DNA of 64,000 nt, taken from positions 62,001 to 126,000 of the forward strand of contig JAHDBJ010000002.1 in the NCBI GenBank assembly GCA_020630435.1. Direction: 5' to 3'. Origin of the DNA: Saprospiraceae bacterium. GTDB taxonomy: Bacteria > Bacteroidota > Bacteroidia > Chitinophagales > Saprospiraceae. A program made the position numbers and the translations under genes. Shown here in pieces: positions 1 through 64,000 of the stretch; positions within the stretch are counted from its first letter, which is position 1, and each line of letters opens with the position of its first letter. The notes beneath the pieces are model-generated. The model ran no database searches. It had not been told where the DNA came from and worked only from the letters and a program-made list of their open reading frames with translations.

Positions 1-505
1 TTATTTTAAAATAGTGTTAAATATTTACATTTTAAAGTTTTTTGAACTGTTTTAATATGTACATATTAAACATAAATGTTGTTCAGAAATTCTTTTTTGA
101 AGTGCTTATGAAAGGTGTATTTATAGGGAGATAGGGCTAATATTTTTTAAATCAACTTCTTAGACTTTTGAATTGGTAATAATGTATTTTTAGGAGGGAG
201 AGAAAAAAAAGAAAAGGAACATTGAAAAAAACAAAAAACTAACTTAACTACTACCCCAAGTTTAGTTTATTTTACAGCTTAACTCAAACAAAAAAACCTA
301 TTTTTAAATTGTTCTTTCTTTGTCCCTTTCTCTTATCAAAAAATGTTTGTGTAAAATTATTATGATAAAATATTCACTCTAGTCTTAAGGACTTTTGTCA
401 TTAAATCTATAAGTACAAATTTATACCAAGATCTTTTATATTGCATTGCTGCTTTTATAAACGCAATGGATTAGCTTATAAACGTGGATTGATTATTTAT
501 GCTGC
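1..505. other. AT-rich non-coding stretch at left edge
   Basis: No convincing reading frame was found in these 505 bases. The stretch is very AT-rich and lies downstream of the minus-strand LytTR regulator gene. The only structure I can point to is a perfect 20-bp palindrome at 51-70. No hairpin followed by a T-run was found directly after the regulator stop at 506, so the operon end is undefined. Confidence 0.6.
51..70. repeat. perfect 20-bp palindrome
   Basis: The 10-base half TTTAATATGT at 51-60 is followed without a spacer by its exact reverse complement at 61-70. It is AT-rich, so it could be chance or an operator for a gene to the left of the window. No neighbouring start codon inside the window makes use of it. 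Confidence 0.5.
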
Positions 506-1243
506 TTACTTTAAGTCTAGTCTCTTTAAAACTTCGGATTTTTTTCTAGAAGATACAGGAATTGTCATCTTGGAGTCACTCAATATGAGATAGTTGTCTT
601 TATGGTATCCTATAATATAGTCAAGATTTACGAGATAAGAACGATGACAGCGTATAAAACCATCAGATAATAAATCAACATACTCTTTTAGAGGTTTAGA
701 GACTATCATAGGCTTTTCCTTATTTTTAATATTAAATTCTGTGTATGCACCGTCCGATTTGATAGAGATAATATTCTTAATTGCTATAATGTTGTATATA
801 TCATCACTAAATAAGGCTATTTTATCAAGACTTTCTTTGGATAAAGATTCTATTAAAAGATTTTGTTGTTGTTGAGATAAATTCGCCCTTCTAGCAACAA
901 TTTTTTGCATTAATATTTCAAAATCTTCATCTTCTACAGGTTTGAGTAAATAATCTATAGCTCCTACCTTAATAGCCTTTAGTGCAAAATGGCTATAAGC
1001 TGTAATAAATGCTAACTGAAAGTCAATTTTGGGTAATCGTTTTAATAATTCAAAACTATTTCCATCGGGTAATTGAATGTCAAATAGTGCTACATCAGGG
1101 GAATATTCCTTTATATTATTATAGGCTTCTTTTAGATTTTTACAAGCAATTATTTTAGTAAAAAGATTACTATAGTCTCTTTTCAATCTGAAGACTAAAT
1201 CTTCTCTAATAATAGCTTCATCTTCTAGAATAAGTATTTTCAT
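506..1243 (-). CDS. LytTR-family response regulator
   Basis: This is a two-domain response regulator of 245 aa, the usual length for the LytR/AlgR family. Residues 1-120 are a receiver domain with the acidic pair ED at 7-8, the likely phospho-acceptor Asp55 in FDIQLPDG, a Thr in FITAYS and the conserved Lys in YLLKP. Residues about 140-245 are a LytTR DNA-binding domain, with the family features SDGAYTEF and IRCHRSYLVNL. It is the last gene of a minus-strand operon, 21 bp after a degenerate kinase and downstream of two intact LytS-type kinases, which are its likely phosphodonors. Target promoters cannot be named from the sequence. Family assignment is firm; the stimulus is unknown. Confidence 0.93.
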   Translation of the reverse strand: MKILILEDEAIIREDLVFRLKRDYSNLFTKIIACKNLKEAYNNIKEYSPDVALFDIQLPDGNSFELLKRLPKIDFQLAFITAYSHFALKAIKVGAIDYLLKPVEDEDFEILMQKIVARRANLSQQQQNLLIESLSKESLDKIALFSDDIYNIIAIKNIISIKSDGAYTEFNIKNKEKPMIVSKPLKEYVDLLSDGFIRCHRSYLVNLDYIIGYHKDNYLILSDSKMTIPVSSRKKSEVLKRLDLK

Positions 1244-1264
1244 GCTTTGCTATATTTTGGATTT

Positions 1265-2653
1265 TTATAGTATATAACGGTGGGGGATTGTAATCTTTAC
1301 AATAGAATCTTCTCTAGTACTTCCTCGGGTTTCAATCTTAATATCACTTGATGTATTATAATGGACTTCTAGATACTTCAATTTTTGTTTGTTCATTATC
1401 TCAAACAAGTGCTTCTCACTAGCATTTTTATGTTTTTTAAGCCAGTTTACTCCTCCAACTGAAATGTCACAAAATATATTTTCTTGTTCTTCATAGATAC
1501 GTATTTCTAATATTCCATAATCTTTACCAGATTGTCGCATCTCTTTGAAATAATATTCTACAAAAGGTTGAATAATCATTGGAGGAATAATAATTATATC
1601 TGCTGTTTCTATTTCATTTTTAATGATATAATTAAAAGGCTTATCAATTAAAATACTTTGTAAAGTAATATAGTTCTCTAAAGCTTTAATTTCTTTTTCT
1701 AATAGAACACCTTTTTGTGTACTATTGTCTAAAGTAATTCTCAATAAACTAGAAAATTTACCAAGATACTTAGTTGCTAAAGCATTTTTTCCGCTGCCTA
1801 CAAGTTGTCTAATATTCTTTAGTGTTTGAAATATAAAATCTGCATTGATTTGACTTCTAAGTATTTGTTGTTCTAACAACATGGTTTCTTGGAGCTTTTT
1901 TCGCTTTTGAATATTGAAATAAAAGAAAAGCAAGATAATACCTAAGCCAAATATGATACTGATTAAAACAGCATAAATTGTTTTTGTTTGATAGGCTTGT
2001 CGTTGTTGTATAATTATATCTTTTTCTTGCCGAAGTTGATTTTCCCTGTTTAATGAAAATTTCAAAGAATCCAACTTTATATTGAGCTTTCTATTGTATT
2101 GTTCTCCTAGGTATTTTCTATATTTTTTAATATACTTCTCTGCTGATTTTCCATCTTTGATAAGTGTATAATATTGGATGGTATTTTCAAAAAGTATTTT
2201 ATTTTGTTCAAAACTGTTATGAGTGTAATATCCCCATGCTAGATTTTTATATTTTTTGGCTAATCTTTTTTCTTTTAAAAGCAAATAATATCCAAACCAA
2301 TCAAGTATATGTTGAGTGTATAAGGTAGTGTCTTTGGGTTGAACGAATGAAGCAGAAGACCTAATATATTGAAATGCTTTATCTTGAATACCAAGTTTCA
2401 AGTATGCCGCACCTAGAAATTGATGCAGCATATAATGTTGTATACTGTCTCTGATGATTGGTAAAAAGTCTTCCTTAATTAAAGCAACATCCCCTTTTTT
2501 TAATATATGGATAGCGTCATTTATTATTTGAGTATCTAATGTTGTAAGTCCTTTTTCTAGATATTCTAATGCTCCTAAGGTAGAATTGCGTGCCAAAAGA
2601 CCAACGTGAAAAAAGCATAAAATGGGAATAATATATATTTTTAGATAAGTCAA
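1265..2653 (-). CDS. TPR pseudo-histidine kinase (catalytic residues lost)
   Basis: This is a 462-aa membrane protein with the same plan as the two upstream kinases: signal-like N-terminus, helical TPR-type region to about 200, coiled coil, one membrane span at about 225-247, then a LytS-type His_kinase and ATPase region. The key residues are gone. The phospho-acceptor motif LNPHFIFN reads INADFIFQ, so His is replaced by Asp272. The N-box Asn of the EN pair is Tyr367 (FVEYYF), and the DNGIGL loop reads SVGGVNW at about 398-404. The frame is intact and the spacing to its neighbours is tight (2 bp and 21 bp), so it looks like a maintained protein rather than a pseudogene. It may act as a regulatory or heterodimer partner; that role is inferred. 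Confidence 0.85.
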   Translation of the reverse strand: MTYLKIYIIPILCFFHVGLLARNSTLGALEYLEKGLTTLDTQIINDAIHILKKGDVALIKEDFLPIIRDSIQHYMLHQFLGAAYLKLGIQDKAFQYIRSSASFVQPKDTTLYTQHILDWFGYYLLLKEKRLAKKYKNLAWGYYTHNSFEQNKILFENTIQYYTLIKDGKSAEKYIKKYRKYLGEQYNRKLNIKLDSLKFSLNRENQLRQEKDIIIQQRQAYQTKTIYAVLISIIFGLGIILLFFYFNIQKRKKLQETMLLEQQILRSQINADFIFQTLKNIRQLVGSGKNALATKYLGKFSSLLRITLDNSTQKGVLLEKEIKALENYITLQSILIDKPFNYIIKNEIETADIIIIPPMIIQPFVEYYFKEMRQSGKDYGILEIRIYEEQENIFCDISVGGVNWLKKHKNASEKHLFEIMNKQKLKYLEVHYNTSSDIKIETRGSTREDSIVKITIPHRYIL

Positions 2654-2655
2654 TA

Positions 2656-4377
2656 TTATAATTTTTTGAAAGGAATTTTAATGATTACTTGAACACCTTT
2701 TATGCCATCTACTCGATTACTCAGCACTAAATCACCTTGTGTAGCATAATCTTGTTCTAATATCTTTAATCTTTTTTGATTGATTCTAAGAGACAAAGAT
2801 TGTTTTTCTTCCAAAGGCTTTTTGGGGAGACCTATACCGTTATCTTTTACGGTACAAACGATGATGTTTCCCTCTTTATTAAAAAAAATATCTATTTTCC
2901 ATAAGCTATTTTTATTTACGAAAGCGTGTTTAAAACTGTTTTCAATACACGGTTGTATTAACATAGGGGGAATAAGATAATCTTCAGTATTATCGATAAA
3001 GCAATGAATTTTATATTCAAATTTATCTTTAAAACGGATTGCTTGTAGTTCTAGATAACTTTCAATTACGGCTAATTCTTTCTTAAGAGGAATATTTTTT
3101 TTGGTATTATCAATTAGAAGCCCCATCAAAAGATTAGAGAAATTATTTAAATATTTGCTAGAAATGGCATTTTTCCCTTGATTAATCAATCCTTTAATAT
3201 TTGCCAATGTATTGAATATAAAATGTGGGTTTAGCTGATTCTGTAATAATTGAGATTCTAAATTTGAATATTCTATATTTCTTTGTCTTCTTTTTATATT
3301 AAAAAATGTATAAAGGGTAATAATGCTTAAAAAGAATATAATACTAGTTAATATGGCATAATTGGTGTTAATATTAGAACGCTGTTTAGCATTTTCTATA
3401 TTTTCTTTTTCAATGATTAATGCTTGTTCTCTTTGAAAAGACAATTTTAGTTCATCTAGTTCTTTGTTGAATTTTTTAGCATAATAATTTTTAAAATAAT
3501 TTTGATAAAGCTCAATAAAGAATTTTACAGAGTCTAGTTCATTCATCAAATTATAGTATTCAATCTGAGCATTATAAAATAATCGATTATGACGAAAATA
3601 ATCCGTTACTAAAAATCGACTTAAAGAATCTTTATAAATACGAGCTTTACGTTTATTCTTACAAATAATATAAGTTCCTAATAAATTGTTGTAATAACTG
3701 AACAATCCAATACTATCATTTTTAGCAATATATTCTTTTGATTTTTGTATGTATTCGATGGCCTTATCTTCTTCCTTTATCTTAGCATAGGCGTTACCGA
3801 TATTGTTATATAAATTTTGATAAGATTCTAGATCCTTAGTCTTTTTAACAAACTTTTCAGCTTGGATATATTGTTCAATGGCTTTTCTTGTTTTACCCGC
3901 TTCTTCGTATAGAATACCTCGTTGGGTTTTATATGTTCCTAAGACAACAGGATCTTGATAGGTTTTTTGACTATTCCAAATAAATAAACTATCTAACACA
4001 GCATGACATTTTTCATTCTGATGTGTAAAGTAATAGGCATCATTTATTCTTGTATAAGCTAAGATTTTATTATCCAGATAATTTGGAGAATTGGGATTCA
4101 ATAAAGCTTTCATTCTCAATGCTAATGCTAGTGCAATATCAGATTCTCCTTTTCGATTTAAATATCGACACTTTACATTTAAATAAGCTATGTTTATACT
4201 CGATTCCTTAGGGTATTGTGTTTCAATTGAATCTATATATTGTTCAACTTTATCTAATGTTTTTTCATTAATGGCAGTATTTATCCGTTCTATGTAAATA
4301 GAGGGAAGTGTCTGTCCATAAACATGACAGAAATATCCAAATATGTTTAATACAATATAAATAAACCGATTCATCAC
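2656..4377 (-). CDS. LytS-type sensor histidine kinase with periplasmic TPR region
   Basis: This 573-aa protein has an N-terminal signal-like helix, a periplasmic TPR region to about residue 300, a charged helix, one membrane span at about 340-360, and a cytoplasmic kinase module. The catalytic signature is complete: His385 in LNPHFIFN, the N-box in QPCIENSFKHA, and the DNGIGL loop. Kinases of this family phosphorylate LytTR regulators such as the one two genes downstream. It overlaps the upstream paralogous kinase by 4 bp and is followed after 2 bp by the pseudo-kinase, so the three are almost certainly co-transcribed. It is a clear paralogue of the upstream kinase, which points to tandem duplication. 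The ligand is unknown. Confidence 0.9.
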   Translation of the reverse strand: MMNRFIYIVLNIFGYFCHVYGQTLPSIYIERINTAINEKTLDKVEQYIDSIETQYPKESSINIAYLNVKCRYLNRKGESDIALALALRMKALLNPNSPNYLDNKILAYTRINDAYYFTHQNEKCHAVLDSLFIWNSQKTYQDPVVLGTYKTQRGILYEEAGKTRKAIEQYIQAEKFVKKTKDLESYQNLYNNIGNAYAKIKEEDKAIEYIQKSKEYIAKNDSIGLFSYYNNLLGTYIICKNKRKARIYKDSLSRFLVTDYFRHNRLFYNAQIEYYNLMNELDSVKFFIELYQNYFKNYYAKKFNKELDELKLSFQREQALIIEKENIENAKQRSNINTNYAILTSIIFFLSIITLYTFFNIKRRQRNIEYSNLESQLLQNQLNPHFIFNTLANIKGLINQGKNAISSKYLNNFSNLLMGLLIDNTKKNIPLKKELAVIESYLELQAIRFKDKFEYKIHCFIDNTEDYLIPPMLIQPCIENSFKHAFVNKNSLWKIDIFFNKEGNIIVCTVKDNGIGLPKKPLEEKQSLSLRINQKRLKILEQDYATQGDLVLSNRVDGIKGVQVIIKIPFKKL

Positions 4378-6104
4378 GATAAAATTATATTATAAGGCAG
4401 TTTAATTGTTACTTCCACACCAGCGATTCCATCTGTTCGATTCCTTATGATTACTTCACCCTTTGTTTTATAACGACTATCTAATAATTCTAGTCGTTCT
4501 TTATTAATTCTAGTCGAAAGCGATTGCTTACTCACTATTGAATTCATTTTTAGTCCTATCCCATTATCCAGAATTTTACAATAAATATCTTCTTTTTTTT
4601 GTATAAAATGTATATCGATTTTTCCTTCTATATGTTTCTCTGTAAAAGCATGTTTAAAACAATTTTCTATAAATGGTTGTATTAACATTGGAGGAATATG
4701 TATTGTCTTAGGCACTTTTATATCATTAGATAAAGTATACTCAAACCTATCATTAAATCTAATCTTTTGTAATTCTAAATAACTCTCTATAGCATTAATT
4801 TCTTTATCTAGAGAAATAGAACGCTCTTTATTATCAATTAAAGTGGTTAGTAATAATGTATGAAATCTATCAAGATAATTACAAGCAATATTATTTTTAT
4901 TCTGATTAATTAGCCCTTTGATATTTGCCAATGTATTAAATATAAAATGTGGATTCAGTTGATTTTGTAAAAGTTGTTGCTCTAATTCTATATATGTCAT
5001 TTTTCGTTGTCTTTTTTGGATATTATTCATTGCTAAAGCTGCAGTGATTCCCAAACCAAATATAATACACATCAGAATAGCATAATTGGTTCTAATTCGA
5101 AGTAGTTTTTGCTGTTTTTCGATACTTATGGTATCAATTCTAAGTTGATTTTCTCGTTTTAATGATGCGCTTAACTCTTCTATTTCTTGACTGAATTTTT
5201 TTTCATAACGCTTTGATAAAGATTGTTGATACTGTTGAATATACTTAAAGCTTAACTCCTTGTTATTTAATGTATTATAATGGCTGATGTTGTTTTCAAA
5301 CCAAACTCTACGATTATCAAAATTAGTTGAATTATAATATACACTTACAGTATCTCTATAGAGACTTGCCTCTTGCATTTTTTTGAAATTTATACAATGT
5401 TTCCATAAGACATTATATAAAGTGAAAGAAGCAGAACTATCTTGTCTATTGACATATTTTCCCGCTTTTTCTAGATAGAACCAAGCCCGTTTCTCATTAT
5501 CAAGTTTTCGATAAGTAACACCAAAATTGCCATATAATATCTCATTAAGAATAGAATCCTTGACTTCAGGAATTAATGCTTCAGCTTTTTCATACATCTC
5601 AATTGCAGATTTAAGACGATCTGTTTTTTCATATAAAATACCTTTTTGGATTTGATAAACCATATTTGTTCTAGGCTGATACATATCTTTATCCTGAATC
5701 CAAAGGATTAAACTATCTAATACTGTCTGACATTTATCATATTGTTTGTTGAAGTAGTAGCCATCATTAATGCGGTTATGTACAATTATCCGATTGTTAC
5801 GATAGTTCTTATGGTTTGGTAACAATAAGCGTTTCATACTTAGTGCTAGTGTCAATGCTTTTTCATTTTCGCCTAAAGCTGCTAGATAGGTGCATTTTAG
5901 ACTTAAAAAATGAATGTTTTGCTCTGAATATATCGGATAGACCTCTTCTATTTTCTGGATTATATCTCCAGCGGGATAGAGATTATGAATATCAATATAC
6001 TGTTCTAGGGTATGTACTAAAGAGGAATCTGGGGCTTGCCCTTTTGTGAATATAGGTGCAACAAAAACAAATAGTAAAATAGTGTGTTTTATGAATCCCT
6101 TCAT
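4374..6104 (-). CDS. LytS-type sensor histidine kinase with periplasmic TPR region
   Basis: This 576-aa paralogue of the downstream kinase has a signal peptide (about 1-22, ending near TKG), TPR-like helical repeats to about 300, a membrane span at about 340-360 and a cytoplasmic kinase domain. His386 lies in LNPHFIFNTLANIKGL, the N-box in QPFIENCFKHAF and the ATP-lid motif in DNGIGL, so it should be active. It starts 6 bp after the helical-repeat protein gene, and its stop overlaps the next kinase start by 4 bp. The periplasmic repeats differ more between the paralogues than the kinase cores do, which suggests different inputs feeding one output; this is inference. Confidence 0.9.
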   Translation of the reverse strand: MKGFIKHTILLFVFVAPIFTKGQAPDSSLVHTLEQYIDIHNLYPAGDIIQKIEEVYPIYSEQNIHFLSLKCTYLAALGENEKALTLALSMKRLLLPNHKNYRNNRIIVHNRINDGYYFNKQYDKCQTVLDSLILWIQDKDMYQPRTNMVYQIQKGILYEKTDRLKSAIEMYEKAEALIPEVKDSILNEILYGNFGVTYRKLDNEKRAWFYLEKAGKYVNRQDSSASFTLYNVLWKHCINFKKMQEASLYRDTVSVYYNSTNFDNRRVWFENNISHYNTLNNKELSFKYIQQYQQSLSKRYEKKFSQEIEELSASLKRENQLRIDTISIEKQQKLLRIRTNYAILMCIIFGLGITAALAMNNIQKRQRKMTYIELEQQLLQNQLNPHFIFNTLANIKGLINQNKNNIACNYLDRFHTLLLTTLIDNKERSISLDKEINAIESYLELQKIRFNDRFEYTLSNDIKVPKTIHIPPMLIQPFIENCFKHAFTEKHIEGKIDIHFIQKKEDIYCKILDNGIGLKMNSIVSKQSLSTRINKERLELLDSRYKTKGEVIIRNRTDGIAGVEVTIKLPYNIILS

Positions 6105-6110
6105 ATTATT

Positions 6111-7658
6111 TTATCGTATTGTTATCCCTGCTTTTTCTTGAATAATTGTTTCTACACTCCGCTCTTCTATTTTACTTTCTAGCCAAGAAATAATGTCCAA
6201 ATATAAAAATGAACGTCGTTCATAAGGATCTTCTGAAATCTTAACCAAACGAGCCTTTAATTTGATGAAATCCTTTTTTAAGGCCATTGGTGACTTATAA
6301 ATGGTATTTCGGAGAAAGGTTAATATTTCTGTCTGAATAGCATTCAAATCTTTCATTTTTACCAAAAATCTATAAACGGATTTCACTAAATACTCTAACA
6401 AGTTATAATGTCCTAATTCATAATGAGCAATTAAGTGTAAAAGTCGAGCATAACACTGAATATCTTCTCTCAAATGTCCCGCATCCAAATTAATAATTTT
6501 ACTTAGATAAACGATAGCATTTTCATTATCGCCACTCGCAAAATAAATACAAGCTATCTTATAGTAAAATACCATTACTCGATGCTGGTCTAATTCCGAT
6601 TTAAATCTATCCAATTCCGCATTTAGTTCAGGAATTAGTTTTAATGCAGTTGTAAAACTTCCTTCCAAAAAATGCAAATTGATACGTGCTGTATAGATAT
6701 ATAAAAACGCTAAAATTTCTGAATTAGGATTAAACGAAGCGGCACTTTCTGTACAAAAGGCTTCTAGTTTTAAGAGGTTTTGTTTTAGTTTTGAATGATA
6801 CTTTATAAAAAAAAGACAAGCCAATAAATTATTCATCCCTCGCATATAAAAATCAGGATCGTGTATTTTCATATTTGGGAATTCTTCAAATAAATCTACC
6901 CATTTTTGAGCATAGCGATAACACAATCTAAAATCTTGAAGAATATAATAATACCAAACATAGGCTTGGTATAGATGTATTTTTTCAAAAAACGTTAATT
7001 TATTTTCTGGTAGTTTTGGACAATTGGAACGAAAAAACTCTCGTACCATATAAGCATCTTTTTCATTCCTAACGTGTCCTAACTTGATATACAAGCCATA
7101 TAAACGTAAGCCTAAATTTGCTAAACGAGCCGTCAACGAAATCACCTCATTTCTTCTATCAGATTCCCCTGATAGGGCTTCTGCTCTATTCTCAATACTC
7201 CTTGTAATATGTCTGGATTCTATCAGTTTTTCGAACTCGATAATTTCAAAATGTAAAATATCTTGATGTCGTTCTTTAGCAATGGTCTTAGTCTTATCTA
7301 AGAGCTTTAGACTTTGTAGGTATAAACCTTTATTGTATAAAATTTTTGCATAGTCAATCTGTTCTCTAATTTCGATGTCGATATTTTTAGAAATATGTAC
7401 AAGCCGAAGACTAGTGAGCAATTGACGATATAGATGGCGTTTCAAATTGGAAAGCTGACGCTTTTTTATCCCCTTTGCTTTTTCTAATAAAACTCCTTCA
7501 TCATATACTGTCATTTTATCTAATACATCAAACAATTGGATAAACTTTACATCCTCTTTTGAATGTATTCTATTGACATAGAGTTTGAAATTCCGTTTTT
7601 CGGATTTTGTTAAACTTTTTATCAACTGAAATAAAGCATCTATTTGTAGATTGGGCAT
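6111..7658 (-). CDS. uncharacterised helical-repeat protein, first gene of the kinase operon
   Basis: I do not recognise a named family for this 515-aa protein. It has no signal peptide or membrane span and is predicted to be almost wholly helical, rich in Leu, Tyr, Lys and Glu, with TPR-like helix pairs (for example KIACIYFASGDNENAIVYL). The N-terminus (LIKSLTKSEKRNFKLYVNR) is basic. It is likely a cytoplasmic scaffold or adaptor. It is separated by only 6 bp from the first kinase gene, so a role in the same signalling pathway is the natural guess. A TAnnTTTG box lies about 130 bp upstream. Confidence 0.75.
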   Translation of the reverse strand: MPNLQIDALFQLIKSLTKSEKRNFKLYVNRIHSKEDVKFIQLFDVLDKMTVYDEGVLLEKAKGIKKRQLSNLKRHLYRQLLTSLRLVHISKNIDIEIREQIDYAKILYNKGLYLQSLKLLDKTKTIAKERHQDILHFEIIEFEKLIESRHITRSIENRAEALSGESDRRNEVISLTARLANLGLRLYGLYIKLGHVRNEKDAYMVREFFRSNCPKLPENKLTFFEKIHLYQAYVWYYYILQDFRLCYRYAQKWVDLFEEFPNMKIHDPDFYMRGMNNLLACLFFIKYHSKLKQNLLKLEAFCTESAASFNPNSEILAFLYIYTARINLHFLEGSFTTALKLIPELNAELDRFKSELDQHRVMVFYYKIACIYFASGDNENAIVYLSKIINLDAGHLREDIQCYARLLHLIAHYELGHYNLLEYLVKSVYRFLVKMKDLNAIQTEILTFLRNTIYKSPMALKKDFIKLKARLVKISEDPYERRSFLYLDIISWLESKIEERSVETIIQEKAGITIR

Positions 7659-7784
7659 CGTAATATTTATAAAAATAAAACACTAATTATCAATATCTTA
7701 TAAAGGTTGAATGTCCTTTAGGAACTGTAATTATATATTTTTTTAATTTAAAAAACTGTCTATTTTAATATAATTTTAGAAATG

Positions 7785-7792
7785 CAAATTTA
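7785..7792 (-). promoter_or_regulatory. possible -7 box (TAAATTTG) for the kinase operon
   Basis: On the minus strand these bases read TAAATTTG and match the Bacteroidota -7 consensus TAnnTTTG. The box sits about 127 bp upstream of the helical-repeat gene start, within the divergent gap to the methyltransferase gene. No clear -33 TTG at the usual spacing was found, and the motif is common by chance in AT-rich DNA. Confidence 0.3.
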
Positions 7793-7842
7793 GTTACAAT
7801 TTGTGTTTAACTTTTTGTATAAAATTAAGCAAAAAACTTAGA

Positions 7843-8601
7843 ATGAAGTGGAAAGTAGATTTATATCAAAAAGAACATTCATTTGTTTTCGACTTTGGTC
7901 AATCTTTGGTTGAATTATTAGCTCCAAAATCAAATGATCGAATCTTGGATCTAGGATGCGGAACAGGGGAGTTAACAGCCACCATAAAAAACTATTGTAA
8001 AGACGTAGTAGGGATTGATAAGTCTCCTGAAATGATTGAAAAGGCTAGAACAACATTTAAAGATATTGACTTTGTAGTTGGCGACGCTGTTGATTTTAAA
8101 GCGGATCATAAATTTACTGCTATCTTTTCAAATGCTACTTTACACTGGATAAAAGCTCATAAAGCTGCAATTAAATCTATGTGGAATAGTTTAGAAAATG
8201 GTGGAAGGTTAGTTTTAGAGTTCGGGGGGAAGGGCAATGTACAAACAGTAGTCAATGGTATTAAAAAAGAACTACGGAGTAGGGGATATGAGGCGCTAGT
8301 AGAACGACAACCTTGGTATTTCCCAAGTATCGGGGAATATACCACAGCATTAGAAGCCGAAGGATTTCAAGTTTCCTATGCCATTCATTATGATAGACCT
8401 ACCTTGTTGTCCGATTCTAATAAAGGTTTAAAAAACTGGATTTTAATGTTTGGAATGCCTTTTTTTAAAAATATGAACACAGGAGAAATAGCAGAAATAG
8501 CAGAACAAGTCCAAGCGAATTTAAAAACAAGTTTATATAAAGAAGGGAATTGGTATGCTGATTATAAACGAATTAGAATTTTAGCTAGAAAAACTGAATA
8601 A
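7843..8601 (+). CDS. class I SAM-dependent methyltransferase
   Basis: This is a 252-aa cytosolic methyltransferase when read from ATG 7843; the frame stays open 14 codons upstream to a TTG, but the alignable domain begins at MKWKVDLYQKEHSFVFDFG. SAM-binding motif I is ILDLGCGTGELT, followed by the acidic motif II VVGIDKSPEMIEKAR and a motif-IV-like FSNATLHWI. This pattern resembles the trans-aconitate methyltransferase-like group (Methyltransf_11/25), but the substrate is not fixed by sequence. It is followed after 22 bp by leuC on the same strand, so it could be read with the leucine genes. Confidence 0.85.
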   Translation: MKWKVDLYQKEHSFVFDFGQSLVELLAPKSNDRILDLGCGTGELTATIKNYCKDVVGIDKSPEMIEKARTTFKDIDFVVGDAVDFKADHKFTAIFSNATLHWIKAHKAAIKSMWNSLENGGRLVLEFGGKGNVQTVVNGIKKELRSRGYEALVERQPWYFPSIGEYTTALEAEGFQVSYAIHYDRPTLLSDSNKGLKNWILMFGMPFFKNMNTGEIAEIAEQVQANLKTSLYKEGNWYADYKRIRILARKTE

Positions 8602-8623
8602 ATTAAAAATAATTACAGAATAA

Positions 8624-10027
8624 ATGAATGATACACCAAGAACACTATTTGATAAAATTTGGGATGCTCACGTTGTAGAGTCCAAACCCAACTATCCAGA
8701 TTTATTTTATATTGATAGGCATTTTATACATGAGGTCACATCTCCTCAGGCTTTTGATGGTTTAAGAGAAAGAAATATTCCAGTCGCTCGACCTAGACAA
8801 ACGGTAGCTACTGCCGATCATAATGTGCCAACTATCAACCAGCATCTTCCGATTAATGAGCCTTTATCTCGTTTTCAAGTCAATAAGCTAACGGAGAATT
8901 GTGAAGCCTTTGGTTTAGAATTATATGGCTTAGGACATGAAAAACAGGGCATTGTCCATGTTATTGGCCCCGATTTAGGACTAACTTTACCTGGTATGAC
9001 AATGGTCTGTGGGGATAGCCATACCTCAACACATGGTGCATTTGGAAGTATTGCTTTTGGTATAGGAACAAGCCAAGTAGAGCAAGTATTAGGCACTCAA
9101 TGCTTGCTTCAATATCGTCCTAAAACGATGCGAATCACTATAGATGGTGAGTTGCAAAAGGGCGTATCTTCTAAAGATATTATTCTATACATTATTTCAA
9201 AAATATCCACTTCAGGCGGGACGGGTTATTTTGTTGAATATGCAGGTTCTGCTATTCGTTCTTTATCGATGGAAGCAAGGATGACGATTTGTAATATGAG
9301 CATTGAAATGGGAGCTAGAGGTGGTTTGATTGCACCCGATGAAACCACTTTTGATTATATTAAGGGAAGAGAGTTTGCGCCCAAAGGAGAGAATTGGGAA
9401 AAGGCTTTGGCGTACTGGAAAACACTTCCTTCTGATAAAGGTGCTGAATACGATATGGAATTAAGTTATGCTGCTGCCGATATTGAACCTATGATTACCT
9501 ACGGCACAAACCCAGGCATGGGGATGGGCATTTCTCAAAACATTCCTAGAGTAGCAGTCAATGGGACTGAAAAAGATATGGAAAAGGCATTAGACTATAT
9601 GGACTTAAACCCACAACAAAAACTACTAGGTAAAAAAATTGACTATGTATTTATTGGAAGTTGTACGAATTCTAGAATCGAAGATTTGCGCTTGGTAGCG
9701 GACTTTGTAAAAAATAAGAAAAAAGCTGCAGGTGTTAATGTTTGGATTGTGCCTGGTTCAAAACGAGTTGAAGCACAGGCAAAAGCCGAAGGTTTAGATA
9801 AAATATTCCTAGAAGCAGGTTTTGAATTAAGGCAACCAGGATGCTCTGCTTGTCTTGGGATGAATGAAGATAAAGTCCCTGCTGGAAAGTACTGTGTATC
9901 GACATCCAATCGAAATTTTGAAGGCCGTCAAGGACCTGGAGCAAGAACTTTTTTGGTTAGCCCATTGACTGCCGCTGCGGCAGCAGTTTCTGGTGAAATT
10001 CAAGATGTTAGAACCTTATTAAATTAA
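8624..10027 (+). CDS. leuC: 3-isopropylmalate dehydratase large subunit
   Basis: LeuC forms, with LeuD, the [4Fe-4S] isomerase that converts 2-isopropylmalate to 3-isopropylmalate in leucine synthesis. The 467-aa length is standard. Visible family features are [12 protein letters not shown] at the N-terminus, [14 protein letters not shown], and cluster-binding cysteines in FIGSCTNSR and in GCSACLGMN. It is the first leu gene of a leuC-leuD-leuB-leuA run, with 22 bp to leuD. No leader peptide or attenuator was recognised upstream. Confidence 0.97.
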
Positions 10028-10049
10028 AAAACAATTAAACAAAAACACA

Positions 10050-10643
10050 ATGTCATTTACAAAAATAACATCTACCTATGTACCCATTCCTCTAGAAAAT
10101 ATCGATACTGATCAGATTATTCCAGCGCGCTTTTTAAAAGCGACTACAAGAGAAGGTTTTGGAGATAATCTTTTTAGAGATTGGCGATATAATGAAGGGG
10201 ATACTCCCAATGCTGATTTTGTTTTAAACAATCCTTTATATAGTGGTGAGATACTTGTAGCAGGTAAAAATTTTGGTTGTGGTTCTAGTCGAGAACACGC
10301 TGCATGGGCAATTGCGGATTATGGATTTCGAGTGGTTATTTCTAGTTTTTTTGCAGATATTTTTAGAAACAATGCCCTCAATAATGGCTTACTTCCTATC
10401 AAAGTTAGTGAGACCTATTTAAAGGAAATATTTGAAGCAATAGAAGCTAATCCCAAAACACAAATACTGGTAGATTTAGAGCAACAATTTTTGCAAATCG
10501 TCGGGACAGCTAAGAAGGTTGATTTCGAAATAGATCCCTATAAAAAAACGTGTCTGTTAAAGGGCTATGATGATATGGATTATATCCTAAGTAAAAAAGA
10601 AGCTATTGAGAAATTTGAAGCAGCACGCACTTTTATTTTTTAA
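10050..10643 (+). CDS. leuD: 3-isopropylmalate dehydratase small subunit
   Basis: LeuD is the swivelling small subunit that partners LeuC. The protein is 197 aa, normal for the bacterial form, and carries the conserved opening [13 protein letters not shown], the [14 protein letters not shown] substrate loop and a late [12 protein letters not shown] segment. It sits between leuC (22 bp) and leuB (46 bp) on the same strand, as expected for one transcript. Confidence 0.97.
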
Positions 10644-10689
10644 TAGTTTCTACTAATTTTTGTAAAAAAGAAAGAATAAATACACAACA

Positions 10690-11778
10690 ATGAATAAAAA
10701 AATAACGGTTCTTGCAGGAGATGGAATTGGTCATGAGGTGACTAGTTGGGGGGTCAAAATCCTAGAACAAATTGCAGATAACTTTGGGCATCAGTTTAGT
10801 TTTCAAAATGCTTTATTGGGGCATTCTGCAATTGAGGCAACAGGTAATCCACTTCCAGATGAAACTTTAGAAAAATGCTTAGAAGCGGATGCTATCTTAC
10901 TAGGTGCCGTAGGGCATCCCAAATATGATAATGATCCAAGTTTAAAGGTTCGTCCAGAGCAAGGTTTATTAAAACTCCGCAAATCTTTAGGTTTATATAC
11001 CAATATTCGACCGATAGAAATATTTGATGAACTTGCGGATGCTTCGAGTTTAAAAAAGGAATTAATAAGTGGTGTCGATATTCTTTTTTTTAGAGAGTTG
11101 ACAGGAGGGATCTATTTTGGAGAACGCAATAGAACGGAAGATATAGCTACAGATTCTATGACTTATTCTAAGATGGAGGTTGAACGGATTGCAAGGAGGG
11201 CTTTTGAAGCGGCGATGACTCGTCGAAAAGTAGTCCATTCTATAGATAAAGCAAATGTTTTGGATTCTTCTAGGTTGTGGAGAGCAACGGTTAATAAAAT
11301 AGCAAAAGAATATCCAGCAGTTGAAGTAATCCATATGTATATTGACAATGCCGCAATGCAACTTATCCGTTATCCTAAGCAATTTGATGTCGTTCTGACG
11401 GGAAATATGTTTGGAGATATTCTAACAGACGAAGCCTCTCAGATTGCGGGGTCACTCGGTATGCTGGCATCGGCGTCTATAGGCGACAAAGTTGGTTTAT
11501 ATGAGCCAATTCATGGCTCTGCACCTGATATCGCAGGTCAAAATATAGCCAATCCGATGGCAACAATATTGTCTACCGCTTTGATGCTAGATATTGCTTT
11601 TGGGTTAAAAGAAGAAAGTAGGACTGTAGTAGCGGCTGTAGTGGCTGTATTAAAGAAAGGCTATCGAACACAGGACATTAAAGATGAGCAGACGGACATT
11701 GATAAAATCTTGCAAACGGATCAAATTGGTCAATTGATATTGGATGAAATTAAAGCAATGAAGTCGGTTTTTTCCTAA
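10690..11778 (+). CDS. leuB: 3-isopropylmalate dehydrogenase
   Basis: LeuB oxidatively decarboxylates 3-isopropylmalate to 2-oxoisocaproate using NAD+. At 362 aa it has the usual length. Typical features are the start VLAGDGIGHEV, LLGAVGHPKYD, the substrate region RELTGGIYFGER, the metal-site segment GNMFGDILTDEAS and the NAD-binding region YEPIHGSAPDIAGQNIANP. It lies between leuD and leuA in the leucine operon. Confidence 0.97.
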   Translation: MNKKITVLAGDGIGHEVTSWGVKILEQIADNFGHQFSFQNALLGHSAIEATGNPLPDETLEKCLEADAILLGAVGHPKYDNDPSLKVRPEQGLLKLRKSLGLYTNIRPIEIFDELADASSLKKELISGVDILFFRELTGGIYFGERNRTEDIATDSMTYSKMEVERIARRAFEAAMTRRKVVHSIDKANVLDSSRLWRATVNKIAKEYPAVEVIHMYIDNAAMQLIRYPKQFDVVLTGNMFGDILTDEASQIAGSLGMLASASIGDKVGLYEPIHGSAPDIAGQNIANPMATILSTALMLDIAFGLKEESRTVVAAVVAVLKKGYRTQDIKDEQTDIDKILQTDQIGQLILDEIKAMKSVFS

Positions 11779-11817
11779 TCATTTCTAAAATAATGAAACG
11801 ATAATAAAAATAAATAG

Positions 11818-13344
11818 ATGAAAGATAAAATATATATATTCGATACGACCTTAAGAGACGGAGAACAAGTTCCAGGTTGTCAATTGTCCACACCCGAAAA
11901 AGTAGAAATTGCCAAACAATTGGAATTGCTAGGAGTGGATATTATTGAGGCAGGCTTTCCTATCTCTAGTCCAATGGATTTCAATTCTGTCGTACAGATT
12001 TCTAAAGCAGTAAAAGAACCAACCATATGTGCTTTAACAAGAGCTGTTGAGCGAGATATTGAAGTAGCGGCTGAAGCTTTGAAATATACCAAACGACCTC
12101 GTATTCATACAGGTATTGGTGCATCGGATTATCATATTAAATATAAGTTTAACAGTACGAGAGATAAGATAATTGAGCGAGGTGTAGCGGCGGTGAAGTA
12201 TGCTAAAAAGTTTGTTGAAGACATTGAGTTTTATTGTGAAGATTCTGGACGAGCGGAGAACGAATACCTTGCTAGAATGGTAGAGGCGGTCATTGCGGCT
12301 GGTGCTACTGTTGTCAATATCCCTGACACTACGGGGTATTGCACACCAGAGTCTTATGGTGAGAAAATCCGTTATTTGATGGAGAATGTTAAAGGCGTAC
12401 ACAAAGCTATTTTATCTTGTCATTGTCATAATGATCTAGGACTAGCAACTGCCAATACATTGGCAGGAATCCGAAATGGAGCTAGGCAAGTAGAGGTAAC
12501 TATTAATGGTATTGGAGAGCGAGCAGGAAATACTTCTTTGGAAGAAATTGCTATGATTATCAAGACGCATAAACACTTGAACTTTGAAACGCAATTGGAT
12601 ACTCGGCGCATCTATCCATTAAGTCTATTGGTTTCTAAAATGATGCGGATGCCTGTACAACCCAATAAAGCTATCATTGGGCGCAATGCTTTTGCACATT
12701 CTTCAGGTATTCATCAGGATGGTGTTTTAAAATATCGAGAAAATTATGAGATTATGGCGCCCGAAGACGTAGGCGTTCCTCAAAATTCCATTGTCCTAAC
12801 GGCTAGGAGCGGGAAAGCAGCCTTGAGTTATCATCTAGAACGCTTGGGATATGGTAAACTAGAGAAGCCTCAACTTGAAAAAATTTACCAAAAGTTTTTG
12901 GATTTAGCCGATAGTAAGAAAGATTTGAGTGACGATGATTTGATTGTTTTAATGGAAGGGAAACTTTCTGAAAGCAAAATTGAATTGAACCATTTGCAAG
13001 TTCTTTGTGGTGATCCTGTTCGCCCTATTGCGACTATCTCCGTTGAAGTCAATGGAGAACAATTTGAAGCGACTGCTGATGGTAATGGACCTGTCAATGC
13101 TTCATTGAGGGCGATTGATAAAATTATCGGGAAGGGTATCTTTTTAGAAGAGTATCTGGTTCAAGCAATGGCGAATGGTAGTAAGGATACAGGGAAAGTA
13201 CATATGCAAGTGAAATACCAAGAGCAATTATATTATGGATTTGGTGTAGATGAAGATATTGTCATGGCATCTGTAAAAGCCTATCTTAATGCTTGTAATA
13301 AAATGCCTTTAGCGATTAAGCGAAAAGTAGAAGTACTTTCCTAA
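11818..13344 (+). CDS. leuA: 2-isopropylmalate synthase
   Basis: LeuA condenses acetyl-CoA with 2-oxoisovalerate, the committed step of leucine synthesis. The 508-aa protein has the HMGL-like TIM barrel with [13 protein letters not shown] at the N-terminus, metal-binding HCHNDLGLA and NGIGERAGN, then [10 protein letters not shown], and a C-terminal LeuA dimerisation/regulatory domain (about 390-505) that usually gives leucine feedback control. In this operon leuA comes last, after leuB with a 39-bp gap. It is convergent with ftsZ, and a shared hairpin at 13363-13390 separates the two. Confidence 0.96.
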
Positions 13345-13362
13345 GAGGATTGATAATAAAAA

Positions 13363-13390
13363 AAGCATCCTCAAAAAATCAAGGATGCTT
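13363..13390. terminator. bidirectional terminator between leuA and ftsZ
   Basis: A perfect 9-bp stem (AAGCATCCT at 13363-13371 with AGGATGCTT at 13382-13390) encloses a 10-base loop. It has an A-run before it on the plus strand, which gives a T-run after it on the minus strand. It lies 18 bp after leuA and 25 bp after ftsZ, so it can end both convergent transcripts, and most clearly the dcw transcript. Confidence 0.8.
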
Positions 13391-13415
13391 CAAAACTAAA
13401 GTCTTCAGTAAAATA

Positions 13416-14855
13416 CTAATCTACATTATCATGTAGAAAAGAGTTGTCTGTTTTGATTTCTGGATCTTCATCATCTGAAATTGTCCATTTAGACATTTCT
13501 TTTTCAGAAGAATGAATGACGTTATCTAAGCGGACATTACGACGAATATAAGCTGGCTCGTTTTCTAGATCATTGACTGCTCTAGGAGTGCTTAGCTTAA
13601 TATTTAGTTTGTTTAAACGTTCTCGTCGGATCCGTTCTTGCTCTGCTTTAGAACGCTTTTCAGCTTCTAACTGCTTTTCAGATTCCCCTTTGATGTAAGG
13701 TTCATCATACGAATAACGTTTTTGATGCTTGTTAATCGCCGAACGAATTGGATCATCAAACTCTACTGTTTTTGCACTTTCCCCTTTATTGTGTCCTACC
13801 TCAAATAGGGGGGTGTCATTTTTTGTTTTTTCATCATCTAAAGAAACAACTATCTTTTCTTCTTTAGGCAATTTCGCTTCCTTCTTAGTTTTATTAATGC
13901 CCATTTCGAAGCCAGTTGCAATTACGGTTACACTAATCTTGTCACCTAGATCGGCGTCAAAGCAATTACCCCAAATTAAATCTGTGCCATACCCTGCTTC
14001 TTCCTGAACATACTCTGTGATTTCAAAAATTTCATCCATTGTAACCTCTCGACTACCAGAAGTAATATTCAACAGGATATGTTGAGCACCTTTAATATCA
14101 TTTTCTTCTAGTAAAGGTGATTTTAATGCAGATTCAACGGCTTCTCTAGCACGGTTGTCTCCTTGAGCTTCCCCTTTACCCATAATAGCGACACCACTCC
14201 CACGCATTACCGTATTGACATCTTCAAAGTCCACGTTGATATATCCAGGAACGGTGATGATTTCAGCAATACCTTTAGCAGCTATGGATAAAATACTATC
14301 TGCTTCGGCAAAGGCATTTGATAAAGCCAAGTTACCATGAATTTGTCTCAATTTATCGTTAGAAATAACGATTAAGGTATCCACATTTTTTTTCAATTCT
14401 GCTAGCCCTTCTGATGCTTGATTGGTACGACGACGACCTTCAAATGTAAAAGGTAAAGTCACAATACCTACGGTAAGAATATCCATTTCCTGCGCTACTT
14501 TAGCAATAACAGGAGCGGCTCCCGTACCTGTTCCACCACCCATCCCAGCCGTAATGAAGACCATTTTAGTGCTTTCTTTTAAAAATTCTCGAACTTCCTC
14601 TACGGATTCAATACAGGCCTCTTTTCCCACTATTGGTTTAGAACCCGCTCCTCGACCTTCTGTTAATTCTGGGCCAAGTTGTATTTTAGTAGGAACTGGA
14701 CTTAAATCCATTGCTTGATTATCCGTATTGCAAATAGCGAAATCAACGCCTACAATACCTTGCTTGAACATATGTGTTACTGCATTGCTTCCGCCACCAC
14801 CAACACCAACCACTTTGATGATGTTTACTTCATTTTCTTGCAAATCAAATTCCAT
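13416..14855 (-). CDS. ftsZ: cell division GTPase FtsZ
   Basis: FtsZ polymerises into the division ring. The 479-aa protein has the tubulin-type GTPase with VGVGGGGSNAV near residue 17 and the signature GMGGGTGTGAAPV. The T7-loop region is also recognisable. After the folded core (to about 320) comes a charged linker and a conserved C-terminal peptide EPAYIRRNVRL at about 433-443, the expected contact for FtsA. About 36 further acidic residues follow this peptide, a tail beyond the usual end. It is the last gene of the dcw cluster, 88 bp after ftsA, and ends at the terminator shared with leuA. Confidence 0.97.
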   Translation of the reverse strand: MEFDLQENEVNIIKVVGVGGGGSNAVTHMFKQGIVGVDFAICNTDNQAMDLSPVPTKIQLGPELTEGRGAGSKPIVGKEACIESVEEVREFLKESTKMVFITAGMGGGTGTGAAPVIAKVAQEMDILTVGIVTLPFTFEGRRRTNQASEGLAELKKNVDTLIVISNDKLRQIHGNLALSNAFAEADSILSIAAKGIAEIITVPGYINVDFEDVNTVMRGSGVAIMGKGEAQGDNRAREAVESALKSPLLEENDIKGAQHILLNITSGSREVTMDEIFEITEYVQEEAGYGTDLIWGNCFDADLGDKISVTVIATGFEMGINKTKKEAKLPKEEKIVVSLDDEKTKNDTPLFEVGHNKGESAKTVEFDDPIRSAINKHQKRYSYDEPYIKGESEKQLEAEKRSKAEQERIRRERLNKLNIKLSTPRAVNDLENEPAYIRRNVRLDNVIHSSEKEMSKWTISDDEDPEIKTDNSFLHDNVD

Positions 14856-14943
14856 AATGTTTTAATTTTTATTTTTAGAAATAGTAATAGCACAAATACT
14901 TAATTTTCATTTTGGTATTGTCCTATTACTTTATTCTTGGTTT

Positions 14944-16230
14944 TTAAAATTCGCTATCTGGTTCTGCTTCAAACCATTCTTTTGTCTTTTGGAAAAGGTT
15001 ATCAAACCATTTATTTGACGACTTTTTCTTAGACTCAGCCGTTGCTAATGCCATACGACCTTCTTGAATTTCTTTGAAACCTCTTAATAGTAATCCGATA
15101 GCGGTAGCATATATAGGGCTACATACTTTCTCTTGGTAGCCGTGTGCAAGTTTTTCCACAGGAATACCTATTCGAGTACTCATTCCTGTATGCAATTCTA
15201 CTAGTTTATCAGCATCTTTTAATAATGCTCCTCCACCAGTTAATACGATACCACCAATTAATTTGCGCTCGTAACCAGAACGGCGAATTTCCCAGAACAC
15301 ATGATCAAATATTTCTTCCACTCTAGCTTGAATAATTCTAGCCAGATTCTTTTCCGATATTTCTTTTGGCTCTCTACCTTTTAAGCCAGGAATGGTAATG
15401 ATACGATTATCATAGACTTCCTCTGCTAGGGCAGAACCGAATTTTACTTTCAGCTTTTCTGCTTGATTCAACATCACTTTGCAGCCTTCCTTTATATCTT
15501 TTGTGATAACATTCCCACCAAAAGGAATAACAGCAGTATGTCGAATAATACCTTCATGGAAAATAGCTAAATCCGTTGTACCACCACCGATGTCAACAAG
15601 TGCAATACCTGCCTCTTTTTCTTCATGGCTTAGAATCGCTTCCGCTGAAGCAATCGGTTCTAAGGTCAAACTAGCAACATCCAATCCCGCTTTTTCTACG
15701 CAACGGTAGATGTTTTTAGAGGCTGTAATTTGTCCTGTAATAATGTGGAAGTTTGCTTCCAAACGAACTCCTGACATACCAATTGGATCCGAAATACCTT
15801 GTTCATTGTCAATGGTATATTCTTGTGGGATAACATGGATAATTTTATCACCTGGTGGTAATACCAATTTATACATATCGCTCACTAAGCGTTCGATATC
15901 CGCACGACTAATTTCATCGGTATCATTGTCTCGCATTAAAATACCACGATGTTGCAAACTCTTGATATGTTGTCCAGCAATGCCTACATGAACAGTATCA
16001 ATGGTTTCTTCTTCAGGCAATGCTTTTTCTGCTGCTGCTACCGCTTCAGAAATAGCCTGAACAGTTTTCTCAATATTAGAGACAACACCTCGTAGTACGC
16101 CAACGGATTCCACTTTTCCGATGCCGAGTATTTCCAACTGACCGAAGTTGTTTTTTCTGCCTGCAATTGCACAGACTTTTGTAGTTCCAATGTCTAGAGC
16201 TACTAAGATTTCGTTGTTAATATTTTCCAT
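14944..16230 (-). CDS. ftsA: cell division protein FtsA
   Basis: FtsA is the actin-like ATPase that tethers FtsZ to the membrane. ATG 16230 gives 428 aa; a GTG two codons upstream is possible but less likely. Visible features are the phosphate-1 loop VALDIGTTKVCAIAG, the SHS2/1C region (about 85-165), VDIGGGTTDLAIF, and a late GGIVLTGGGALL. The C-terminus contains an amphipathic segment rich in Trp and Phe (SNKWFDNLFQKTKEWFE), which fits the membrane-targeting helix. It lies between ftsQ and ftsZ as in most dcw clusters. Confidence 0.96.
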   Translation of the reverse strand: MENINNEILVALDIGTTKVCAIAGRKNNFGQLEILGIGKVESVGVLRGVVSNIEKTVQAISEAVAAAEKALPEEETIDTVHVGIAGQHIKSLQHRGILMRDNDTDEISRADIERLVSDMYKLVLPPGDKIIHVIPQEYTIDNEQGISDPIGMSGVRLEANFHIITGQITASKNIYRCVEKAGLDVASLTLEPIASAEAILSHEEKEAGIALVDIGGGTTDLAIFHEGIIRHTAVIPFGGNVITKDIKEGCKVMLNQAEKLKVKFGSALAEEVYDNRIITIPGLKGREPKEISEKNLARIIQARVEEIFDHVFWEIRRSGYERKLIGGIVLTGGGALLKDADKLVELHTGMSTRIGIPVEKLAHGYQEKVCSPIYATAIGLLLRGFKEIQEGRMALATAESKKKSSNKWFDNLFQKTKEWFEAEPDSEF

Positions 16231-16270
16231 AAGCACTTTAGTTTTAAGGTTTTTGTAAACGTTAATTTTT

Positions 16271-16321
16271 GGAGATTATTTAGTGTTAATCATTTTAGTA
16301 TATTTTATTAAAATAATCTCT
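16271..16321. repeat. inverted repeat between ftsQ and ftsA
   Basis: The 11-base arms GGAGATTATTT (16271-16281) and AAATAATCTCT (16311-16321) pair at 10 of 11 positions around a 29-base AT-rich loop. The repeat fills much of the 108-bp ftsQ-ftsA gap. There is no strong T-run, so a regulatory or RNA-processing structure is as likely as a terminator, and chance is possible. Confidence 0.4.
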
Positions 16322-16338
16322 AAAATACTAAGTTGTAA

Positions 16339-17133
16339 TTAGCTCTTTTTACAAACAACCTGTCCTTTGTATCTTAAATCTATATATGAATATTTTTGCC
16401 AGCCCTCATAGGGCATTCCTTTTGTATAAAATATTTTTAATCGTTCTATTTTTTTATCAATATTATCATTTGTTCCTAGTAAGATTTTTTGTTTCCCTAT
16501 TTTAGGAACTAAGATAAATTCTCTATCCTCCCTGATGAATATTTGTTCCACTAAAGCATTCATAAATTTATCCTGTTTTATATGCTTTGTAATTTCAAAT
16601 AAATCCTTAATAGGATGTTTTTTACGCTCTAAAAAATCATCGGTATAAGGCGGAACATTTCCTGTCGCTACAACTACTCTTGCTACATTATGAACAGAAA
16701 GGGGCATCTTTTTGCCTTCTTTATCGATATAATAACTTTTGTTGAGTCCATCAATTACTCGAAGTATGGGTTGCCGTTGTGTTAGTGAAATATGCACTTG
16801 ATTCTTCGCATCTACATATACTTCAGCATCTTTTATAAATGGCTCGTCTTTTAGTTCTCGTTCTATCCGTTCTACATTGATTTTTCCCAGGGGCATTTCA
16901 TTTAATTTGTATACAAATTCTCTCTCTAAACCCCTCAAGACATCTGCTCTTGTGATTAGATTGCCACCAGGTAAATCTTTTATATTAATAATCACATTGG
17001 GGACTTCTTTCGTCTTCCGTTGTTCCACCGCTGAAATAACCAACACCGCAGCTCCTAGCAAACAGGCTACCCAAAAGATGCGTTGTACCGCAACCCAAAT
17101 TTCTTTCCCGTTGATGTCGATTTTAGTTTTCAT
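16339..17133 (-). CDS. ftsQ: cell division protein FtsQ
   Basis: This 264-aa bitopic inner-membrane protein has a short cytoplasmic N-terminus and a span at about 17-37 (IFWVACLLGAAVLVISAV). A POTRA-like segment follows (about 45-115: ITRADVLRGLEREFVYKLNEM, here shown as part of the fold), then a beta-rich periplasmic domain with RQPILRVID and YYIDKEGKKM. The length and position between murC (24 bp) and ftsA fit FtsQ. FtsQ sequences are weakly conserved, so the call rests on topology and on gene order. Confidence 0.88.
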   Translation of the reverse strand: MKTKIDINGKEIWVAVQRIFWVACLLGAAVLVISAVEQRKTKEVPNVIINIKDLPGGNLITRADVLRGLEREFVYKLNEMPLGKINVERIERELKDEPFIKDAEVYVDAKNQVHISLTQRQPILRVIDGLNKSYYIDKEGKKMPLSVHNVARVVVATGNVPPYTDDFLERKKHPIKDLFEITKHIKQDKFMNALVEQIFIREDREFILVPKIGKQKILLGTNDNIDKKIERLKIFYTKGMPYEGWQKYSYIDLRYKGQVVCKKS

Positions 17134-17157
17134 TGTTTTTTCTTTTGCTAAAAAAAA

Positions 17158-18525
17158 TTAGCGTTTTGATTCTAGCATTTCTTTTATTGGTTGTACAAAT
17201 AAATCAATGTCGCCAGCACCTAAAGTCAATACAACTTCTATATCGAGCTTTTTTACTTTTTCCATTAGCGTTTCTTTTGAAGCTAACTGGCAGTTTGTAT
17301 TTTTCATTTTTTCAAAAATAATCTTTGAACTCACACCTTCAATAGGTAACTCTCTAGCTGGATAAATATCCATCAAAATTACTTCATCTAAGCCATCTAA
17401 TGCTTCGGCAAAACCTTCAGCAAAATCACGCGTGCGTGAATACAAATGCGGTTGAAAAATTCCCGTTATCTTTTTAGCGGGATAAAGCGTTCTAGCGGCT
17501 AGAATAGCTGCTTTTAACTCTGTAGGATGATGTGCATAATCATCTATATAAATCTTCTCTTTTTTTCGTACAATAAACTCAAATCGTCGCTTGATGCCTT
17601 TGAAACTTGCTAATGCTTCCACTAACTTTTCATCTTCTACGCCTAAGTATCGTGCTATTGCTATTGCAACAGTCGCATTGGATACATTGTGCTGCCCAGG
17701 TAGCGTGAATTTCAAACTTTCCAAGCGTCCATAAATATCTTCATAATCAAACACAAAATATCCTTCTTCTACACGTATGTTTTGAGCTGAATTATTTGTT
17801 GTTCCTATTCCAAAACGCCCACTTTCCATTAATTTTTTTGTTCGTTTCTCTTGCTGTTTGAACCGCAAATCTTTTTGATAGAAAATACGTCCAGTAGACT
17901 GCGTTTGAGCTACAAATTTTTCGAATCCTTCTTTCACGCTTTCATCATCACCATAAATATCTAAATGATCTGCATCCATTGAGAGCACAACTGAAATTGT
18001 GGGTGATAGATGTAAAAAAGAACGATCAAATTCATCCGCTTCTACGACAACCCAATCACTAGATCCTTCTACAAAATTGGACTTGAAATTCATCGCTATT
18101 CCACCTAGAAAAGCAGTACAATCAATTCCTCCCACCTGAAGGAGGTGTGCCAAGATAGAACTGGTTGTTGTTTTACCATGTGTTCCTGCTATGGCAATCG
18201 TCTTCATACTTCTACTGATAATACCAAGCACTTCTGCTCGTTTTTTTATCGAGAATCCATTTTGTTGAAACCAAATAAGTTCCTTATGCTCGTTTGGAAT
18301 TGCTGGTGTATAAACCACTAAATCAATTCCCTCTGGTATAGCCTCTATAGTTTCTTCATAATGAATATCAATTCCTTCCCGTACGAGTGTTTTTGTTAAT
18401 GTCGTCTCTACTTTATCATACCCATAAACTTGTACACCTCGTCCATTGAAATACCTTGCTAAAGCACTCATTCCTATACCTCCGATGCCGATGAAGTAAA
18501 TTTTATGAATCGTATTGAGTTCCAT
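17158..18525 (-). CDS. murC: UDP-N-acetylmuramate--L-alanine ligase
   Basis: MurC adds L-alanine to UDP-MurNAc, the first peptide step of peptidoglycan synthesis. The 455-aa protein has the N-terminal nucleotide fold YFIGIGGIGMSALAR, the ATP loop AGTHGKTTTSS at about 114, the VVEADEFDRSF motif, and YAHHPTE in the third domain. It is 2 bp from murG upstream and 24 bp from ftsQ downstream, which implies translational coupling. Confidence 0.97.
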   Translation of the reverse strand: MELNTIHKIYFIGIGGIGMSALARYFNGRGVQVYGYDKVETTLTKTLVREGIDIHYEETIEAIPEGIDLVVYTPAIPNEHKELIWFQQNGFSIKKRAEVLGIISRSMKTIAIAGTHGKTTTSSILAHLLQVGGIDCTAFLGGIAMNFKSNFVEGSSDWVVVEADEFDRSFLHLSPTISVVLSMDADHLDIYGDDESVKEGFEKFVAQTQSTGRIFYQKDLRFKQQEKRTKKLMESGRFGIGTTNNSAQNIRVEEGYFVFDYEDIYGRLESLKFTLPGQHNVSNATVAIAIARYLGVEDEKLVEALASFKGIKRRFEFIVRKKEKIYIDDYAHHPTELKAAILAARTLYPAKKITGIFQPHLYSRTRDFAEGFAEALDGLDEVILMDIYPARELPIEGVSSKIIFEKMKNTNCQLASKETLMEKVKKLDIEVVLTLGAGDIDLFVQPIKEMLESKR

Positions 18526-18527
18526 AA

Positions 18528-19631
18528 TTAGGATTTTATCAACTTAAACACCTCTTTTGCAATTGTTCTAGCGGCATTCGGTTTAGCTAGTTTTTTTATA
18601 TTGCTACTCAATGTCTTTTTCAATTGTTCATCATCAAGCACATTCAATGCTTCTTGTATCATATCTTTTTTAGCATTGCTATCTTTTACTAAAATAGCTG
18701 CTTCTTTTTCTACTAATTTTTTGGCATTGGCTGTCTGATGATCTTCTGCAACATTGGGAGAAGGCACAAGGATAGATGCTTTACCCGTAATGCTCAATTC
18801 TGCTATCGAGCCTCCTGCTCGACATATCACAACATCTGCCATAGCGTATGCCAAATCCATTCGATCTACAAAAGCCGTCAAGGTAACATTTGATAGTTGA
18901 GTTACTGGATGCTTTTTGAATTCTTCATGGTAGTAGCTTCCAGACTGCCAAAAAAGCTGAATGTCTTCCCTAGAGGCTAAACCTTCTTTATTGGCTGCTA
19001 CCGCATCGTTGATCGTTCTTGCCCCTTGACTTCCTCCAAAGATGAAAATCGTTTTTTTGCTTTCTTCTAATCCAAAATGTTGAATTCCTTGTTGTCTTTT
19101 TCCTTCCACATCTAGTAAATCCTGTCGAACAGGATTGCCTGTTAATATGATTTTATCTTTTTCAAAAAAACGTTCCATGCCATCGCTGGTTACGCAAATT
19201 TTATCGACACTTTTGGCAAGTAAGCGATTGGTGATGCCTGGCCAAGCATTGACTTCTAGTATCAAAGTAGGAATGGATAACATTCCTGCGATTTTAAGTG
19301 TCGGGCCACTAGCATAACCGCCTACGCCTACAACGGCATCGGGCTTGAACTTCCGAACAATCCAAAAGGCTTGCCATAAGCTCACGACTAATTTTAAAGG
19401 GAATAGTAGGTTTTCCCATTTCCATTGTCGATGAAAACCACTTATCCAAACACCCTTTATCGGATACCCCGCTTTGGGTACTTTTTCCATTTCCATCTTT
19501 CTTTTAGCACCTACAAATAAAATATCGGCTTGTGGATACATCTGCTTGATTTCATTTGCAATAGATACCGCAGGGAATATATGTCCTCCACTTCCACCAC
19601 CACTCACTAATATTTTAATGTTAGATTTCAT
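18528..19631 (-). CDS. murG: UDP-GlcNAc:lipid I N-acetylglucosaminyltransferase
   Basis: MurG converts lipid I to lipid II at the inner face of the membrane. The 367-aa protein has the glycine-rich N-terminal loop SGGGSGGHIFPA, GVGGYASGP, the inter-domain FGGSQGART and the UDP-GlcNAc-binding region ICRAGGSIAELS. It is a GT28-family GT-B fold without a transmembrane span. It lies 2 bp from both ftsW and murC. Confidence 0.97.
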   Translation of the reverse strand: MKSNIKILVSGGGSGGHIFPAVSIANEIKQMYPQADILFVGAKRKMEMEKVPKAGYPIKGVWISGFHRQWKWENLLFPLKLVVSLWQAFWIVRKFKPDAVVGVGGYASGPTLKIAGMLSIPTLILEVNAWPGITNRLLAKSVDKICVTSDGMERFFEKDKIILTGNPVRQDLLDVEGKRQQGIQHFGLEESKKTIFIFGGSQGARTINDAVAANKEGLASREDIQLFWQSGSYYHEEFKKHPVTQLSNVTLTAFVDRMDLAYAMADVVICRAGGSIAELSITGKASILVPSPNVAEDHQTANAKKLVEKEAAILVKDSNAKKDMIQEALNVLDDEQLKKTLSSNIKKLAKPNAARTIAKEVFKLIKS

Positions 19632-19633
19632 GG

Positions 19634-20764
19634 TTAAATTTTTTCGATATATCGGCTTACACTAAGAATCATTCCCGCAGCCACACTCATAAACAATAAA
19701 GATGTTCCTCCCATACTCATTAGAGGGAGCGTTAATCCCGTTACGGGGACTAAGTGAACAGATACCGCAATATTGGCTAATGCTTGAATGACTATCATCA
19801 TCCCCATTCCTAAGGCAAGTAAAGCACCAAAGGACTTTTCACTTTTTACCACTATTTTTACACATCTAAAAAATAATAAGACATATAAAGAGAGTACAAT
19901 TAATCCACCAAACAGTCCGTATTCTTCGCATATTGTGGCATAAATAAAATCCGAATATGCGTGGGGTAAATGGTTTCTTTGAATGCTGTTTCCTGGTCCT
20001 AGTCCAAAAATTCCTCCATCCGCTATAGCTATCTTTGCTTGTTGGATTTGGTAGACACCATCGGTATTATTAAAGAAATCACTCAATCTAGTTCGCCAGG
20101 TATCGACCCGAATGATATCATCAAAAAATAAATCTCCTAAGACTACAAGTATAGAAAACATCGCTACACCACAAAACAAGAGTAAGCCAATGTATTTTAT
20201 AGAAACTCGACCGATAAACATCAGCAATAAACAAGTAATAAAAAGCAAAATGGCAGAGGATAAATCTGCTGGTGCTATCAGACCACATATGATAAGTATG
20301 GGAACGATAATCGGTAAAAATGCCGATTGTAAATCCTCAATATAATCTTGCTTGGATGAGATAGCTCTTGCCACGTAAGTGATGAGTGCTATCTTTGCAA
20401 AATCTGATGTTTGAAACGTAATATTAATTATCGGTAATGTTATCCATCGCCTCGCTTCGTTTAGTTCTGCTCCAAAGGCTATCGTAAAGACCAGCAAGGG
20501 TATCGCAAATAGTATCATAAAGGGAGCCGTTCGAGAATATTGCATATAATGTAGGAGGTAGCAAAAATAGGTCGTTAATAAACCTCCAATTACTAGAAAC
20601 AAATGTTTCATCAAATAATACTCTGTTCCTACGCCATTTTTATAAGCTATTGTTCCTGTTGAACTGTATACGGATAAGATAGAAATCACTGCCAAAAGGA
20701 TTACAACAGTCCATATCACTCTATCGCCTCTTAATTCCGAATAAATTCTTGTTCCAAATGACAT
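19634..20764 (-). CDS. ftsW: SEDS-family peptidoglycan polymerase FtsW
   Basis: FtsW is the septal SEDS glycosyltransferase that works with the class B PBP encoded upstream (FtsI). The 376-aa protein has about ten hydrophobic spans. Conserved features include LNEARRWI in the second quarter, the large-loop motif IADGGIFGLGPGNS followed by HAYSDFIYATICEEYG, and the late PVTGLTLPLMSMGG. It lies between murD (4 bp) and murG (2 bp). Confidence 0.96.
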   Translation of the reverse strand: MSFGTRIYSELRGDRVIWTVVILLAVISILSVYSSTGTIAYKNGVGTEYYLMKHLFLVIGGLLTTYFCYLLHYMQYSRTAPFMILFAIPLLVFTIAFGAELNEARRWITLPIINITFQTSDFAKIALITYVARAISSKQDYIEDLQSAFLPIIVPILIICGLIAPADLSSAILLFITCLLLMFIGRVSIKYIGLLLFCGVAMFSILVVLGDLFFDDIIRVDTWRTRLSDFFNNTDGVYQIQQAKIAIADGGIFGLGPGNSIQRNHLPHAYSDFIYATICEEYGLFGGLIVLSLYVLLFFRCVKIVVKSEKSFGALLALGMGMMIVIQALANIAVSVHLVPVTGLTLPLMSMGGTSLLFMSVAAGMILSVSRYIEKI

Positions 20765-20768
20765 AATG

Positions 20769-22064
20769 TTAAATAATTGGTTTTATGCTGTTTACAGCTT
20801 TTTTAAATTGATTTCCTCTATCGATGTAATTTTTAAATAAATCGAAACTAGCACAGGCTGGCGATAGTAATACCACATCTCCGCTTTCTGCTAATTTGCT
20901 GGATTGTGTTACTGCTGCTGCTGCACTTTTTGTTTCTATTATTTTTATATTAAAATGATCGAATGCTTCTAGGATTTTATGGTTATCTAGTCCTAGACAA
21001 ACAATCGCTTTTACTTTCTCTTGTACCAATGGAATGAGGGGAGAATAATCGTTTCCTTTATCTGTCCCTCCTACAATCCAAATTGTGTTTTTTGTCATTG
21101 CATCAAGGGCATAAAAAACAGCATCTACATTGGTAGCTTTGCTATCGTTGATGTATTCAATACCCTCAATTTCTGCTACTTTTTCTAACCGATGTGGGAT
21201 ACTTTCAAAGGTTTCTAACCCTTTTTGAATAACATCCTTATCCAAACCTATAATTTTTGCTGCTTGGATTGCGCATTCTGCATTGAATCGATTGTGTTTT
21301 CCTTTGATTGAACATTTTTCCCAATTAAAAGAATGGTCTTTTATGTATTGAGTAGTTTCAATTTTATAGTGTTTGGCATTTATATCCTTCTCAGAAAGAA
21401 ATTTTTTGATATTATCATCTTCCTGATTATATATGAATGAATCTTCTTTTTCTTGATTTTTTGTGATTCTAAATTTAGAAGCGATATAATTTTCCATTTT
21501 GTAATCATACCTATCCAAGTGATCAGGCGTGATATTTAATAAGATCGCAATATCGGGTTTGAAATTTTGAATGCTATCTAACTGAAAACTGCTAACTTCT
21601 AATACATAAAGATCGAAATCTTCTTGTGCCACTTGTCGAGCAAAACTAAAGCCAATATTCCCGCCTAGACCTACATTTAAATTTGCCGTTTTCAACAAAT
21701 GATAAATCAATGAGGTCGTTGTCGTTTTTCCATTACTTCCAGTAATTGCTATAATTTTGGCATCTGTATATCTATGGGCGAATTCAATTTCTCCAATTAC
21801 AGATATTCCGTTATTTCTTAGCTTTTGTATAAGCGAGACCTTATCAGGTATACCGGGACTTTTGATTACCTCATCAGCACTTAAAATTCGCTCGATATCA
21901 TGTTGTCCTTCTTCATATTCTATTTGATGTTTTTCTAATTCTTCTTTGTAATTATCTTTGATAGTCCCTTTATCAGAAAGAAATACCTCAAAGCCTTTTT
22001 CTTGTGCTAGTATTGCTGCACCAACACCACTTTCGCCACCGCCTAGTATGCATATTTTTTTCAT
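20769..22064 (-). CDS. murD: UDP-N-acetylmuramoylalanine--D-glutamate ligase
   Basis: MurD adds D-glutamate to UDP-MurNAc-L-Ala. The 431-aa protein shows the N-terminal ILGGGESGVGAAI fold, the ATP loop ITGSNGKTTTTSL at about 110, VLEVSSFQLD, and a C-terminal domain with YINDSKATNVDA and WIVGGTDKGNDY. It lies between mraY (27 bp) and ftsW (4 bp). Confidence 0.96.
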   Translation of the reverse strand: MKKICILGGGESGVGAAILAQEKGFEVFLSDKGTIKDNYKEELEKHQIEYEEGQHDIERILSADEVIKSPGIPDKVSLIQKLRNNGISVIGEIEFAHRYTDAKIIAITGSNGKTTTTSLIYHLLKTANLNVGLGGNIGFSFARQVAQEDFDLYVLEVSSFQLDSIQNFKPDIAILLNITPDHLDRYDYKMENYIASKFRITKNQEKEDSFIYNQEDDNIKKFLSEKDINAKHYKIETTQYIKDHSFNWEKCSIKGKHNRFNAECAIQAAKIIGLDKDVIQKGLETFESIPHRLEKVAEIEGIEYINDSKATNVDAVFYALDAMTKNTIWIVGGTDKGNDYSPLIPLVQEKVKAIVCLGLDNHKILEAFDHFNIKIIETKSAAAAVTQSSKLAESGDVVLLSPACASFDLFKNYIDRGNQFKKAVNSIKPII

Positions 22065-22091
22065 AGTATTTCTTTTTATAATGGCTAACGT

Positions 22092-23348
22092 TTATCTCAT
22101 TTTTAAGGTAACTATCGTTAGTACAGCTAGCAAGATTCCGATAATCCAAAATCGAGTGACAATCTTTGCTTCGTGGATTCCTTTTTTCTGATAGTGATGG
22201 TGTAGGGGAGACATTAAGAATATTCGTCTTCCTTCTCCATATTTTTTCTTGGTATACTTGAAATAAGCTACTTGAAGCATGACGGAAAGATTTTCAGCTA
22301 CAAAGATTCCGCAAAGCAAAGGAATCAATAATTCTTTCCGTATAAGAATCGCTAAACAAGCGATAATACCTCCAATAGTGAGGCTTCCAGTATCTCCCAT
22401 AAATATTTGAGCAGGGAATGAATTATACCATAAGAAGCCTATACAAGCTCCTAGAAAACAAGCCGCAAAAATCACTAACTCTGCCGAATCGGGAATGAAA
22501 AGTATATTTAAGTAATCGGCTGTAATCGTATTTCCTGATACATACGCCAAAATTCCCAATGTGGCGCCTATGATGGCAGATACACCTGTCGCTAAACCAT
22601 CTATACCATCCGTTAAATTTGCTGCATTGGATACTGCTGTTACAATAAAAATTACGATAGGTATAAAAATTATCCATGCCCATTTAGGGGCATTGTCGCC
22701 TAAAAACCAAAGCCATTTTGAATAATTGATTTCATTATCTTTCATAAATGGAACATTGGTTAGCATTGTATTGACATAAACCATTTCAATGGTGTCTCGA
22801 ATATTTCTAGGATTTACAACATCAAATTTTTCTCCGACAACTTCATAATTAAATTCTTCGGCTGTTTCGACATCAACCCTTACAACTACTTCATTACTAC
22901 AAAACATTACAACCCCTATAATCAAGCCTAGAACGACTTGTCCCATGACTTTAAACTTCCCTCTTAAGCCATCTTTATTTTTTCTAAAAACCTTTATATA
23001 ATCATCCGCAAATCCAATGATTCCCATCCAAATGGTTGCTAAGATCATTAGTAGGATGTAAATATTATCTAGTTTGGCAAATAAAAGACAGGGGATTAAA
23101 ATTGCCATAATGATAATCACGCCTCCCATTGTAGGTGTGCCTTCTTTTTGTTTTTGTCCTTCTAGTCCTAAGTCTCTTACTGTTTCGCCGACTTGTAATC
23201 TTCGTAAAATATTAATTATTCTTTTCCCAAATAGAATGGTAATAATTAAGGATAAAATGATAGCTGCACTCGCCCTAAATGAGATATATCCAAATAGTCT
23301 CCACCAACCGTCTGCTTCGTTTAAGTAATCAAATAAATGGTACAGCAT
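22092..23348 (-). CDS. mraY: phospho-N-acetylmuramoyl-pentapeptide-transferase
   Basis: MraY transfers phospho-MurNAc-pentapeptide to undecaprenyl phosphate, making lipid I. The 418-aa integral membrane protein has about ten spans. Signature segments are GTPTMGG at about 72, [29 protein letters not shown] and [12 protein letters not shown]. It is longer than the approximately 360 aa of E. coli MraY because of a periplasmic insertion at about 150-230, a length typical of Bacteroidota. The gap upstream to murE contains a foldback repeat. Confidence 0.97.
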
Positions 23349-23657
23349 GATTTTTTTATTAAAAAATTATAAAAGAAGTTGTTCAAAAATAACTTACTGG
23401 CTTCTGAAAAAGCCTTTTTACTTCCATTTTTACTTTTTTTTCACTCCGTAGCTCGGCTATGCAGTTCTTAAAAAGTGCAATGGAAACAAAAATTCAATTT
23501 TAATAAGTTCAGCAGTCATTCTTGAACAACTTCAAAATAAAAAGTAGCAAGTATCAACACCCTCGTTGAAAATTGAAGAGTTAAGAACAAAGGAGATCAA
23601 AACTTGAGTGGAATAGGTTATTGACACTGCTACTAATTCTTCTTAAACAATTTTATA
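23349..23657. other. murE-mraY intergenic gap
   Basis: This 309-bp gap is by far the largest inside the dcw cluster. About half of it is the 159-bp foldback repeat at 23375-23533. The remaining 124 bp hold no convincing reading frame. In E. coli-type clusters murF occupies this position; here there is no trace of it. Confidence 0.7.
23375..23533. repeat. foldback repeat (GAAGTTGTTCAA ends), copy 1
   Basis: The element is 159 bp with 16-bp terminal inverted repeats, GAAGTTGTTCAA-A-AAT on the left and its complement with one mismatch on the right. Inside are GGCTTCTGAAAAAGCC, a small hairpin of its own, and a segment CTCCGTAGCTCGGCTATG. The left and right parts recur at 40179-40265. No transposase is encoded, so it resembles a MITE or other non-autonomous foldback element. 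It lies between murE and mraY and would be transcribed with them. Confidence 0.75.
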
Positions 23658-25112
23658 TTACTCTAAAAATTTCCTTAATATTTCTTTATCGTCAAAATGG
23701 TGCTTTACACCATTGATTTCCTGATATTTTTCATGTCCTTTCCCTGCAACTAAAATAATGTCGCCAGATTTTGCTAGCGAACAGGCTGTTTTAATGCCTT
23801 GTTTTCTGTTTGTAATGGACAATACTTTTCTTTGGGCTTCAATGGGGATGCCTTTTTCCATATCCTGAATGATACGTTCAGGTTGTTCTGTTCTGGGGTT
23901 ATCAGAGGTTAATATAACTTGGTCGCTGTAATCACAAGCAATTTCAGCCATTAAAGGTCTTTTCGCTTTATCTCTATCTCCTCCACAGCCAACGACTGTT
24001 ATAACTGTTGTATTTTTTGATTTTAATTGTTCAATGGTTTTAAGGACTTTTTCTAATGCATCAGGCGTGTGGGCATAATCCACAATTCCGATGATGTTTT
24101 CTTTTGTAAAGGTTAGGCATTCAAACCGTCCTTCTGCTGTTTGTAGTTGACTTAATGTTTTTAATAATTCTAATTCTTCCACACCAAGTAATTTTGCTAC
24201 GGCATAAACGGTAAGGATATTATAAGCATTGAATTCTCCTATCAGTCTTGTGAAAAAATCTGTTCCCCCTAGATCCAAGTGTAATCCTGTAATCGAATTA
24301 TCAAGTATTTTAGTTTTAAAATCAGCTACTTTTTTTAAGCCATAAAAATATTTTTTTGCCTTTGTATTTTGAAGCATGACTGTGCCTCTTTTATCGTCGA
24401 TATTGCTTAATGCAAAAGCATCGTTTGTTAATCCATCAAAGAAGGCTTTTTTAGCTTCTATATACGCTGCAAAGGTTTTATGATAATCAATATGATCGTG
24501 GGTTATATTTGTAAATATACCTCCTACAAATTTCAAACCTGCAATTCGTTCTTGATGAACGGCATGGGAACTGACTTCCATAAATACATAATCGCAACCC
24601 TCCTCCCGTATTAAAGCCAATAATTGATTAAGCCTAATGGCATCTGGAGTTGTATGAGTCGCTGCTATTGTTTTTTGTCCGATTTTATTTTCTACTGTAG
24701 AGAGCAAGCCTACTTTATATCCTAAATCACTAAATAAACGATATAAGAGTGTAGCTGTTGTCGTTTTTCCATTTGTACCAGTAACACCAACTAACTTTAA
24801 AGAGTGCGAAGGGTTACCATAAAAATTTGATGCGGCTTGTCCTAGTGTTTTCGCACTGTTTTCTACTTGAATGTAGTGGACTTGCTGCTTCAAATTTTCA
24901 GGTAACGCTTCGCATATAATAGAGCTTGCTCCTTTTTCAACCGCCTTGTCAATGAACTTGTGACCGTCTACATTAACTCCTCGAACTGCAAAAAACACAT
25001 CTCCTTCTTCTACTTTTCTAGAGTCAAAGACAATCTTATTAATTTGTTTGGGTATTTTGTTAATTTTTTTTTTAACAGAAACCCCAACTAATATTTTGCT
25101 CAGGTCTTTCAA
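23658..25112 (-). CDS. murE: UDP-MurNAc-L-Ala-D-Glu ligase (meso-diaminopimelate adding)
   Basis: MurE adds the third residue of the peptidoglycan stem peptide. The 484-aa protein has the N-terminal substrate domain (KIVFDSRKVEEGDVFFAV), the ATP loop VTGTNGKTTTATLL at about 109, YAHTPDALEKVL, and the LTSDNPRTEQ segment. The DNPR motif is the established marker for enzymes that use meso-diaminopimelate rather than lysine, so the cell wall is predicted to be of the DAP type. It follows ftsI by 127 bp and is separated from mraY by the foldback repeat. Confidence 0.96.
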   Translation of the reverse strand: MKDLSKILVGVSVKKKINKIPKQINKIVFDSRKVEEGDVFFAVRGVNVDGHKFIDKAVEKGASSIICEALPENLKQQVHYIQVENSAKTLGQAASNFYGNPSHSLKLVGVTGTNGKTTTATLLYRLFSDLGYKVGLLSTVENKIGQKTIAATHTTPDAIRLNQLLALIREEGCDYVFMEVSSHAVHQERIAGLKFVGGIFTNITHDHIDYHKTFAAYIEAKKAFFDGLTNDAFALSNIDDKRGTVMLQNTKAKKYFYGLKKVADFKTKILDNSITGLHLDLGGTDFFTRLIGEFNAYNILTVYAVAKLLGVEELELLKTLSQLQTAEGRFECLTFTKENIIGIVDYAHTPDALEKVLKTIEQLKSKNTTVITVVGCGGDRDKAKRPLMAEIACDYSDQVILTSDNPRTEQPERIIQDMEKGIPIEAQRKVLSITNRKQGIKTACSLAKSGDIILVAGKGHEKYQEINGVKHHFDDKEILRKFLE

Positions 25113-25239
25113 TTGTATTTGTTTATCAATAGATATAGTGCTTTTATTTTTAGATAACTGTATGAGATGAAGAAGACATTCAATCCAATTATACGTTTAA
25201 AAAAATCAGCTCTTTTATCTATCGTTATTGCTGTTAGTT

Positions 25240-27354
25240 TTAGTCTAATGTCAGAACAATTCGCTGTCCTCTTGCCTTGGTACCTGGTTTAATGGATTGT
25301 GATACAACCTTACCGATACCTTTGGTTTCCACTTGCAATTTTCTACTTTCTAAAATATATAAAGCATCTCTCAGTCCCATCCCTCTTACGCTTGGAATTA
25401 TATCCTTTTCTATTTTTCTGGTTTTTAATGCAATGGTATCTGCTGCTGCTGCTGTAACAGCCCAATTTTTATTTGCATTATCCCCATAAGGCAATTTGAG
25501 ATAACTCAATATATACTTCATTTCATCTTTCTTTCCTGCATCATACGTTGGCAATTGACGAGTTGCTAAAATTGGTCGTAATTTAGCATTTACAGGCACT
25601 TGCATTTCAATTTGTGATGCATAGCATTTGTCTGCAATTTCTCTGAAAACGGGGCCTGCTACCTCACCACCATAAAATCCATGTTGTTTAGGCCCATTTA
25701 TAAGTACTATACAAGAGTATATTGGTTTCTCAGCAGGGAAATAACCTGCAAATGATGCTTGATATTTTATTTTTGATTTCTTCATCCGCTTATAATCAAC
25801 CTGAGCGGTTCCTGTTTTACCTGCAAAATTATACTGCTTTGTGGCTAGTTTTTTTGCTGTACCATTTAACACGACACCTTCTAAAAGCTCTTTTGCTTTC
25901 TGAATCGTTTTCGGAGAAGCAATTCGATTATTCACAATCGTAGGTTTGAATTTCTCTAATGTTTTATCAAACCGTTGAATCTCACTTACTAAATGAGGTT
26001 TCATCATTTTACCATTATTCGCAACAGCATTGTAAAATGACAATACTTGTAATGGCGACATGGTTAATTCATAACCTATTGACATCCAAGGCAAAGTCGT
26101 GCCACTCCATTTATCCTCTTTACTATAAGCCTCTTTGATAAAAGGCGGTAATTCGCCATCTATCTCTATCCCTGTTGGCAAATGTAGGCTCATGCTTTTT
26201 AGTCTATTGATAAACTTCCTAGAGCCACCATCTTCATCATAGCCTCGAACGACTAGCTTTGAAATTCCTACATTTGAAGATATTTCAAAGGCTTTTCTAG
26301 CCGTTGTTTCATTGAGTCCGTGATACGAAGCATCCCGCATTTCATCTTCATAGAACATCGTTTTACCAAGCTCTAAATTGATGGTATCTTCCAAATCGAC
26401 TTTATTGTCTTCCATTAGAGCCATCATTGAAGCCAATTTGAATGTTGAGCCTGGTTCTACTTGATTCCCGACTGCAAAATTATAGGTTTCCCACCATCCT
26501 TCTTTATGTCTACCAAGATTTGCAATTGCTTTGATTGCGCCTGTTTTGACTTCCATTACAATAGCAGTTCCATACTCTGCATCGTGCTTTCTAACCGCTT
26601 TTAACAATGCTTCTTCTGTGATGTCTTGGATGTTTACATCGATAGTAGTCTTAATATCGTTACCGCTTTGAGCTTTGATTTCTGTCAAGTCATTAACAGG
26701 AATCCAAGTATTACCAGCTACTCTTTGCATCAATCGCTTTCCTTCTGCTCCCTTTAATTCTTCATCGAATGCTCCTTCTAAGCCAATGGGTTTAATGCCT
26801 TCTCTTACATAACCAATTGTTCTATGAGCCAATAGACGATACGGTCTTTTTCGTTCGCTTTTCATTTCTGCTATAAATCCACCTTTATACTGTCCAAGTT
26901 TAAAAAGTGGGAATTTTTTTATTTCCTCTAGTTCGTTATAGGGAACTTTATTTTTAATAAGCAAATAACGATTCTTCTTCTTTCTTGCTTCGATTAGCTT
27001 TTCTCTCCAACCACCTACTGTATAGGAATTATCCACATAAGTCGCTAAACAATAGGATAGTGAATCGAGGGTGTTATTAAAATTTTCATCAGAAACAACT
27101 TTATCACTTAAGTCTAAATGGATAGCATAATAGGGTAGCGATACGGCTAATAAGCTCCCATCTTGAGCAAAGATGCTTCCTCGTTCTGCTTCTACAGCCC
27201 TATATTGTACATAGGATTTCTCCTTTAGTGCTTTCCATTTTTCTCCTTCGTAAATTGAAATTTTTACGGCTCTTCCAAATATCAAAATAGCAAAGAGAAC
27301 GATGCCCGCTAGAACAACGTAGATTCTCCATAACATTTCATTTTTGATATTCAT
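25240..27354 (-). CDS. ftsI: class B penicillin-binding protein with PASTA domain (FtsI)
   Basis: This septal transpeptidase cross-links peptidoglycan at the division site and pairs with FtsW. The 704-aa protein has one N-terminal span (about 9-29), a dimerisation/pedestal domain starting ERGSIFAQDG, and the transpeptidase domain with the SxxK active serine S303-TF-K306 (PGSTFKLAS), SSN at 359-361 and KTG at 513-515. A single C-terminal PASTA domain follows at about 645-704 (PSVRGMGLRDALYILES), a feature absent from E. coli FtsI but common in this phylum. It lies 27 bp after the ftsL-like gene. Confidence 0.95.
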   Translation of the reverse strand: MNIKNEMLWRIYVVLAGIVLFAILIFGRAVKISIYEGEKWKALKEKSYVQYRAVEAERGSIFAQDGSLLAVSLPYYAIHLDLSDKVVSDENFNNTLDSLSYCLATYVDNSYTVGGWREKLIEARKKKNRYLLIKNKVPYNELEEIKKFPLFKLGQYKGGFIAEMKSERKRPYRLLAHRTIGYVREGIKPIGLEGAFDEELKGAEGKRLMQRVAGNTWIPVNDLTEIKAQSGNDIKTTIDVNIQDITEEALLKAVRKHDAEYGTAIVMEVKTGAIKAIANLGRHKEGWWETYNFAVGNQVEPGSTFKLASMMALMEDNKVDLEDTINLELGKTMFYEDEMRDASYHGLNETTARKAFEISSNVGISKLVVRGYDEDGGSRKFINRLKSMSLHLPTGIEIDGELPPFIKEAYSKEDKWSGTTLPWMSIGYELTMSPLQVLSFYNAVANNGKMMKPHLVSEIQRFDKTLEKFKPTIVNNRIASPKTIQKAKELLEGVVLNGTAKKLATKQYNFAGKTGTAQVDYKRMKKSKIKYQASFAGYFPAEKPIYSCIVLINGPKQHGFYGGEVAGPVFREIADKCYASQIEMQVPVNAKLRPILATRQLPTYDAGKKDEMKYILSYLKLPYGDNANKNWAVTAAAADTIALKTRKIEKDIIPSVRGMGLRDALYILESRKLQVETKGIGKVVSQSIKPGTKARGQRIVLTLD

Positions 27355-27381
27355 TTTACAACTAATTCACTATGAAAAAAG

Positions 27382-27708
27382 CTATTCTTTCTTCTGTTTC
27401 ACAATTATTTTTTTAGGTTTATTATTTAACCTACTGATGTCCAAATCTCTAACTTTTTTTGAAACTTCTGTTTGTTTGGTATTAAACATGAGTTCTGATT
27501 TTATAGACATATATTCCCACCTCAATTCTTTAATTTGATTTTGTAATCGTTCAATCTCTCGTACATTACGTTCTGCATAGTGTACATTGGCAATGTATAT
27601 CATCGTTAAAAAACCTAAGAACAAAACGAAAGGTAAATTCTTCAAAATTAGGTTTGAAAGAATTGCTCCTAGAGCAGTATAATCTCGAAATGTTTTTTTT
27701 TTTGCCAT
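27382..27708 (-). CDS. ftsL: FtsL-like division protein
   Basis: This 108-aa bitopic protein has a basic cytoplasmic N-terminus, one membrane span at about 26-44 (LPFVLFLGFLTMIYIANVHY) and a periplasmic coiled coil with heptad-like leucines and isoleucines (REIERLQNQIKELRWEY). Size, topology and position between rsmH and ftsI are those of the Bacteroidota FtsL family; the sequence itself is poorly conserved. It would bridge FtsQ and the FtsW-FtsI synthase. Confidence 0.85.
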   Translation of the reverse strand: MAKKKTFRDYTALGAILSNLILKNLPFVLFLGFLTMIYIANVHYAERNVREIERLQNQIKELRWEYMSIKSELMFNTKQTEVSKKVRDLDISRLNNKPKKIIVKQKKE

Positions 27709-27756
27709 TTTTATATCTAAATTTTTCTCAAATATTAAAGTTGTTTAAAAAATTAA

Positions 27757-27788
27757 AAAGCCGGCGGCAACCACTCCGCCGACCTTTT
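27757..27788 (-). terminator. terminator-like hairpin between rsmH and ftsL
   Basis: Read on the minus strand, CGGCGG and CCGCCG form a GC-rich stem around an 8-base loop. The stem is extended by a T-G pair and further pairs past a bulged G and ends in TTTTT. It is the most GC-rich spot for several kilobases and has all the features of an intrinsic terminator, yet it lies inside the dcw cluster. Partial termination here would set mraZ-rsmH expression apart from that of the downstream genes. Confidence 0.65.
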
Positions 27789-27880
27789 GCAAGAATTATC
27801 GAGATTTGAAATACAAAACCTCAACATGAAATATGAGAAAAAACTTAATTAGTTTTAATTTTAGGACACTTTTAACCCAT

Positions 27881-28777
27881 CTATACTTTTTCTGCAACTC
27901 TCATTTTAGCACTTCTCGCCCTAGAATTTTTTTGAACTTCTTCTTTGGAAGGTTCAATTGCTTTTTTAGTAATTATCTTGAAGGGACGATAGATATTTCC
28001 ATAAAAATCTTTCTGGTGTTTTCCTTCAAAATTTCCATTTTTGAAAAAGTTTTTTGTCAATCGATCTTCTAGAGAGTGATACGAAATAATGACTAACTTT
28101 CCACTAGGTTTTAGAACCTCTAAACTTGCTTCAAAGAACGCTTTCAATGCCCCCATTTCATCATTAACTTCTATTCGTAATGCCTGAAACACTTGGGCAA
28201 AATATCTTGGGGGTTTACCCATCACAATTGGCTCTAGCAATCTTAGAAAATCATTGATTGTTTTAAACTTTGATAAACTTCGTTCTGCTACAATTGCTTT
28301 TGCCAACGTCTTAGAATTTCTAACCTCGCCATATTCACTAAACAAAGACTGTAATTCTTCAATAGTATAGGTGTTTAGAATATCCCTTGCTGTAAGCTGT
28401 CCTTGTTGATTCATCCGCATATCCAAATCTGCATCAAAACGATAAGAAAAACCTCTTTCGGCTTTATTTAGTTGATGAGAGGATACCCCTAAATCAGCAA
28501 GTATACCATCAACAGTTTTGATACCATGTAATCGTAGATAACGCTTTAAGTAACGAAAGTTATTTCCTACGAAAAGGAATCTATCATCTTGTGGAATATT
28601 TGCAAGCGCATCTTCATCCTGATCAAAACCTAGCAATTTACCATTACTATCCAATCTTTTCAAAATTGCCCTTGAATGTCCACCACCTCCAAATGTAGCA
28701 TCTATATATATGCCTCCAACATCTCCGATAAGAGCATCGACACTTTGAGTCAATAAAACGGGATCATGATAACTCAT
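27881..28777 (-). CDS. rsmH: 16S rRNA (cytosine1402-N4)-methyltransferase
   Basis: RsmH methylates N4 of C1402 in 16S rRNA. At 298 aa it has normal length. Features are the N-terminal YHDPVLL, the SAM-binding IYIDATFGGGGHSRAIL, GILADLGVSSHQL, FQALRIEVNDE, ISYHSLEDR and the C-terminal NSRARSAKMRVAE. It lies 71 bp after mraZ as in most bacteria, and is followed by a 172-bp gap with a hairpin before ftsL. Confidence 0.97.
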   Translation of the reverse strand: MSYHDPVLLTQSVDALIGDVGGIYIDATFGGGGHSRAILKRLDSNGKLLGFDQDEDALANIPQDDRFLFVGNNFRYLKRYLRLHGIKTVDGILADLGVSSHQLNKAERGFSYRFDADLDMRMNQQGQLTARDILNTYTIEELQSLFSEYGEVRNSKTLAKAIVAERSLSKFKTINDFLRLLEPIVMGKPPRYFAQVFQALRIEVNDEMGALKAFFEASLEVLKPSGKLVIISYHSLEDRLTKNFFKNGNFEGKHQKDFYGNIYRPFKIITKKAIEPSKEEVQKNSRARSAKMRVAEKV

Positions 28778-28848
28778 TGATTCAAAATATATTCAGTACC
28801 GTTTATTATTTTTTTATTAGAAAACTTAGATTAAAAACAATCTATCGT

Positions 28849-29313
28849 TTATTCCTCTGTATTGTTTTTCATCTTTGTCATTACTTTTGCTGCTAAATCT
28901 GAAAAATCTTCAGGCTCATCATCAAACATCATATCATACTGTTCTTTGCTCCAAAGTTCTATACGATCTTGATATGCAAAAATGACAACCTCTTTTTCAA
29001 TATTGGCATATTCTTTTAACCGTTTTGGAAGTAAAATACGGTCATTCGAATCTGCTTCTAACTCTGTTGCACCTCTGTAAAAGTAACGGGTAAATTTTCT
29101 ATCGTTAGGATCGAACTGATTGAGTTTTTGAATCTCTTCAGTGATTTTCTGCCATTCTTTGATAGGATAGAGTGTGAGGCATTTTTCAAAACCTCTGTTA
29201 ATGACAAACCTTAGCTTTTCCTCCGGATTGAGCTGTTTTAGCAATAGGGAGGGCAAACGCATTCTTAGCTTTGCATCAACTTTACATTCATATTCTCCTA
29301 AAAATTGTGGCAT
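28849..29313 (-). CDS. mraZ: transcriptional regulator MraZ
   Basis: MraZ is an AbrB-fold DNA-binding protein that represses its own dcw operon. The 154-aa protein begins FLGEYECKVDAKLRMRLPS and has the second repeat around ATELEADSNDRILLPKRLKEYA, the two MraZ domains expected. It is the first gene of the cluster. Upstream at 29359-29390 are three AAAGTGG-type boxes with 10-bp spacing, the kind of site MraZ is known to bind in other bacteria. Confidence 0.95.
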   Translation of the reverse strand: MPQFLGEYECKVDAKLRMRLPSLLLKQLNPEEKLRFVINRGFEKCLTLYPIKEWQKITEEIQKLNQFDPNDRKFTRYFYRGATELEADSNDRILLPKRLKEYANIEKEVVIFAYQDRIELWSKEQYDMMFDDEPEDFSDLAAKVMTKMKNNTEE

Positions 29314-29341
29314 AATTTTACCTAACTCTTCATTTTCACTT

Positions 29342-29349
29342 CAAATATA
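29342..29349 (-). promoter_or_regulatory. -7 box (TATATTTG) of the mraZ/dcw promoter
   Basis: On the minus strand these bases read TATATTTG, a perfect match to the Bacteroidota TAnnTTTG -7 box, 28 bp upstream of the mraZ start. The MraZ boxes begin 9 bp further upstream, where they would cover the -33 region. Confidence 0.6.
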
Positions 29350-29358
29350 ATTGTTTTC

Positions 29359-29390
29359 TTCTACTTTTTACCACTTTTTACCACTTTTTT
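29359..29390 (-). promoter_or_regulatory. mraZ: MraZ operator: three 10-bp-spaced boxes
   Basis: Read on the minus strand this segment contains AAAGTGGTAA, AAAGTGGTAA and AAAGTAGAAG in tandem with an exact 10-bp period, i.e. on one face of the helix. Known MraZ operators are short tandem repeats of this type (AAAGTG in Mycoplasma, TGGGN in E. coli). Additional AAAGTGG-like or GGTGG-like words occur further upstream at about 29411-29457. The array abuts the predicted -7 box, which fits autorepression. Confidence 0.8.
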
Positions 29391-29530
29391 ATAAAAAAAG
29401 TTTCATTTATGCCACTTTTTTTCCGAAATCCACCTTTTTTTCCGAATATTGGTGGCATTTTTTAATGCTGCCCTATTCTTGAATGTATTCAAGTAAAACC
29501 CAATAATTTCTTCAATACAAAAATAAGGAA

Positions 29531-30334
29531 ATGAAAATATTGATTATAGGAGGAGGAAATATGGGGACAACTTATGCCCGAAGTTTTCTAAGATCGCACA
29601 TAGCAAATAAAGGAGATATGATGATTTTGGAAAAATCTCCTGAAAAAGCAAATGAACTTTCCAAACAAGATATAGGAACAGTATACGGTACTCCTGCATC
29701 TTGTTTGCATAAGGCGGATTTAATTATTCTTGCTGTAAAACCTCAAGACACAGGGTTATTATTTAAAAACCTATTGCCTTATGTCCAAGAACAACAGGTT
29801 TTTCTTTCGATTATGGCAGGGGTTAAAGTAAAGACGATTATGAATGCGCTTGGGGTCAAAAAGGTAATTCGAGCGATGCCCAATTTACCTGCTCAAATTG
29901 GTATGGGGATGACGGCCTTCACTTCTTCGGATGAAGTGACTAGAATAGAGTTAGTTACTGTGCAAAATTTATTAAATACTACAGGTAAGACTATCTATGT
30001 AGAAAATGAACAAGCGATAGATGCTTCTACAGCTATTTCAGGTAGTGGCCCTGCGTACGTTTACTTTTTTATGAATGCGATGATAAAAGCAGCTAGCGAA
30101 ATGGGCTTTTCTGATTCTGAAGCGGAGTTGCTTGTAAGCCAGACGTTTAAAGGGGCGATTGATTTACATAATAAATCCAACCTTTCTTGTGAAGATTGGA
30201 TAAAGAAGGTTGCATCTAGAGGAGGCACTACAGAAGCTGCTCTTAATGACTTTAATGCTAATGAATTGCATAATAACATCGTTAGTGGTGCGCAGGCAGC
30301 TTTGAATCGTGCTATTGAATTAGGAGAAGAGTAG
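29531..30334 (+). CDS. proC: pyrroline-5-carboxylate reductase
   Basis: ProC reduces 1-pyrroline-5-carboxylate to L-proline with NAD(P)H. The 267-aa protein has the N-terminal Rossmann loop ILIIGGGNMGTTYA, LIILAVKPQD, VIRAMPNLPAQIGMGM and the C-terminal signature ISGSGPAYVYFFMNAM with VASRGGTTEAAL. It diverges from mraZ and is followed 31 bp later by a glycosyltransferase with no evident functional link. Confidence 0.96.
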   Translation: MKILIIGGGNMGTTYARSFLRSHIANKGDMMILEKSPEKANELSKQDIGTVYGTPASCLHKADLIILAVKPQDTGLLFKNLLPYVQEQQVFLSIMAGVKVKTIMNALGVKKVIRAMPNLPAQIGMGMTAFTSSDEVTRIELVTVQNLLNTTGKTIYVENEQAIDASTAISGSGPAYVYFFMNAMIKAASEMGFSDSEAELLVSQTFKGAIDLHNKSNLSCEDWIKKVASRGGTTEAALNDFNANELHNNIVSGAQAALNRAIELGEE

Positions 30335-30365
30335 TTTTATATCGTATTGGATTAATCTATTTCTA

Positions 30366-31568
30366 ATGTTTCGTATTCTTCAACTTTGTAAAAAATTCCC
30401 ATATCCTCTCAAAGATGGAGAATCTATTGCCGTTAATGCACTTAGTAGAGAGTTAGTAGCATTAGGATGCCAAGTATCTTTATTGGCAATGAATACTTCT
30501 AAGCATTATTTTGATTTGAGTAAACTGCCCCTTGATTTTAACCATTATAATTCGATTTATACTATAAATATTAATAATGACATTTCGTACTGGGGGATTT
30601 TTAAAAGTTTGTTTCAAAAAGAATCTTATCATATTAGTCGTTTGAGAAGTATTGCGTTTGAGGAAAAATTGAAGATTATTTTACATCGTAATACGTTTGA
30701 TATTATCCAATTGGAAACCTCTATTCTTTCGTTGTATATTCCTATTATTCGAAAATATTCTACTGCAAAAATCGTTTTGCGCTCTCATAATATAGAGCAT
30801 GAGATATGGCTTAGAATGGCAAGGAATTCCTCGTTTATTTTAAAAAAAAAATATTTTCAATTACTTTCTCAGAAACTTAAAATATACGAATATCATTATT
30901 TAAAGGAATATGATTTTCTAGCAGCAATTACCCAAAAAGATTTAGACTATTATAAAAAGATGGGGTATCAAAATCAATCTATGGTTTGCCCAATTGGTAT
31001 TCGTTGTTCCTCGAAATTGGATCTTCGTGCTTTTCGGAAGCCTCTTTCTTTATCTTTTATTGGTTCTTTGGATTGGCTACCTAATCAAGAAGGCTTACTC
31101 TGGTTTATGAATAGTGTCTGGAAGAAAGTGATAACCAAACTACCTAAGGTACAATTACATATTGCGGGGAGGAATGCTGCACAGTTTACTCAAAAGCTAA
31201 AAGCAGATAATATAAAAGTGCATGGTGAAGTTGAAGATGCTTATATTTTTTTAAATCAATATCCAGTTACAATTGTGCCATTATTATCGGGTAGTGGAAT
31301 GCGTGTAAAAATCTTAGAGAGTATGGCATTGGGAAGAACTGTTATAACGACTAGTTTAGGTCTTGAAGGTATACCTGCCCAACATAAAGAACAAGTTTTA
31401 ATTGCTGATACACCTCAAGCGTTTCTGGATTGTATACTTTTTTGTAAACAACATCCGAATGAAATTCAAACAATGGGGAAAGCGGCTCATCAATTTATTG
31501 AAAGGCATTTTGATAGAACAATTATTGCTAAGCAATTTATAACTGTTTTAAAAAATACTCTTTTATGA
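30366..31568 (+). CDS. GT4-type glycosyltransferase
   Basis: This 400-aa GT-B glycosyltransferase has an N-terminal acceptor domain (FPYPLKDGESIAVNALSREL, given here as the start of a typical group-4 fold). The C-terminal donor domain has LSFIGSLDWLPNQEGLLWF, LHIAGRN and the nucleotide-sugar site IVPLLSGSGMRVKILESMALG. The E-x7-E-like acidic positions are present in the last motif. Donor and acceptor sugars cannot be told. It converges with the NAD(P)HX repair gene, with only 3 bp between the stops. Confidence 0.88.
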   Translation: MFRILQLCKKFPYPLKDGESIAVNALSRELVALGCQVSLLAMNTSKHYFDLSKLPLDFNHYNSIYTININNDISYWGIFKSLFQKESYHISRLRSIAFEEKLKIILHRNTFDIIQLETSILSLYIPIIRKYSTAKIVLRSHNIEHEIWLRMARNSSFILKKKYFQLLSQKLKIYEYHYLKEYDFLAAITQKDLDYYKKMGYQNQSMVCPIGIRCSSKLDLRAFRKPLSLSFIGSLDWLPNQEGLLWFMNSVWKKVITKLPKVQLHIAGRNAAQFTQKLKADNIKVHGEVEDAYIFLNQYPVTIVPLLSGSGMRVKILESMALGRTVITTSLGLEGIPAQHKEQVLIADTPQAFLDCILFCKQHPNEIQTMGKAAHQFIERHFDRTIIAKQFITVLKNTLL

Positions 31569-31571
31569 AAA

Positions 31572-33074
31572 TTAGAAGGCTCTTCTTATTCTAAAATGGT
31601 TGATAATATCACTAGCTATCATAGCTGATTTACCAATGGAATTTGCAGCATTATCCCCAGCTAAGCCATGTAGATATACGCCTAGAAGGGCGGCATCTTC
31701 TGAGTTATAACCTTGTGTAAGTAATCCTGTGATAATACCTGTTAGTACGTCGCCACTTCCTGCTGTAGCCATACCATTATTTCCAGTGCTATTGAAATAG
31801 CATTTTCCGTTGGGACAAGCGATACAGGTATATGCCCCTTTTAAAATGATATAAACACCTAATTTTTGCGCTTGCGCTCGTTGTAATTCATTTCGATGAA
31901 AATCATTTTTTGTTTTTCCAAATAAACGCTCAAATTCTTTGGGGTGAGGGGTAAGGATTGAATCTTTGGGCAATTTTTGTAAATAATCGTTCTTTTTTGC
32001 AATAATATTTAAGGCATCGGCATCAATGACTAATGGTTGTTCATAGTTGTCTAACAATTCTCCTAGCATTTTGACCGTTGGTTTTTGAGTGCCTAATCCA
32101 CAACCAATACCGATGGTTTTATAGTTTGATAGTTCTGGAAAATTGGTATTATAGTGTTCTTGTTCATCAATACTGACCATCACTTCTGGTATTGATATTT
32201 GTAGGATTAATTCTCCTGCTTTGGGTAAGTGTACAGTGACAAGTCCAGCGCCACTTCGAAGACAGGCTTTGGCGGCTAGTACCGCTGCGCCCATCTTTCC
32301 TCTACTGCCCATGATTAGTAGTGCATGCCCGTAAGTTCCTTTATGGTCAAAGTTTCCTCTTTTTTTTATTTTTGAATATATAAAATCAGCTTGGAGGAAA
32401 TAGAAATTCGTTGATTGGCCTTGATAAAATCCTTCTAATAAACCTATCGTATTGAAGGTCCATTTTCCAACATATTGATAGTTTTCGGGGAAGAAAAAAG
32501 CTAGTTTGGGCAATTCGAAACAAAATGTGAAATTTGACTGAATAGCTTTTCCATTTGTATGTTTATCTGCAAATAAGCCTGAAGGAATATCAACTGAAAT
32601 TTTATTGTTTTCTTGTTGATTAATATATTCAATCACCTGTTTGATTTTGCCGTCTACTTCTCGAGATAACCCTGAGCCAATTATAGCATCAATAATAATA
32701 TCATTTGGATTAAAAGAAGGTAGATTATCGGTATCTAATCGCTCAGTGGGTATTGCATTTCTACTTGGGAGTCGCCCTAGATTTAAATCGAAATCTTTTG
32801 ATGTTTTTTTTGAAAAGGGGAAAAGATAAACCTTGACTGTATAAAATTTTCGATAGAGTAATCGAGCAATTGCTAATCCATCTCCACCATTATTCCCCGT
32901 TCCGCAGATAATTTGGAAGGTTTGATCTTCCGTATTTCGGTATTTTGAAACCAACCAATCTACAAAAGTTTGAGCAGCTCTTTCCATTAAATCTATTGAA
33001 GAAATAGGTTCATTTTTAATTGTATATTGATCCCAGTCTCTAATTTGCTGGGTAGAAAGAATTTTCAAATCCAT
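31572..33074 (-). CDS. nnr: bifunctional NAD(P)H-hydrate epimerase and ADP-dependent dehydratase
   Basis: This enzyme repairs hydrated NAD(P)H: the N-terminal half epimerises R- to S-NAD(P)HX and the C-terminal half dehydrates it using ADP. The 500-aa length equals the fused YjeF form. Visible features are CGTGNNGGDGLAIARLL near residue 58 for the epimerase, and for the kinase-like half GSRGKMGAAVLAAKACLRSGAG, quoted in part, plus VIDADALNI, LTPHPKEFERL and TAGSGDVLTGIITGLL. The catalytic Asp of GSGDVL is present. Confidence 0.95.
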   Translation of the reverse strand: MDLKILSTQQIRDWDQYTIKNEPISSIDLMERAAQTFVDWLVSKYRNTEDQTFQIICGTGNNGGDGLAIARLLYRKFYTVKVYLFPFSKKTSKDFDLNLGRLPSRNAIPTERLDTDNLPSFNPNDIIIDAIIGSGLSREVDGKIKQVIEYINQQENNKISVDIPSGLFADKHTNGKAIQSNFTFCFELPKLAFFFPENYQYVGKWTFNTIGLLEGFYQGQSTNFYFLQADFIYSKIKKRGNFDHKGTYGHALLIMGSRGKMGAAVLAAKACLRSGAGLVTVHLPKAGELILQISIPEVMVSIDEQEHYNTNFPELSNYKTIGIGCGLGTQKPTVKMLGELLDNYEQPLVIDADALNIIAKKNDYLQKLPKDSILTPHPKEFERLFGKTKNDFHRNELQRAQAQKLGVYIILKGAYTCIACPNGKCYFNSTGNNGMATAGSGDVLTGIITGLLTQGYNSEDAALLGVYLHGLAGDNAANSIGKSAMIASDIINHFRIRRAF

Positions 33075-33141
33075 TTATTGTTGTTTAAGGCATAATTTGA
33101 AAGTTATTTGAAAACCGTAATAAAGATAATGAAAATAAAAA

Positions 33142-33170
33142 ACCAATACCTCACTTTTGGAGGTATTGGT
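33142..33170 (-). terminator. terminator of the SulP gene
   Basis: A perfect 11-bp stem (ACCAATACCTC at 33142-33152 with GAGGTATTGGT at 33160-33170) encloses a 7-base loop. On the minus strand it is followed by a T-rich run. It lies 77 bp downstream of the SulP stop codon and just upstream of the nnr start. Confidence 0.8.
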
Positions 33171-33247
33171 AGGAATTAGGTATCGACATAAAATCCTTAT
33201 ATCTACTTAATGATATAGTATTTATTTTTTGGCATAAAGGATATGGA

Positions 33248-34882
33248 TTAGTTCTGTAAACTCTTGATTTTACCATTCGATGAAATCAAGTTATTTGCCA
33301 ATGCGTGTTCGACTTCTTTTACCTGATTGGTAATATCAACGGACTGGAAGTCTATCAATTCTAATTCGATGTTTCTATAGACAGCATTGGTTTTAAATTC
33401 TTCTATAATCTCGACCACATCTTCATCGATATGTATAGATTTTGAAGCATCTATAATGACTTTTGCACCATCAGGTATTTGGCTTAGGGTACGTTGAATA
33501 CTTGCCTTGTTAATGAAAGTTACGTCTTCTGAAAGCTCAAGCCGAATTGTACCATCTTTAATATGTTTATTCGATTCAAATAAAAATGGTTTTTTATAAT
33601 TATTATATAAAATATAAAATATAGCAACTGCTAAACCTATTGCAATTCCCATTAACAAGTCTGTAAAGACGATACCTAAAATGGTAACAATGAAAGGAAT
33701 GAAGTGTCTCTGTCCCATATTATACATTTGCTTAAATAAAGTAGGTTTTGCCAATTTGTATCCCACTAAAAATAATATAGCTGCAAGACTAGCAAGCGGT
33801 ATAAGGTTTAAGATAGCAGGAATCGCCATTGCACAACCTAGTAAAATAAAACCATGAAAAATTGCAGACATCTTTGTTCTTCCTCCTGATTGAATATTGG
33901 TAGAGCTTCTAACAATAACCTGTGTAATAGGTAAACCACCAATTAAGCCCGAAATGATATTTCCGATACCTTGTGCTTTCAGTTCTTGATTAGCAGGAGA
34001 AACTCTTTTATAAGGATCGAGTTTGTCTGTGGCTTCTAGGCATAATAGGGTTTCAAGACTAGCAACAACCGCTAAAGTAATCCCTGTAATCCAAACTGCT
34101 GGGTTAGAGATGCTGCTAAAATCTGGGAAAGTGAATTGAGCGAAAAAACTTCCAATTGTTTCTGGAACTGGAATCGCAACCATTTGTTCTGCTTTTAATG
34201 TAAAGTAGGGCATACTTTGAAAAAGTAAATTTAAAAAGATACCCGTTGCCACGACTACTAAAGGACCTTGAACAATTTGAAAGATTCTTATTTTCTTCAT
34301 AAATGGTTGTTCCCATAAGATTAAAATCAATAATGAGATAACCGTTATAGTGATTGCTCCAGGACTGACTGCTTCAAGCATATAGTATAGTTGTGAAATT
34401 GTATTATGGCCATCTGCCGAAGTAAAAGCGAGACTACCTTCATAGTCTTTATCATATCCAAAAGCATGAGGTATTTGTTTCAAAATAATAATAATACCAA
34501 TACCAGATAACATTCCTTTAATCACAGAAGAAGGAAAATAATATCCAATGATTCCTGCTTTAGCAAAACCAAGTAATAGTTGAAAAACACCTCCTAAAAC
34601 AACTGCCATTAAGAAGATTTCGAAAGCACCTAGCTCTTGGATAGCGGTTAAAACAATAACGGCTAAACCTGCAGCAGGACCACTAACACCTAATTGTGAG
34701 CCACTTAATGCGCCTACTATAATTCCTCCAATGATTCCTGCAATAATTCCTGAAAATAGGGGAGCACCTGATGCTAAGGCAATTCCCAAGCAAAGCGGAA
34801 CGGCAACTAAGAAAACGACTATTGATGCAGGTATATCATTCTTTAAATTACCAAGTAGACTTTTGTCTGTTAAATTATTCAT
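33248..34882 (-). CDS. SulP-family anion transporter with STAS domain
   Basis: This 544-aa SLC26/SulP permease has 10-12 hydrophobic spans starting with DIPASIVVFLVAVPLCLGIA, a family-typical VSGPAAGLAVIV, and a core segment ISGLIGGLPITQVIVRSS. The C-terminal STAS-like domain (about 440-540) contains KVIIDASKSIHIDEDVVEII. Bicarbonate or sulfate are the usual substrates; no carbonic anhydrase or sulfate-assimilation gene is adjacent to decide. Single gene with its own terminator, divergent from a TetR regulator 194 bp away that could control it. Confidence 0.9.
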   Translation of the reverse strand: MNNLTDKSLLGNLKNDIPASIVVFLVAVPLCLGIALASGAPLFSGIIAGIIGGIIVGALSGSQLGVSGPAAGLAVIVLTAIQELGAFEIFLMAVVLGGVFQLLLGFAKAGIIGYYFPSSVIKGMLSGIGIIIILKQIPHAFGYDKDYEGSLAFTSADGHNTISQLYYMLEAVSPGAITITVISLLILILWEQPFMKKIRIFQIVQGPLVVVATGIFLNLLFQSMPYFTLKAEQMVAIPVPETIGSFFAQFTFPDFSSISNPAVWITGITLAVVASLETLLCLEATDKLDPYKRVSPANQELKAQGIGNIISGLIGGLPITQVIVRSSTNIQSGGRTKMSAIFHGFILLGCAMAIPAILNLIPLASLAAILFLVGYKLAKPTLFKQMYNMGQRHFIPFIVTILGIVFTDLLMGIAIGLAVAIFYILYNNYKKPFLFESNKHIKDGTIRLELSEDVTFINKASIQRTLSQIPDGAKVIIDASKSIHIDEDVVEIIEEFKTNAVYRNIELELIDFQSVDITNQVKEVEHALANNLISSNGKIKSLQN

Positions 34883-35090
34883 TTATGTGTATTTAAAATT
34901 TAAGCAATAGAATAGTAGTTTACCTATATGTAATAGATAAACAATTATATTGACTGGGTAAATTATTTGATTAGATTGTTTTACTCGAATGCAAATATAC
35001 TATACTTTTTTTCATAATAGCAATACTATTATAAAAAATATTAAAACTTTTTTCGAAAAATATATTTATAGAAGTCTTGTGGTTTTGCTA

Positions 35091-35098
35091 TATTTGTT
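35091..35098 (+). promoter_or_regulatory. -7 box (TATATTTG) of the TetR-type gene
   Basis: A perfect TAnnTTTG match lies 20 bp upstream of ATG 35119. It lies inside the reading frame that opens at TTG 35077, which argues that the true start is one of the ATG codons downstream. A -33 TTG at normal spacing was not found. Confidence 0.45.
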
Positions 35099-35118
35099 TA
35101 AGAAAACAAATGATAACT

Positions 35119-35793
35119 ATGGCAGTAGGTATTAAAATATCACTCAATAATAGGTTGTTTCAAAGAGACCCTCAGGAAACTACACTAGGGAAAAAAATCA
35201 TTAAGAATAGCATTTTATTGATAGATGAAATAGGTTTTGAAGCCTTCAACTTTAAAAAGCTAGCGATAAAAATGGAATCCACAGAGGCTTCTGTTTATCG
35301 TTATTTTGAAAATAAGCATATGTTGCTTTTATATTTAGTTTCTTGGTATTGGGAGTGGGTAAGTTATTTGATAGATATTAATACGATGAATATTAAAGGT
35401 GCTAAACGACGCTTAAAGATCATTATTTCTACATTAGTATCGGCCTCAAAGGAGAATCCTTCTATTCATTATGTCAACGAGAGTGTCCTTCACCGTGTTG
35501 TAATTTCTGAAGGTAGTAAAGCCTATCACATTAAGGAAATTGATGAAGAAAATAAAGAAGGACTATTTTTGAATTATAAAATTCTATCAGAAAAAGTCGC
35601 AAATGTTATAATGGAATTAAATCCAGATTTTCCTTACCCTCATGCTTTAGCTAGCAACCTTTTTGAAATGGCAAACAACCATATCTATTTTGCCCAACAT
35701 TTACCCCGATTGACAGATGTAAAAGTAGACGAAGATTTCTCGGAAGTAGAAACTATGTTACGGTATTTTGCCTTTAAAGTATTAGACAAATAG
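35119..35793 (+). CDS. TetR/AcrR-family transcriptional regulator
   Basis: Read from ATG 35119 the product is 224 aa, the normal TetR size; ATG 35110 is also possible and the upstream TTG is disfavoured by the promoter. The helix-turn-helix is at about residues 15-65 (IIKNSILLIDEIGFEAFNFK in part, then MESTEASVYRYFENKHMLLLYL), followed by a helical ligand domain with a Trp-rich WYWEWVSYL segment. It is divergent from the SulP gene and convergent with the vWA lipoprotein. Ligand and operator are unknown. Confidence 0.85.
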   Translation: MAVGIKISLNNRLFQRDPQETTLGKKIIKNSILLIDEIGFEAFNFKKLAIKMESTEASVYRYFENKHMLLLYLVSWYWEWVSYLIDINTMNIKGAKRRLKIIISTLVSASKENPSIHYVNESVLHRVVISEGSKAYHIKEIDEENKEGLFLNYKILSEKVANVIMELNPDFPYPHALASNLFEMANNHIYFAQHLPRLTDVKVDEDFSEVETMLRYFAFKVLDK

Positions 35794-35845
35794 AAAAATT
35801 AGTTTTCAGTAAGTGTTGATATATTGGCTCAAAACACAATGTGGT

Positions 35846-38800
35846 TTATTTATCAAGTCCTACAGTAATTATGTCATGCATTTGTTTATTGTCAGCCAAA
35901 GAAACGACTTTACTAATGACTTCTTCGTTCTTCTTTCCCCAATTTTTATATATCGTAGCGTAAATCTTAGTTCGAGTTTGACTTCTATTACGATCGGATG
36001 AAAAATATTTGACTTTTACCTTATATTTTCCTGCTTTCCCATTTTCTAAGATATACATTTCAGGACCATATCCACGTGTCACATCATTGGTCATATAACC
36101 TCCAATTCGTGTCTTTCGATTGCTATAGTAACATTTTTCACCTGTTGGTTCTATAACATGAAGATCAATATCAGAATTATCCGTATTCCAAGAGATGACG
36201 GCCATAAGATCAGCGTCTTTTTCTTTAAACTCTTTTCGAAGTGTGGTATATCGTGCCGAAGCATAATCCGCAATCGTTGAGTTAGTATTTTCTTTTACTT
36301 TATTTAAAATATGTAAATAATCTAGAGCTGCGATACGCCTAAACTCTCCAAAACGAGCGTCGAATTGGGCTGTAATGGCAATTTCATAATAGATAATGGC
36401 CAACTCCATATTTCCAGCTTCTACTAAGGACTTAGCGATAGCCAAATACGTCTGTGGTTCATAAGGTCTAGAATTGAGGACTCTTTTGAGCAAGAAATAG
36501 GCTTGATCATATAGACCCCATTCTAGGGCAGAGTAGGCTACATCTCTTGTTAATACGGCATTGCCGTTATTTTTCTCTACTAGAGAACTCAATATTTTTA
36601 AAGCATCATCAGCACCATATTCTTTTAGTCTTTTTTGAGCTTCTAGAGTGATTTCGTCATAGTCTAATCGAGGCTGTTTTAGGGTGTTTGCTAAAACATT
36701 AGAGACATTATCGGTTGTTCTTACGGTACAATTCATGGCTTTTTGGCGGATACTAAATTTGTTTTCAGGTGTGTTATCCACTATAATTTCTAAAGATGCA
36801 GGAATCGTAAAGTTCATACCATCCATGTTTTCAAGTTTTTTCAACCAGTTTTTAAATTTGTTTTTGGCACTAGACAACATTTCATCGATGTTATTCAAAA
36901 CATTGCGAATGATTTGATTGACGGTCGATGATTTTACAACAAAAGCGTCTTCTGTAGCGGTAATATTGTATTGTCGATAATCTTGCTCTGTTTCTAACAT
37001 TAAGAGGGAACAGGTTTTACCTGGAACGCCGAAATGTTTAGCATAAGCAATAGATTTTTTCTCTGTTACGTAATCGAATTCTTCTAGAATTTCTGTAGCA
37101 ATCTGTCCATAGGTTCTTGTTGCCAATTCTGAAGCTAAAAGATGCTGAATAGGAATTGAAAATTGTTGCTTACGACTGCCTTGAGATACGTTTAATTGTA
37201 CAGTAGCATTTTTACCTAGAGTGCCTCGTCCTGTAAGCAGTAATTTTTGATTATTGTAAATAAAGCTTGGTCTACCAGCGATTAGAATATCTTTTGTGCC
37301 TTGAATTTCAATACGTTCTACCTCCCAAGGCATGGATAAAAAGGCTTGACTTGCTTTTTGAATTTCATCTTCACCTGTTACAGAAAATACAGCACCACCG
37401 CTTACACGAGTTAGGTAGTTTAGTTTTTTCAAACTTGTTCCAGACATTCCTGTATTAAAGGCAAAAAGGCGGTCGGCTTTTTCTATATGTTTAGCAATTT
37501 CGTATTTGTCGGTTTCTCCCCACGTATCAGCCCCATCGCTAAGTAGAAATATAGTGTTGGCTTTATTTTTAGCCCATTGAGCATTGGTTAAAGTTGCTAA
37601 AGCATGATTGATGTCACTAGCCCCTTCTAGCGATAGTTTTTGGGCATAATCTAAAAAAGCATTGACGTTTTCTGCTGTATTGGGAACGGTTGCTTTTTTC
37701 CACCAAAAAGACTCTATATTAAAAAGAAGCACATTAAAACTTTTTATGGCGCTACGATTATTTTTAAGAAGAGCTTCGGTCATTTTGAGCCAAACATTGA
37801 ATTTGTCGGGGTTCGAACTTAAAGAAATATCAAGGGCAATAAGTGCATTATTACTATTATTCGATGTAGGAGCGCTTGGCAACTGTGGGGTGATAGAAGC
37901 AGCGAAATAATCTTCTTTCGTCTCATTTTGAGAGCTTTGGATAGCTATGTTTTTTAGATTTTGATAACGAATACTAATTTCTTCTTCTTCAGGGTTAACA
38001 ATTCTAAAAGATTTACGCTTTCTATCGCTGTCTAGGGTTTGACTCGGAGAAATATTGCATTTTACACCATTGATTTTAGCAATATCAAAATCAACTATCA
38101 TAGGACAGTCTACATTTGGTATCGGGAAGTTGAAGACCTGATCATTCTCAATACTGGTTAAATTAACATCATAACCAATCACTATACGATGTAATTTTCG
38201 TGGGAACAAAGGATATACTCTACAGTTATAAACATCCGCTCCAGCCCATTCTGCTAAGGCGGGATCAACTCTTCTCTGAACAACCTGTCCATACGCAAAT
38301 GCAGCTTTTTCCTTAGGAACTACTCTAGCAACTTTAGGACTGCTCCAATCTCCTGAACGCATTTTTTCGATGTCTTTAGGAGAAAAGGCAAGCTCATTTT
38401 TTTGCGTAAACGGAAGAGAAGTTACATTTCCTTTTTTATTTAATAAAACAGATTCTCCAAAGGCAAAATAATAAGGCGATGCTCCTTGAGGTAGTTTCAT
38501 TTTAAACGTACCTTCTGCCTGAAAATCTCTGTCATTATAGAAAAAACAATCGATTAGAACCCTTGCTCGATTACCATCAACTTTAACGGCCATTTGCGTA
38601 CCATTGAGTGGGAGTTGATCATTATCTCCAATGAAAAGCGTAGCAGTATTAGCAACTTTTTGGGAACGCTTCCAAGTTTTGGAAGGTTTTTTAGGGGCAT
38701 TTTGTGAGCTATCTTCTTTCTTTTCTCCAGCTTCCTCAAAAGGAGCTTCCATTTCTATTTCTTCGTTCATCTCGATTCTATCCAATTCTGCAGTAGACAT

Positions 38801-38878
38801 ATCGCCTTCACGATTTTGCATACTAGTACTACAAGAAAAAAGGAAGCAAATCAAAAAAATATAAGGTAAGTGTTTCAT
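35846..38878 (-). CDS. VIT/vWA-domain lipoprotein with C-terminal DUF2135
   Basis: This large 1010-aa surface or periplasmic lipoprotein has a signal peptide with lipobox LFSC (Cys16). A VIT-like beta domain is at about 75-200 (FFYNDRDFQAEGTFKMKLPQ; EWAGADVYNCRVYPLFPRK). A vWA domain is at about 340-500 with a MIDAS-type DISLS and LLSDGADTWGE. Helical TPR-like repeats cover about 745-880. The C-terminal DUF2135-like domain has DIDLHVIEPTGEKCYYS and RGYGPEMY. This inter-alpha-trypsin-like plan suggests metal-dependent protein binding outside the cytoplasm; the partner is unknown. It is convergent with the TetR gene. Confidence 0.87.
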   Translation of the reverse strand: MKHLPYIFLICFLFSCSTSMQNREGDMSTAELDRIEMNEEIEMEAPFEEAGEKKEDSSQNAPKKPSKTWKRSQKVANTATLFIGDNDQLPLNGTQMAVKVDGNRARVLIDCFFYNDRDFQAEGTFKMKLPQGASPYYFAFGESVLLNKKGNVTSLPFTQKNELAFSPKDIEKMRSGDWSSPKVARVVPKEKAAFAYGQVVQRRVDPALAEWAGADVYNCRVYPLFPRKLHRIVIGYDVNLTSIENDQVFNFPIPNVDCPMIVDFDIAKINGVKCNISPSQTLDSDRKRKSFRIVNPEEEEISIRYQNLKNIAIQSSQNETKEDYFAASITPQLPSAPTSNNSNNALIALDISLSSNPDKFNVWLKMTEALLKNNRSAIKSFNVLLFNIESFWWKKATVPNTAENVNAFLDYAQKLSLEGASDINHALATLTNAQWAKNKANTIFLLSDGADTWGETDKYEIAKHIEKADRLFAFNTGMSGTSLKKLNYLTRVSGGAVFSVTGEDEIQKASQAFLSMPWEVERIEIQGTKDILIAGRPSFIYNNQKLLLTGRGTLGKNATVQLNVSQGSRKQQFSIPIQHLLASELATRTYGQIATEILEEFDYVTEKKSIAYAKHFGVPGKTCSLLMLETEQDYRQYNITATEDAFVVKSSTVNQIIRNVLNNIDEMLSSAKNKFKNWLKKLENMDGMNFTIPASLEIIVDNTPENKFSIRQKAMNCTVRTTDNVSNVLANTLKQPRLDYDEITLEAQKRLKEYGADDALKILSSLVEKNNGNAVLTRDVAYSALEWGLYDQAYFLLKRVLNSRPYEPQTYLAIAKSLVEAGNMELAIIYYEIAITAQFDARFGEFRRIAALDYLHILNKVKENTNSTIADYASARYTTLRKEFKEKDADLMAVISWNTDNSDIDLHVIEPTGEKCYYSNRKTRIGGYMTNDVTRGYGPEMYILENGKAGKYKVKVKYFSSDRNRSQTRTKIYATIYKNWGKKNEEVISKVVSLADNKQMHDIITVGLDK

Positions 38879-38977
38879 CGGTATAATTTTTCAATGTTTA
38901 TTGGTTGACTAATATCTTTCTTTAAGATGATCGGGAGGGTAGTTTTGGCGTATGAGAAAGTGATTTATTTTATTTTT

Positions 38978-39718
38978 TCATAAAATAAGGATAATCCTCC
39001 TAGCATTTTGATCAAGCGTCTCGTCTTTCCATCCTCCTAATATTTTAATAACTTTAAATGGGAAGGAGGAAATCATTTGCATTAAATCACTATAATGATA
39101 GAAGTACATGGTAAAGGGTGTTTGGGTTTGTTTACCCTCTTTGATATAGGTTCTATAATTTGTAGTTGTGCCTGTGATTGGGTCAAATTGTATCCTATCA
39201 ATCATAAAGTTACCCTCTTTTTCAAAGATTTCATAATCCTTGATTTCTTTTAAAATATAATCTCTATTTTTTGTATCTATGAAAGCACGACTGCCTACCT
39301 TTAAAGCATCATATATTTTTTTAAAAAGAACCATACAGTCGTATCTATCAAAAAAACCTAAGGTATTAAATAAAAGATAAGTGAGATCAAATTCATTCTT
39401 TAAGTCCATTGTTAATAAAACCTGTTGACGAAAGTCAATTTCTAAACCAGCCTTAAGTGTATTTTCTTTGGCAATAGAAAGAAAGGAAACATTGATGTCT
39501 ATCCCACAAATATCGTAGCCTTGTTGAGCAAACCATAGAACATGGTGACCATGAACATAGGCTAGATCTAATATTTTTTGAGGTATACAAAGGTTACAAT
39601 ACTCGATTATGTATTGACATTCTTTGCTTGTCCGACTCTATAGTGAGTGCATCAGCATAAAATAGAGATATAATTCACTTTTATGCACAACATCAATTTG
39701 TTTTTTTGTTAGACTCAT
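38978..39718 (-). pseudogene. broken SAM-dependent methyltransferase gene
   Basis: The intact-looking ORF (ATG 39409, 143 aa) is only the C-terminal half of a methyltransferase (FDLTYLLFNTLGFF, FIDTKNRDYILKEI, FKVIKILGGW). The same frame continues upstream with the SAM-binding half (KILDLAYVHGHHVLWFAQQG, then YDICGIDINVSFLSIAKEN). It reaches an in-frame TAG at 39638-39640, beyond which the same frame runs back to an ATG at 39718 (MSLTKKQIDVVHKSELYLYF). Motif I, normally LDLGCGxGxH, is degraded to LDLAYVHGHH. An internal stop plus a damaged cofactor loop point to a decaying gene. Confidence 0.75.
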
Positions 39719-39796
39719 TCGTCTAAAGTTTGAGACACCTATATAAATGAAGAATGCTTCGATTTTATATAAGTAGGTTTACCTACTTATTCCCTT

Positions 39797-40150
39797 TTAA
39801 GAATTTTTCCGTACTATTTTTCCTTTGATCCATAATTTTTCTGCTTTTCGCTGTCCACTATGATAAACCCATATTTTTTTATTAAAATTTCCAATTTTTT
39901 TGCTATTAAATTGGACTATAATATGTGTAGTGTCACGAGGAAGAATAATGCCACTAGACCAATAAGGAGCAGTACAACCACAAGTTGTACGAACATTTTC
40001 AAGTGTTATAGGTATATTCGAATTATTTGTTAATATAAAGGTGGTTTCGACATTTTCCCCTCTGTCAATTGTTCCAAAATCATATATTTTTTGATTCCAA
40101 TCGAAGGAATAGAATGAAAACAATACGTTTAGCATGACTATAAACTTCAT
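39797..40150 (-). CDS. DUF1573-family secreted protein
   Basis: This 117-aa protein has a short hydrophobic N-terminus that may be a signal peptide. A DUF1573 domain follows, with the markers YDFGTIDRGENVETTFILTN, VRTTCGCTAPYW and VQFNSKKIGNFNKKIWVYHS. DUF1573 is a small Ig-like fold common in exported Bacteroidota proteins; its function is unknown. It stands alone between the methyltransferase remnant and a foldback repeat. Confidence 0.85.
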   Translation of the reverse strand: MKFIVMLNVLFSFYSFDWNQKIYDFGTIDRGENVETTFILTNNSNIPITLENVRTTCGCTAPYWSSGIILPRDTTHIIVQFNSKKIGNFNKKIWVYHSGQRKAEKLWIKGKIVRKNS

Positions 40151-40178
40151 AATGTTGAAATTTGGTTTTCAAATAAGT

Positions 40179-40265
40179 GGAGTTGTTCAAAAATAGCTTA
40201 CAGGCTTCTGAAAAAGCCTTTTGTCTCAATTTTAATAAGCTTAGTGTCGATGCTTAAACAACTTC
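40179..40265. repeat. foldback repeat (GAAGTTGTTCAA ends), copy 2, internally deleted
   Basis: This 87-bp copy has the left end GGAGTTGTTCAAAAATAGCT, the internal GGCTTCTGAAAAAGCC, the segment CAATTTTAATAAG and the right end TTAAACAACTTC. All occur in the same order in the 159-bp copy at 23375-23533, which contains an extra central segment. It lies between the DUF1573 gene and coaE, about 125 bp upstream of the coaE start. Confidence 0.75.
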
Positions 40266-40360
40266 AAGTATTTAAAGAAGAATTATATTTAGCGAAAAAA
40301 TTAACTCAATTTACAAACGATATGTCATATTATGTATTATGACAATAGTATGATTTACTT

Positions 40361-40368
40361 TATTTTTG
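40361..40368 (+). promoter_or_regulatory. possible -7 box (TATTTTTG) of coaE
   Basis: The bases match TAnnTTTG and lie 21 bp upstream of the coaE ATG at 40390, a normal distance. No convincing -33 element was found. Confidence 0.4.
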
Positions 40369-40389
40369 TGAGAAATAATTTTAGTGTAT

Positions 40390-41004
40390 ATGCTTAAAGT
40401 AGGAATAACAGGAGGAATAGGAAGTGGGAAGACAACGGTTTGCAAGGTTTTTGAGACCTTAGGTATTCCTGTATACTACGCAGATGATCGTGCAAAAGCG
40501 TTGATGGTTGAACACCCTGATATTATAAATGCGATAAAGAAAAATTTTGGTCAAGCAGCCTATTTTGAAAATGGAGAGTTGAACCGAAACTATCTATCTA
40601 AAATCGTTTTTAACAATAAAAATAAACTAGAAACCCTCAACAGTATTGTTCATCCTGTCGTTTATATGGATGGGGAAGAATGGCATCAAAAACAAGCCAA
40701 TGTTCCATATACAATAAAAGAAGCGGCACTTCATTTTGAAAGTGGTGGTTATCGGTTGATGGATAAAATGATTACGGTATTTGCTCCTAGAGAATTGAGA
40801 CTTGCTAGAGTGACAAAACGAGATAATGTAAGTCCTGAAATGGTAGAAGCAAGAATGGACAAGCAAATGCCTGAAAACGAAAAAATAGAGAAAGCAGATT
40901 TTGTTATTTATAATGATGGTCAAAAAATGCTTATTCCACAAATTCATAAAATTCATCAAGAATTAATTGACTTTATTAAACATTCCATAAATAGTAAACA
41001 ATGA
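40390..41004 (+). CDS. coaE: dephospho-CoA kinase
   Basis: CoaE phosphorylates dephospho-CoA, the last step of coenzyme A synthesis. ATG 40390 gives 204 aa; a GTG two codons earlier is also open. The P-loop GITGGIGSGKTTV begins at residue 6, followed by YYADDRAK, HPVVYMDGEEWHQ, ALHFESGGYRLMDKM and RDNVSPEMVEARMDKQMPEN in the lid region. The stop overlaps the next start as ATGA, so it is coupled to the FKBP gene. Confidence 0.95.
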   Translation: MLKVGITGGIGSGKTTVCKVFETLGIPVYYADDRAKALMVEHPDIINAIKKNFGQAAYFENGELNRNYLSKIVFNNKNKLETLNSIVHPVVYMDGEEWHQKQANVPYTIKEAALHFESGGYRLMDKMITVFAPRELRLARVTKRDNVSPEMVEARMDKQMPENEKIEKADFVIYNDGQKMLIPQIHKIHQELIDFIKHSINSKQ

Positions 41005-41465
41005 AAAAATACTTTATTTATCTAAGCCTTTTATCATTCACATTGGCTAGTACTGCTTGTAGTGAAGATAATTCAATTGAAAACGAAGGCAAAGAAATAG
41101 AAGATTATTTAGCCTCGAAAGGGCTATTAGAGCAAGCTCAAAAAACACCTGAAGGGGTTTATTATGTCATAGAAGAGGAAGGGACAGGAACTGAGTTTCC
41201 TTCGGCAACTTCGACCGTTGATGTAAAGTATGTTGGGTATTTATTAAATGACAACGTGTTTGATTCTTCTGGTAATAGTACGGCACGTTTTTCTTTAACA
41301 AGCCTAATTGAAGGCTGGAGGGTAGGAATGCAAAAATTTAAAAAAAATGGGAAAGGCAAGATTTTTGTGCCTTCTGCCCTAGGTTATGGAAATCAAATAC
41401 GACCAGGTATACCAGCAGGATCAGTACTCGGATTTGATATTGAATTAGTAGGTTTTTTTGATTAG
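41001..41465 (+). CDS. FKBP-type peptidyl-prolyl isomerase lipoprotein
   Basis: This 154-aa lipoprotein has a signal peptide and lipobox ASTAC (Cys20), then one FKBP domain from about 70. Visible are VDVKYVGYLLNDNVFDSS, LIEGWRVGMQKFKKNGKGKI, and FVPSALGYGNQIRPGIPAGS. It should assist folding of exported proteins in the periplasm or at the outer membrane. It overlaps coaE by 4 bp and is followed 47 bp later by a membrane-anchored protein of unknown function. Confidence 0.93.
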   Translation: MKKYFIYLSLLSFTLASTACSEDNSIENEGKEIEDYLASKGLLEQAQKTPEGVYYVIEEEGTGTEFPSATSTVDVKYVGYLLNDNVFDSSGNSTARFSLTSLIEGWRVGMQKFKKNGKGKIFVPSALGYGNQIRPGIPAGSVLGFDIELVGFFD

Positions 41466-41512
41466 AAAAAAACAAGTTTTTGATTTTAGGGTTGTAGTAA
41501 AAAAAATGATTT

Positions 41513-42946
41513 ATGGCTAATAAACAACATGCTCCTAGACCCCAAGGAGGAACTTCTGGAACTTCAATTGGCAAGTTACTTATTGCATTAACCGTCTTGT
41601 GTGGTTTAGCTTTTTTTGCTTATAAAAAATGGGGTGGAACAGATTGGAGAAATTATACTTCAATCCCAGAAGAAATGCAGATAACGTATATGCCAAGTGA
41701 TTTTAGTGCCGAACTAGATGAGGATAAAGTATTGAAAATTATGTCCAATCCAGGACGCTACCAACGGGACTTTAATGATATGGTCTATGAGTTAAATATG
41801 AAAATACTAACTCATGTTTCTACTCGGATGAATTTACCCGATTCGCTTAGTCGTAGTTTAGAGGTTGAATATCGGAAACACCATAGTTACCTCAAATCCT
41901 TATATTTTAAAGATATTATTGAGCTAAGAGATACCTCAGCAGCAACCTATGAACAATGGTATGCCAATGACGCTAAAAAAGCGGTTGATGCTTTGAATGA
42001 AGTGGCTTCAAAATATACTTGTTTTTTGGTCAATCAGGTTATGTTAAACCTCATTAATTCTCAAAATGGAATGATTGCGGGTAAAGGAACAAAAGTGGAA
42101 ACACCCTGCGCTATAGCCATGACAGAGGCGCTTCGTCCAATGATAGGTCGCTTACAAGAACGAGCAGCAATCTATGATTTCTCACGCTCAAAAGGATTGA
42201 TGGAGGAACGTGTTGAAAGCGTTATTGCAGAGTTAGCAACGATGGAAGTTCGAGATAAAAAGGCAATGACCAAAGAGTTGAAAACTAAATTATTGGGCTA
42301 TTCTGTATCGTCTACAGAAATAGAAATTTCTGCTATTTCTATTATGAAAGTAGGCTTCAAATTAGATGATTATTTTGATATTGGCGTAAGTTCGAAAAGT
42401 CGGACAGTTACAGTTACACTACCTGAACCAAAGATTCTTTCACACGAAGTATATCCCAAAGTAGATAAACTAGATGTTGGATGGTTGAGGGAATTAGGAA
42501 AAACAGATTTTAATAAAAACTTTAATGCGCTTAGGGCTGAATTTAGAAGAGATGCGAATGAAAGCGAAATTTTTGGAGAAGCAAAAAAACAAGCCGAGGA
42601 ATTAATGAAAGCTATGGTCGGTCCGATGATACAGGGCATCAATGGAAAATATAAATTGAAGGTTCGGTTTAAAAAACGTTCTTCTACATTCGACGACTCA
42701 TTTGATGCGGATTTGGATAAAATTTCTCCTAGAGCTTATGATAAAGACGATAAAAAAGAAGATAGGAAAATAGAAGAACCAATGAAGCCTAGAAAAACAA
42801 CTAGTATTCCAGATGTTCGTCCAATTGAGAAGCCAAAAGATAGAGAAATCGAAATGAACAATCAACCGAAACCGTCGCCTCGTCCAGCGAAAAATACAAC
42901 ACCCGAAGAAGAGGAAGAGACACCAGCCGAGTATGTACCTTATTAA
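41513..42946 (+). CDS. membrane-anchored protein, DUF4230-like, function unknown
   Basis: The 477-aa product has a short basic, Gly-rich N-terminus, one span at about 22-40 (LLIALTVLCGLAFFAYKKWG) and a long soluble region. The part around 285-400 (VGFKLDDYFDIGVSSKSRTV, VTLPEPKILSHEV, EAKKQAEELMKAMVGPMI) resembles the DUF4230 fold of membrane-anchored proteins. The last 70 residues are charged and rich in Pro, Lys and Glu, likely disordered. The DUF4230 match is by eye and is tentative. Confidence 0.65.
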   Translation: MANKQHAPRPQGGTSGTSIGKLLIALTVLCGLAFFAYKKWGGTDWRNYTSIPEEMQITYMPSDFSAELDEDKVLKIMSNPGRYQRDFNDMVYELNMKILTHVSTRMNLPDSLSRSLEVEYRKHHSYLKSLYFKDIIELRDTSAATYEQWYANDAKKAVDALNEVASKYTCFLVNQVMLNLINSQNGMIAGKGTKVETPCAIAMTEALRPMIGRLQERAAIYDFSRSKGLMEERVESVIAELATMEVRDKKAMTKELKTKLLGYSVSSTEIEISAISIMKVGFKLDDYFDIGVSSKSRTVTVTLPEPKILSHEVYPKVDKLDVGWLRELGKTDFNKNFNALRAEFRRDANESEIFGEAKKQAEELMKAMVGPMIQGINGKYKLKVRFKKRSSTFDDSFDADLDKISPRAYDKDDKKEDRKIEEPMKPRKTTSIPDVRPIEKPKDREIEMNNQPKPSPRPAKNTTPEEEEETPAEYVPY

Positions 42947-42994
42947 ATTTAATAGCCCTATTTTTTAAATTGTTCTTAATCTAATACCTACGAG

Positions 42995-44137
42995 ATGCCA
43001 CACCAAAAACATACAAAACTGACCCGTCCGTTTTCAGGGCAGTATGGACGATATGAATTGGCAATTATCGGAACGCCTTGTGGGCACATCAAACATTTAG
43101 CTTATGCAATCGTTCAAGCACTTAAAAATACGTTTAAAGTAGCGTACTTAGATGCGGATCATCAAGGCGATGATGAGTTGGTGTTGCCGTCGGCATTAGC
43201 ACATGGAGCAGATATCTTATATACGGATAAGATAGACTTCCATCGTTGGGAAAGTCGAAGTGAAATGAATGCTTTTCAATGGCGTCCTTTATTGAATGAA
43301 CAGGATCTAGTCTTGATAAATGGCAATCATTTTAAAGGGGCAAATCAGTTGGTTTTTATTGATAAAAAGAAGGAAAAATCACTAGAACGAAAGTTGGATA
43401 GATTAACAAACATAAAAGCTTTTATTCTACAAGAAGGAGAAGAGGATATTTTTCCTTTTTTGAAAAAACATATAACTAATTGGTCTTCTATTCCTATTTT
43501 TTCTATAAAAAAAACAGATGAAATCCTTCAATTTGTTCGACAAGAGTTACAGACGCAAGTGGCGAGTATCAATAGCTTGATATTGGCAGGAGGAAAAAGC
43601 CAACGCATGGGAGAAGATAAGAGCAAATTGGAGTACTATGGTAAACCACAGTATTTGTATTTGAAGGCTTTATTAGAGCCTTATTGTGAAAATGTTTTTC
43701 TTTCAGCAAGAGCTGAACAAGATTATGATGATATAACTGTTATTGATGATCAATTTATCGGATTAGGACCATATGGAGGAATATTGTCGGCTTTTCGAAA
43801 ATATCCTAATAAGGCATGGCTAGTAGTGGCTTGTGATTTGCCTTTATTAACAGTTGATGCCATCAAACAATTGGTAGAGGAACGAGATCCCTCGAAAATT
43901 GCTACAGCATTTTATAATCCTGCGACGGATTTTCCAGAACCATTGATAACTCTCTGGGAACCGAAGTCTTATATTCCTCTATTACAGTATCTAGGGCAGG
44001 GATATAGTTGTCCAAGAAAAGTTTTAATTAATTCGGATATTCAGCTCATTACAATAGGCGAGAAATCACAATTATTAAATGCCAATACACCAGATGATAG
44101 GAAAAAAGTTCTAGACAAAATAGATGAAATTTTCTAG
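42995..44137 (+). CDS. mobA: MobA-like nucleotidyltransferase fused to a MobB-like domain
   Basis: The C-terminal 190 aa are a molybdenum cofactor guanylyltransferase: LILAGGKSQRMGEDKSKLEY, VFLSARAEQ, LGPYGGILSAFR, WLVVACDLPLL and ALITLWEP-like PLITLWEPKSY. The N-terminal ~190 aa resemble the P-loop NTPase MobB in layout (beta strand, loop, YLDADHQGDDE), but the loop reads IIGTPCGHIKH and lacks a GKT motif. So the MobB-like half may have lost GTP binding. No other molybdopterin gene is visible nearby. Converges with aroK. Confidence 0.75.
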   Translation: MPHQKHTKLTRPFSGQYGRYELAIIGTPCGHIKHLAYAIVQALKNTFKVAYLDADHQGDDELVLPSALAHGADILYTDKIDFHRWESRSEMNAFQWRPLLNEQDLVLINGNHFKGANQLVFIDKKKEKSLERKLDRLTNIKAFILQEGEEDIFPFLKKHITNWSSIPIFSIKKTDEILQFVRQELQTQVASINSLILAGGKSQRMGEDKSKLEYYGKPQYLYLKALLEPYCENVFLSARAEQDYDDITVIDDQFIGLGPYGGILSAFRKYPNKAWLVVACDLPLLTVDAIKQLVEERDPSKIATAFYNPATDFPEPLITLWEPKSYIPLLQYLGQGYSCPRKVLINSDIQLITIGEKSQLLNANTPDDRKKVLDKIDEIF

Positions 44138-44150
44138 AAGGGATAAAATA

Positions 44151-44663
44151 CTAAAATCTTAAAAAGACAGCTATAACTTCGTTTACAATGTCCTCATTGC
44201 CTGTTTGTATTTCATAAATAATATCGGCTTGCTCATAGTAAGGGCTGCGTTCTGCTAGCTTCTGTTGGATAAATTGCAACAACTCTTTATCGTTTTTGTG
44301 GGCAATGAGTGGTCGTTGTGCGGTCTCATTTCGTAAGCGTTGTACTAAAACTAAGGGGTTCACCCTAATGTATAAACAGACCCCATTTTTATTAATGAAT
44401 GCCATATTATCAAAGAAGCAAGGTGTACCTCCTCCAGTAGCAATTATCACATTTTCTTTTTTTGAAGCTGCTTTTAAACAGTCTTTTTCTAATTGTCGAA
44501 AATAGGACTCGCCTTTGAATTGGAAGATCTCGGATATGGTTATACCTGCACTTTGTTCAATATATTCATCCAAATCAATGAAGTCATAGCCAAGCCGTTC
44601 TGCAACTCGTTTTCCTACATAGGATTTGCCACTACCCATAAAACCAGTAAGATAATAACGCAT
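44151..44663 (-). CDS. aroK: shikimate kinase
   Basis: AroK phosphorylates shikimate in the chorismate pathway. The 170-aa protein has the P-loop GFMGSGKSYVGKR at residue 8, the shikimate-site DLDEYIEQSAG, the YFRQLEKD segment, the Walker-B-like IATGGGTPCF and the lid RPLI. It is followed, upstream in transcription, by tyrS after 5 bp, so the two are likely one transcript. Confidence 0.96.
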   Translation of the reverse strand: MRYYLTGFMGSGKSYVGKRVAERLGYDFIDLDEYIEQSAGITISEIFQFKGESYFRQLEKDCLKAASKKENVIIATGGGTPCFFDNMAFINKNGVCLYIRVNPLVLVQRLRNETAQRPLIAHKNDKELLQFIQQKLAERSPYYEQADIIYEIQTGNEDIVNEVIAVFLRF

Positions 44664-44668
44664 GGAGA

Positions 44669-45943
44669 TTAGATAACTTCTACTAAGAATTTATGCTTTT
44701 TCCCATTTTCTATCATTAGATATTTGTCATGTAATAAATCTTCAGCAGACACTTCAAGCTCATCTGTTGTTACTTTCTCTTTATTGATAGAAATGGCATT
44801 TCCTTTTATGGCTCTACGGGCTTCACTTTTAGATTTTGTAATATCCGTCAATTCGGATAACAAATTCAGTATATTTGCACCAGTCGCAAGATTATCTTTT
44901 TCAACTTTTATCGTTTGTAGCTCTTTTCCAATAATTGCTAAATCATCTATTCCAAGTGCTAGCAGATTGGCTCTATTGGCTTTTTTATTAAATAAAATTT
45001 GGGCAACATTACGAGCGGCTTTATAAGCGTCTTCAGAGTATACTCTGCTCGTAATCTCTTCTGCGAGTGCTTCTTTTAAAGCTCTAGGATTATCCTTAAA
45101 TTCTGTTTCCATTGCTTCGACTTCTTCTTTGGATTTTAGCGTGAAGTAACGGATGAATTTAGGAACATCAGCATCGTCGGCGTTTATCCAGAATTGGTAA
45201 AAATCAAAAGGCGAAGTGAATTTTTCATCAATCCAGACATTTCCTTTCTCTGATTTTCCAAATTTAGTACCGTCCGATTTAGTTAATAAAGGAGTAGTAA
45301 CAGCGTACGCTTTTTTGCTTAAATTCCGTCGAATAAACTCCGTTCCAGTAGTGATATTTCCCCATTGGTCTGAACCACCCATCTGGATAGTACAGTTATG
45401 TTTTTCATATAAACATTGAAAGTCGTAGCCTTGTAGCAATTGGTAACTAAATTCTGTAAAGGACATTCCTGTATTGACCCGTTTTTTTACACTTTCTTTA
45501 GAAGACATATAACTTACAGTAATTGTCTTACCTACATCCCTTAGAAATGCTAAGACATTCATGTCTTTATAAAAGTCATAATTATTTACCATTAGGGCTT
45601 TATTTTTACCCGTTTCAAAATTAAGAAACTTGGAAAATAATTGAGATTGGTATTTTAAGTTTTCGTCTAGCTCTTCATACGATTTCAATTGACGTTCCTT
45701 ATCCTTACCTGAAGGATCGCCAATTCTACCAGTTGCTCCACCCATTAGAACGATAGGCTTATGTCCAGAACGCTGAAATAAAGTCAATAACATGATTTGA
45801 ACATAATTTCCTAGTGTAAGTGATGGCGCAGTAGGATCAAACCCGATATATCCAGTACACATTCCATCTTTTAAGGCTGTTTCAATACCTGGAGTTGCAT
45901 CATGCAACATACCTCGCCATTTCAATTCTTCTATAAAATCCAT
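44669..45943 (-). CDS. tyrS: tyrosyl-tRNA synthetase
   Basis: TyrRS charges tRNA-Tyr. The 424-aa protein shows a class I catalytic domain (GYIGFDPTAPSLTLGNYVQ, GGATGRIGDPSGKD, QGYDFQCLYE, MGGSDQWGNITTG, KFGKSEKGNVW) and a C-terminal S4 RNA-binding domain (about 360-424). The class I HIGH motif is here TLGN (from SLTLGNY) instead of HIGH, and the KMSKS loop is KFGKS. The overall match leaves the identification secure. Confidence 0.95.
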   Translation of the reverse strand: MDFIEELKWRGMLHDATPGIETALKDGMCTGYIGFDPTAPSLTLGNYVQIMLLTLFQRSGHKPIVLMGGATGRIGDPSGKDKERQLKSYEELDENLKYQSQLFSKFLNFETGKNKALMVNNYDFYKDMNVLAFLRDVGKTITVSYMSSKESVKKRVNTGMSFTEFSYQLLQGYDFQCLYEKHNCTIQMGGSDQWGNITTGTEFIRRNLSKKAYAVTTPLLTKSDGTKFGKSEKGNVWIDEKFTSPFDFYQFWINADDADVPKFIRYFTLKSKEEVEAMETEFKDNPRALKEALAEEITSRVYSEDAYKAARNVAQILFNKKANRANLLALGIDDLAIIGKELQTIKVEKDNLATGANILNLLSELTDITKSKSEARRAIKGNAISINKEKVTTDELEVSAEDLLHDKYLMIENGKKHKFLVEVI

Positions 45944-46083
45944 TGGGTTGAGTTTGTATTAAAAATATAATTGGATGCAAATTTATAAATATTATAAGGA
46001 ATATTTCACCCATTTGACCAATAGAATTTTATTTAAAATAGTTCATCTTTAATAGAATCTAAAAAAAGAAAGGCTGCTATTTA

Positions 46084-46716
46084 TTAGTAAGCTACAGCAA
46101 TAACACCATTTCCAATGACTTCGACAGGGACTGAACCCTGAGACATACTAGCAAACAAGGCTCTAAATTCTACACCTATTTTTTTAGTCGTATCCCCCTC
46201 TTCATTTAATTCATATTCTTCAATATCAAAGAAATGAAAATAACTATCGCCTGTTTGAGGTGTTAATGTAGACAAAGAACCTAAGACAGGGTCATTAATT
46301 TCTAAAGTAATAACGGGAATTTCAGAGCCAGTATTTGTACCAAAACTAATAGGTCGTTCACGTCCATAGCAAAATAGGAATAATAAATCATTAAATTCTT
46401 CTTGTGTAGTACTGCCTGTTACAACATATGAATGTTTTAAATTAAAAGATATACTTAAATCTGAAGATTCGGCATCGTCAATTTTTTTAAGCTCACTTTT
46501 ACTCTGATAGTCCCCTTCCATAGCAGATATTAAGTTGGAAAACATGAAATAATCTTCTTCCCCTGCAATGATTTTATGCGGAATACCAGCTATAGATAAA
46601 TCCAATAAAAAAACAGGTTCAGTTTTCTCTTCAGGTAAAGGTATTGCACCGTCAGAACAAGCTAAGAGCATAATAGCTATGAATGGGAAAAATGAAATTT
46701 TGTAGTTAAAACTCAT
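46084..46716 (-). CDS. hypothetical lipoprotein in the sigma-factor operon
   Basis: This 210-aa protein has a signal peptide and lipobox LLAC (Cys20). The rest is beta-rich with no family I recognise (for example VFLLDLSIAGIPHKIIAGEE and SDLSISFNLKHSYVVTGS). Its start overlaps the upstream barrel-fusion gene by 11 bp, so it is the third gene of the ECF-sigma operon. A surface or periplasmic partner of the barrel protein is a reasonable guess. Confidence 0.75.
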   Translation of the reverse strand: MSFNYKISFFPFIAIMLLACSDGAIPLPEEKTEPVFLLDLSIAGIPHKIIAGEEDYFMFSNLISAMEGDYQSKSELKKIDDAESSDLSISFNLKHSYVVTGSTTQEEFNDLLFLFCYGRERPISFGTNTGSEIPVITLEINDPVLGSLSTLTPQTGDSYFHFFDIEEYELNEEGDTTKKIGVEFRALFASMSQGSVPVEVIGNGVIAVAY

Positions 46717-48160
46717 AGTTTAAATATAGTTGTAAGTTAATTTTCTGTTCAAATGGTATTTTGGGATTGGTGATAGGGGGAGTTATGGTGAATAGATCCG
46801 CATCAAAAAGTTCAGCTTCTATAGCGTTATTGGGTAGTTTGTCCTGTTTTAAAAAATTGATGAAACTATAATTTAGTCCTATGCCCAAATCCCAGTTATT
46901 AAAAACGGCTCTTTCATATCTAAATAATAGACCTGCATCAAATTTGCTATATAGTTCGTCAGCATTAAATGTCTCTCCATTTACTTGAATGGTGCTTGAC
47001 GTTATAAGTGGGGTGGAGGTATCTAAATAATCACTTTCAAGGACATTGTATTTCAAGTTTTGGTAGAATATATAAGTAACAAATCCTCCAATCATAAATT
47101 GATGTTTAGCATTTGGTTCATACTGTAGAGCTAAAGGCAATTGGAGAGAATGAATAGAAGTATTATGTTGAGGAATATAATAGGTTGTTTTTGAACCAAA
47201 ACTAAAACTTTTGTCTTGAATGACTTCTTGCAAATTAGCAATAAATCGCTTTTTTTGGATATAGTTAATTTCGGTGTTAAGGGCTAATTTCTTACTTATT
47301 GGAAAACTTATACCTATACCTGTATAAACACCAGTAAGTAGACTACCATTACCTCTATTGTATGCGAAATTTGTTCCACCTTGTACAAACCATTGTAATG
47401 GCTTATAATGATATTTATTTGCAGTCATGGCAATGAAGCCAGGACGATTTTCTAGGAATTTATCAGTACCATGAGGTAGTTGATTAGGTATGCTAATCGC
47501 TTGGGTTTGTTCTTTAACCTTTGTTTCTTCTGTTTTGAGTTTTTGGGGATCAGTAGCTTTAACTGAAACGTTATGCGTTAGAGGTAAAGATGTTATTTGA
47601 GTATTATCAATTGTTTTAGTTGTTTTAGGCGAAATACGATTTTGCTTAAGAATATAATTAGAATTCTTACTTATGAAAGTATTATTGTCTGTAGATTGAT
47701 TCGGAGTAGAAAAAGATTGTTTTTTATAAATGTCTAAATTAGACGTTATTATTGGAAGTGTTGATGTTTTAGATGATGCTTTCAAGCTAGAATTAATGGC
47801 TGGTAATGCTGTTTTTTTTAATTTGGGAAGTGTTTTTTTTGTATTAATGTTTGGTGTTTGTGAAAAGGTGTTTTGCTTTTGTTTGCTTGGTTTTACAAAT
47901 GGAGTAGGAATATTTTTTTCAACTAGATGAGTATTAGTCGAAGTACTATTATTAAAATTAGAATAGATACTTATTCCTCCTAAGAATAAAATACCTATCA
48001 ATAGTAAATACCACCAAATAAATCTCCTTTTTTTAGATGGTTTATTGTCAGCTTGATCAAGCAGTCGCTCTGCCTCTTCCCAAAAGGCTGGCTGTGCTTC
48101 GAAGTGTCGTTCTTCTAGCTTTTTTCTAAAAAACCGATCTAAATCATCTCTTTTATCCAT
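46706..48160 (-). CDS. anti-sigma-like N-terminus fused to outer-membrane beta-barrel
   Basis: This 484-aa protein starts with a charged cytoplasmic-type helix (DDLDRFFRKKLEERHFEAQP; AFWEEAERLLDQ), as in anti-sigma factors. A membrane span is at about 46-66 (FIWWYLLLIGILFLGGISIY). A long Ser/Thr/Asn/Lys-rich linker covers about 70-245. The last 240 aa form aromatic-rich beta strands ending in a typical barrel C-terminus (INLQLYLNYEF). It overlaps the ECF sigma gene by 8 bp. Inference: it holds the sigma factor and links it to the outer membrane. Confidence 0.75.
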   Translation of the reverse strand: MDKRDDLDRFFRKKLEERHFEAQPAFWEEAERLLDQADNKPSKKRRFIWWYLLLIGILFLGGISIYSNFNNSTSTNTHLVEKNIPTPFVKPSKQKQNTFSQTPNINTKKTLPKLKKTALPAINSSLKASSKTSTLPIITSNLDIYKKQSFSTPNQSTDNNTFISKNSNYILKQNRISPKTTKTIDNTQITSLPLTHNVSVKATDPQKLKTEETKVKEQTQAISIPNQLPHGTDKFLENRPGFIAMTANKYHYKPLQWFVQGGTNFAYNRGNGSLLTGVYTGIGISFPISKKLALNTEINYIQKKRFIANLQEVIQDKSFSFGSKTTYYIPQHNTSIHSLQLPLALQYEPNAKHQFMIGGFVTYIFYQNLKYNVLESDYLDTSTPLITSSTIQVNGETFNADELYSKFDAGLLFRYERAVFNNWDLGIGLNYSFINFLKQDKLPNNAIEAELFDADLFTITPPITNPKIPFEQKINLQLYLNYEF

Positions 48161-48743
48161 TACTTATCCTTTTTCCGTAAAGTTTGTTTTTTTGATTTAA
48201 TTGTTGATTAATTAGTTGCTTTAATTTATTTCTAGCTGTTGAAAGATGCCATTTAGATGTACCTTCACTAATACCAAGCATTTGGGCGATCTCTTTATGA
48301 CTATAACCATCTATTGCAAATAGATTAAAGACTTGGCGATTCATAGGGGGTAATGTATGAATCATTGCTTCAATCTGTTGAGCATCAAATTTTTGTTCTG
48401 CTGCATTAAAATCTATAGGTTCACGATAACTTTCAGGACTTTCAAAATCTGTATATGAAATAGTTTCCCTTTCTTTTTTATACTTTCGATATTCATCAAT
48501 CAAAGTATTAATCATTATACGTTTGGCCCAAGCTTGGAATGGGATTTTGGAGGAATACTTTTCCAAGTTAGTTATTATTTTTAGAAATCCCATATTCAAA
48601 CTGGCTACAGCTTCGGACTCTTCTCTTTTATACCGCATACAGATACCCATTAGCATAGAGAAGCAAACTTTATAAAGTTGCAACTGTGCTTTCCGATCAC
48701 CATTACGGCAATCTTTTAAGAGTTGGGTACTAATACTTTTCAA
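48153..48743 (-). CDS. ECF-type RNA polymerase sigma factor
   Basis: This 196-aa sigma-70 factor has region 2 at about 20-95 (LYKVCFSMLMGICMRYKREE; FQAWAKRIMINTLIDEYRKY) and region 4 at about 130-185 (LPPMNRQVFNLFAIDGYSHK; EIAQMLGISEGTSKWHLSTA). It has no C-terminal extension. It is the first gene of a three-gene operon with the anti-sigma/barrel fusion and a lipoprotein. ECF factors of this layout usually answer to the co-encoded membrane protein. Confidence 0.92.
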   Translation of the reverse strand: MKSISTQLLKDCRNGDRKAQLQLYKVCFSMLMGICMRYKREESEAVASLNMGFLKIITNLEKYSSKIPFQAWAKRIMINTLIDEYRKYKKERETISYTDFESPESYREPIDFNAAEQKFDAQQIEAMIHTLPPMNRQVFNLFAIDGYSHKEIAQMLGISEGTSKWHLSTARNKLKQLINQQLNQKNKLYGKRISNG

Positions 48744-48820
48744 AAATGTTTTTACTTTATTAAATATCTATTAATATACGTACCTAGTATGAACTTTTGT
48801 TGCTTATAAACAACGATTTA

Positions 48821-49600
48821 TTATTCTCCATCATTTCCATAATTTAACTTCATATCTAGCCCCCAGTTAAATTTTATTGAAATAGGGAGGTTGTCTAAAT
48901 TATATTTATACTCAGCAATACAAGGTTGACAAAGGATATCAATCCCAACCAAATAGTCATTCCGATCAACTTTAGTTATATTATTTTTACTCCAATTAAT
49001 AGGATCGGAGATGCCTGTTGGAATTTCTTTTTTATAATTTATTTTATCATCATATTCATAAAAGAATTCATGATCCAATTTCCCTTTTCCATTATAATAT
49101 TCAGACCTTTTTATATTACCATTACTCCAATAATATTTTTCAATTGAAGTATATTCTTGTGTGATTACAAAATATGTTGACTTTTTCTTAATCCGATTTA
49201 TATTATCATACTCATATTCATAAATCCATGATAAGGGTAAATTTTCTCCTGAGTTAACTGAAAAATTATAAATAGCATGAATTGTTCCATTTTCATTGTA
49301 AACGATAGAGTCACGAAAAATTAATTTGCCGTTGTCTTTTCGATAAGTATGATATACATTTAACCTAGAATCTTTATAATTCAGGGTATATTCTTTACCC
49401 AATGAATGGAAATTTTCAATCCTATTTAGTACGCCATCTGACGAATAGGTATGATTTTCTATCCAGCTTTCATCCTTATTTTTATATTCAATTGAAATCA
49501 ACCTATTACCAGAATAGTGTTCAAATCCATTTTCTGTAGAGCAAGAGAAGATAAAAATTGTTAGACTTAGACTTACAATTATTTTTAGTTTATTTCTCAT
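48821..49600 (-). CDS. lipoprotein with YD/MORN-like repeats, function unknown
   Basis: This 259-aa lipoprotein has signal peptide and lipobox IFSC (Cys20). The mature part is built of short repeats with aromatic residues and G/N/D turns (for example YYWSNGNIKRSEYYNGKGKL; WIYEYEYDNINRIKKKSTYF), similar to the YD-type or RHS-like hairpins common in Bacteroidota exports. Its last bases are Gly-Asp-Gly-Glu. No partner is evident; it stands alone. Confidence 0.75.
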   Translation of the reverse strand: MRNKLKIIVSLSLTIFIFSCSTENGFEHYSGNRLISIEYKNKDESWIENHTYSSDGVLNRIENFHSLGKEYTLNYKDSRLNVYHTYRKDNGKLIFRDSIVYNENGTIHAIYNFSVNSGENLPLSWIYEYEYDNINRIKKKSTYFVITQEYTSIEKYYWSNGNIKRSEYYNGKGKLDHEFFYEYDDKINYKKEIPTGISDPINWSKNNITKVDRNDYLVGIDILCQPCIAEYKYNLDNLPISIKFNWGLDMKLNYGNDGE

Positions 49601-49859
49601 GATTTAAAAATACTTTTGTTTTTATATATTAAACACCTTCATTTTTTTTACCAAACTATTCAAAGAATAGAAATAGGCATCTTAAAAATACTTGATTTAA
49701 TTATCTACACGATGGGATAGTCATAAAGGTTGGGGAAAGAAAAGGATTTTTTAATTAAAAAATTGCTTTATTCTAAACAGGACAATAGGAGGATTGTTAA
49801 TAATACAGATGAGGAGTGGAATAGGGGGGATTTAATAAATGTAATTATTTTAATAGTAT

Positions 49860-50462
49860 ATGATATATACCTTGCCCTTTATTGCGGCAGCTATTGGATG
49901 GTTTACCAATTACTTAGCAGTAAAAATGCTTTTTCATCCGAAGAAGCCTATCAATTTATTGGGATTTACCCTACAAGGGATTTTCCCAAAGCGACAGGTA
50001 CTCATTGCACAAAAAATAGGAAAAGTAGTGGCAGATGAACTGTTGACGATGGATGATATAAAAAAAAGAGTAGTAGATGAAAAAAGCATGAACACTATTT
50101 ATAAGAATGTAGCAGAGCGGATGGATGGTTTTTTAGAAGAAAAAGTTGGTAAAGCCATGCCTCTAGTTGCACTCTTAACACCCCAACGAATGAAAGATAG
50201 AGTTCGAGATGAAATTTTGAAAGAAGTTAAAATCCAATTGCCTAAAATGGTCGATAAATATATGATTTATGTTGAGGAAACTCTTGATATTGAAGAAATG
50301 ATAAGTGATAAATTTGCTCAACTCTCTACTGATAAATTAGAAACGGTTCTAAATAATATACTCGCCAAGGAATTTCGGTTTATCGAAATTATAGGAGCTA
50401 TTATTGGTTTTATAGTAGGTTGGATACAGATTGGTTTACTTGTCTTAGGAGGAAATCTATAA
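49860..50462 (+). CDS. DUF445-family membrane protein
   Basis: The 200-aa protein opens with the DUF445 signature FIAAAIGWFTNYLAVKMLFH, then RPFFPKRQ-like GIFPKRQVLIAQKIGKVVAD, a helical cytoplasmic or periplasmic region, and a C-terminal span (IGAIIGFIVGWIQIGLLVLG). DUF445 proteins are membrane-anchored with unknown role; this one is of the short form. An upstream overlapping frame was rejected in favour of this one. Its transcript ends in the 15-bp stem terminator at 50463-50498, which is a copy of the tRNA-Gln terminator. Confidence 0.88.
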   Translation: MIYTLPFIAAAIGWFTNYLAVKMLFHPKKPINLLGFTLQGIFPKRQVLIAQKIGKVVADELLTMDDIKKRVVDEKSMNTIYKNVAERMDGFLEEKVGKAMPLVALLTPQRMKDRVRDEILKEVKIQLPKMVDKYMIYVEETLDIEEMISDKFAQLSTDKLETVLNNILAKEFRFIEIIGAIIGFIVGWIQIGLLVLGGNL

Positions 50463-50516
50463 AAAACGCTTCAAGAAACTTAATTCTTGAAGCGTTTTGC
50501 TGTTGCTCTACAAGGA
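50461..50516. repeat. direct repeat 1: partial copy of tRNA-Gln 3' end plus terminator
   Basis: These 56 bp match 51278-51333 at about 53 positions. They contain the terminator stem (AAAACGCTTCAAGAA with its complement, 50463-50498) and the last bases of a tRNA-like 3' end (TGTTGCTCTACAAGGA on the plus strand). The acceptor side has mutated (CTCTA instead of CCCCA) and the rest of the tRNA is absent. The repeat ends immediately beyond the DUF445 stop codon. Confidence 0.8.
50463..50498. terminator. terminator after the DUF445 gene
   Basis: A perfect 15-bp stem (50463-50477 with 50484-50498) with the 6-base loop ACTTAA ends in TTTT on the plus strand and A-run/T-run on the other, so it can work in both directions. 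It starts directly after the DUF445 stop codon. It is almost identical to the tRNA-Gln terminator 0.8 kb away. Confidence 0.8.
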
Positions 50517-50606
50517 CTGGGGTTTATTAATTTAACTGCTTGGTTTATAGTTGTTTGTTGTTTTTAATTGCTACTTTGGGTACAAAAAGTGATTAAATCA
50601 ATTCCA

Positions 50607-51067
50607 TTAACTAAAGAGATAAATATAATCTTTAAATAGGAATAGTTTACCCCTTTTTGCTCTAGTCATTTCTTCTAATATACCTAAATTTTCTAATTCG
50701 TTTAATATTTTATAAACTGAAGGCGAAGATAAATGGGTTAGTTCTTTTACTATTTGAGCATCAATAATAGGCTTTTGAAATAAATAATTGATAACTATTT
50801 GGACATTTGCAGGACGACTAGACAATCCTTGTAATTTTGCTTCTATATCCTTTTGTAATTTAAGAACATTATCAAATGTAGTAATACTACTTTTTGCAGT
50901 TTCAATGATGCCAACTAAAAAAACTTAAACCATTGAAGTAGATTACTTTTCTCTCGAACTAATGTCAAGTTATCATAGTATAAAGTTCTATTTCGCTCAA
51001 AAAAATCGGATAGGTAAAGAATGGGTTGTTTTAAGATTCCTTTTTCTACTAGATAAAGCATAATCAT
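50607..51067 (-). pseudogene. truncated and frameshifted Fic-family gene remnant
   Basis: On the minus strand the frame from ATG 51067 encodes MIMLYLVEKGILKQPILYLS and a following VREKSNLLQWFKFF, the segment that in Fic proteins comes right after the catalytic HPFxxGNGR motif. The frame stops at a run of seven Ts (50917-50923 on the plus strand shows seven As). One added base restores the frame into VGIIETAKSSITTFDNV and the C-terminal winged helix SSPSVYKILNELENLGILEE with RGKLFLF, ending at 50607. The AMPylation core with its motif is missing. I conclude it is a decayed fic remnant. Confidence 0.75.
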
Positions 51068-51078
51068 CTTTAGTTAAG

Positions 51079-51092
51079 TTTGTTTAAACAAA
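51079..51092. promoter_or_regulatory. 14-bp palindrome, possible operator of the fic remnant
   Basis: The palindrome TTTGTTTAAACAAA lies 11 bp upstream of the remnant's first ATG on the minus strand. It is flanked by an inverted pair TTAGTTAA (51070-51077) and TTAACTAA (51125-51132). A minus-strand TAATTTTG box (51160-51167) lies further upstream. This is plausible as the left-over promoter/operator of the original gene; no experiment-like proof is available from sequence. Confidence 0.35.
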
Positions 51093-51277
51093 GATGTGCC
51101 TTATTTAAAAAAAAAAGCAAAAAATTAACTAAGGAGATATTTAATTAAATTTTTCCATGCAAAATTAATTAAGGTTGAAGTATTCTAATTTTTCTGCTCA
51201 AAAGTGATTTTAAAGTTTGCTTTCCTTTTATTCAATCTGTTGAACCTATTTTTTTGGAGCTACATTTATAATGTATA

Positions 51278-51333
51278 AAAAAACGCTCCAAGAAACTTAA
51301 TTCTTGAAGCGTTTTGCTGTTGCCCCACAAGGA
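51278..51333. repeat. direct repeat 2: tRNA-Gln 3' end plus terminator
   Basis: This is the intact partner of 50461-50516. It spans the terminator stem and the last 14 nt of the functional tRNA-Gln gene. Direct repeats made of a tRNA 3' end plus downstream bases are typical attL/attR products of tRNA-targeted integration. Confidence 0.75.
51280..51315 (-). terminator. terminator of tRNA-Gln
   Basis: A 15-bp stem with one mismatched pair (AAAACGCTCCAAGAA at 51280-51294 with TTCTTGAAGCGTTTT at 51301-51315) and loop ACTTAA lies directly after the tRNA 3' end on the minus strand, followed by a T-run. Confidence 0.8.
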
Positions 51334-51390
51334 TTCGAACCTTGACAAACGGCACCAAAAACCGGTGTGCTACCGTTACACCATGGGGCA
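51320..51390 (-). tRNA. tRNA-Gln (anticodon TTG)
   Basis: On the minus strand the acceptor stem TGCCCCA pairs with TGGGGCA. The D arm is GTGT/GCAC with the loop AACGGTA. The anticodon arm CCGGT-TTTTGGT-GCCGT places TTG at positions 34-36, with a mismatch at the outer pair. The T arm is CAAGG-TTCGAAT-CCTTG. The 3' CCA is not encoded. The first pair is U-A, as in glutamine tRNAs. It is followed by its own terminator. Confidence 0.9.
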
Positions 51391-51460
51391 AGCCCTATTT
51401 TAATGCGACGCAAATTTATAACATTTTTTAAAACAAAAAAAGTTCCTTGGATTATTTTAT

Positions 51461-51468
51461 TATTTTTG
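51461..51468 (+). promoter_or_regulatory. possible -7 box (TATTTTTG) of the DUF2723 gene
   Basis: A TAnnTTTG match lies 36 bp upstream of the ATG at 51505. No -33 TTG at 17-23 bp was found, so this is a weak call in AT-rich DNA. Confidence 0.35.
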
Positions 51469-51504
51469 CACAAATTTTTTTTATAAAAATATCAAAATTG
51501 TAGA

Positions 51505-54500
51505 ATGGGGTTTAAAAAAATTCTAAATATTGTTGGTTGGATTGTTTTTGCCATTGCCACAATTGTATACTTCTTATCAGCTGAATCTACAGGGAGTTTG
51601 TGGGATTGTGGGGAGTTTATTGCTGGAGCATATAAGCTAGAAGTAGTGCATCCACCTGGAGCATCTTTATTTGTACTTATAGGTAGAATGTTTGTCTTAG
51701 TGGCTGAAATCTTTACAGATACAGAGGCGCATCCTGAGAATATTTCTTTTGCCGTTAACCTAATGTCTGGTATCTGTACAGCATTTACGGCCTTGTTTGT
51801 ATGTTGGACAACAGGGATATTTTCTAAAATTGCTTTAGTGGGTAGACAGGAAGAACCAAACGAAGATCAAATCATTCCCATTGCGGGGGCAGCACTTGCT
51901 GGTGGTTTGACAGCAGCTTTTTGTTCTTCCATATGGTTTTCGGCAGTAGAAGGAGAAGTGTATGCACTATCTACAATGTTTACTGCTTTAGTAGTCTGGA
52001 GTATGGCAAAATGGTATAATCTACCAGATAATCCACATAATGATCGATGGGTTGTCTTTGCAATATATATGGCAGGCTTATCTATAGGTGTTCACTTACT
52101 TAGTTTATTGACATTTCCTGCATTAGGTATTTTATATTATTTGAAAAAATATAAAGATAATTCTCTCCTAGGAATGCTTATCGCCGCAGTTGGAGGCGTC
52201 CTAGTAATGGGTTTTATCCAAATTACTGTGATTTTAGGAGTTCCTAAATTATGGTCTTTCTTTGAATTTTTTGCTGTAAACTCTTTGGGAATGCCTATCC
52301 ATTCTGGGATTATTTTTGTGATATTGCTTTTTGCGGGGCTATTATTCTTTGGGTTTAGAATGGCGCATCAACGAGGAAGCCAATTGCTACAAAATGCCTT
52401 AGTCGCCTTAACTTTAGTGTTAGTAGGATTTTCCACCATTGGGGTTATTGTGATTCGTGCCAATGCGAAGACACCTATTAGCATGAATAGCAATACCAAT
52501 GTGATGCGTTTGATTCCTTATCTGAATAGAGAACAATATGGAGAACGACCATTATTGTATGGACCACATTATGCTGCGGAGATAAAGAGCGTTGATAAGG
52601 TTGAAGACCGTTATGATTATGATGAAAAATCAGGAACGTACAAGATCGTTGATCAGAAATTGAAATACGTCTACGATAATAAAGATAAAATGCCCTTTCC
52701 TCGATTAAGCCATTCGGAAGGTAGTCGACCTGTACTTTATCAAAGAGAATGGGATATTAGTAACCCGCCAACCTTTGGAGAAAATCTATGGTTTTTTATG
52801 AAGTATCAAGTAGGGTGGATGTATGTTCGTTACTTTATGTGGAATTTTTCAGGGAGGCAAAATGGAGAGCAAGGTTTCAATCCAATGGATAAATCGAAAG
52901 GGCATTGGATTACAGGAATCCCTTTTATTGATAATCTAAAACTATACAATCAAAGCGAACTGCCCGATGTCATGCGTTATGACAATTCCAGAAATAAATA
53001 CTATATGTTGCCTTTTATTTTTGGATTACTAGGTTTTTTCTTTTTGTTTAAAAATAGACCAAATGAGGCCTTTGCTTTGTTAGTATTATTTTTTATGACG
53101 GGGCTTGCTATCATTATCTATTCCAATCAGCCGCCAAGAGAACCAAGGGAACGAGATTATGTATTAACAGGGTCCTTCTTTACTTATTCGATGTTTGTGG
53201 GAATGGGGGTATTGGCAATATTTGGGTTATTAAAAGATAAATTAGCACCCAAAATGGCGGGTTATATTGCAACAGCTATAGTCTTGCTTGCACCGTTGTT
53301 AATGGCGACTCAAAATTTTGACGATCATAGTAGAAGAGGGCATTATGGAGCAAGCGATTATGCGAGTAATTTTTTGAATTCTGTTGACCAAAATTCAATT
53401 ATATTTACTTATGGTGATAACGATACCTATCCATTATGGTATGCTCAAGAGGTAGAAGAAATTCGGACAGATGTAAGGGTTATCAATTTAAGTTTGATAC
53501 AGGTCGATTGGTATATAGATTTATTACGTAGGAAAGTTAACAAATCAGCACCTATCAAAATGACATTACCAAGTGAGGCTTATCAAGGGCGAAGTATGGT
53601 TCAAGTACCATATTTGGATGACGGAAAACCTGATTCACCGATGAATTACCAATCGGTTATGAACTTTATCGCAAGCCGTAAAGATCAAAAATATCTTCCA
53701 ACTAAAGTGTTTTCTATTCCTGTCAATAAACAAGCAGTGATTAACCAAGGAGGTATTGATACTTCTGAACAAAGCAAGATTTTGCCAAATATTCAATTTA
53801 CCTTACCTCTACATGGAGCAGGTACTAAATATGCCTTAAAAGGTGATTTGGCCTTATTAGATATTATAGCCTCTAATATTAATGATAGACCGATTTATTT
53901 TGCAGTTACTATACCTGATCCTAGTAAAGGATTATTGGGACTAAAAGATTATACTCAACTAGAAGGTTTAGCACTACGGTTAGTGCCTATCAAATACAAA
54001 CCAGATGCTAGATTTAGTCAAATGCAGTCGATGAGTCTAGGACTTACAAAAGAGGATAAAATGTATGATAACATTATGAATAAGTGGAAATGGGGAAATT
54101 TTGACAAATTAGATACACATATTAATGAAAAGTATGGACCAAGTGTTCAAAGTATGCGTATTGCCTTTTTAAGAGTTATTAGAAAATATATAGATAATAA
54201 ACAAAATAAGGAAGCTGTAGCTCTTATTGATAAGTATTTTGAAGCATTCCCTAATATGAATTTCCCTTATGATTATGCTTCTTTTGAAGTAATGAGAAGT
54301 TATGGTGAAGCAGGAGAATGGGAAAAAACAAAGCCACATCTTGAAATCTTGTTGGATAATATTGAACAGAATTTGAACTTTTTTGTCTCAATGGATGATA
54401 ATATCTTGAGGACTAGTTATGCATCAGATTTTAATGCGAATGTACAGACCTTACAGAATATCATGGCGCTTGCTTACCAACAAAAAGATAAAGCCTATTT

Positions 54501-54588
54501 AGATGGTTTAAATCAACGATTTGCTGCCTATAAATCGTTATTTGATCAACAACAAGGACGAGATAGAGGGAATCCAGTTCAGGATTAA
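51505..54588 (+). CDS. DUF2723 membrane protein, protein O-glycosyltransferase-like
   Basis: This 1027-aa protein has an N-terminal DUF2723 domain with about ten spans. It starts GWIVFAIATIVYFLSAEST, then GSLWDCGEFIAGAYKLEVVH with PPGASLFVLIGR, where the Asp and Glu of DCGEF are the conserved GT-C-like acidic residues. Further spans follow to about 610, with QPPREPRERDYVLTGSFF. The C-terminal 400 aa are soluble: a YGDNDTYPLWY segment and helical repeats. Members of this family are proposed lipid-linked glycosyl- or mannosyltransferases. It is a single gene ended by the hairpin at 54623-54658. Confidence 0.9.
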   Translation: MGFKKILNIVGWIVFAIATIVYFLSAESTGSLWDCGEFIAGAYKLEVVHPPGASLFVLIGRMFVLVAEIFTDTEAHPENISFAVNLMSGICTAFTALFVCWTTGIFSKIALVGRQEEPNEDQIIPIAGAALAGGLTAAFCSSIWFSAVEGEVYALSTMFTALVVWSMAKWYNLPDNPHNDRWVVFAIYMAGLSIGVHLLSLLTFPALGILYYLKKYKDNSLLGMLIAAVGGVLVMGFIQITVILGVPKLWSFFEFFAVNSLGMPIHSGIIFVILLFAGLLFFGFRMAHQRGSQLLQNALVALTLVLVGFSTIGVIVIRANAKTPISMNSNTNVMRLIPYLNREQYGERPLLYGPHYAAEIKSVDKVEDRYDYDEKSGTYKIVDQKLKYVYDNKDKMPFPRLSHSEGSRPVLYQREWDISNPPTFGENLWFFMKYQVGWMYVRYFMWNFSGRQNGEQGFNPMDKSKGHWITGIPFIDNLKLYNQSELPDVMRYDNSRNKYYMLPFIFGLLGFFFLFKNRPNEAFALLVLFFMTGLAIIIYSNQPPREPRERDYVLTGSFFTYSMFVGMGVLAIFGLLKDKLAPKMAGYIATAIVLLAPLLMATQNFDDHSRRGHYGASDYASNFLNSVDQNSIIFTYGDNDTYPLWYAQEVEEIRTDVRVINLSLIQVDWYIDLLRRKVNKSAPIKMTLPSEAYQGRSMVQVPYLDDGKPDSPMNYQSVMNFIASRKDQKYLPTKVFSIPVNKQAVINQGGIDTSEQSKILPNIQFTLPLHGAGTKYALKGDLALLDIIASNINDRPIYFAVTIPDPSKGLLGLKDYTQLEGLALRLVPIKYKPDARFSQMQSMSLGLTKEDKMYDNIMNKWKWGNFDKLDTHINEKYGPSVQSMRIAFLRVIRKYIDNKQNKEAVALIDKYFEAFPNMNFPYDYASFEVMRSYGEAGEWEKTKPHLEILLDNIEQNLNFFVSMDDNILRTSYASDFNANVQTLQNIMALAYQQKDKAYLDGLNQRFAAYKSLFDQQQGRDRGNPVQD

Positions 54589-54622
54589 AGGTTAGAATTT
54601 TTCAAGAAGTAAATTCGAGAGA

Positions 54623-54658
54623 AAAACGCTTGATTCAATATACTGAATCAAGCGTTTT
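54623..54658 (+). terminator. terminator of the DUF2723 gene
   Basis: A perfect 15-bp stem (AAAACGCTTGATTCA at 54623-54637 with its complement at 54644-54658) with the loop ATATAC ends in TTTT, 35 bp after the stop codon. Confidence 0.85.
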
Positions 54659-54788
54659 AGTTATTGGTACAATAGAGAACATATAGAGAGGAAATATTCA
54701 AATTTATAATGCTAACGGGATAAAAATGCGTGAAGAAGAAAGAATAATGAGTGATGTATTTGTTAAACAAATAGAAGAATCTAAATAG
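54654..54788 (+). pseudogene. 3' fragment of a 208-aa-type lipoprotein gene
   Basis: The bases from GTTTTAGTTATTGGTAC onward match the last ~130 bp of the lipoprotein gene at 60199-60825. The C-terminus NIQIYNANGIKMREEERIMS and VKQIEESK corresponds to NIQIYNTNGITTCEGERIAN and AKQIEEPK. A 2-base deletion at GAGAG shifts the frame upstream of this part. The match starts inside the T-run of the DUF2723 terminator. No start codon and no N-terminal part are present, so it cannot be expressed as the full protein. Confidence 0.8.
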
Positions 54789-54813
54789 TTCTTTTGTCTC
54801 CAAAAGCTAGTTG

Positions 54814-54842
54814 AAGCTGTCTCGGAATAAACGAGACAGCTT
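54814..54842 (+). terminator. terminator copied with the lipoprotein fragment
   Basis: The 11-bp stem AAGCTGTCTCG/CGAGACAGCTT with a 7-base loop is followed by TTTT. The same hairpin, with a few changes, follows the intact 208-aa lipoprotein gene at 60843-60871, so terminator and gene end were duplicated together. Confidence 0.8.
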
Positions 54843-54881
54843 TTTTATCGTTTTAGGATACTATAAACATTTATCTATAGC

Positions 54882-54950
54882 TTTATTTATTTTGTATATA
54901 CACTTGTGTAAAATAATAATACACTTAATCAAAAGCCCTACCACAGGCAT
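54882..54950 (+). repeat. 69-bp direct repeat upstream of the 425-aa lipoprotein (copy A)
   Basis: It matches 56651-56719 at about 64 of 69 positions and contains TATACACTTGTGTAAAATA and AATCAAAAGCCCTACCACAGG. Both copies lie 150-270 bp upstream of one of the two paralogous lipoprotein genes, so the duplication included the upstream region. Confidence 0.8.
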
Positions 54951-55022
54951 GGATGTTTATCTAATTTCGGCCTGAAAATTTATTTAATATAAATCTTATT
55001 CTTTGGTGTGAATAGACATCAT

Positions 55023-55185
55023 GAAGTTGTTTAATAATGAAGGTTGATTTTAATTATAAGTGCTTGTATTTCAAGATAAAGCTCCATTCTTTTTTCGTAG
55101 CCTTAGCTACGGTGAAAAGAATTAGCTGAAATATTGAGATACAATGACTTGTAAATAATTCATCATTCTATTTTTAAACAGCTTC
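55023..55185. repeat. foldback repeat (GAAGTTGTTTAA ends), copy 3
   Basis: The 163-bp element has ends GAAGTTGTTTAATAATGA and TTTTTAAACAGCTTC. The interior can fold on itself: a left arm with AAGTGCTTGTATTTCAAGAT and a right arm with its rough complement, around a tip GTAGC-CTTA-GCTAC. It ends 31 bp upstream of the 425-aa lipoprotein start, so it is probably in the 5' untranslated region or promoter. The copy at 59987-60149 has the same length and layout. Confidence 0.8.
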
Positions 55186-55215
55186 CATATCAGAGAATAT
55201 AAAAATGAAAAAATT

Positions 55216-56493
55216 ATGAAACTATATTTCATGCCAATCCTCCTTTGTTCAATGTTAATTATTTCTTGTCAAAAAGATAAAGATCTAATTTCAAAAGATA
55301 CTATACAAAACACCATGAATACGAATTCAAATGCAAGAACAACTACAGGAGCAGTTGCAAAACTAGATCCTCCAACAGTAATAGAAGGTAGATACTCATT
55401 CCGTGATTTTGAGCATCTTACAAGTCTTTATCTATATTTAGATCAAATGTATACTGATGATGATCAGAGATTTAATGATTTTGTCAGTAAAAATGAAAAA
55501 ATTACATCCGTTCATACTCTATTACATACAGATGTCTTTTCAGATCCAAAAGAACGCTACCAACCATTTTTAACTGATCCTATTATGATGGCTCTTGTCA
55601 ATGAGCATTTTGAGTACCAAATTGGAGAATATCTTGTGACTTACATGAATAATGATAAGTTGTTATTATCGGATGCAACTGATAAAAGAGTACAACATTT
55701 AATTAGAGCAATGGAAAAAGGAATAGAACTAGATATCGAGTCTATTCCAGAAGGTGCTTTATGGGTAGATGATACGGATCAAAATGCTTTCAAAAAACTA
55801 TGTACTTGTAGTCTTAATATAGTGAAAATAAATTGTAGCCAAATTAAAGTATATGGGAATTGTAAAAATTTATGGGGAGCTTCGGGGAAAGGAACAGTTA
55901 ATGTAAACATTAATAATATATTTCCTCCGATTAATGAAACACATACTGTAAGTGGAAACTACGACTTTATCTATACTATGCCAACGCCTGATCCATATAT
56001 TCTAGTTAGTGTTTCTACTGACCCTAAATGCCCAACAGGGCATACACAATATGAGGATTATGTATATAATGATACAAACTCTTGTGATCCAAGAGATAGT
56101 AATACTGGATGGTTATGGAGTGAGGACAATGTGAATCAAGGACTTTCTCATAGAACAGCAGCGTACAAGAATTGCTGGTCTACTTATGAAGAAGCTCAAG
56201 CCTATTCAAAACATAAGTATAATGGTGTTTGGTATGACAGTCCTTCAGATTTAGAAGTTACAATAGATGCTTCAAGAAAATGGGAATGGGATTGTACTGA
56301 TGCAGGTTTTGAATCAGAGACAAAAACAGGTCACAAAAAAAGTATAAGAGCTAGGGTCAATACGGGATTTCAGCGTAGTTTTTCCCACTGTGATGGAGAT
56401 GTACAAGGTACTTTCAAAAAGACATTAAATTGGAATGGTATGACTTGGGATATTAATGGGTTTGGTGATGTAGATTTTGAATGTTGCGATTAA
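55216..56493 (+). CDS. secreted lipoprotein, paralogue 1 of a duplicated family
   Basis: The 425-aa product has a signal peptide with lipobox IISC (Cys18), then an Asn/Thr-rich stretch. A conserved helical domain follows (about 55-190: YSFRDFEHLTSLYLYLDQ, LLSDATDKRVQHLIRAMEKG). The C-terminal half is rich in Cys and aromatic residues (LCTCSLNIVKINCSQIKVYG, ending DINGFGDVDFECCD). I recognise no named family. It is clearly paralogous to the next gene along the whole length and has its own terminator at 56576-56616. It is likely outer-membrane or surface exposed; function unknown. Confidence 0.75.
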   Translation: MKLYFMPILLCSMLIISCQKDKDLISKDTIQNTMNTNSNARTTTGAVAKLDPPTVIEGRYSFRDFEHLTSLYLYLDQMYTDDDQRFNDFVSKNEKITSVHTLLHTDVFSDPKERYQPFLTDPIMMALVNEHFEYQIGEYLVTYMNNDKLLLSDATDKRVQHLIRAMEKGIELDIESIPEGALWVDDTDQNAFKKLCTCSLNIVKINCSQIKVYGNCKNLWGASGKGTVNVNINNIFPPINETHTVSGNYDFIYTMPTPDPYILVSVSTDPKCPTGHTQYEDYVYNDTNSCDPRDSNTGWLWSEDNVNQGLSHRTAAYKNCWSTYEEAQAYSKHKYNGVWYDSPSDLEVTIDASRKWEWDCTDAGFESETKTGHKKSIRARVNTGFQRSFSHCDGDVQGTFKKTLNWNGMTWDINGFGDVDFECCD

Positions 56494-56575
56494 TTTGTTT
56501 AAAAAGGAAATGCAGAACTAAAAACGATGTTTAGAATTTAGTATCGTATTTCTCATACTTTCTACGATTTAAAGT

Positions 56576-56616
56576 GTAGCCAAATTAAGTGAGTGCTTAG
56601 TTTGGCTACCTTTTTT
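56576..56616 (+). terminator. terminator of lipoprotein paralogue 1
   Basis: A 14-bp stem with one G-T-type change (GTAGCCAAATTAAG with CTTAGTTTGGCTAC) around the loop TGAGTG is followed by CTTTTTT. It lies 83 bp after the stop codon. Confidence 0.85.
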
Positions 56617-56650
56617 GTGTTAACTAGGAATGTTTAAGCCCTCATATAAT

Positions 56651-56719
56651 TTTATTTATTTTTTATATACACTTGTGTAAAATAGTACGACACTTAATCA
56701 AAAGCCCTACCACAGGTAT
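56651..56719 (+). repeat. 69-bp direct repeat upstream of the 429-aa lipoprotein (copy B)
   Basis: Partner of 54882-54950; about five substitutions separate the copies. It lies between the terminator of paralogue 1 and the shortened foldback repeat before paralogue 2. Confidence 0.8.
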
Positions 56720-56805
56720 ACAGCTTCACTTAATTTTAGCATGAAAATTTATCTCTTGATACAAAATTCCATCCTTTGATATAGGCATATATCCTATCAA
56801 AGAAT

Positions 56806-56847
56806 GAAGTTGTTTAATAATTCATCATTCTATTTTTAAACAACTTC
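56806..56847. repeat. foldback repeat (GAAGTTGTTTAA ends), copy 4, ends only
   Basis: This 42-bp remnant joins the left end (GAAGTTGTTTAATAAT) directly to the right end (TCATCATTCTATTTTTAAAC followed by AACTTC) of the 163-bp element. The central arms are deleted, and the junction lies at a short TAATAAT-like microhomology. It ends 21 bp upstream of the 429-aa lipoprotein start. Confidence 0.75.
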
Positions 56848-56868
56848 AATATTAAAAATAAAAAATTT

Positions 56869-58158
56869 ATGAAACCTTATTTTATCCTAATTCTTCTTTG
56901 TTCTATAGTCATTATTTCTTGTCAAAAAAATGACGAGTTAAGTCCAAAAGATATTCAATCAATTACTTTAGATACAAATTCAAATGCTAGAACAGCTACT
57001 AGTTCAGACGTAAAAATTGATCCTCCAACAGTACTAGAGGGGCGATATTCATTTCGAGATTTTGAGCATTTTACCAGTCTTTATCAACACTTAGATCAAA
57101 TATATACCGAAGATAATCAGCGGTTTAATGATTTTGTTAGTAAAAATGGGAAAATTACGTCTGTTCATACCTTATTGCATACAGATGTCTTTGTAGATCC
57201 ACAAGAACGTTACCAACCATTTTTAACCGATCCTATTATGATGGCTCTTGTCAATGAGCATTTTGAATTCCAAATAGGGCAATATCTTGTGACCTATATG
57301 AATAATGATAAGTTGTTATTATCAGATGCAACAGATAAAAGGGTACAGCATTTAATTAGAGCAATGGAAAAAGGAATAGAACTGAATATAGAGTCTATTC
57401 CAGAAGGTGCTTTATGGGCTGATGATACTGAAAAAGCTACTTTTTTAGGTCCTTGTAACTGTATTATAAGGATAAGAAAAATTGATTGTAATCAATTCAA
57501 AGTTTATGGTCATTGTACAAATATATTGGGTAATACGGGAAAAGGTACTGTTTCAATAACAATCGATTTATCTCCTACTGTTTCGGAAACACATGATATC
57601 AATGGAAACTTTGAGTTTGTATATACAATACCAGACGTACTTCCATCTGTAGATGTTGTTGTCAAGGCAAAACCAAAGTGTCCTTTTGGAATTGGAGAAA
57701 AAACTATTTTTTACACATTTAATAGTACATTACAGTGTGATCCATTAGATAAAGATACAGGATGGTTATGGAACCAAGATAATGGTGTACAAGGACTTTC
57801 TCATAGAACAGCAACATACAAAACTTTTTGGTCTACATATGAGGAAGCTACAGCATTCTCTAAACATTGGTATAATGGTATCTGGTATGAGAATTATGCA
57901 GATTTAGAAGTAACCATAAATGCTTCAAGAAAATGGAAGGGAGATTGTAGTGACGCTGGTGATGATTCAGCTACAATGACTAGCTATAGTAAGAATGAAA
58001 ATGCTAGAGTTAATACTGGTTTCTTTTATATAGATGTACTTAATTATGCCCACTGTGATGGAGGTGTACAAGGAACTTTCAAAAAAACACTCAACTGGAA
58101 TAACATGACTTGGGATATCAATGGGTTTGGAGATGTAGATTTTGAGTGTTGTGAGTAA
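56869..58158 (+). CDS. secreted lipoprotein, paralogue 2 of a duplicated family
   Basis: The 429-aa product has signal peptide and lipobox IISC, the same YSFRDFEHFTSLYQHLDQ and QHLIRAMEKGIELNIESIPE domain, and the Cys/aromatic-rich C-terminus ending DINGFGDVDFECCE. The N-terminal half is nearly identical to paralogue 1, while the middle (about 190-290) is more divergent, which suggests that this part is under different selection. A WSTYEEA-x-FSKHWYNG block is shared. Function unknown. Confidence 0.75.
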   Translation: MKPYFILILLCSIVIISCQKNDELSPKDIQSITLDTNSNARTATSSDVKIDPPTVLEGRYSFRDFEHFTSLYQHLDQIYTEDNQRFNDFVSKNGKITSVHTLLHTDVFVDPQERYQPFLTDPIMMALVNEHFEFQIGQYLVTYMNNDKLLLSDATDKRVQHLIRAMEKGIELNIESIPEGALWADDTEKATFLGPCNCIIRIRKIDCNQFKVYGHCTNILGNTGKGTVSITIDLSPTVSETHDINGNFEFVYTIPDVLPSVDVVVKAKPKCPFGIGEKTIFYTFNSTLQCDPLDKDTGWLWNQDNGVQGLSHRTATYKTFWSTYEEATAFSKHWYNGIWYENYADLEVTINASRKWKGDCSDAGDDSATMTSYSKNENARVNTGFFYIDVLNYAHCDGGVQGTFKKTLNWNNMTWDINGFGDVDFECCE

Positions 58159-58679
58159 TTAATTACAAATACAAAAAGAATATTAATAAATGATTTATGT
58201 AATAATTATAATGGCATTGGCAAGTAACTTGGAATCTGACAAATCAGTGATAAACCAGACGTGGATTTTGGTAGATTTTACTCCTAAAGGATGGCACAGT
58301 TATATTTAATTTCAAAAGACACTATAGAAAATACTGTTTAGATCAAGTGTATATCAAAGTTTTAGCCAAGAAGAGAATAAAAAACAAAAGCGCAAAAAAA
58401 TGAATAGTTTAAATAAAATAATTCTACTATTAATAATAGACTTTGCTTATAATCTGGAAGTGGATAATCAGGTAAAAGAAGTTGGTATAAGGCTATTAGG
58501 ATTAGATGATTTTGATTTTATTTATAATAAGAAATGATGTACTAATAAGTTTATACGCCATAGATTTGGAGTGGCGGATGTACCGTCGTTGTATGCTGTG
58601 TGAAAAATATTAGAATAGCTATGTTTTAGGAAGTTAAGTATATAAAATTGTTTAAGAATTAATAGTTAAAAAATAAAAA
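58159..58679. other. non-coding stretch with a possible gene fragment
   Basis: No convincing gene was found in 521 bp. Bases about 58309-58350 (TTTCAAAAGACACTATAGAA, then TTTAGATCAAGTGTATAT) resemble two separated parts of the 425-aa lipoprotein gene N-terminus joined by a deletion, so this may be another decayed copy. Two short open frames (58209-58310 and 58400-58537, the latter 45 codons) have no support. Confidence 0.4.
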
Positions 58680-59498
58680 ATGAAGTATGTAATTTTGATT
58701 ATAAGTTTAATGATAAGTAGGGTAAGTATAGGGCAAACAATAGATGATTTTACATTGGCAAAAACAGTTTCTTTAGCAGAGAATAAATTAATAATTCTTG
58801 ATTTTTGGGCAATATGGTGTAAGCCATGCTTAAGAATGGATAGAGAATTATGGCAAAGTGAAGAGTTTGAGAAGTTATCAAATAAGTTTGTTCTCTTAAA
58901 AGTGGATGTAACTTCTAATAGAAGTTTAGCAATGTCTTATGGAGTTACCAAGATACCAAGGGTATTAATATTGACAGCAAATGAAGATATATTGCTGGAC
59001 GAAGAAGGTTATAAAGGTTCGAATTATTTACTAGAAAAATTTAATTCTTTTCCAGATGATTATAGTAAATTAAATGAAAGAATATTACCATTTCTAAAGG
59101 AGAAAGTAACTATTCCAGAAAATATGTATGATTTGGGGGAAGAGTTTATGAAGCTAGGAATTAAAATAGAAAACAAGTCTATAAGAAATATGTTTATGTC
59201 AATTAGTAAACGATATTTTAGGAAAAGCAAGGGGGGAACAGACTTGGCAGAATTGAAAATGATGGCTGAATTATCTCAATTAAGAATTGATGCCTATCAA
59301 GAAAAATATAAAAAGGTAAAAAAGAGAGTAAACAAGATTGAAAAATCAGAAGAATCAGAGAAAATTACTGATATGATTAATTTTATATTGGCATACTGTC
59401 ATAAAAAAGAAGGGAATAAGAAAGAGATGAGAAAGGCAATAGAAAAAATTAAAAATAAAGAATTAATAAAGGAACTTGGATATTCTGCTGTTAAATAA
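58680..59498 (+). CDS. thioredoxin-like exported protein
   Basis: The 272-aa protein has a signal-peptide-like N-terminus (about 1-19) and a thioredoxin fold with the redox motif Cys47-Lys-Pro-Cys50 (LIILDFWAIWCKPCLRMD) and the cis-Pro region GVTKIPRV. The C-terminal ~130 aa are Lys-rich and helical (KKVKKRVNKIEKSEESEKIT), with no assigned role. It probably acts on disulfides in the periplasm. Sited among Cys-rich lipoproteins, it could act on them; this is inference from context only. Confidence 0.8.
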   Translation: MKYVILIISLMISRVSIGQTIDDFTLAKTVSLAENKLIILDFWAIWCKPCLRMDRELWQSEEFEKLSNKFVLLKVDVTSNRSLAMSYGVTKIPRVLILTANEDILLDEEGYKGSNYLLEKFNSFPDDYSKLNERILPFLKEKVTIPENMYDLGEEFMKLGIKIENKSIRNMFMSISKRYFRKSKGGTDLAELKMMAELSQLRIDAYQEKYKKVKKRVNKIEKSEESEKITDMINFILAYCHKKEGNKKEMRKAIEKIKNKELIKELGYSAVK

Positions 59499-59630
59499 AA
59501 TAGAGGGCAAAATTAGAGACCTGAAAAACATAGCACACAAACAAAGCATACCTGTCCATGGCGAGCATCCACCTGTTACAGGCAGGTATGTGGTTCGTCA
59601 AATCAATGTGTTTTTTAAATTTAGAAAAAA

Positions 59631-59670
59631 AAATAAGAATTTAGGAGGCTAGCCTCCTAAATTCTTATTT
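59631..59670. repeat. perfect 40-bp palindrome
   Basis: The half AAATAAGAATTTAGGAGGCT (59631-59650) is followed without loop by its exact complement. It could form a long cruciform or a hairpin with little loop, and might act as terminator for the thioredoxin-like gene 130 bp upstream. No T-run of the usual kind follows. Confidence 0.75.
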
Positions 59671-59986
59671 ACACACTTTATTGGACAGTCCCCTTTTGTT
59701 AAATCTTTGATAATCAAAAGTTATTTTTCAGGTAATTATTTTATATAAAATGCTCACCTACTTATTAGTAAAAATGAATATGATTAATTTCTCGAATAGT
59801 TCATTATTACAAATTTGTTACCATTCATGTATTCAATCTTACCGCTGATGACATTTTTTCAATAATGAAGCTAATGTTACGCTACTTTTACATCATCAAA
59901 AAGAAAACAATTATACATTTTCTAATACCAAAACTGCTTAGATTTTTTGAATAGTAGAAAATTTAGAAGTTGTGCTTCTTAATGAT

Positions 59987-60149
59987 GAAGTTGTTTAATA
60001 ATGAAGGTTTATGTTAGTTATAAGTGCTTGTATACCAAGATAAAGCTCTATTCTTTTTTCGTAACCTTAGCTATGGTGAAAAGAATTAACTGAAATATTG
60101 ATATACAATGACTTATAAATAATTGAGCATTCTATTTTTTAAGAGCTTC
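59987..60149. repeat. foldback repeat (GAAGTTGTTTAA ends), copy 5
   Basis: This 163-bp copy matches copy 3 in length and layout: GAAGTTGTTTAATAATGAAG at the left, an inner stem with GTAACCTTAGCTATGG at the tip, and TTTTTTAAGAGCTTC at the right. It ends 49 bp upstream of the 208-aa lipoprotein start. The tip has diverged with paired changes partly lost. Confidence 0.8.
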
Positions 60150-60198
60150 GATATTACCGTGAGAAAATAAATTAATAAAAACCTAAAAATTAAAACAA

Positions 60199-60825
60199 AT
60201 GAAAAAGTTTAAATTAAATCAATTATTATTTGTGATAGGATTCTTTCTAATTGGATTAATTAGCTGTACTGAATCTATTTCAGGAACAGAGGAAGATTTC
60301 TCTGACTTTGCTGAACGAACGACCACAAGACTTAATTTTTCTTATGCCTGGGGTAATTATACTTATAAAACTGGAAATAATAATACATACATGGTTACAT
60401 TTCGGGCATCTACAGATGGAGTAAATACAGAAGGGTATTTTAGGCTAATACACTCGAGTGGGCATCAAATAACAGGTACTATTAATTGTTTAGAATTTTG
60501 TGGAAATGAAGCATTTTTATTGGGAACTTTTGGAAAATCAATACAACCTGACGGAACAGAAGTGATAAGCGACATATATGGTATGCCGTCTTATTTTTCT
60601 GTTACAGATAATAATTCATTTGATGATAGTGTCCTTGATGAATCTTCATTTACATACAATATTAACTTTGGAGACACAGAGCCTTACTGTTTTAGTTATT
60701 GGTACCATAGAGAACCTATAGAGAGAGGAAATATTCAAATTTATAATACTAATGGGATAACAACGTGTGAAGGAGAAAGAATAGCGAATAATGTATTTGC
60801 TAAACAAATAGAAGAACCTAAATAG
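60199..60825 (+). CDS. secreted lipoprotein, intact member of the 208-aa family
   Basis: The 208-aa product has a signal peptide and lipobox LISC (Cys23). The mature part is beta-rich with many Thr, Gly and Asn and a few Cys (INCLEFCGNEAFLLGTFGKS; YCFSYWYHREPIERGNIQIY). I know no family. A fragment of a second copy lies at 54654-54788. It is followed by the hairpin 60843-60871 and then by a decayed 5' piece of the other lipoprotein family. Confidence 0.72.
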   Translation: MKKFKLNQLLFVIGFFLIGLISCTESISGTEEDFSDFAERTTTRLNFSYAWGNYTYKTGNNNTYMVTFRASTDGVNTEGYFRLIHSSGHQITGTINCLEFCGNEAFLLGTFGKSIQPDGTEVISDIYGMPSYFSVTDNNSFDDSVLDESSFTYNINFGDTEPYCFSYWYHREPIERGNIQIYNTNGITTCEGERIANNVFAKQIEEPK

Positions 60826-60842
60826 TCCCCAAAAGCTAGTTG

Positions 60843-60871
60843 AAGCTGTCTCGAAACAAAAGAGACAGTTT
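60843..60871 (+). terminator. terminator of the 208-aa lipoprotein gene
   Basis: The 10-bp stem AAGCTGTCTC/GAGACAGTTT with one G-T change around a 9-base loop lies 17 bp after the stop. It is the counterpart of the hairpin at 54814-54842, but its T-run has been lost, so its activity may be weak. Confidence 0.6.
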
Positions 60872-60888
60872 CAATATCAAAGAGTCGT

Positions 60889-61050
60889 GCTGAAAAAGTC
60901 TTATTTCATGCTAGCCTTTTATTTGTTCTATACTAATTTTTTTGTCAAAAAGATGAAGAACTAATTTCAAGAGATACTGCAAAAATATTATAGATACGAA
61001 TTCAAATGGAAGGATAGTTACAGGTTATAGAAAGAAAATTGTTCCTAAAC
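60889..61050 (+). pseudogene. decayed 5' fragment of a 425-aa-type lipoprotein gene
   Basis: The bases follow the order of the 55201-55370 region: TTATTTCATGC, then TTTGTTCTATAC, TTGTCAAAAAGATGAAGA, CTAATTTCAAGAGATACTGC and ATACGAATTCAAATGGAAG. The start codon and the lipobox codons are mutated and several frameshifts are present. The match ends before the conserved domain. It is a truncated third copy. Confidence 0.75.
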
Positions 61051-61051
61051 A

Positions 61052-61085
61052 AAAAACCAAACCCTATTTTTAGCGTTTGGTTTTT
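61052..61085 (-). terminator. terminator of the TonB-like receptor gene
   Basis: The 11-bp stem AAAAACCAAAC/GTTTGGTTTTT with a 12-base loop is followed on the minus strand by TTTTTT. It lies 24 bp after the receptor stop codon. Confidence 0.8.
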
Positions 61086-61108
61086 CACATACATTTTGTA
61101 GATGTTTC

Positions 61109-63400
61109 TTAATGAACAACGCCACTACCATATTCACGTTTTTTCTTACTTCGTTTTTTGAGAGTTCCTCCTTTAAAAGTATATGAAAATGCTAAATGAA
61201 CGACTCTAGATAAAGGCTTGTAATCAAAGTCTTCGGTAAAATCTTCGCCTGTATTAGTTCCAGCCCACTGACGGGTGTTGAAAATATCTGTAAATCGAAG
61301 ATTAATATTCCCTTTATTTTTTAAAATTTTATGTCGGATAGCAAGATCCAGATTCTGGTTAACTTGGAAGGTTCTATTAAAAGATTCACTAGGGAAAGAA
61401 TAACGCCAATCAATAGCTAGGTTGGTCTTTTTTGAAAATGTGATTTTGTTTTTAATTCTAAACCTTGAATTTATTGAAAAATTACGGACAAAGCCGATTC
61501 TATCAGCTCGAAATTTTGCATAATTCCAATTGTAACTAAAGTCCGTTTTTAACCATTTTGGAAAAGTCAAAGCCGTTGTCAGCTCGATTCCCCAAGCATC
61601 ACTTTTACCATTGTTAACATAAAACTGTTCTGTTAAACCCTCATCATTGACAAATTGATTGCGAGTAATTACTTGATTTTTTAGCCTATAAGAAACACTT
61701 GGAGAAATACTAAAAATTCCTTTTTTATATTGGTAACTCAAGTCAATATTATTAGAGAATTCGGGCAGTAATGAAGGATTTCCTCTCCTTATAGAGAACT
61801 CACTACTTTGGAAGGCATTGGGATTCACTTGTCCTAACCTTGGTCTAGATGTGCGTCGATTGTACCCTAGTGTTAACGTTTGTCCTTTTTTAAGATTATA
61901 ATTTAAATGAAGTGACGGGAAAAGATCATTAAATTTGTTTGAAACTTTGCTTTGTTCTGTAATTAGATTAGCATTTCGACGATAAAGTTCACCCCTCAAA
62001 CCTGCTTGAACGGTTAGTTTTTTTACTTTGAAATTGGTCAAAGCATAAGCTGCATAAGTAGACTGTATATTTTCAAAACTTTCTACTACTGGAACGAAAT
62101 CTTGGTCAAATTCATTTCTTGTATTTTGAAGTTCTTGACGATTCCAAAGAAAACCGCTTTCAATTTTTAAATCATCATTGATAGTATTAGAAAAATCAAA
62201 AGCAAGATTTGAAATCAAGGCATCATTATCTGCTCTATTATCTAAAACACCTAGATTGGGTCTAAAATCACTTTGTAGAATATTTGGATTTTTTGAAATT
62301 TGAGCATCCAATTCTAAAAATCCTTTTTTATCATTGAAGTAATGGCGATAATTCGCATTTGTATTCATGGATATATGTGAGTGACTCGTGAAAGTCTCTT
62401 GATAAGTCTCTGTATTATCTTGAAAAATAACAGATTGCTGATTTGGATCATGTCCATTGTCTCGATAGTCCAAACTAATAGAAAATTCATCATTATCCGT
62501 TAAAAACCAATCTATACCGCCATTTATACTATAAATATTTCCTTCATCTTTGTAACTTGTATTTTGAGAAAATGGCTCTAGTCCTATTCGTTCTTTTGAA
62601 AACTGTCTTTCAGAAAATCGTTTACGGTAAGAACCACCTAACTTAAAATTAACTTTCGAATGACCATATTGAAAGTTAACATTTGAGTTATAGCCTCCTA
62701 GTGTATTGACGCCTAAATTTGTAGTAATGGAAAGGCCTTTTTGGACTTTTTTATGGGTAATTATATTGATAATACCTGTCAGCCCACTCGCTTGATATTT
62801 GGCAGAAGGTGAAGTGATAATTTCAATTTTATTGATTTCGGCACTAGAAACTTGTTGCAATAACTCTGCATTACTTAAAGGTGAAGGTTTACCATTTACC
62901 AAAATGTTGACATTATTATTTCCTCGTAAACTGATATTGCCATTTTCGTCTGCATCTACTTCCGACAATTGACCCAAAACGGTGGCAGCATCTCCACCGC
63001 TTGATAATAGATCTTTTCCCACATTAATGACTTTTTTATCAATTAACTGTTCGACAGTTGTTCGTTCAGCAGTCACAGTTACTTGACCTAGTTCGGTTAC
63101 AGCATTTTTTAGTTCAAAATCTAAAACCATATCGCCTTCTAGTGTAATATCCGATTCAATCTGCTCATACCCCATGAACGTAATGTTGAGCTTATAATTT
63201 CCTTTTTTATATTTTATCAAATATTCTCCTCCGTCATTGGTTGTTACTCCTTCTAGAAATTTACCCTCCATATCGTTAAGGAGAACTGTTGCATAAGGAA
63301 TAGATTCTTGGGTTTCAGCATCTTTAATTTGACCTTTTATTGATTGGGCAGAAACAGTAAAAGAACAAAGTAAGTATAGAAAAATTAGAATACATCTCAT
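61109..63400 (-). CDS. outer-membrane TonB-dependent-receptor-like protein
   Basis: The 763-aa protein has a signal peptide (about 1-18) and a carboxypeptidase-regulatory-like domain (about 22-100: KGQIKDAETQESIPYATVLL). A plug-like domain follows (about 110-215: GNNNVNILVNGKPSPLSNAE, ASGLTGIINIITHK). The rest is a beta-barrel of the OMP_b-brl_3 type with alternating aromatic strands. No C-terminal sorting tag is evident, and no SusD partner is next to it, so a polysaccharide role is unlikely; metal or peptide uptake or signalling is possible. Confidence 0.88.
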   Translation of the reverse strand: MRCILIFLYLLCSFTVSAQSIKGQIKDAETQESIPYATVLLNDMEGKFLEGVTTNDGGEYLIKYKKGNYKLNITFMGYEQIESDITLEGDMVLDFELKNAVTELGQVTVTAERTTVEQLIDKKVINVGKDLLSSGGDAATVLGQLSEVDADENGNISLRGNNNVNILVNGKPSPLSNAELLQQVSSAEINKIEIITSPSAKYQASGLTGIINIITHKKVQKGLSITTNLGVNTLGGYNSNVNFQYGHSKVNFKLGGSYRKRFSERQFSKERIGLEPFSQNTSYKDEGNIYSINGGIDWFLTDNDEFSISLDYRDNGHDPNQQSVIFQDNTETYQETFTSHSHISMNTNANYRHYFNDKKGFLELDAQISKNPNILQSDFRPNLGVLDNRADNDALISNLAFDFSNTINDDLKIESGFLWNRQELQNTRNEFDQDFVPVVESFENIQSTYAAYALTNFKVKKLTVQAGLRGELYRRNANLITEQSKVSNKFNDLFPSLHLNYNLKKGQTLTLGYNRRTSRPRLGQVNPNAFQSSEFSIRRGNPSLLPEFSNNIDLSYQYKKGIFSISPSVSYRLKNQVITRNQFVNDEGLTEQFYVNNGKSDAWGIELTTALTFPKWLKTDFSYNWNYAKFRADRIGFVRNFSINSRFRIKNKITFSKKTNLAIDWRYSFPSESFNRTFQVNQNLDLAIRHKILKNKGNINLRFTDIFNTRQWAGTNTGEDFTEDFDYKPLSRVVHLAFSYTFKGGTLKKRSKKKREYGSGVVH

Positions 63401-63791
63401 TATCAGCTTTATTTTATTTTATGGAAAAAATTATTAGAGCAGGCTCTATTAAATTTATTACAGAGCAAAGTTAAATAGAGTAAAAACCTCTTTTTCCCAA
63501 TCAGTTGTTAAGCATTGTTAATGGGCTGTTAATGAATAGTCCGTATAAAAATGAGTTATTATTTGATTATGAAAAATCTTGTTTTTTTATAGTTGTCAAA
63601 CCTTAGAATTAAAAACAAAGCAGGGTGATTTTAGTTTTTAATTGAGAAGTTTTTTAAATTGATATAAGCCAACCATAAGCTAAATTTAAAGGGTGTTGAT
63701 AATTGACAGAGATGTAGGTTTTTAGACACTTAACTCAATAATAAATCAAGCGTCTTAAAACTTAAAATAAGTAACCTGGAGAAACATTAAT
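63401..63791. other. non-coding gap before the receptor gene
   Basis: No gene seen. A minus-strand TAnnTTTG box (TAACTTTG, 63466-63473) lies 65 bp upstream of the receptor start. The rest is AT-rich without other marked structure. Confidence 0.5.
63466..63473 (-). promoter_or_regulatory. possible -7 box (TAACTTTG) of the receptor gene
   Basis: On the minus strand it reads TAACTTTG, a full TAnnTTTG match. A TTG lies about 24 bp further upstream (63498-63500), slightly beyond the usual -33 spacing. Confidence 0.4.
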
Positions 63792-64000
63792 TTACTCTTT
63801 AGAATTAAGCAATTGCTCACCCAACAATAGAGATAAGGTATTGATAAAGTCTTTTTTCATAGCATTATTCATTTCAACGATACGAGCATTACCATGATGC
63901 TTTCCTAGTAGAACATATCGCTTTGCATTGGTCTTTTTACTAGGTTCTACACCAGTAGCTGTCCAAGTATCTAATTCACCATAGATGTATAAAAAATTAT
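63792..64000 (-). CDS. C-terminus of a probable alpha/beta-hydrolase peptidase (partial)
   Basis: Only the last 68 codons lie in the window. They read NFLYIYGELDTWTATGVEPS, then RYVLLGKHHGNARIVEMNNA and a C-terminus LLGEQLLNSKE. The pattern of GExDxW (Asp) and a later HH (His) resembles the last two catalytic residues of S28/S37-type prolyl tripeptidyl peptidases, but the nucleophile is outside the window. The start lies beyond position 64000. Confidence 0.5.
   Translation of the reverse strand, partial: NFLYIYGELDTWTATGVEPSKKTNAKRYVLLGKHHGNARIVEMNNAMKKDFINTLSLLLGEQLLNSKE

Follow-up and report, generated by a model that had tools for sequence, protein, structure and literature searches.

Three tightly packed genes lie on the minus strand of the window (the whole 64,000-nt stretch of DNA analyzed, from a Saprospiraceae genome), in the order ECF sigma factor, fusion protein, and putative lipoprotein. 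The fusion gene is directly behind the sigma gene and overlaps it by 8 nt; the end of the fusion gene overlaps the third gene by 11 nt. A preliminary description had placed an operon of an ECF sigma gene and a fusion gene at 46706-48743. The coordinates are right, and the operon stands for these two genes, but the third gene at 46084-46716 (minus strand) had been overlooked. The features of the locus are as follows.

48772..48803, minus strand: candidate ECF-type promoter GCAAC-N18-CGTATATTA preceding the sigma gene; it departs from CCAAC-N17-CGTA, the consensus among relatives, by one base and by one position in the spacer
48153..48743, minus strand: ECF sigma factor gene, 196 aa, TTG start (Pfam Sigma70_r4_2, E 7e-15; TIGR02937; alignment of relatives)
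46706..48160, minus strand: predicted Dma-type anti-sigma/outer-membrane barrel fusion gene, 484 aa (Pfam, hydropathy, AlphaFold2, VIA-align)
48023..48160, minus strand: putative cytoplasmic anti-sigma domain, residues 1-46, with helices at 3-17 and 24-39 (AlphaFold2, conservation)
47951..48034, minus strand: predicted membrane helix, residues 43-70 (hydropathy, AlphaFold2)
47411..47950, minus strand: predicted disordered tether, residues 71-250, rich in T/K/N/S/P (pLDDT under 50)
46709..47410, minus strand: predicted 8-strand outer-membrane beta-barrel, residues 251-484, last residue F (PF13568, AlphaFold2, Foldseek, VIA-align, strand alternation)
47195..47206, minus strand: [FYW]xFG motif, here FSFG, residues 319-322, between strands 3 and 4 (loop 2) (alignments)
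46084..46716, minus strand: third gene, 210-aa putative lipoprotein (lipobox LLAC, profile family, Pfam scan, structure model)

The sigma factor passes the cut-off of TIGR02937 (87.3 vs. 42.9 bits) and is under that of TIGR02985 (67.4 vs. 126.4 bits). Its class is assigned at the level of the ECF superfamily, from a set of family models that includes TIGR02937 and holds no ECF21 model. Identity to 15 aligned relatives ranges from 28% to 58%. A gene for a 259-aa putative lipoprotein without a Pfam match (48821-49600, minus strand) separates the sigma gene from a divergent membrane-protein gene at 49860. The lipoprotein gene looks inserted because at a locus from the same genus (L007) the sigma gene directly adjoins a divergent gene similar to that at 49860.

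Conservation of the Sigma Factor and Fusion Pair

With the fusion protein as query, 15 of 60 genomes, including the window's own, have a match at E 0.001, and an aligned sigma gene is directly upstream of the fusion gene in all 15 loci from these genomes. Genome contigs were also scanned with the sigma alignment; this gave at least 593 relatives, of which the best 80, mostly from Saprospiraceae or other Bacteroidota, were kept. Six of these 80 loci extend no further than 280 nt past the sigma stop codon and were left out of the downstream count. At each of the 74 loci with more than 280 nt downstream, an ORF of at least 100 aa directly follows the sigma gene; the median gap is 1 nt and the ORF is within 50 nt in 70 of 74. 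The pairing is beyond what is expected by chance. After removal of six fusions cut by a contig end, 68 complete downstream ORFs align with the fusion of the window, for an alignment of 69 rows.

Across these 69 homologues, 118 to 304 residues separate the membrane helix from the barrel (median of 198), and the tether is more variable in length than the barrel (coefficients of variation of 0.19 vs. 0.08). A hydrophobic peak of KD ≥1.4 is near the N-terminus in 66 of 69; the exceptions are L090 (1.39), L095 (1.11), and L092 (a peak of 2.17, but only beyond the first stretch). By eye, the first 60 residues of the 570-aa fusion of L092 (5564-7276, plus strand) seem to carry two copies of the N-terminal sigma-binding-like motif. 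At E 0.01, PF13568 matches only 42 of the 69 homologues and PF13505 matches 18. A scan of the phylum with the fusion profile has matches in 46 of 148 genomes at E 1e-8, a figure not taken as a count of such proteins because in many rows the match is limited to the barrel or to the N-terminal half.

Predicted Domains and Fold of the Fusion Protein

An AlphaFold2 model of the fusion, computed from the 69 aligned sequences (mean pLDDT of 67.6, pTM of 0.54), predicts four regions. Residues 1-46 have the highest mean conservation and the tether has the lowest; W27 in the N-terminal domain is conserved in at least 90% of rows, and this domain matches none of the Pfam or NCBIfam models. A single hydrophobic segment exceeds KD 1.4 (peak at 47-65, KD 2.21; the next best, further on, reaches 0.89), and the charges of a KPSKKRR stretch directly before it suggest that the N-terminus is inside. 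Nearly all of residues 72-250 have a pLDDT below 50. The linker spans ∼180-190 aa, close to the ∼175-aa low-complexity linker first described.

Eight main strands are modeled within residues 256-483, with pLDDT values of 78-98 in most strands and 47-64 in parts of two loops. PF13568 (OMP_b-brl_2) covers residues 276-437 (E 4.4e-9; 37.1 bits vs. a cut-off of 27), and the best Foldseek matches of the fusion (E below 1e-4) are mostly OmpA, OmpW, and OmpX. In VIA-align comparisons, the barrel matches the transmembrane domain of OmpA with Z 16.9 (2.6 Å over 134 residues) and OmpA, OmpW, PagL, and OprF-N as a set with Z 16-17.5, while the soluble 8-strand barrels YceI, NHBA, and PsbO have Z ∼9.4-10.6. 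Hydrophobic alternation across the eight strands is 2.68, relative to 1.30 (sd 0.36) in shuffled strands (p 0.0002). A soluble C-terminal domain was rejected on the basis of fold comparison and strand alternation. If the barrel follows standard topology, both its ends would face the periplasm and loop 2 would face outward.

The topology proposed in the preliminary description, an anti-sigma-like helix followed by an inner-membrane helix, a linker, and an outer-membrane barrel, is supported by structure prediction, fold comparison, and conservation beside the sigma gene. The structure prediction proposed there for the barrel yields an 8-strand OmpA/OmpW-like barrel and not a soluble periplasmic C-terminus.

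Candidate Promoter

A CCAAC-N17-CGTA dyad recurs upstream of the sigma genes. Exact copies, all at a spacing of 17, precede 22 of 79 genes (the window included), and dyads with at most one mismatch and a spacing of 16-18 precede 40 of 79. Across 200 shuffles, there were at most 2 exact and at most 9 one-mismatch dyads; the dyad had been selected for being the most frequent of many candidates in the very sequences later used for counting. Judged from sequence, it looks like a self-acting ECF promoter, and it is apparently a new feature. For the window itself, the site is an imperfect dyad (GCAAC-N18-CGTA) and weak. At no more than one mismatch and a spacing of 16-18, the dyad is found in 1 of 15 relatives (L007) and in 1 of 7 sigma/fusion paralogues of the window's own genome. 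By eye, a site like GCAACCTTTT, followed at a distance of 17 bases by CGTG, is upstream of the sigma gene of paralogue L117 and resembles the promoter dyad with two mismatches. The only perfect copy of the extended GCAAC-N18-CGTATATTA pattern in the genome is that of the window. A search of the genome for a regulon with the promoter pattern gave 7 sites relative to 6 in a reversed control and was dropped.

Third Gene

Sixty-seven loci had enough DNA for the third gene to be counted (L043 was dropped). An ORF on the same strand is next after the fusion in 65 of these, and in 56 of 67 it belongs to one family with the window's gene. Membership was decided with an iterated profile whose input was these sequences themselves (worst E of 3.7e-40), and phmmer with the window's third protein alone already finds many members (e.g., E 1.2e-18). 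Starts were placed too far downstream in some loci, such as L049, L052, L055, L062, and L068. The claim that an outer-membrane signal would reach the sigma factor without a separate receptor is not established: in 56 of 67 loci the fusion gene is followed by that of a conserved lipoprotein, which may be a second component.

In an alignment of 35 of 57 family members (L075 was dropped), the lipobox Cys20 is invariant in all rows. A Pfam scan of the 35 members (E 0.01) found nine families, led by PKD_4 (21 of 35) and PKD (18 of 35), and no match for the window's protein. The middle (PKD) part of most homologues is absent from the window's protein, as it is from those of L018 and L039. NigD and DUF4943 were considered as identities for the third gene and rejected, as neither matched any of the 35 members in the same scan. 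Some third-gene proteins are longer (533 aa in L022 and 453 aa in L072), and that of L072 matches parts of the lipoprotein profile twice. The structure model of the window's protein is all-beta (pLDDT of 79.7) and has no clear known fold. Foldseek gave no match to it at E ≤0.001, and VIA-align ranked mycobacterial LpqH first (Z 8.1; 3.2 Å over 112 residues), at a level the tool calls uninformative. In the window's own genome, 150 of 225 candidates were scored and, among the matches listed, only the third gene of the window matches with both end parts; nearly all others match PKD only. As a conserved partner, the third-gene lipoprotein is apparently a new feature.

Barrel-Loop Motif

Presence of the [FYW]xFG motif in loop 2 correlates with that of the third gene. 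The motif is in 46 of 57 fusions with a third gene and in none of 11 without (Fisher p 4.6e-7, ignoring ancestry). The pattern was picked after this first alignment had been viewed. In a second set of 26, composed of 20 loci and six paralogues from the window's genome, the motif is in 4 of 5 fusions with a third gene and in 0 of 21 without (Fisher p 3.3e-4, again ignoring ancestry). A genome of the same genus (G001) has neither. On a quick sigma tree of 94 rows, the third gene needs 8 changes and the motif 14. A test corrected for this tree has just two supported independent pairs; on average the motif agrees in direction in 1.7 of the 2, and in neither does it ever run opposite, with a median p of 0.5. 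Because there are only two such pairs, ancestry can still account for the link. The occurrence of the loop motif only alongside the third gene, as read from the alignments, is apparently a new feature.

Additional Copies in the Genome

A profile search and reading of the places found seven more sigma genes in the same genome, with a long ORF behind each of them (L114 to L120). The L114 protein is over the PF13568 cut-off, and those of L115 to L119 have weak matches to barrel families that are below cut-off in that scan; at L115, the match exceeds the cut-off once in-frame neighbors are added. The lipoprotein family follows none of the six barrel-type paralogues (L114-L119). The seven further sigma/fusion pairs in this genome are apparently a new feature. 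At L120 (2217-5464, plus strand, contig C23), the sigma gene is followed by a gene for an 857-aa protein with an N-terminal membrane segment, CarboxypepD_reg domains, and no barrel match, possibly an anti-sigma factor with a different outer part. The genome also has an unfused counterpart (L124:832-3155, minus strand, contig C50), with genes for a sigma factor, a 287-aa membrane protein, and a separate 289-aa PF13568 barrel protein.

Comparison with Described Systems

In FecA/FecR-type and PUL-linked pairs, an outer-membrane event is relayed to an ECF sigma factor via an inner-membrane anti-sigma factor, and a TonB-dependent protein of its own serves as the outer-membrane receptor. The sigma factor of the window differs from those of such pairs in being below the TIGR02985 cut-off.

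A close counterpart is Dma2 of B. thetaiotaomicron. The published excerpts describe an N-terminal anti-sigma domain, a transmembrane helix, a long disordered tether, and a C-terminal barrel, encoded beside an ECF21 sigma gene within a three-gene operon, and report that das2 is upregulated in a dma2 deletion (PMC13088901). The window has all four parts, the adjacent ECF sigma gene, and a three-gene operon, in a comparison made by published description and not by sequence. It differs in being in a Saprospiraceae genome and in having a third gene of another family. Dma3 of the same species, as excerpted, shares the tethered-barrel idea and has a sigma domain fused at its own N-terminus (PMC13088901), whereas the sigma factor of the window is encoded by a separate gene.

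EcfO-Reo of Bacteroides fragilis and Phocaeicola vulgatus is alike in that, by description, a sigma gene is followed by that of a large anti-sigma factor predicted to reach across the periplasm to an outer-membrane barrel (PMC13114119, PMC9308784). Reo is said in the available excerpts to span all five compartments and to be a likely sensor of outer-membrane stress, and BcpT and Bd-A are given as inducers (PMC13114119). BamA is said, also in excerpt, to be inhibited by bacteroidetocin A. A 2022 study of P. vulgatus, as excerpted, reports that inactivation of the homologous anti-sigma factor turned the regulon on and that the sigma gene was upregulated 33-fold on toxin exposure (PMC9308784). 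The EcfO-Reo regulon, in these excerpts, includes nigD lipoproteins and O-antigen length; in contrast, the promoter pattern of the window gave a site count near that of its control. Architecture in which a tethered barrel acts as a brake on a sigma factor is therefore not new, as excerpts of these papers already describe it for Dma (B. thetaiotaomicron) and Reo, and the system of the window is an ordinary member of a recently described, unusual family. Within a library of open-licence papers, we found none that reports such a system together with a PKD lipoprotein or from Saprospiraceae.

Proposed Mechanism and Alternatives

Taken as a whole, the locus is very likely a Dma-type tethered-barrel anti-sigma system beside an ECF sigma gene. 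Our confidence is high in the fusion architecture as modeled, good in an anti-sigma role of the fusion, and low in the trigger and mode of release, which are argued by analogy. Residues 1-46 would retain the sigma factor at the inner membrane, the periplasm would be spanned by the tether, and the ordinary barrel-assembly machinery would insert the barrel into the outer membrane. Going by relatives, the sigma factor would stay bound while the barrel is properly inserted. If outer-membrane integrity or barrel assembly fails, or if something acts on the barrel, the anti-sigma factor would be inactivated, probably by proteolysis, and the freed sigma factor would upregulate the operon that encodes it. 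The lipoprotein may act as a second component of the system or be one of the targets of this response. This trigger is proposed because of the distant relatives Dma and Reo, and self-regulation is proposed because of the dyad upstream of 22 of 79 sigma genes and the excerpted das2 result (PMC13088901).

A more elaborate scheme, which we regard as speculative, is that in Saprospiraceae and their neighbors Dma is a three-part envelope sensor. The lipoprotein of the operon would engage the [FYW]xFG motif of loop 2 and gate the sigma-bound tethered barrel, such that one chain reaching the cytoplasm would read both barrel assembly and lipoprotein delivery. About seven such chains with different barrels might work in parallel in one genome.

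Regulated proteolysis is common for anti-sigma factors, and the chain could instead be cleaved in the periplasm after export and barrel insertion, separating the anti-sigma domain from the barrel, with the cut or its absence as the signal. A disordered, poorly conserved tether suits protease access. However, 68 complete homologues retain the single-chain layout, with tethers no shorter than 118 residues, and a long tether is needless if it is always cut; we consider cleavage rather unlikely. The tether (∼191 residues) could also be a gauge of tension or distance that has to stretch to bridge the periplasm and thereby exerts a pull on the anti-sigma domain, with sigma release set by the width of the periplasm or by lift of the outer membrane. 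A worm-like-chain estimate gives 3.8-7.5 pN at 25 nm (persistence length of 0.8-0.4 nm; periplasm width assumed), the relaxed tether would measure ∼11 nm end to end, and the shortest tether of the 69 still has a contour of ∼42 nm. But the spread in tether length relative to that of the barrel is looser than a gauge would suggest, which leaves this explanation improbable.

Two further explanations would deny the fusion its role or its location. The lack of a model match for residues 1-46 would suit an outer-membrane protein with an unrelated N-terminal extension that is beside the sigma gene by chance. Against this, the pair is kept in 74 of 74 loci, W27 is nearly invariant, the N-terminal domain exceeds the other regions in conservation, and published homologues, as excerpted, act as anti-sigma factors; chance adjacency is thus very improbable. 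Least credible is a soluble periplasmic beta-barrel at the C-terminus. Soluble 8-strand barrels do match the model, but only at Z ∼10, and the higher scores of outer-membrane barrels, the strand alternation, the PF13568 match over cut-off, and the C-terminal F all argue for the outer membrane.

Implications

The studied examples in the cited papers, as excerpted, are from gut Bacteroides and Phocaeicola. A Dma-type tethered-barrel system beside an ECF sigma gene, as predicted here, has the same design and operon order well outside that group, and a single genome can have several copies of the design. The conserved lipoprotein and the defined barrel loop are candidate parts of the sensor.
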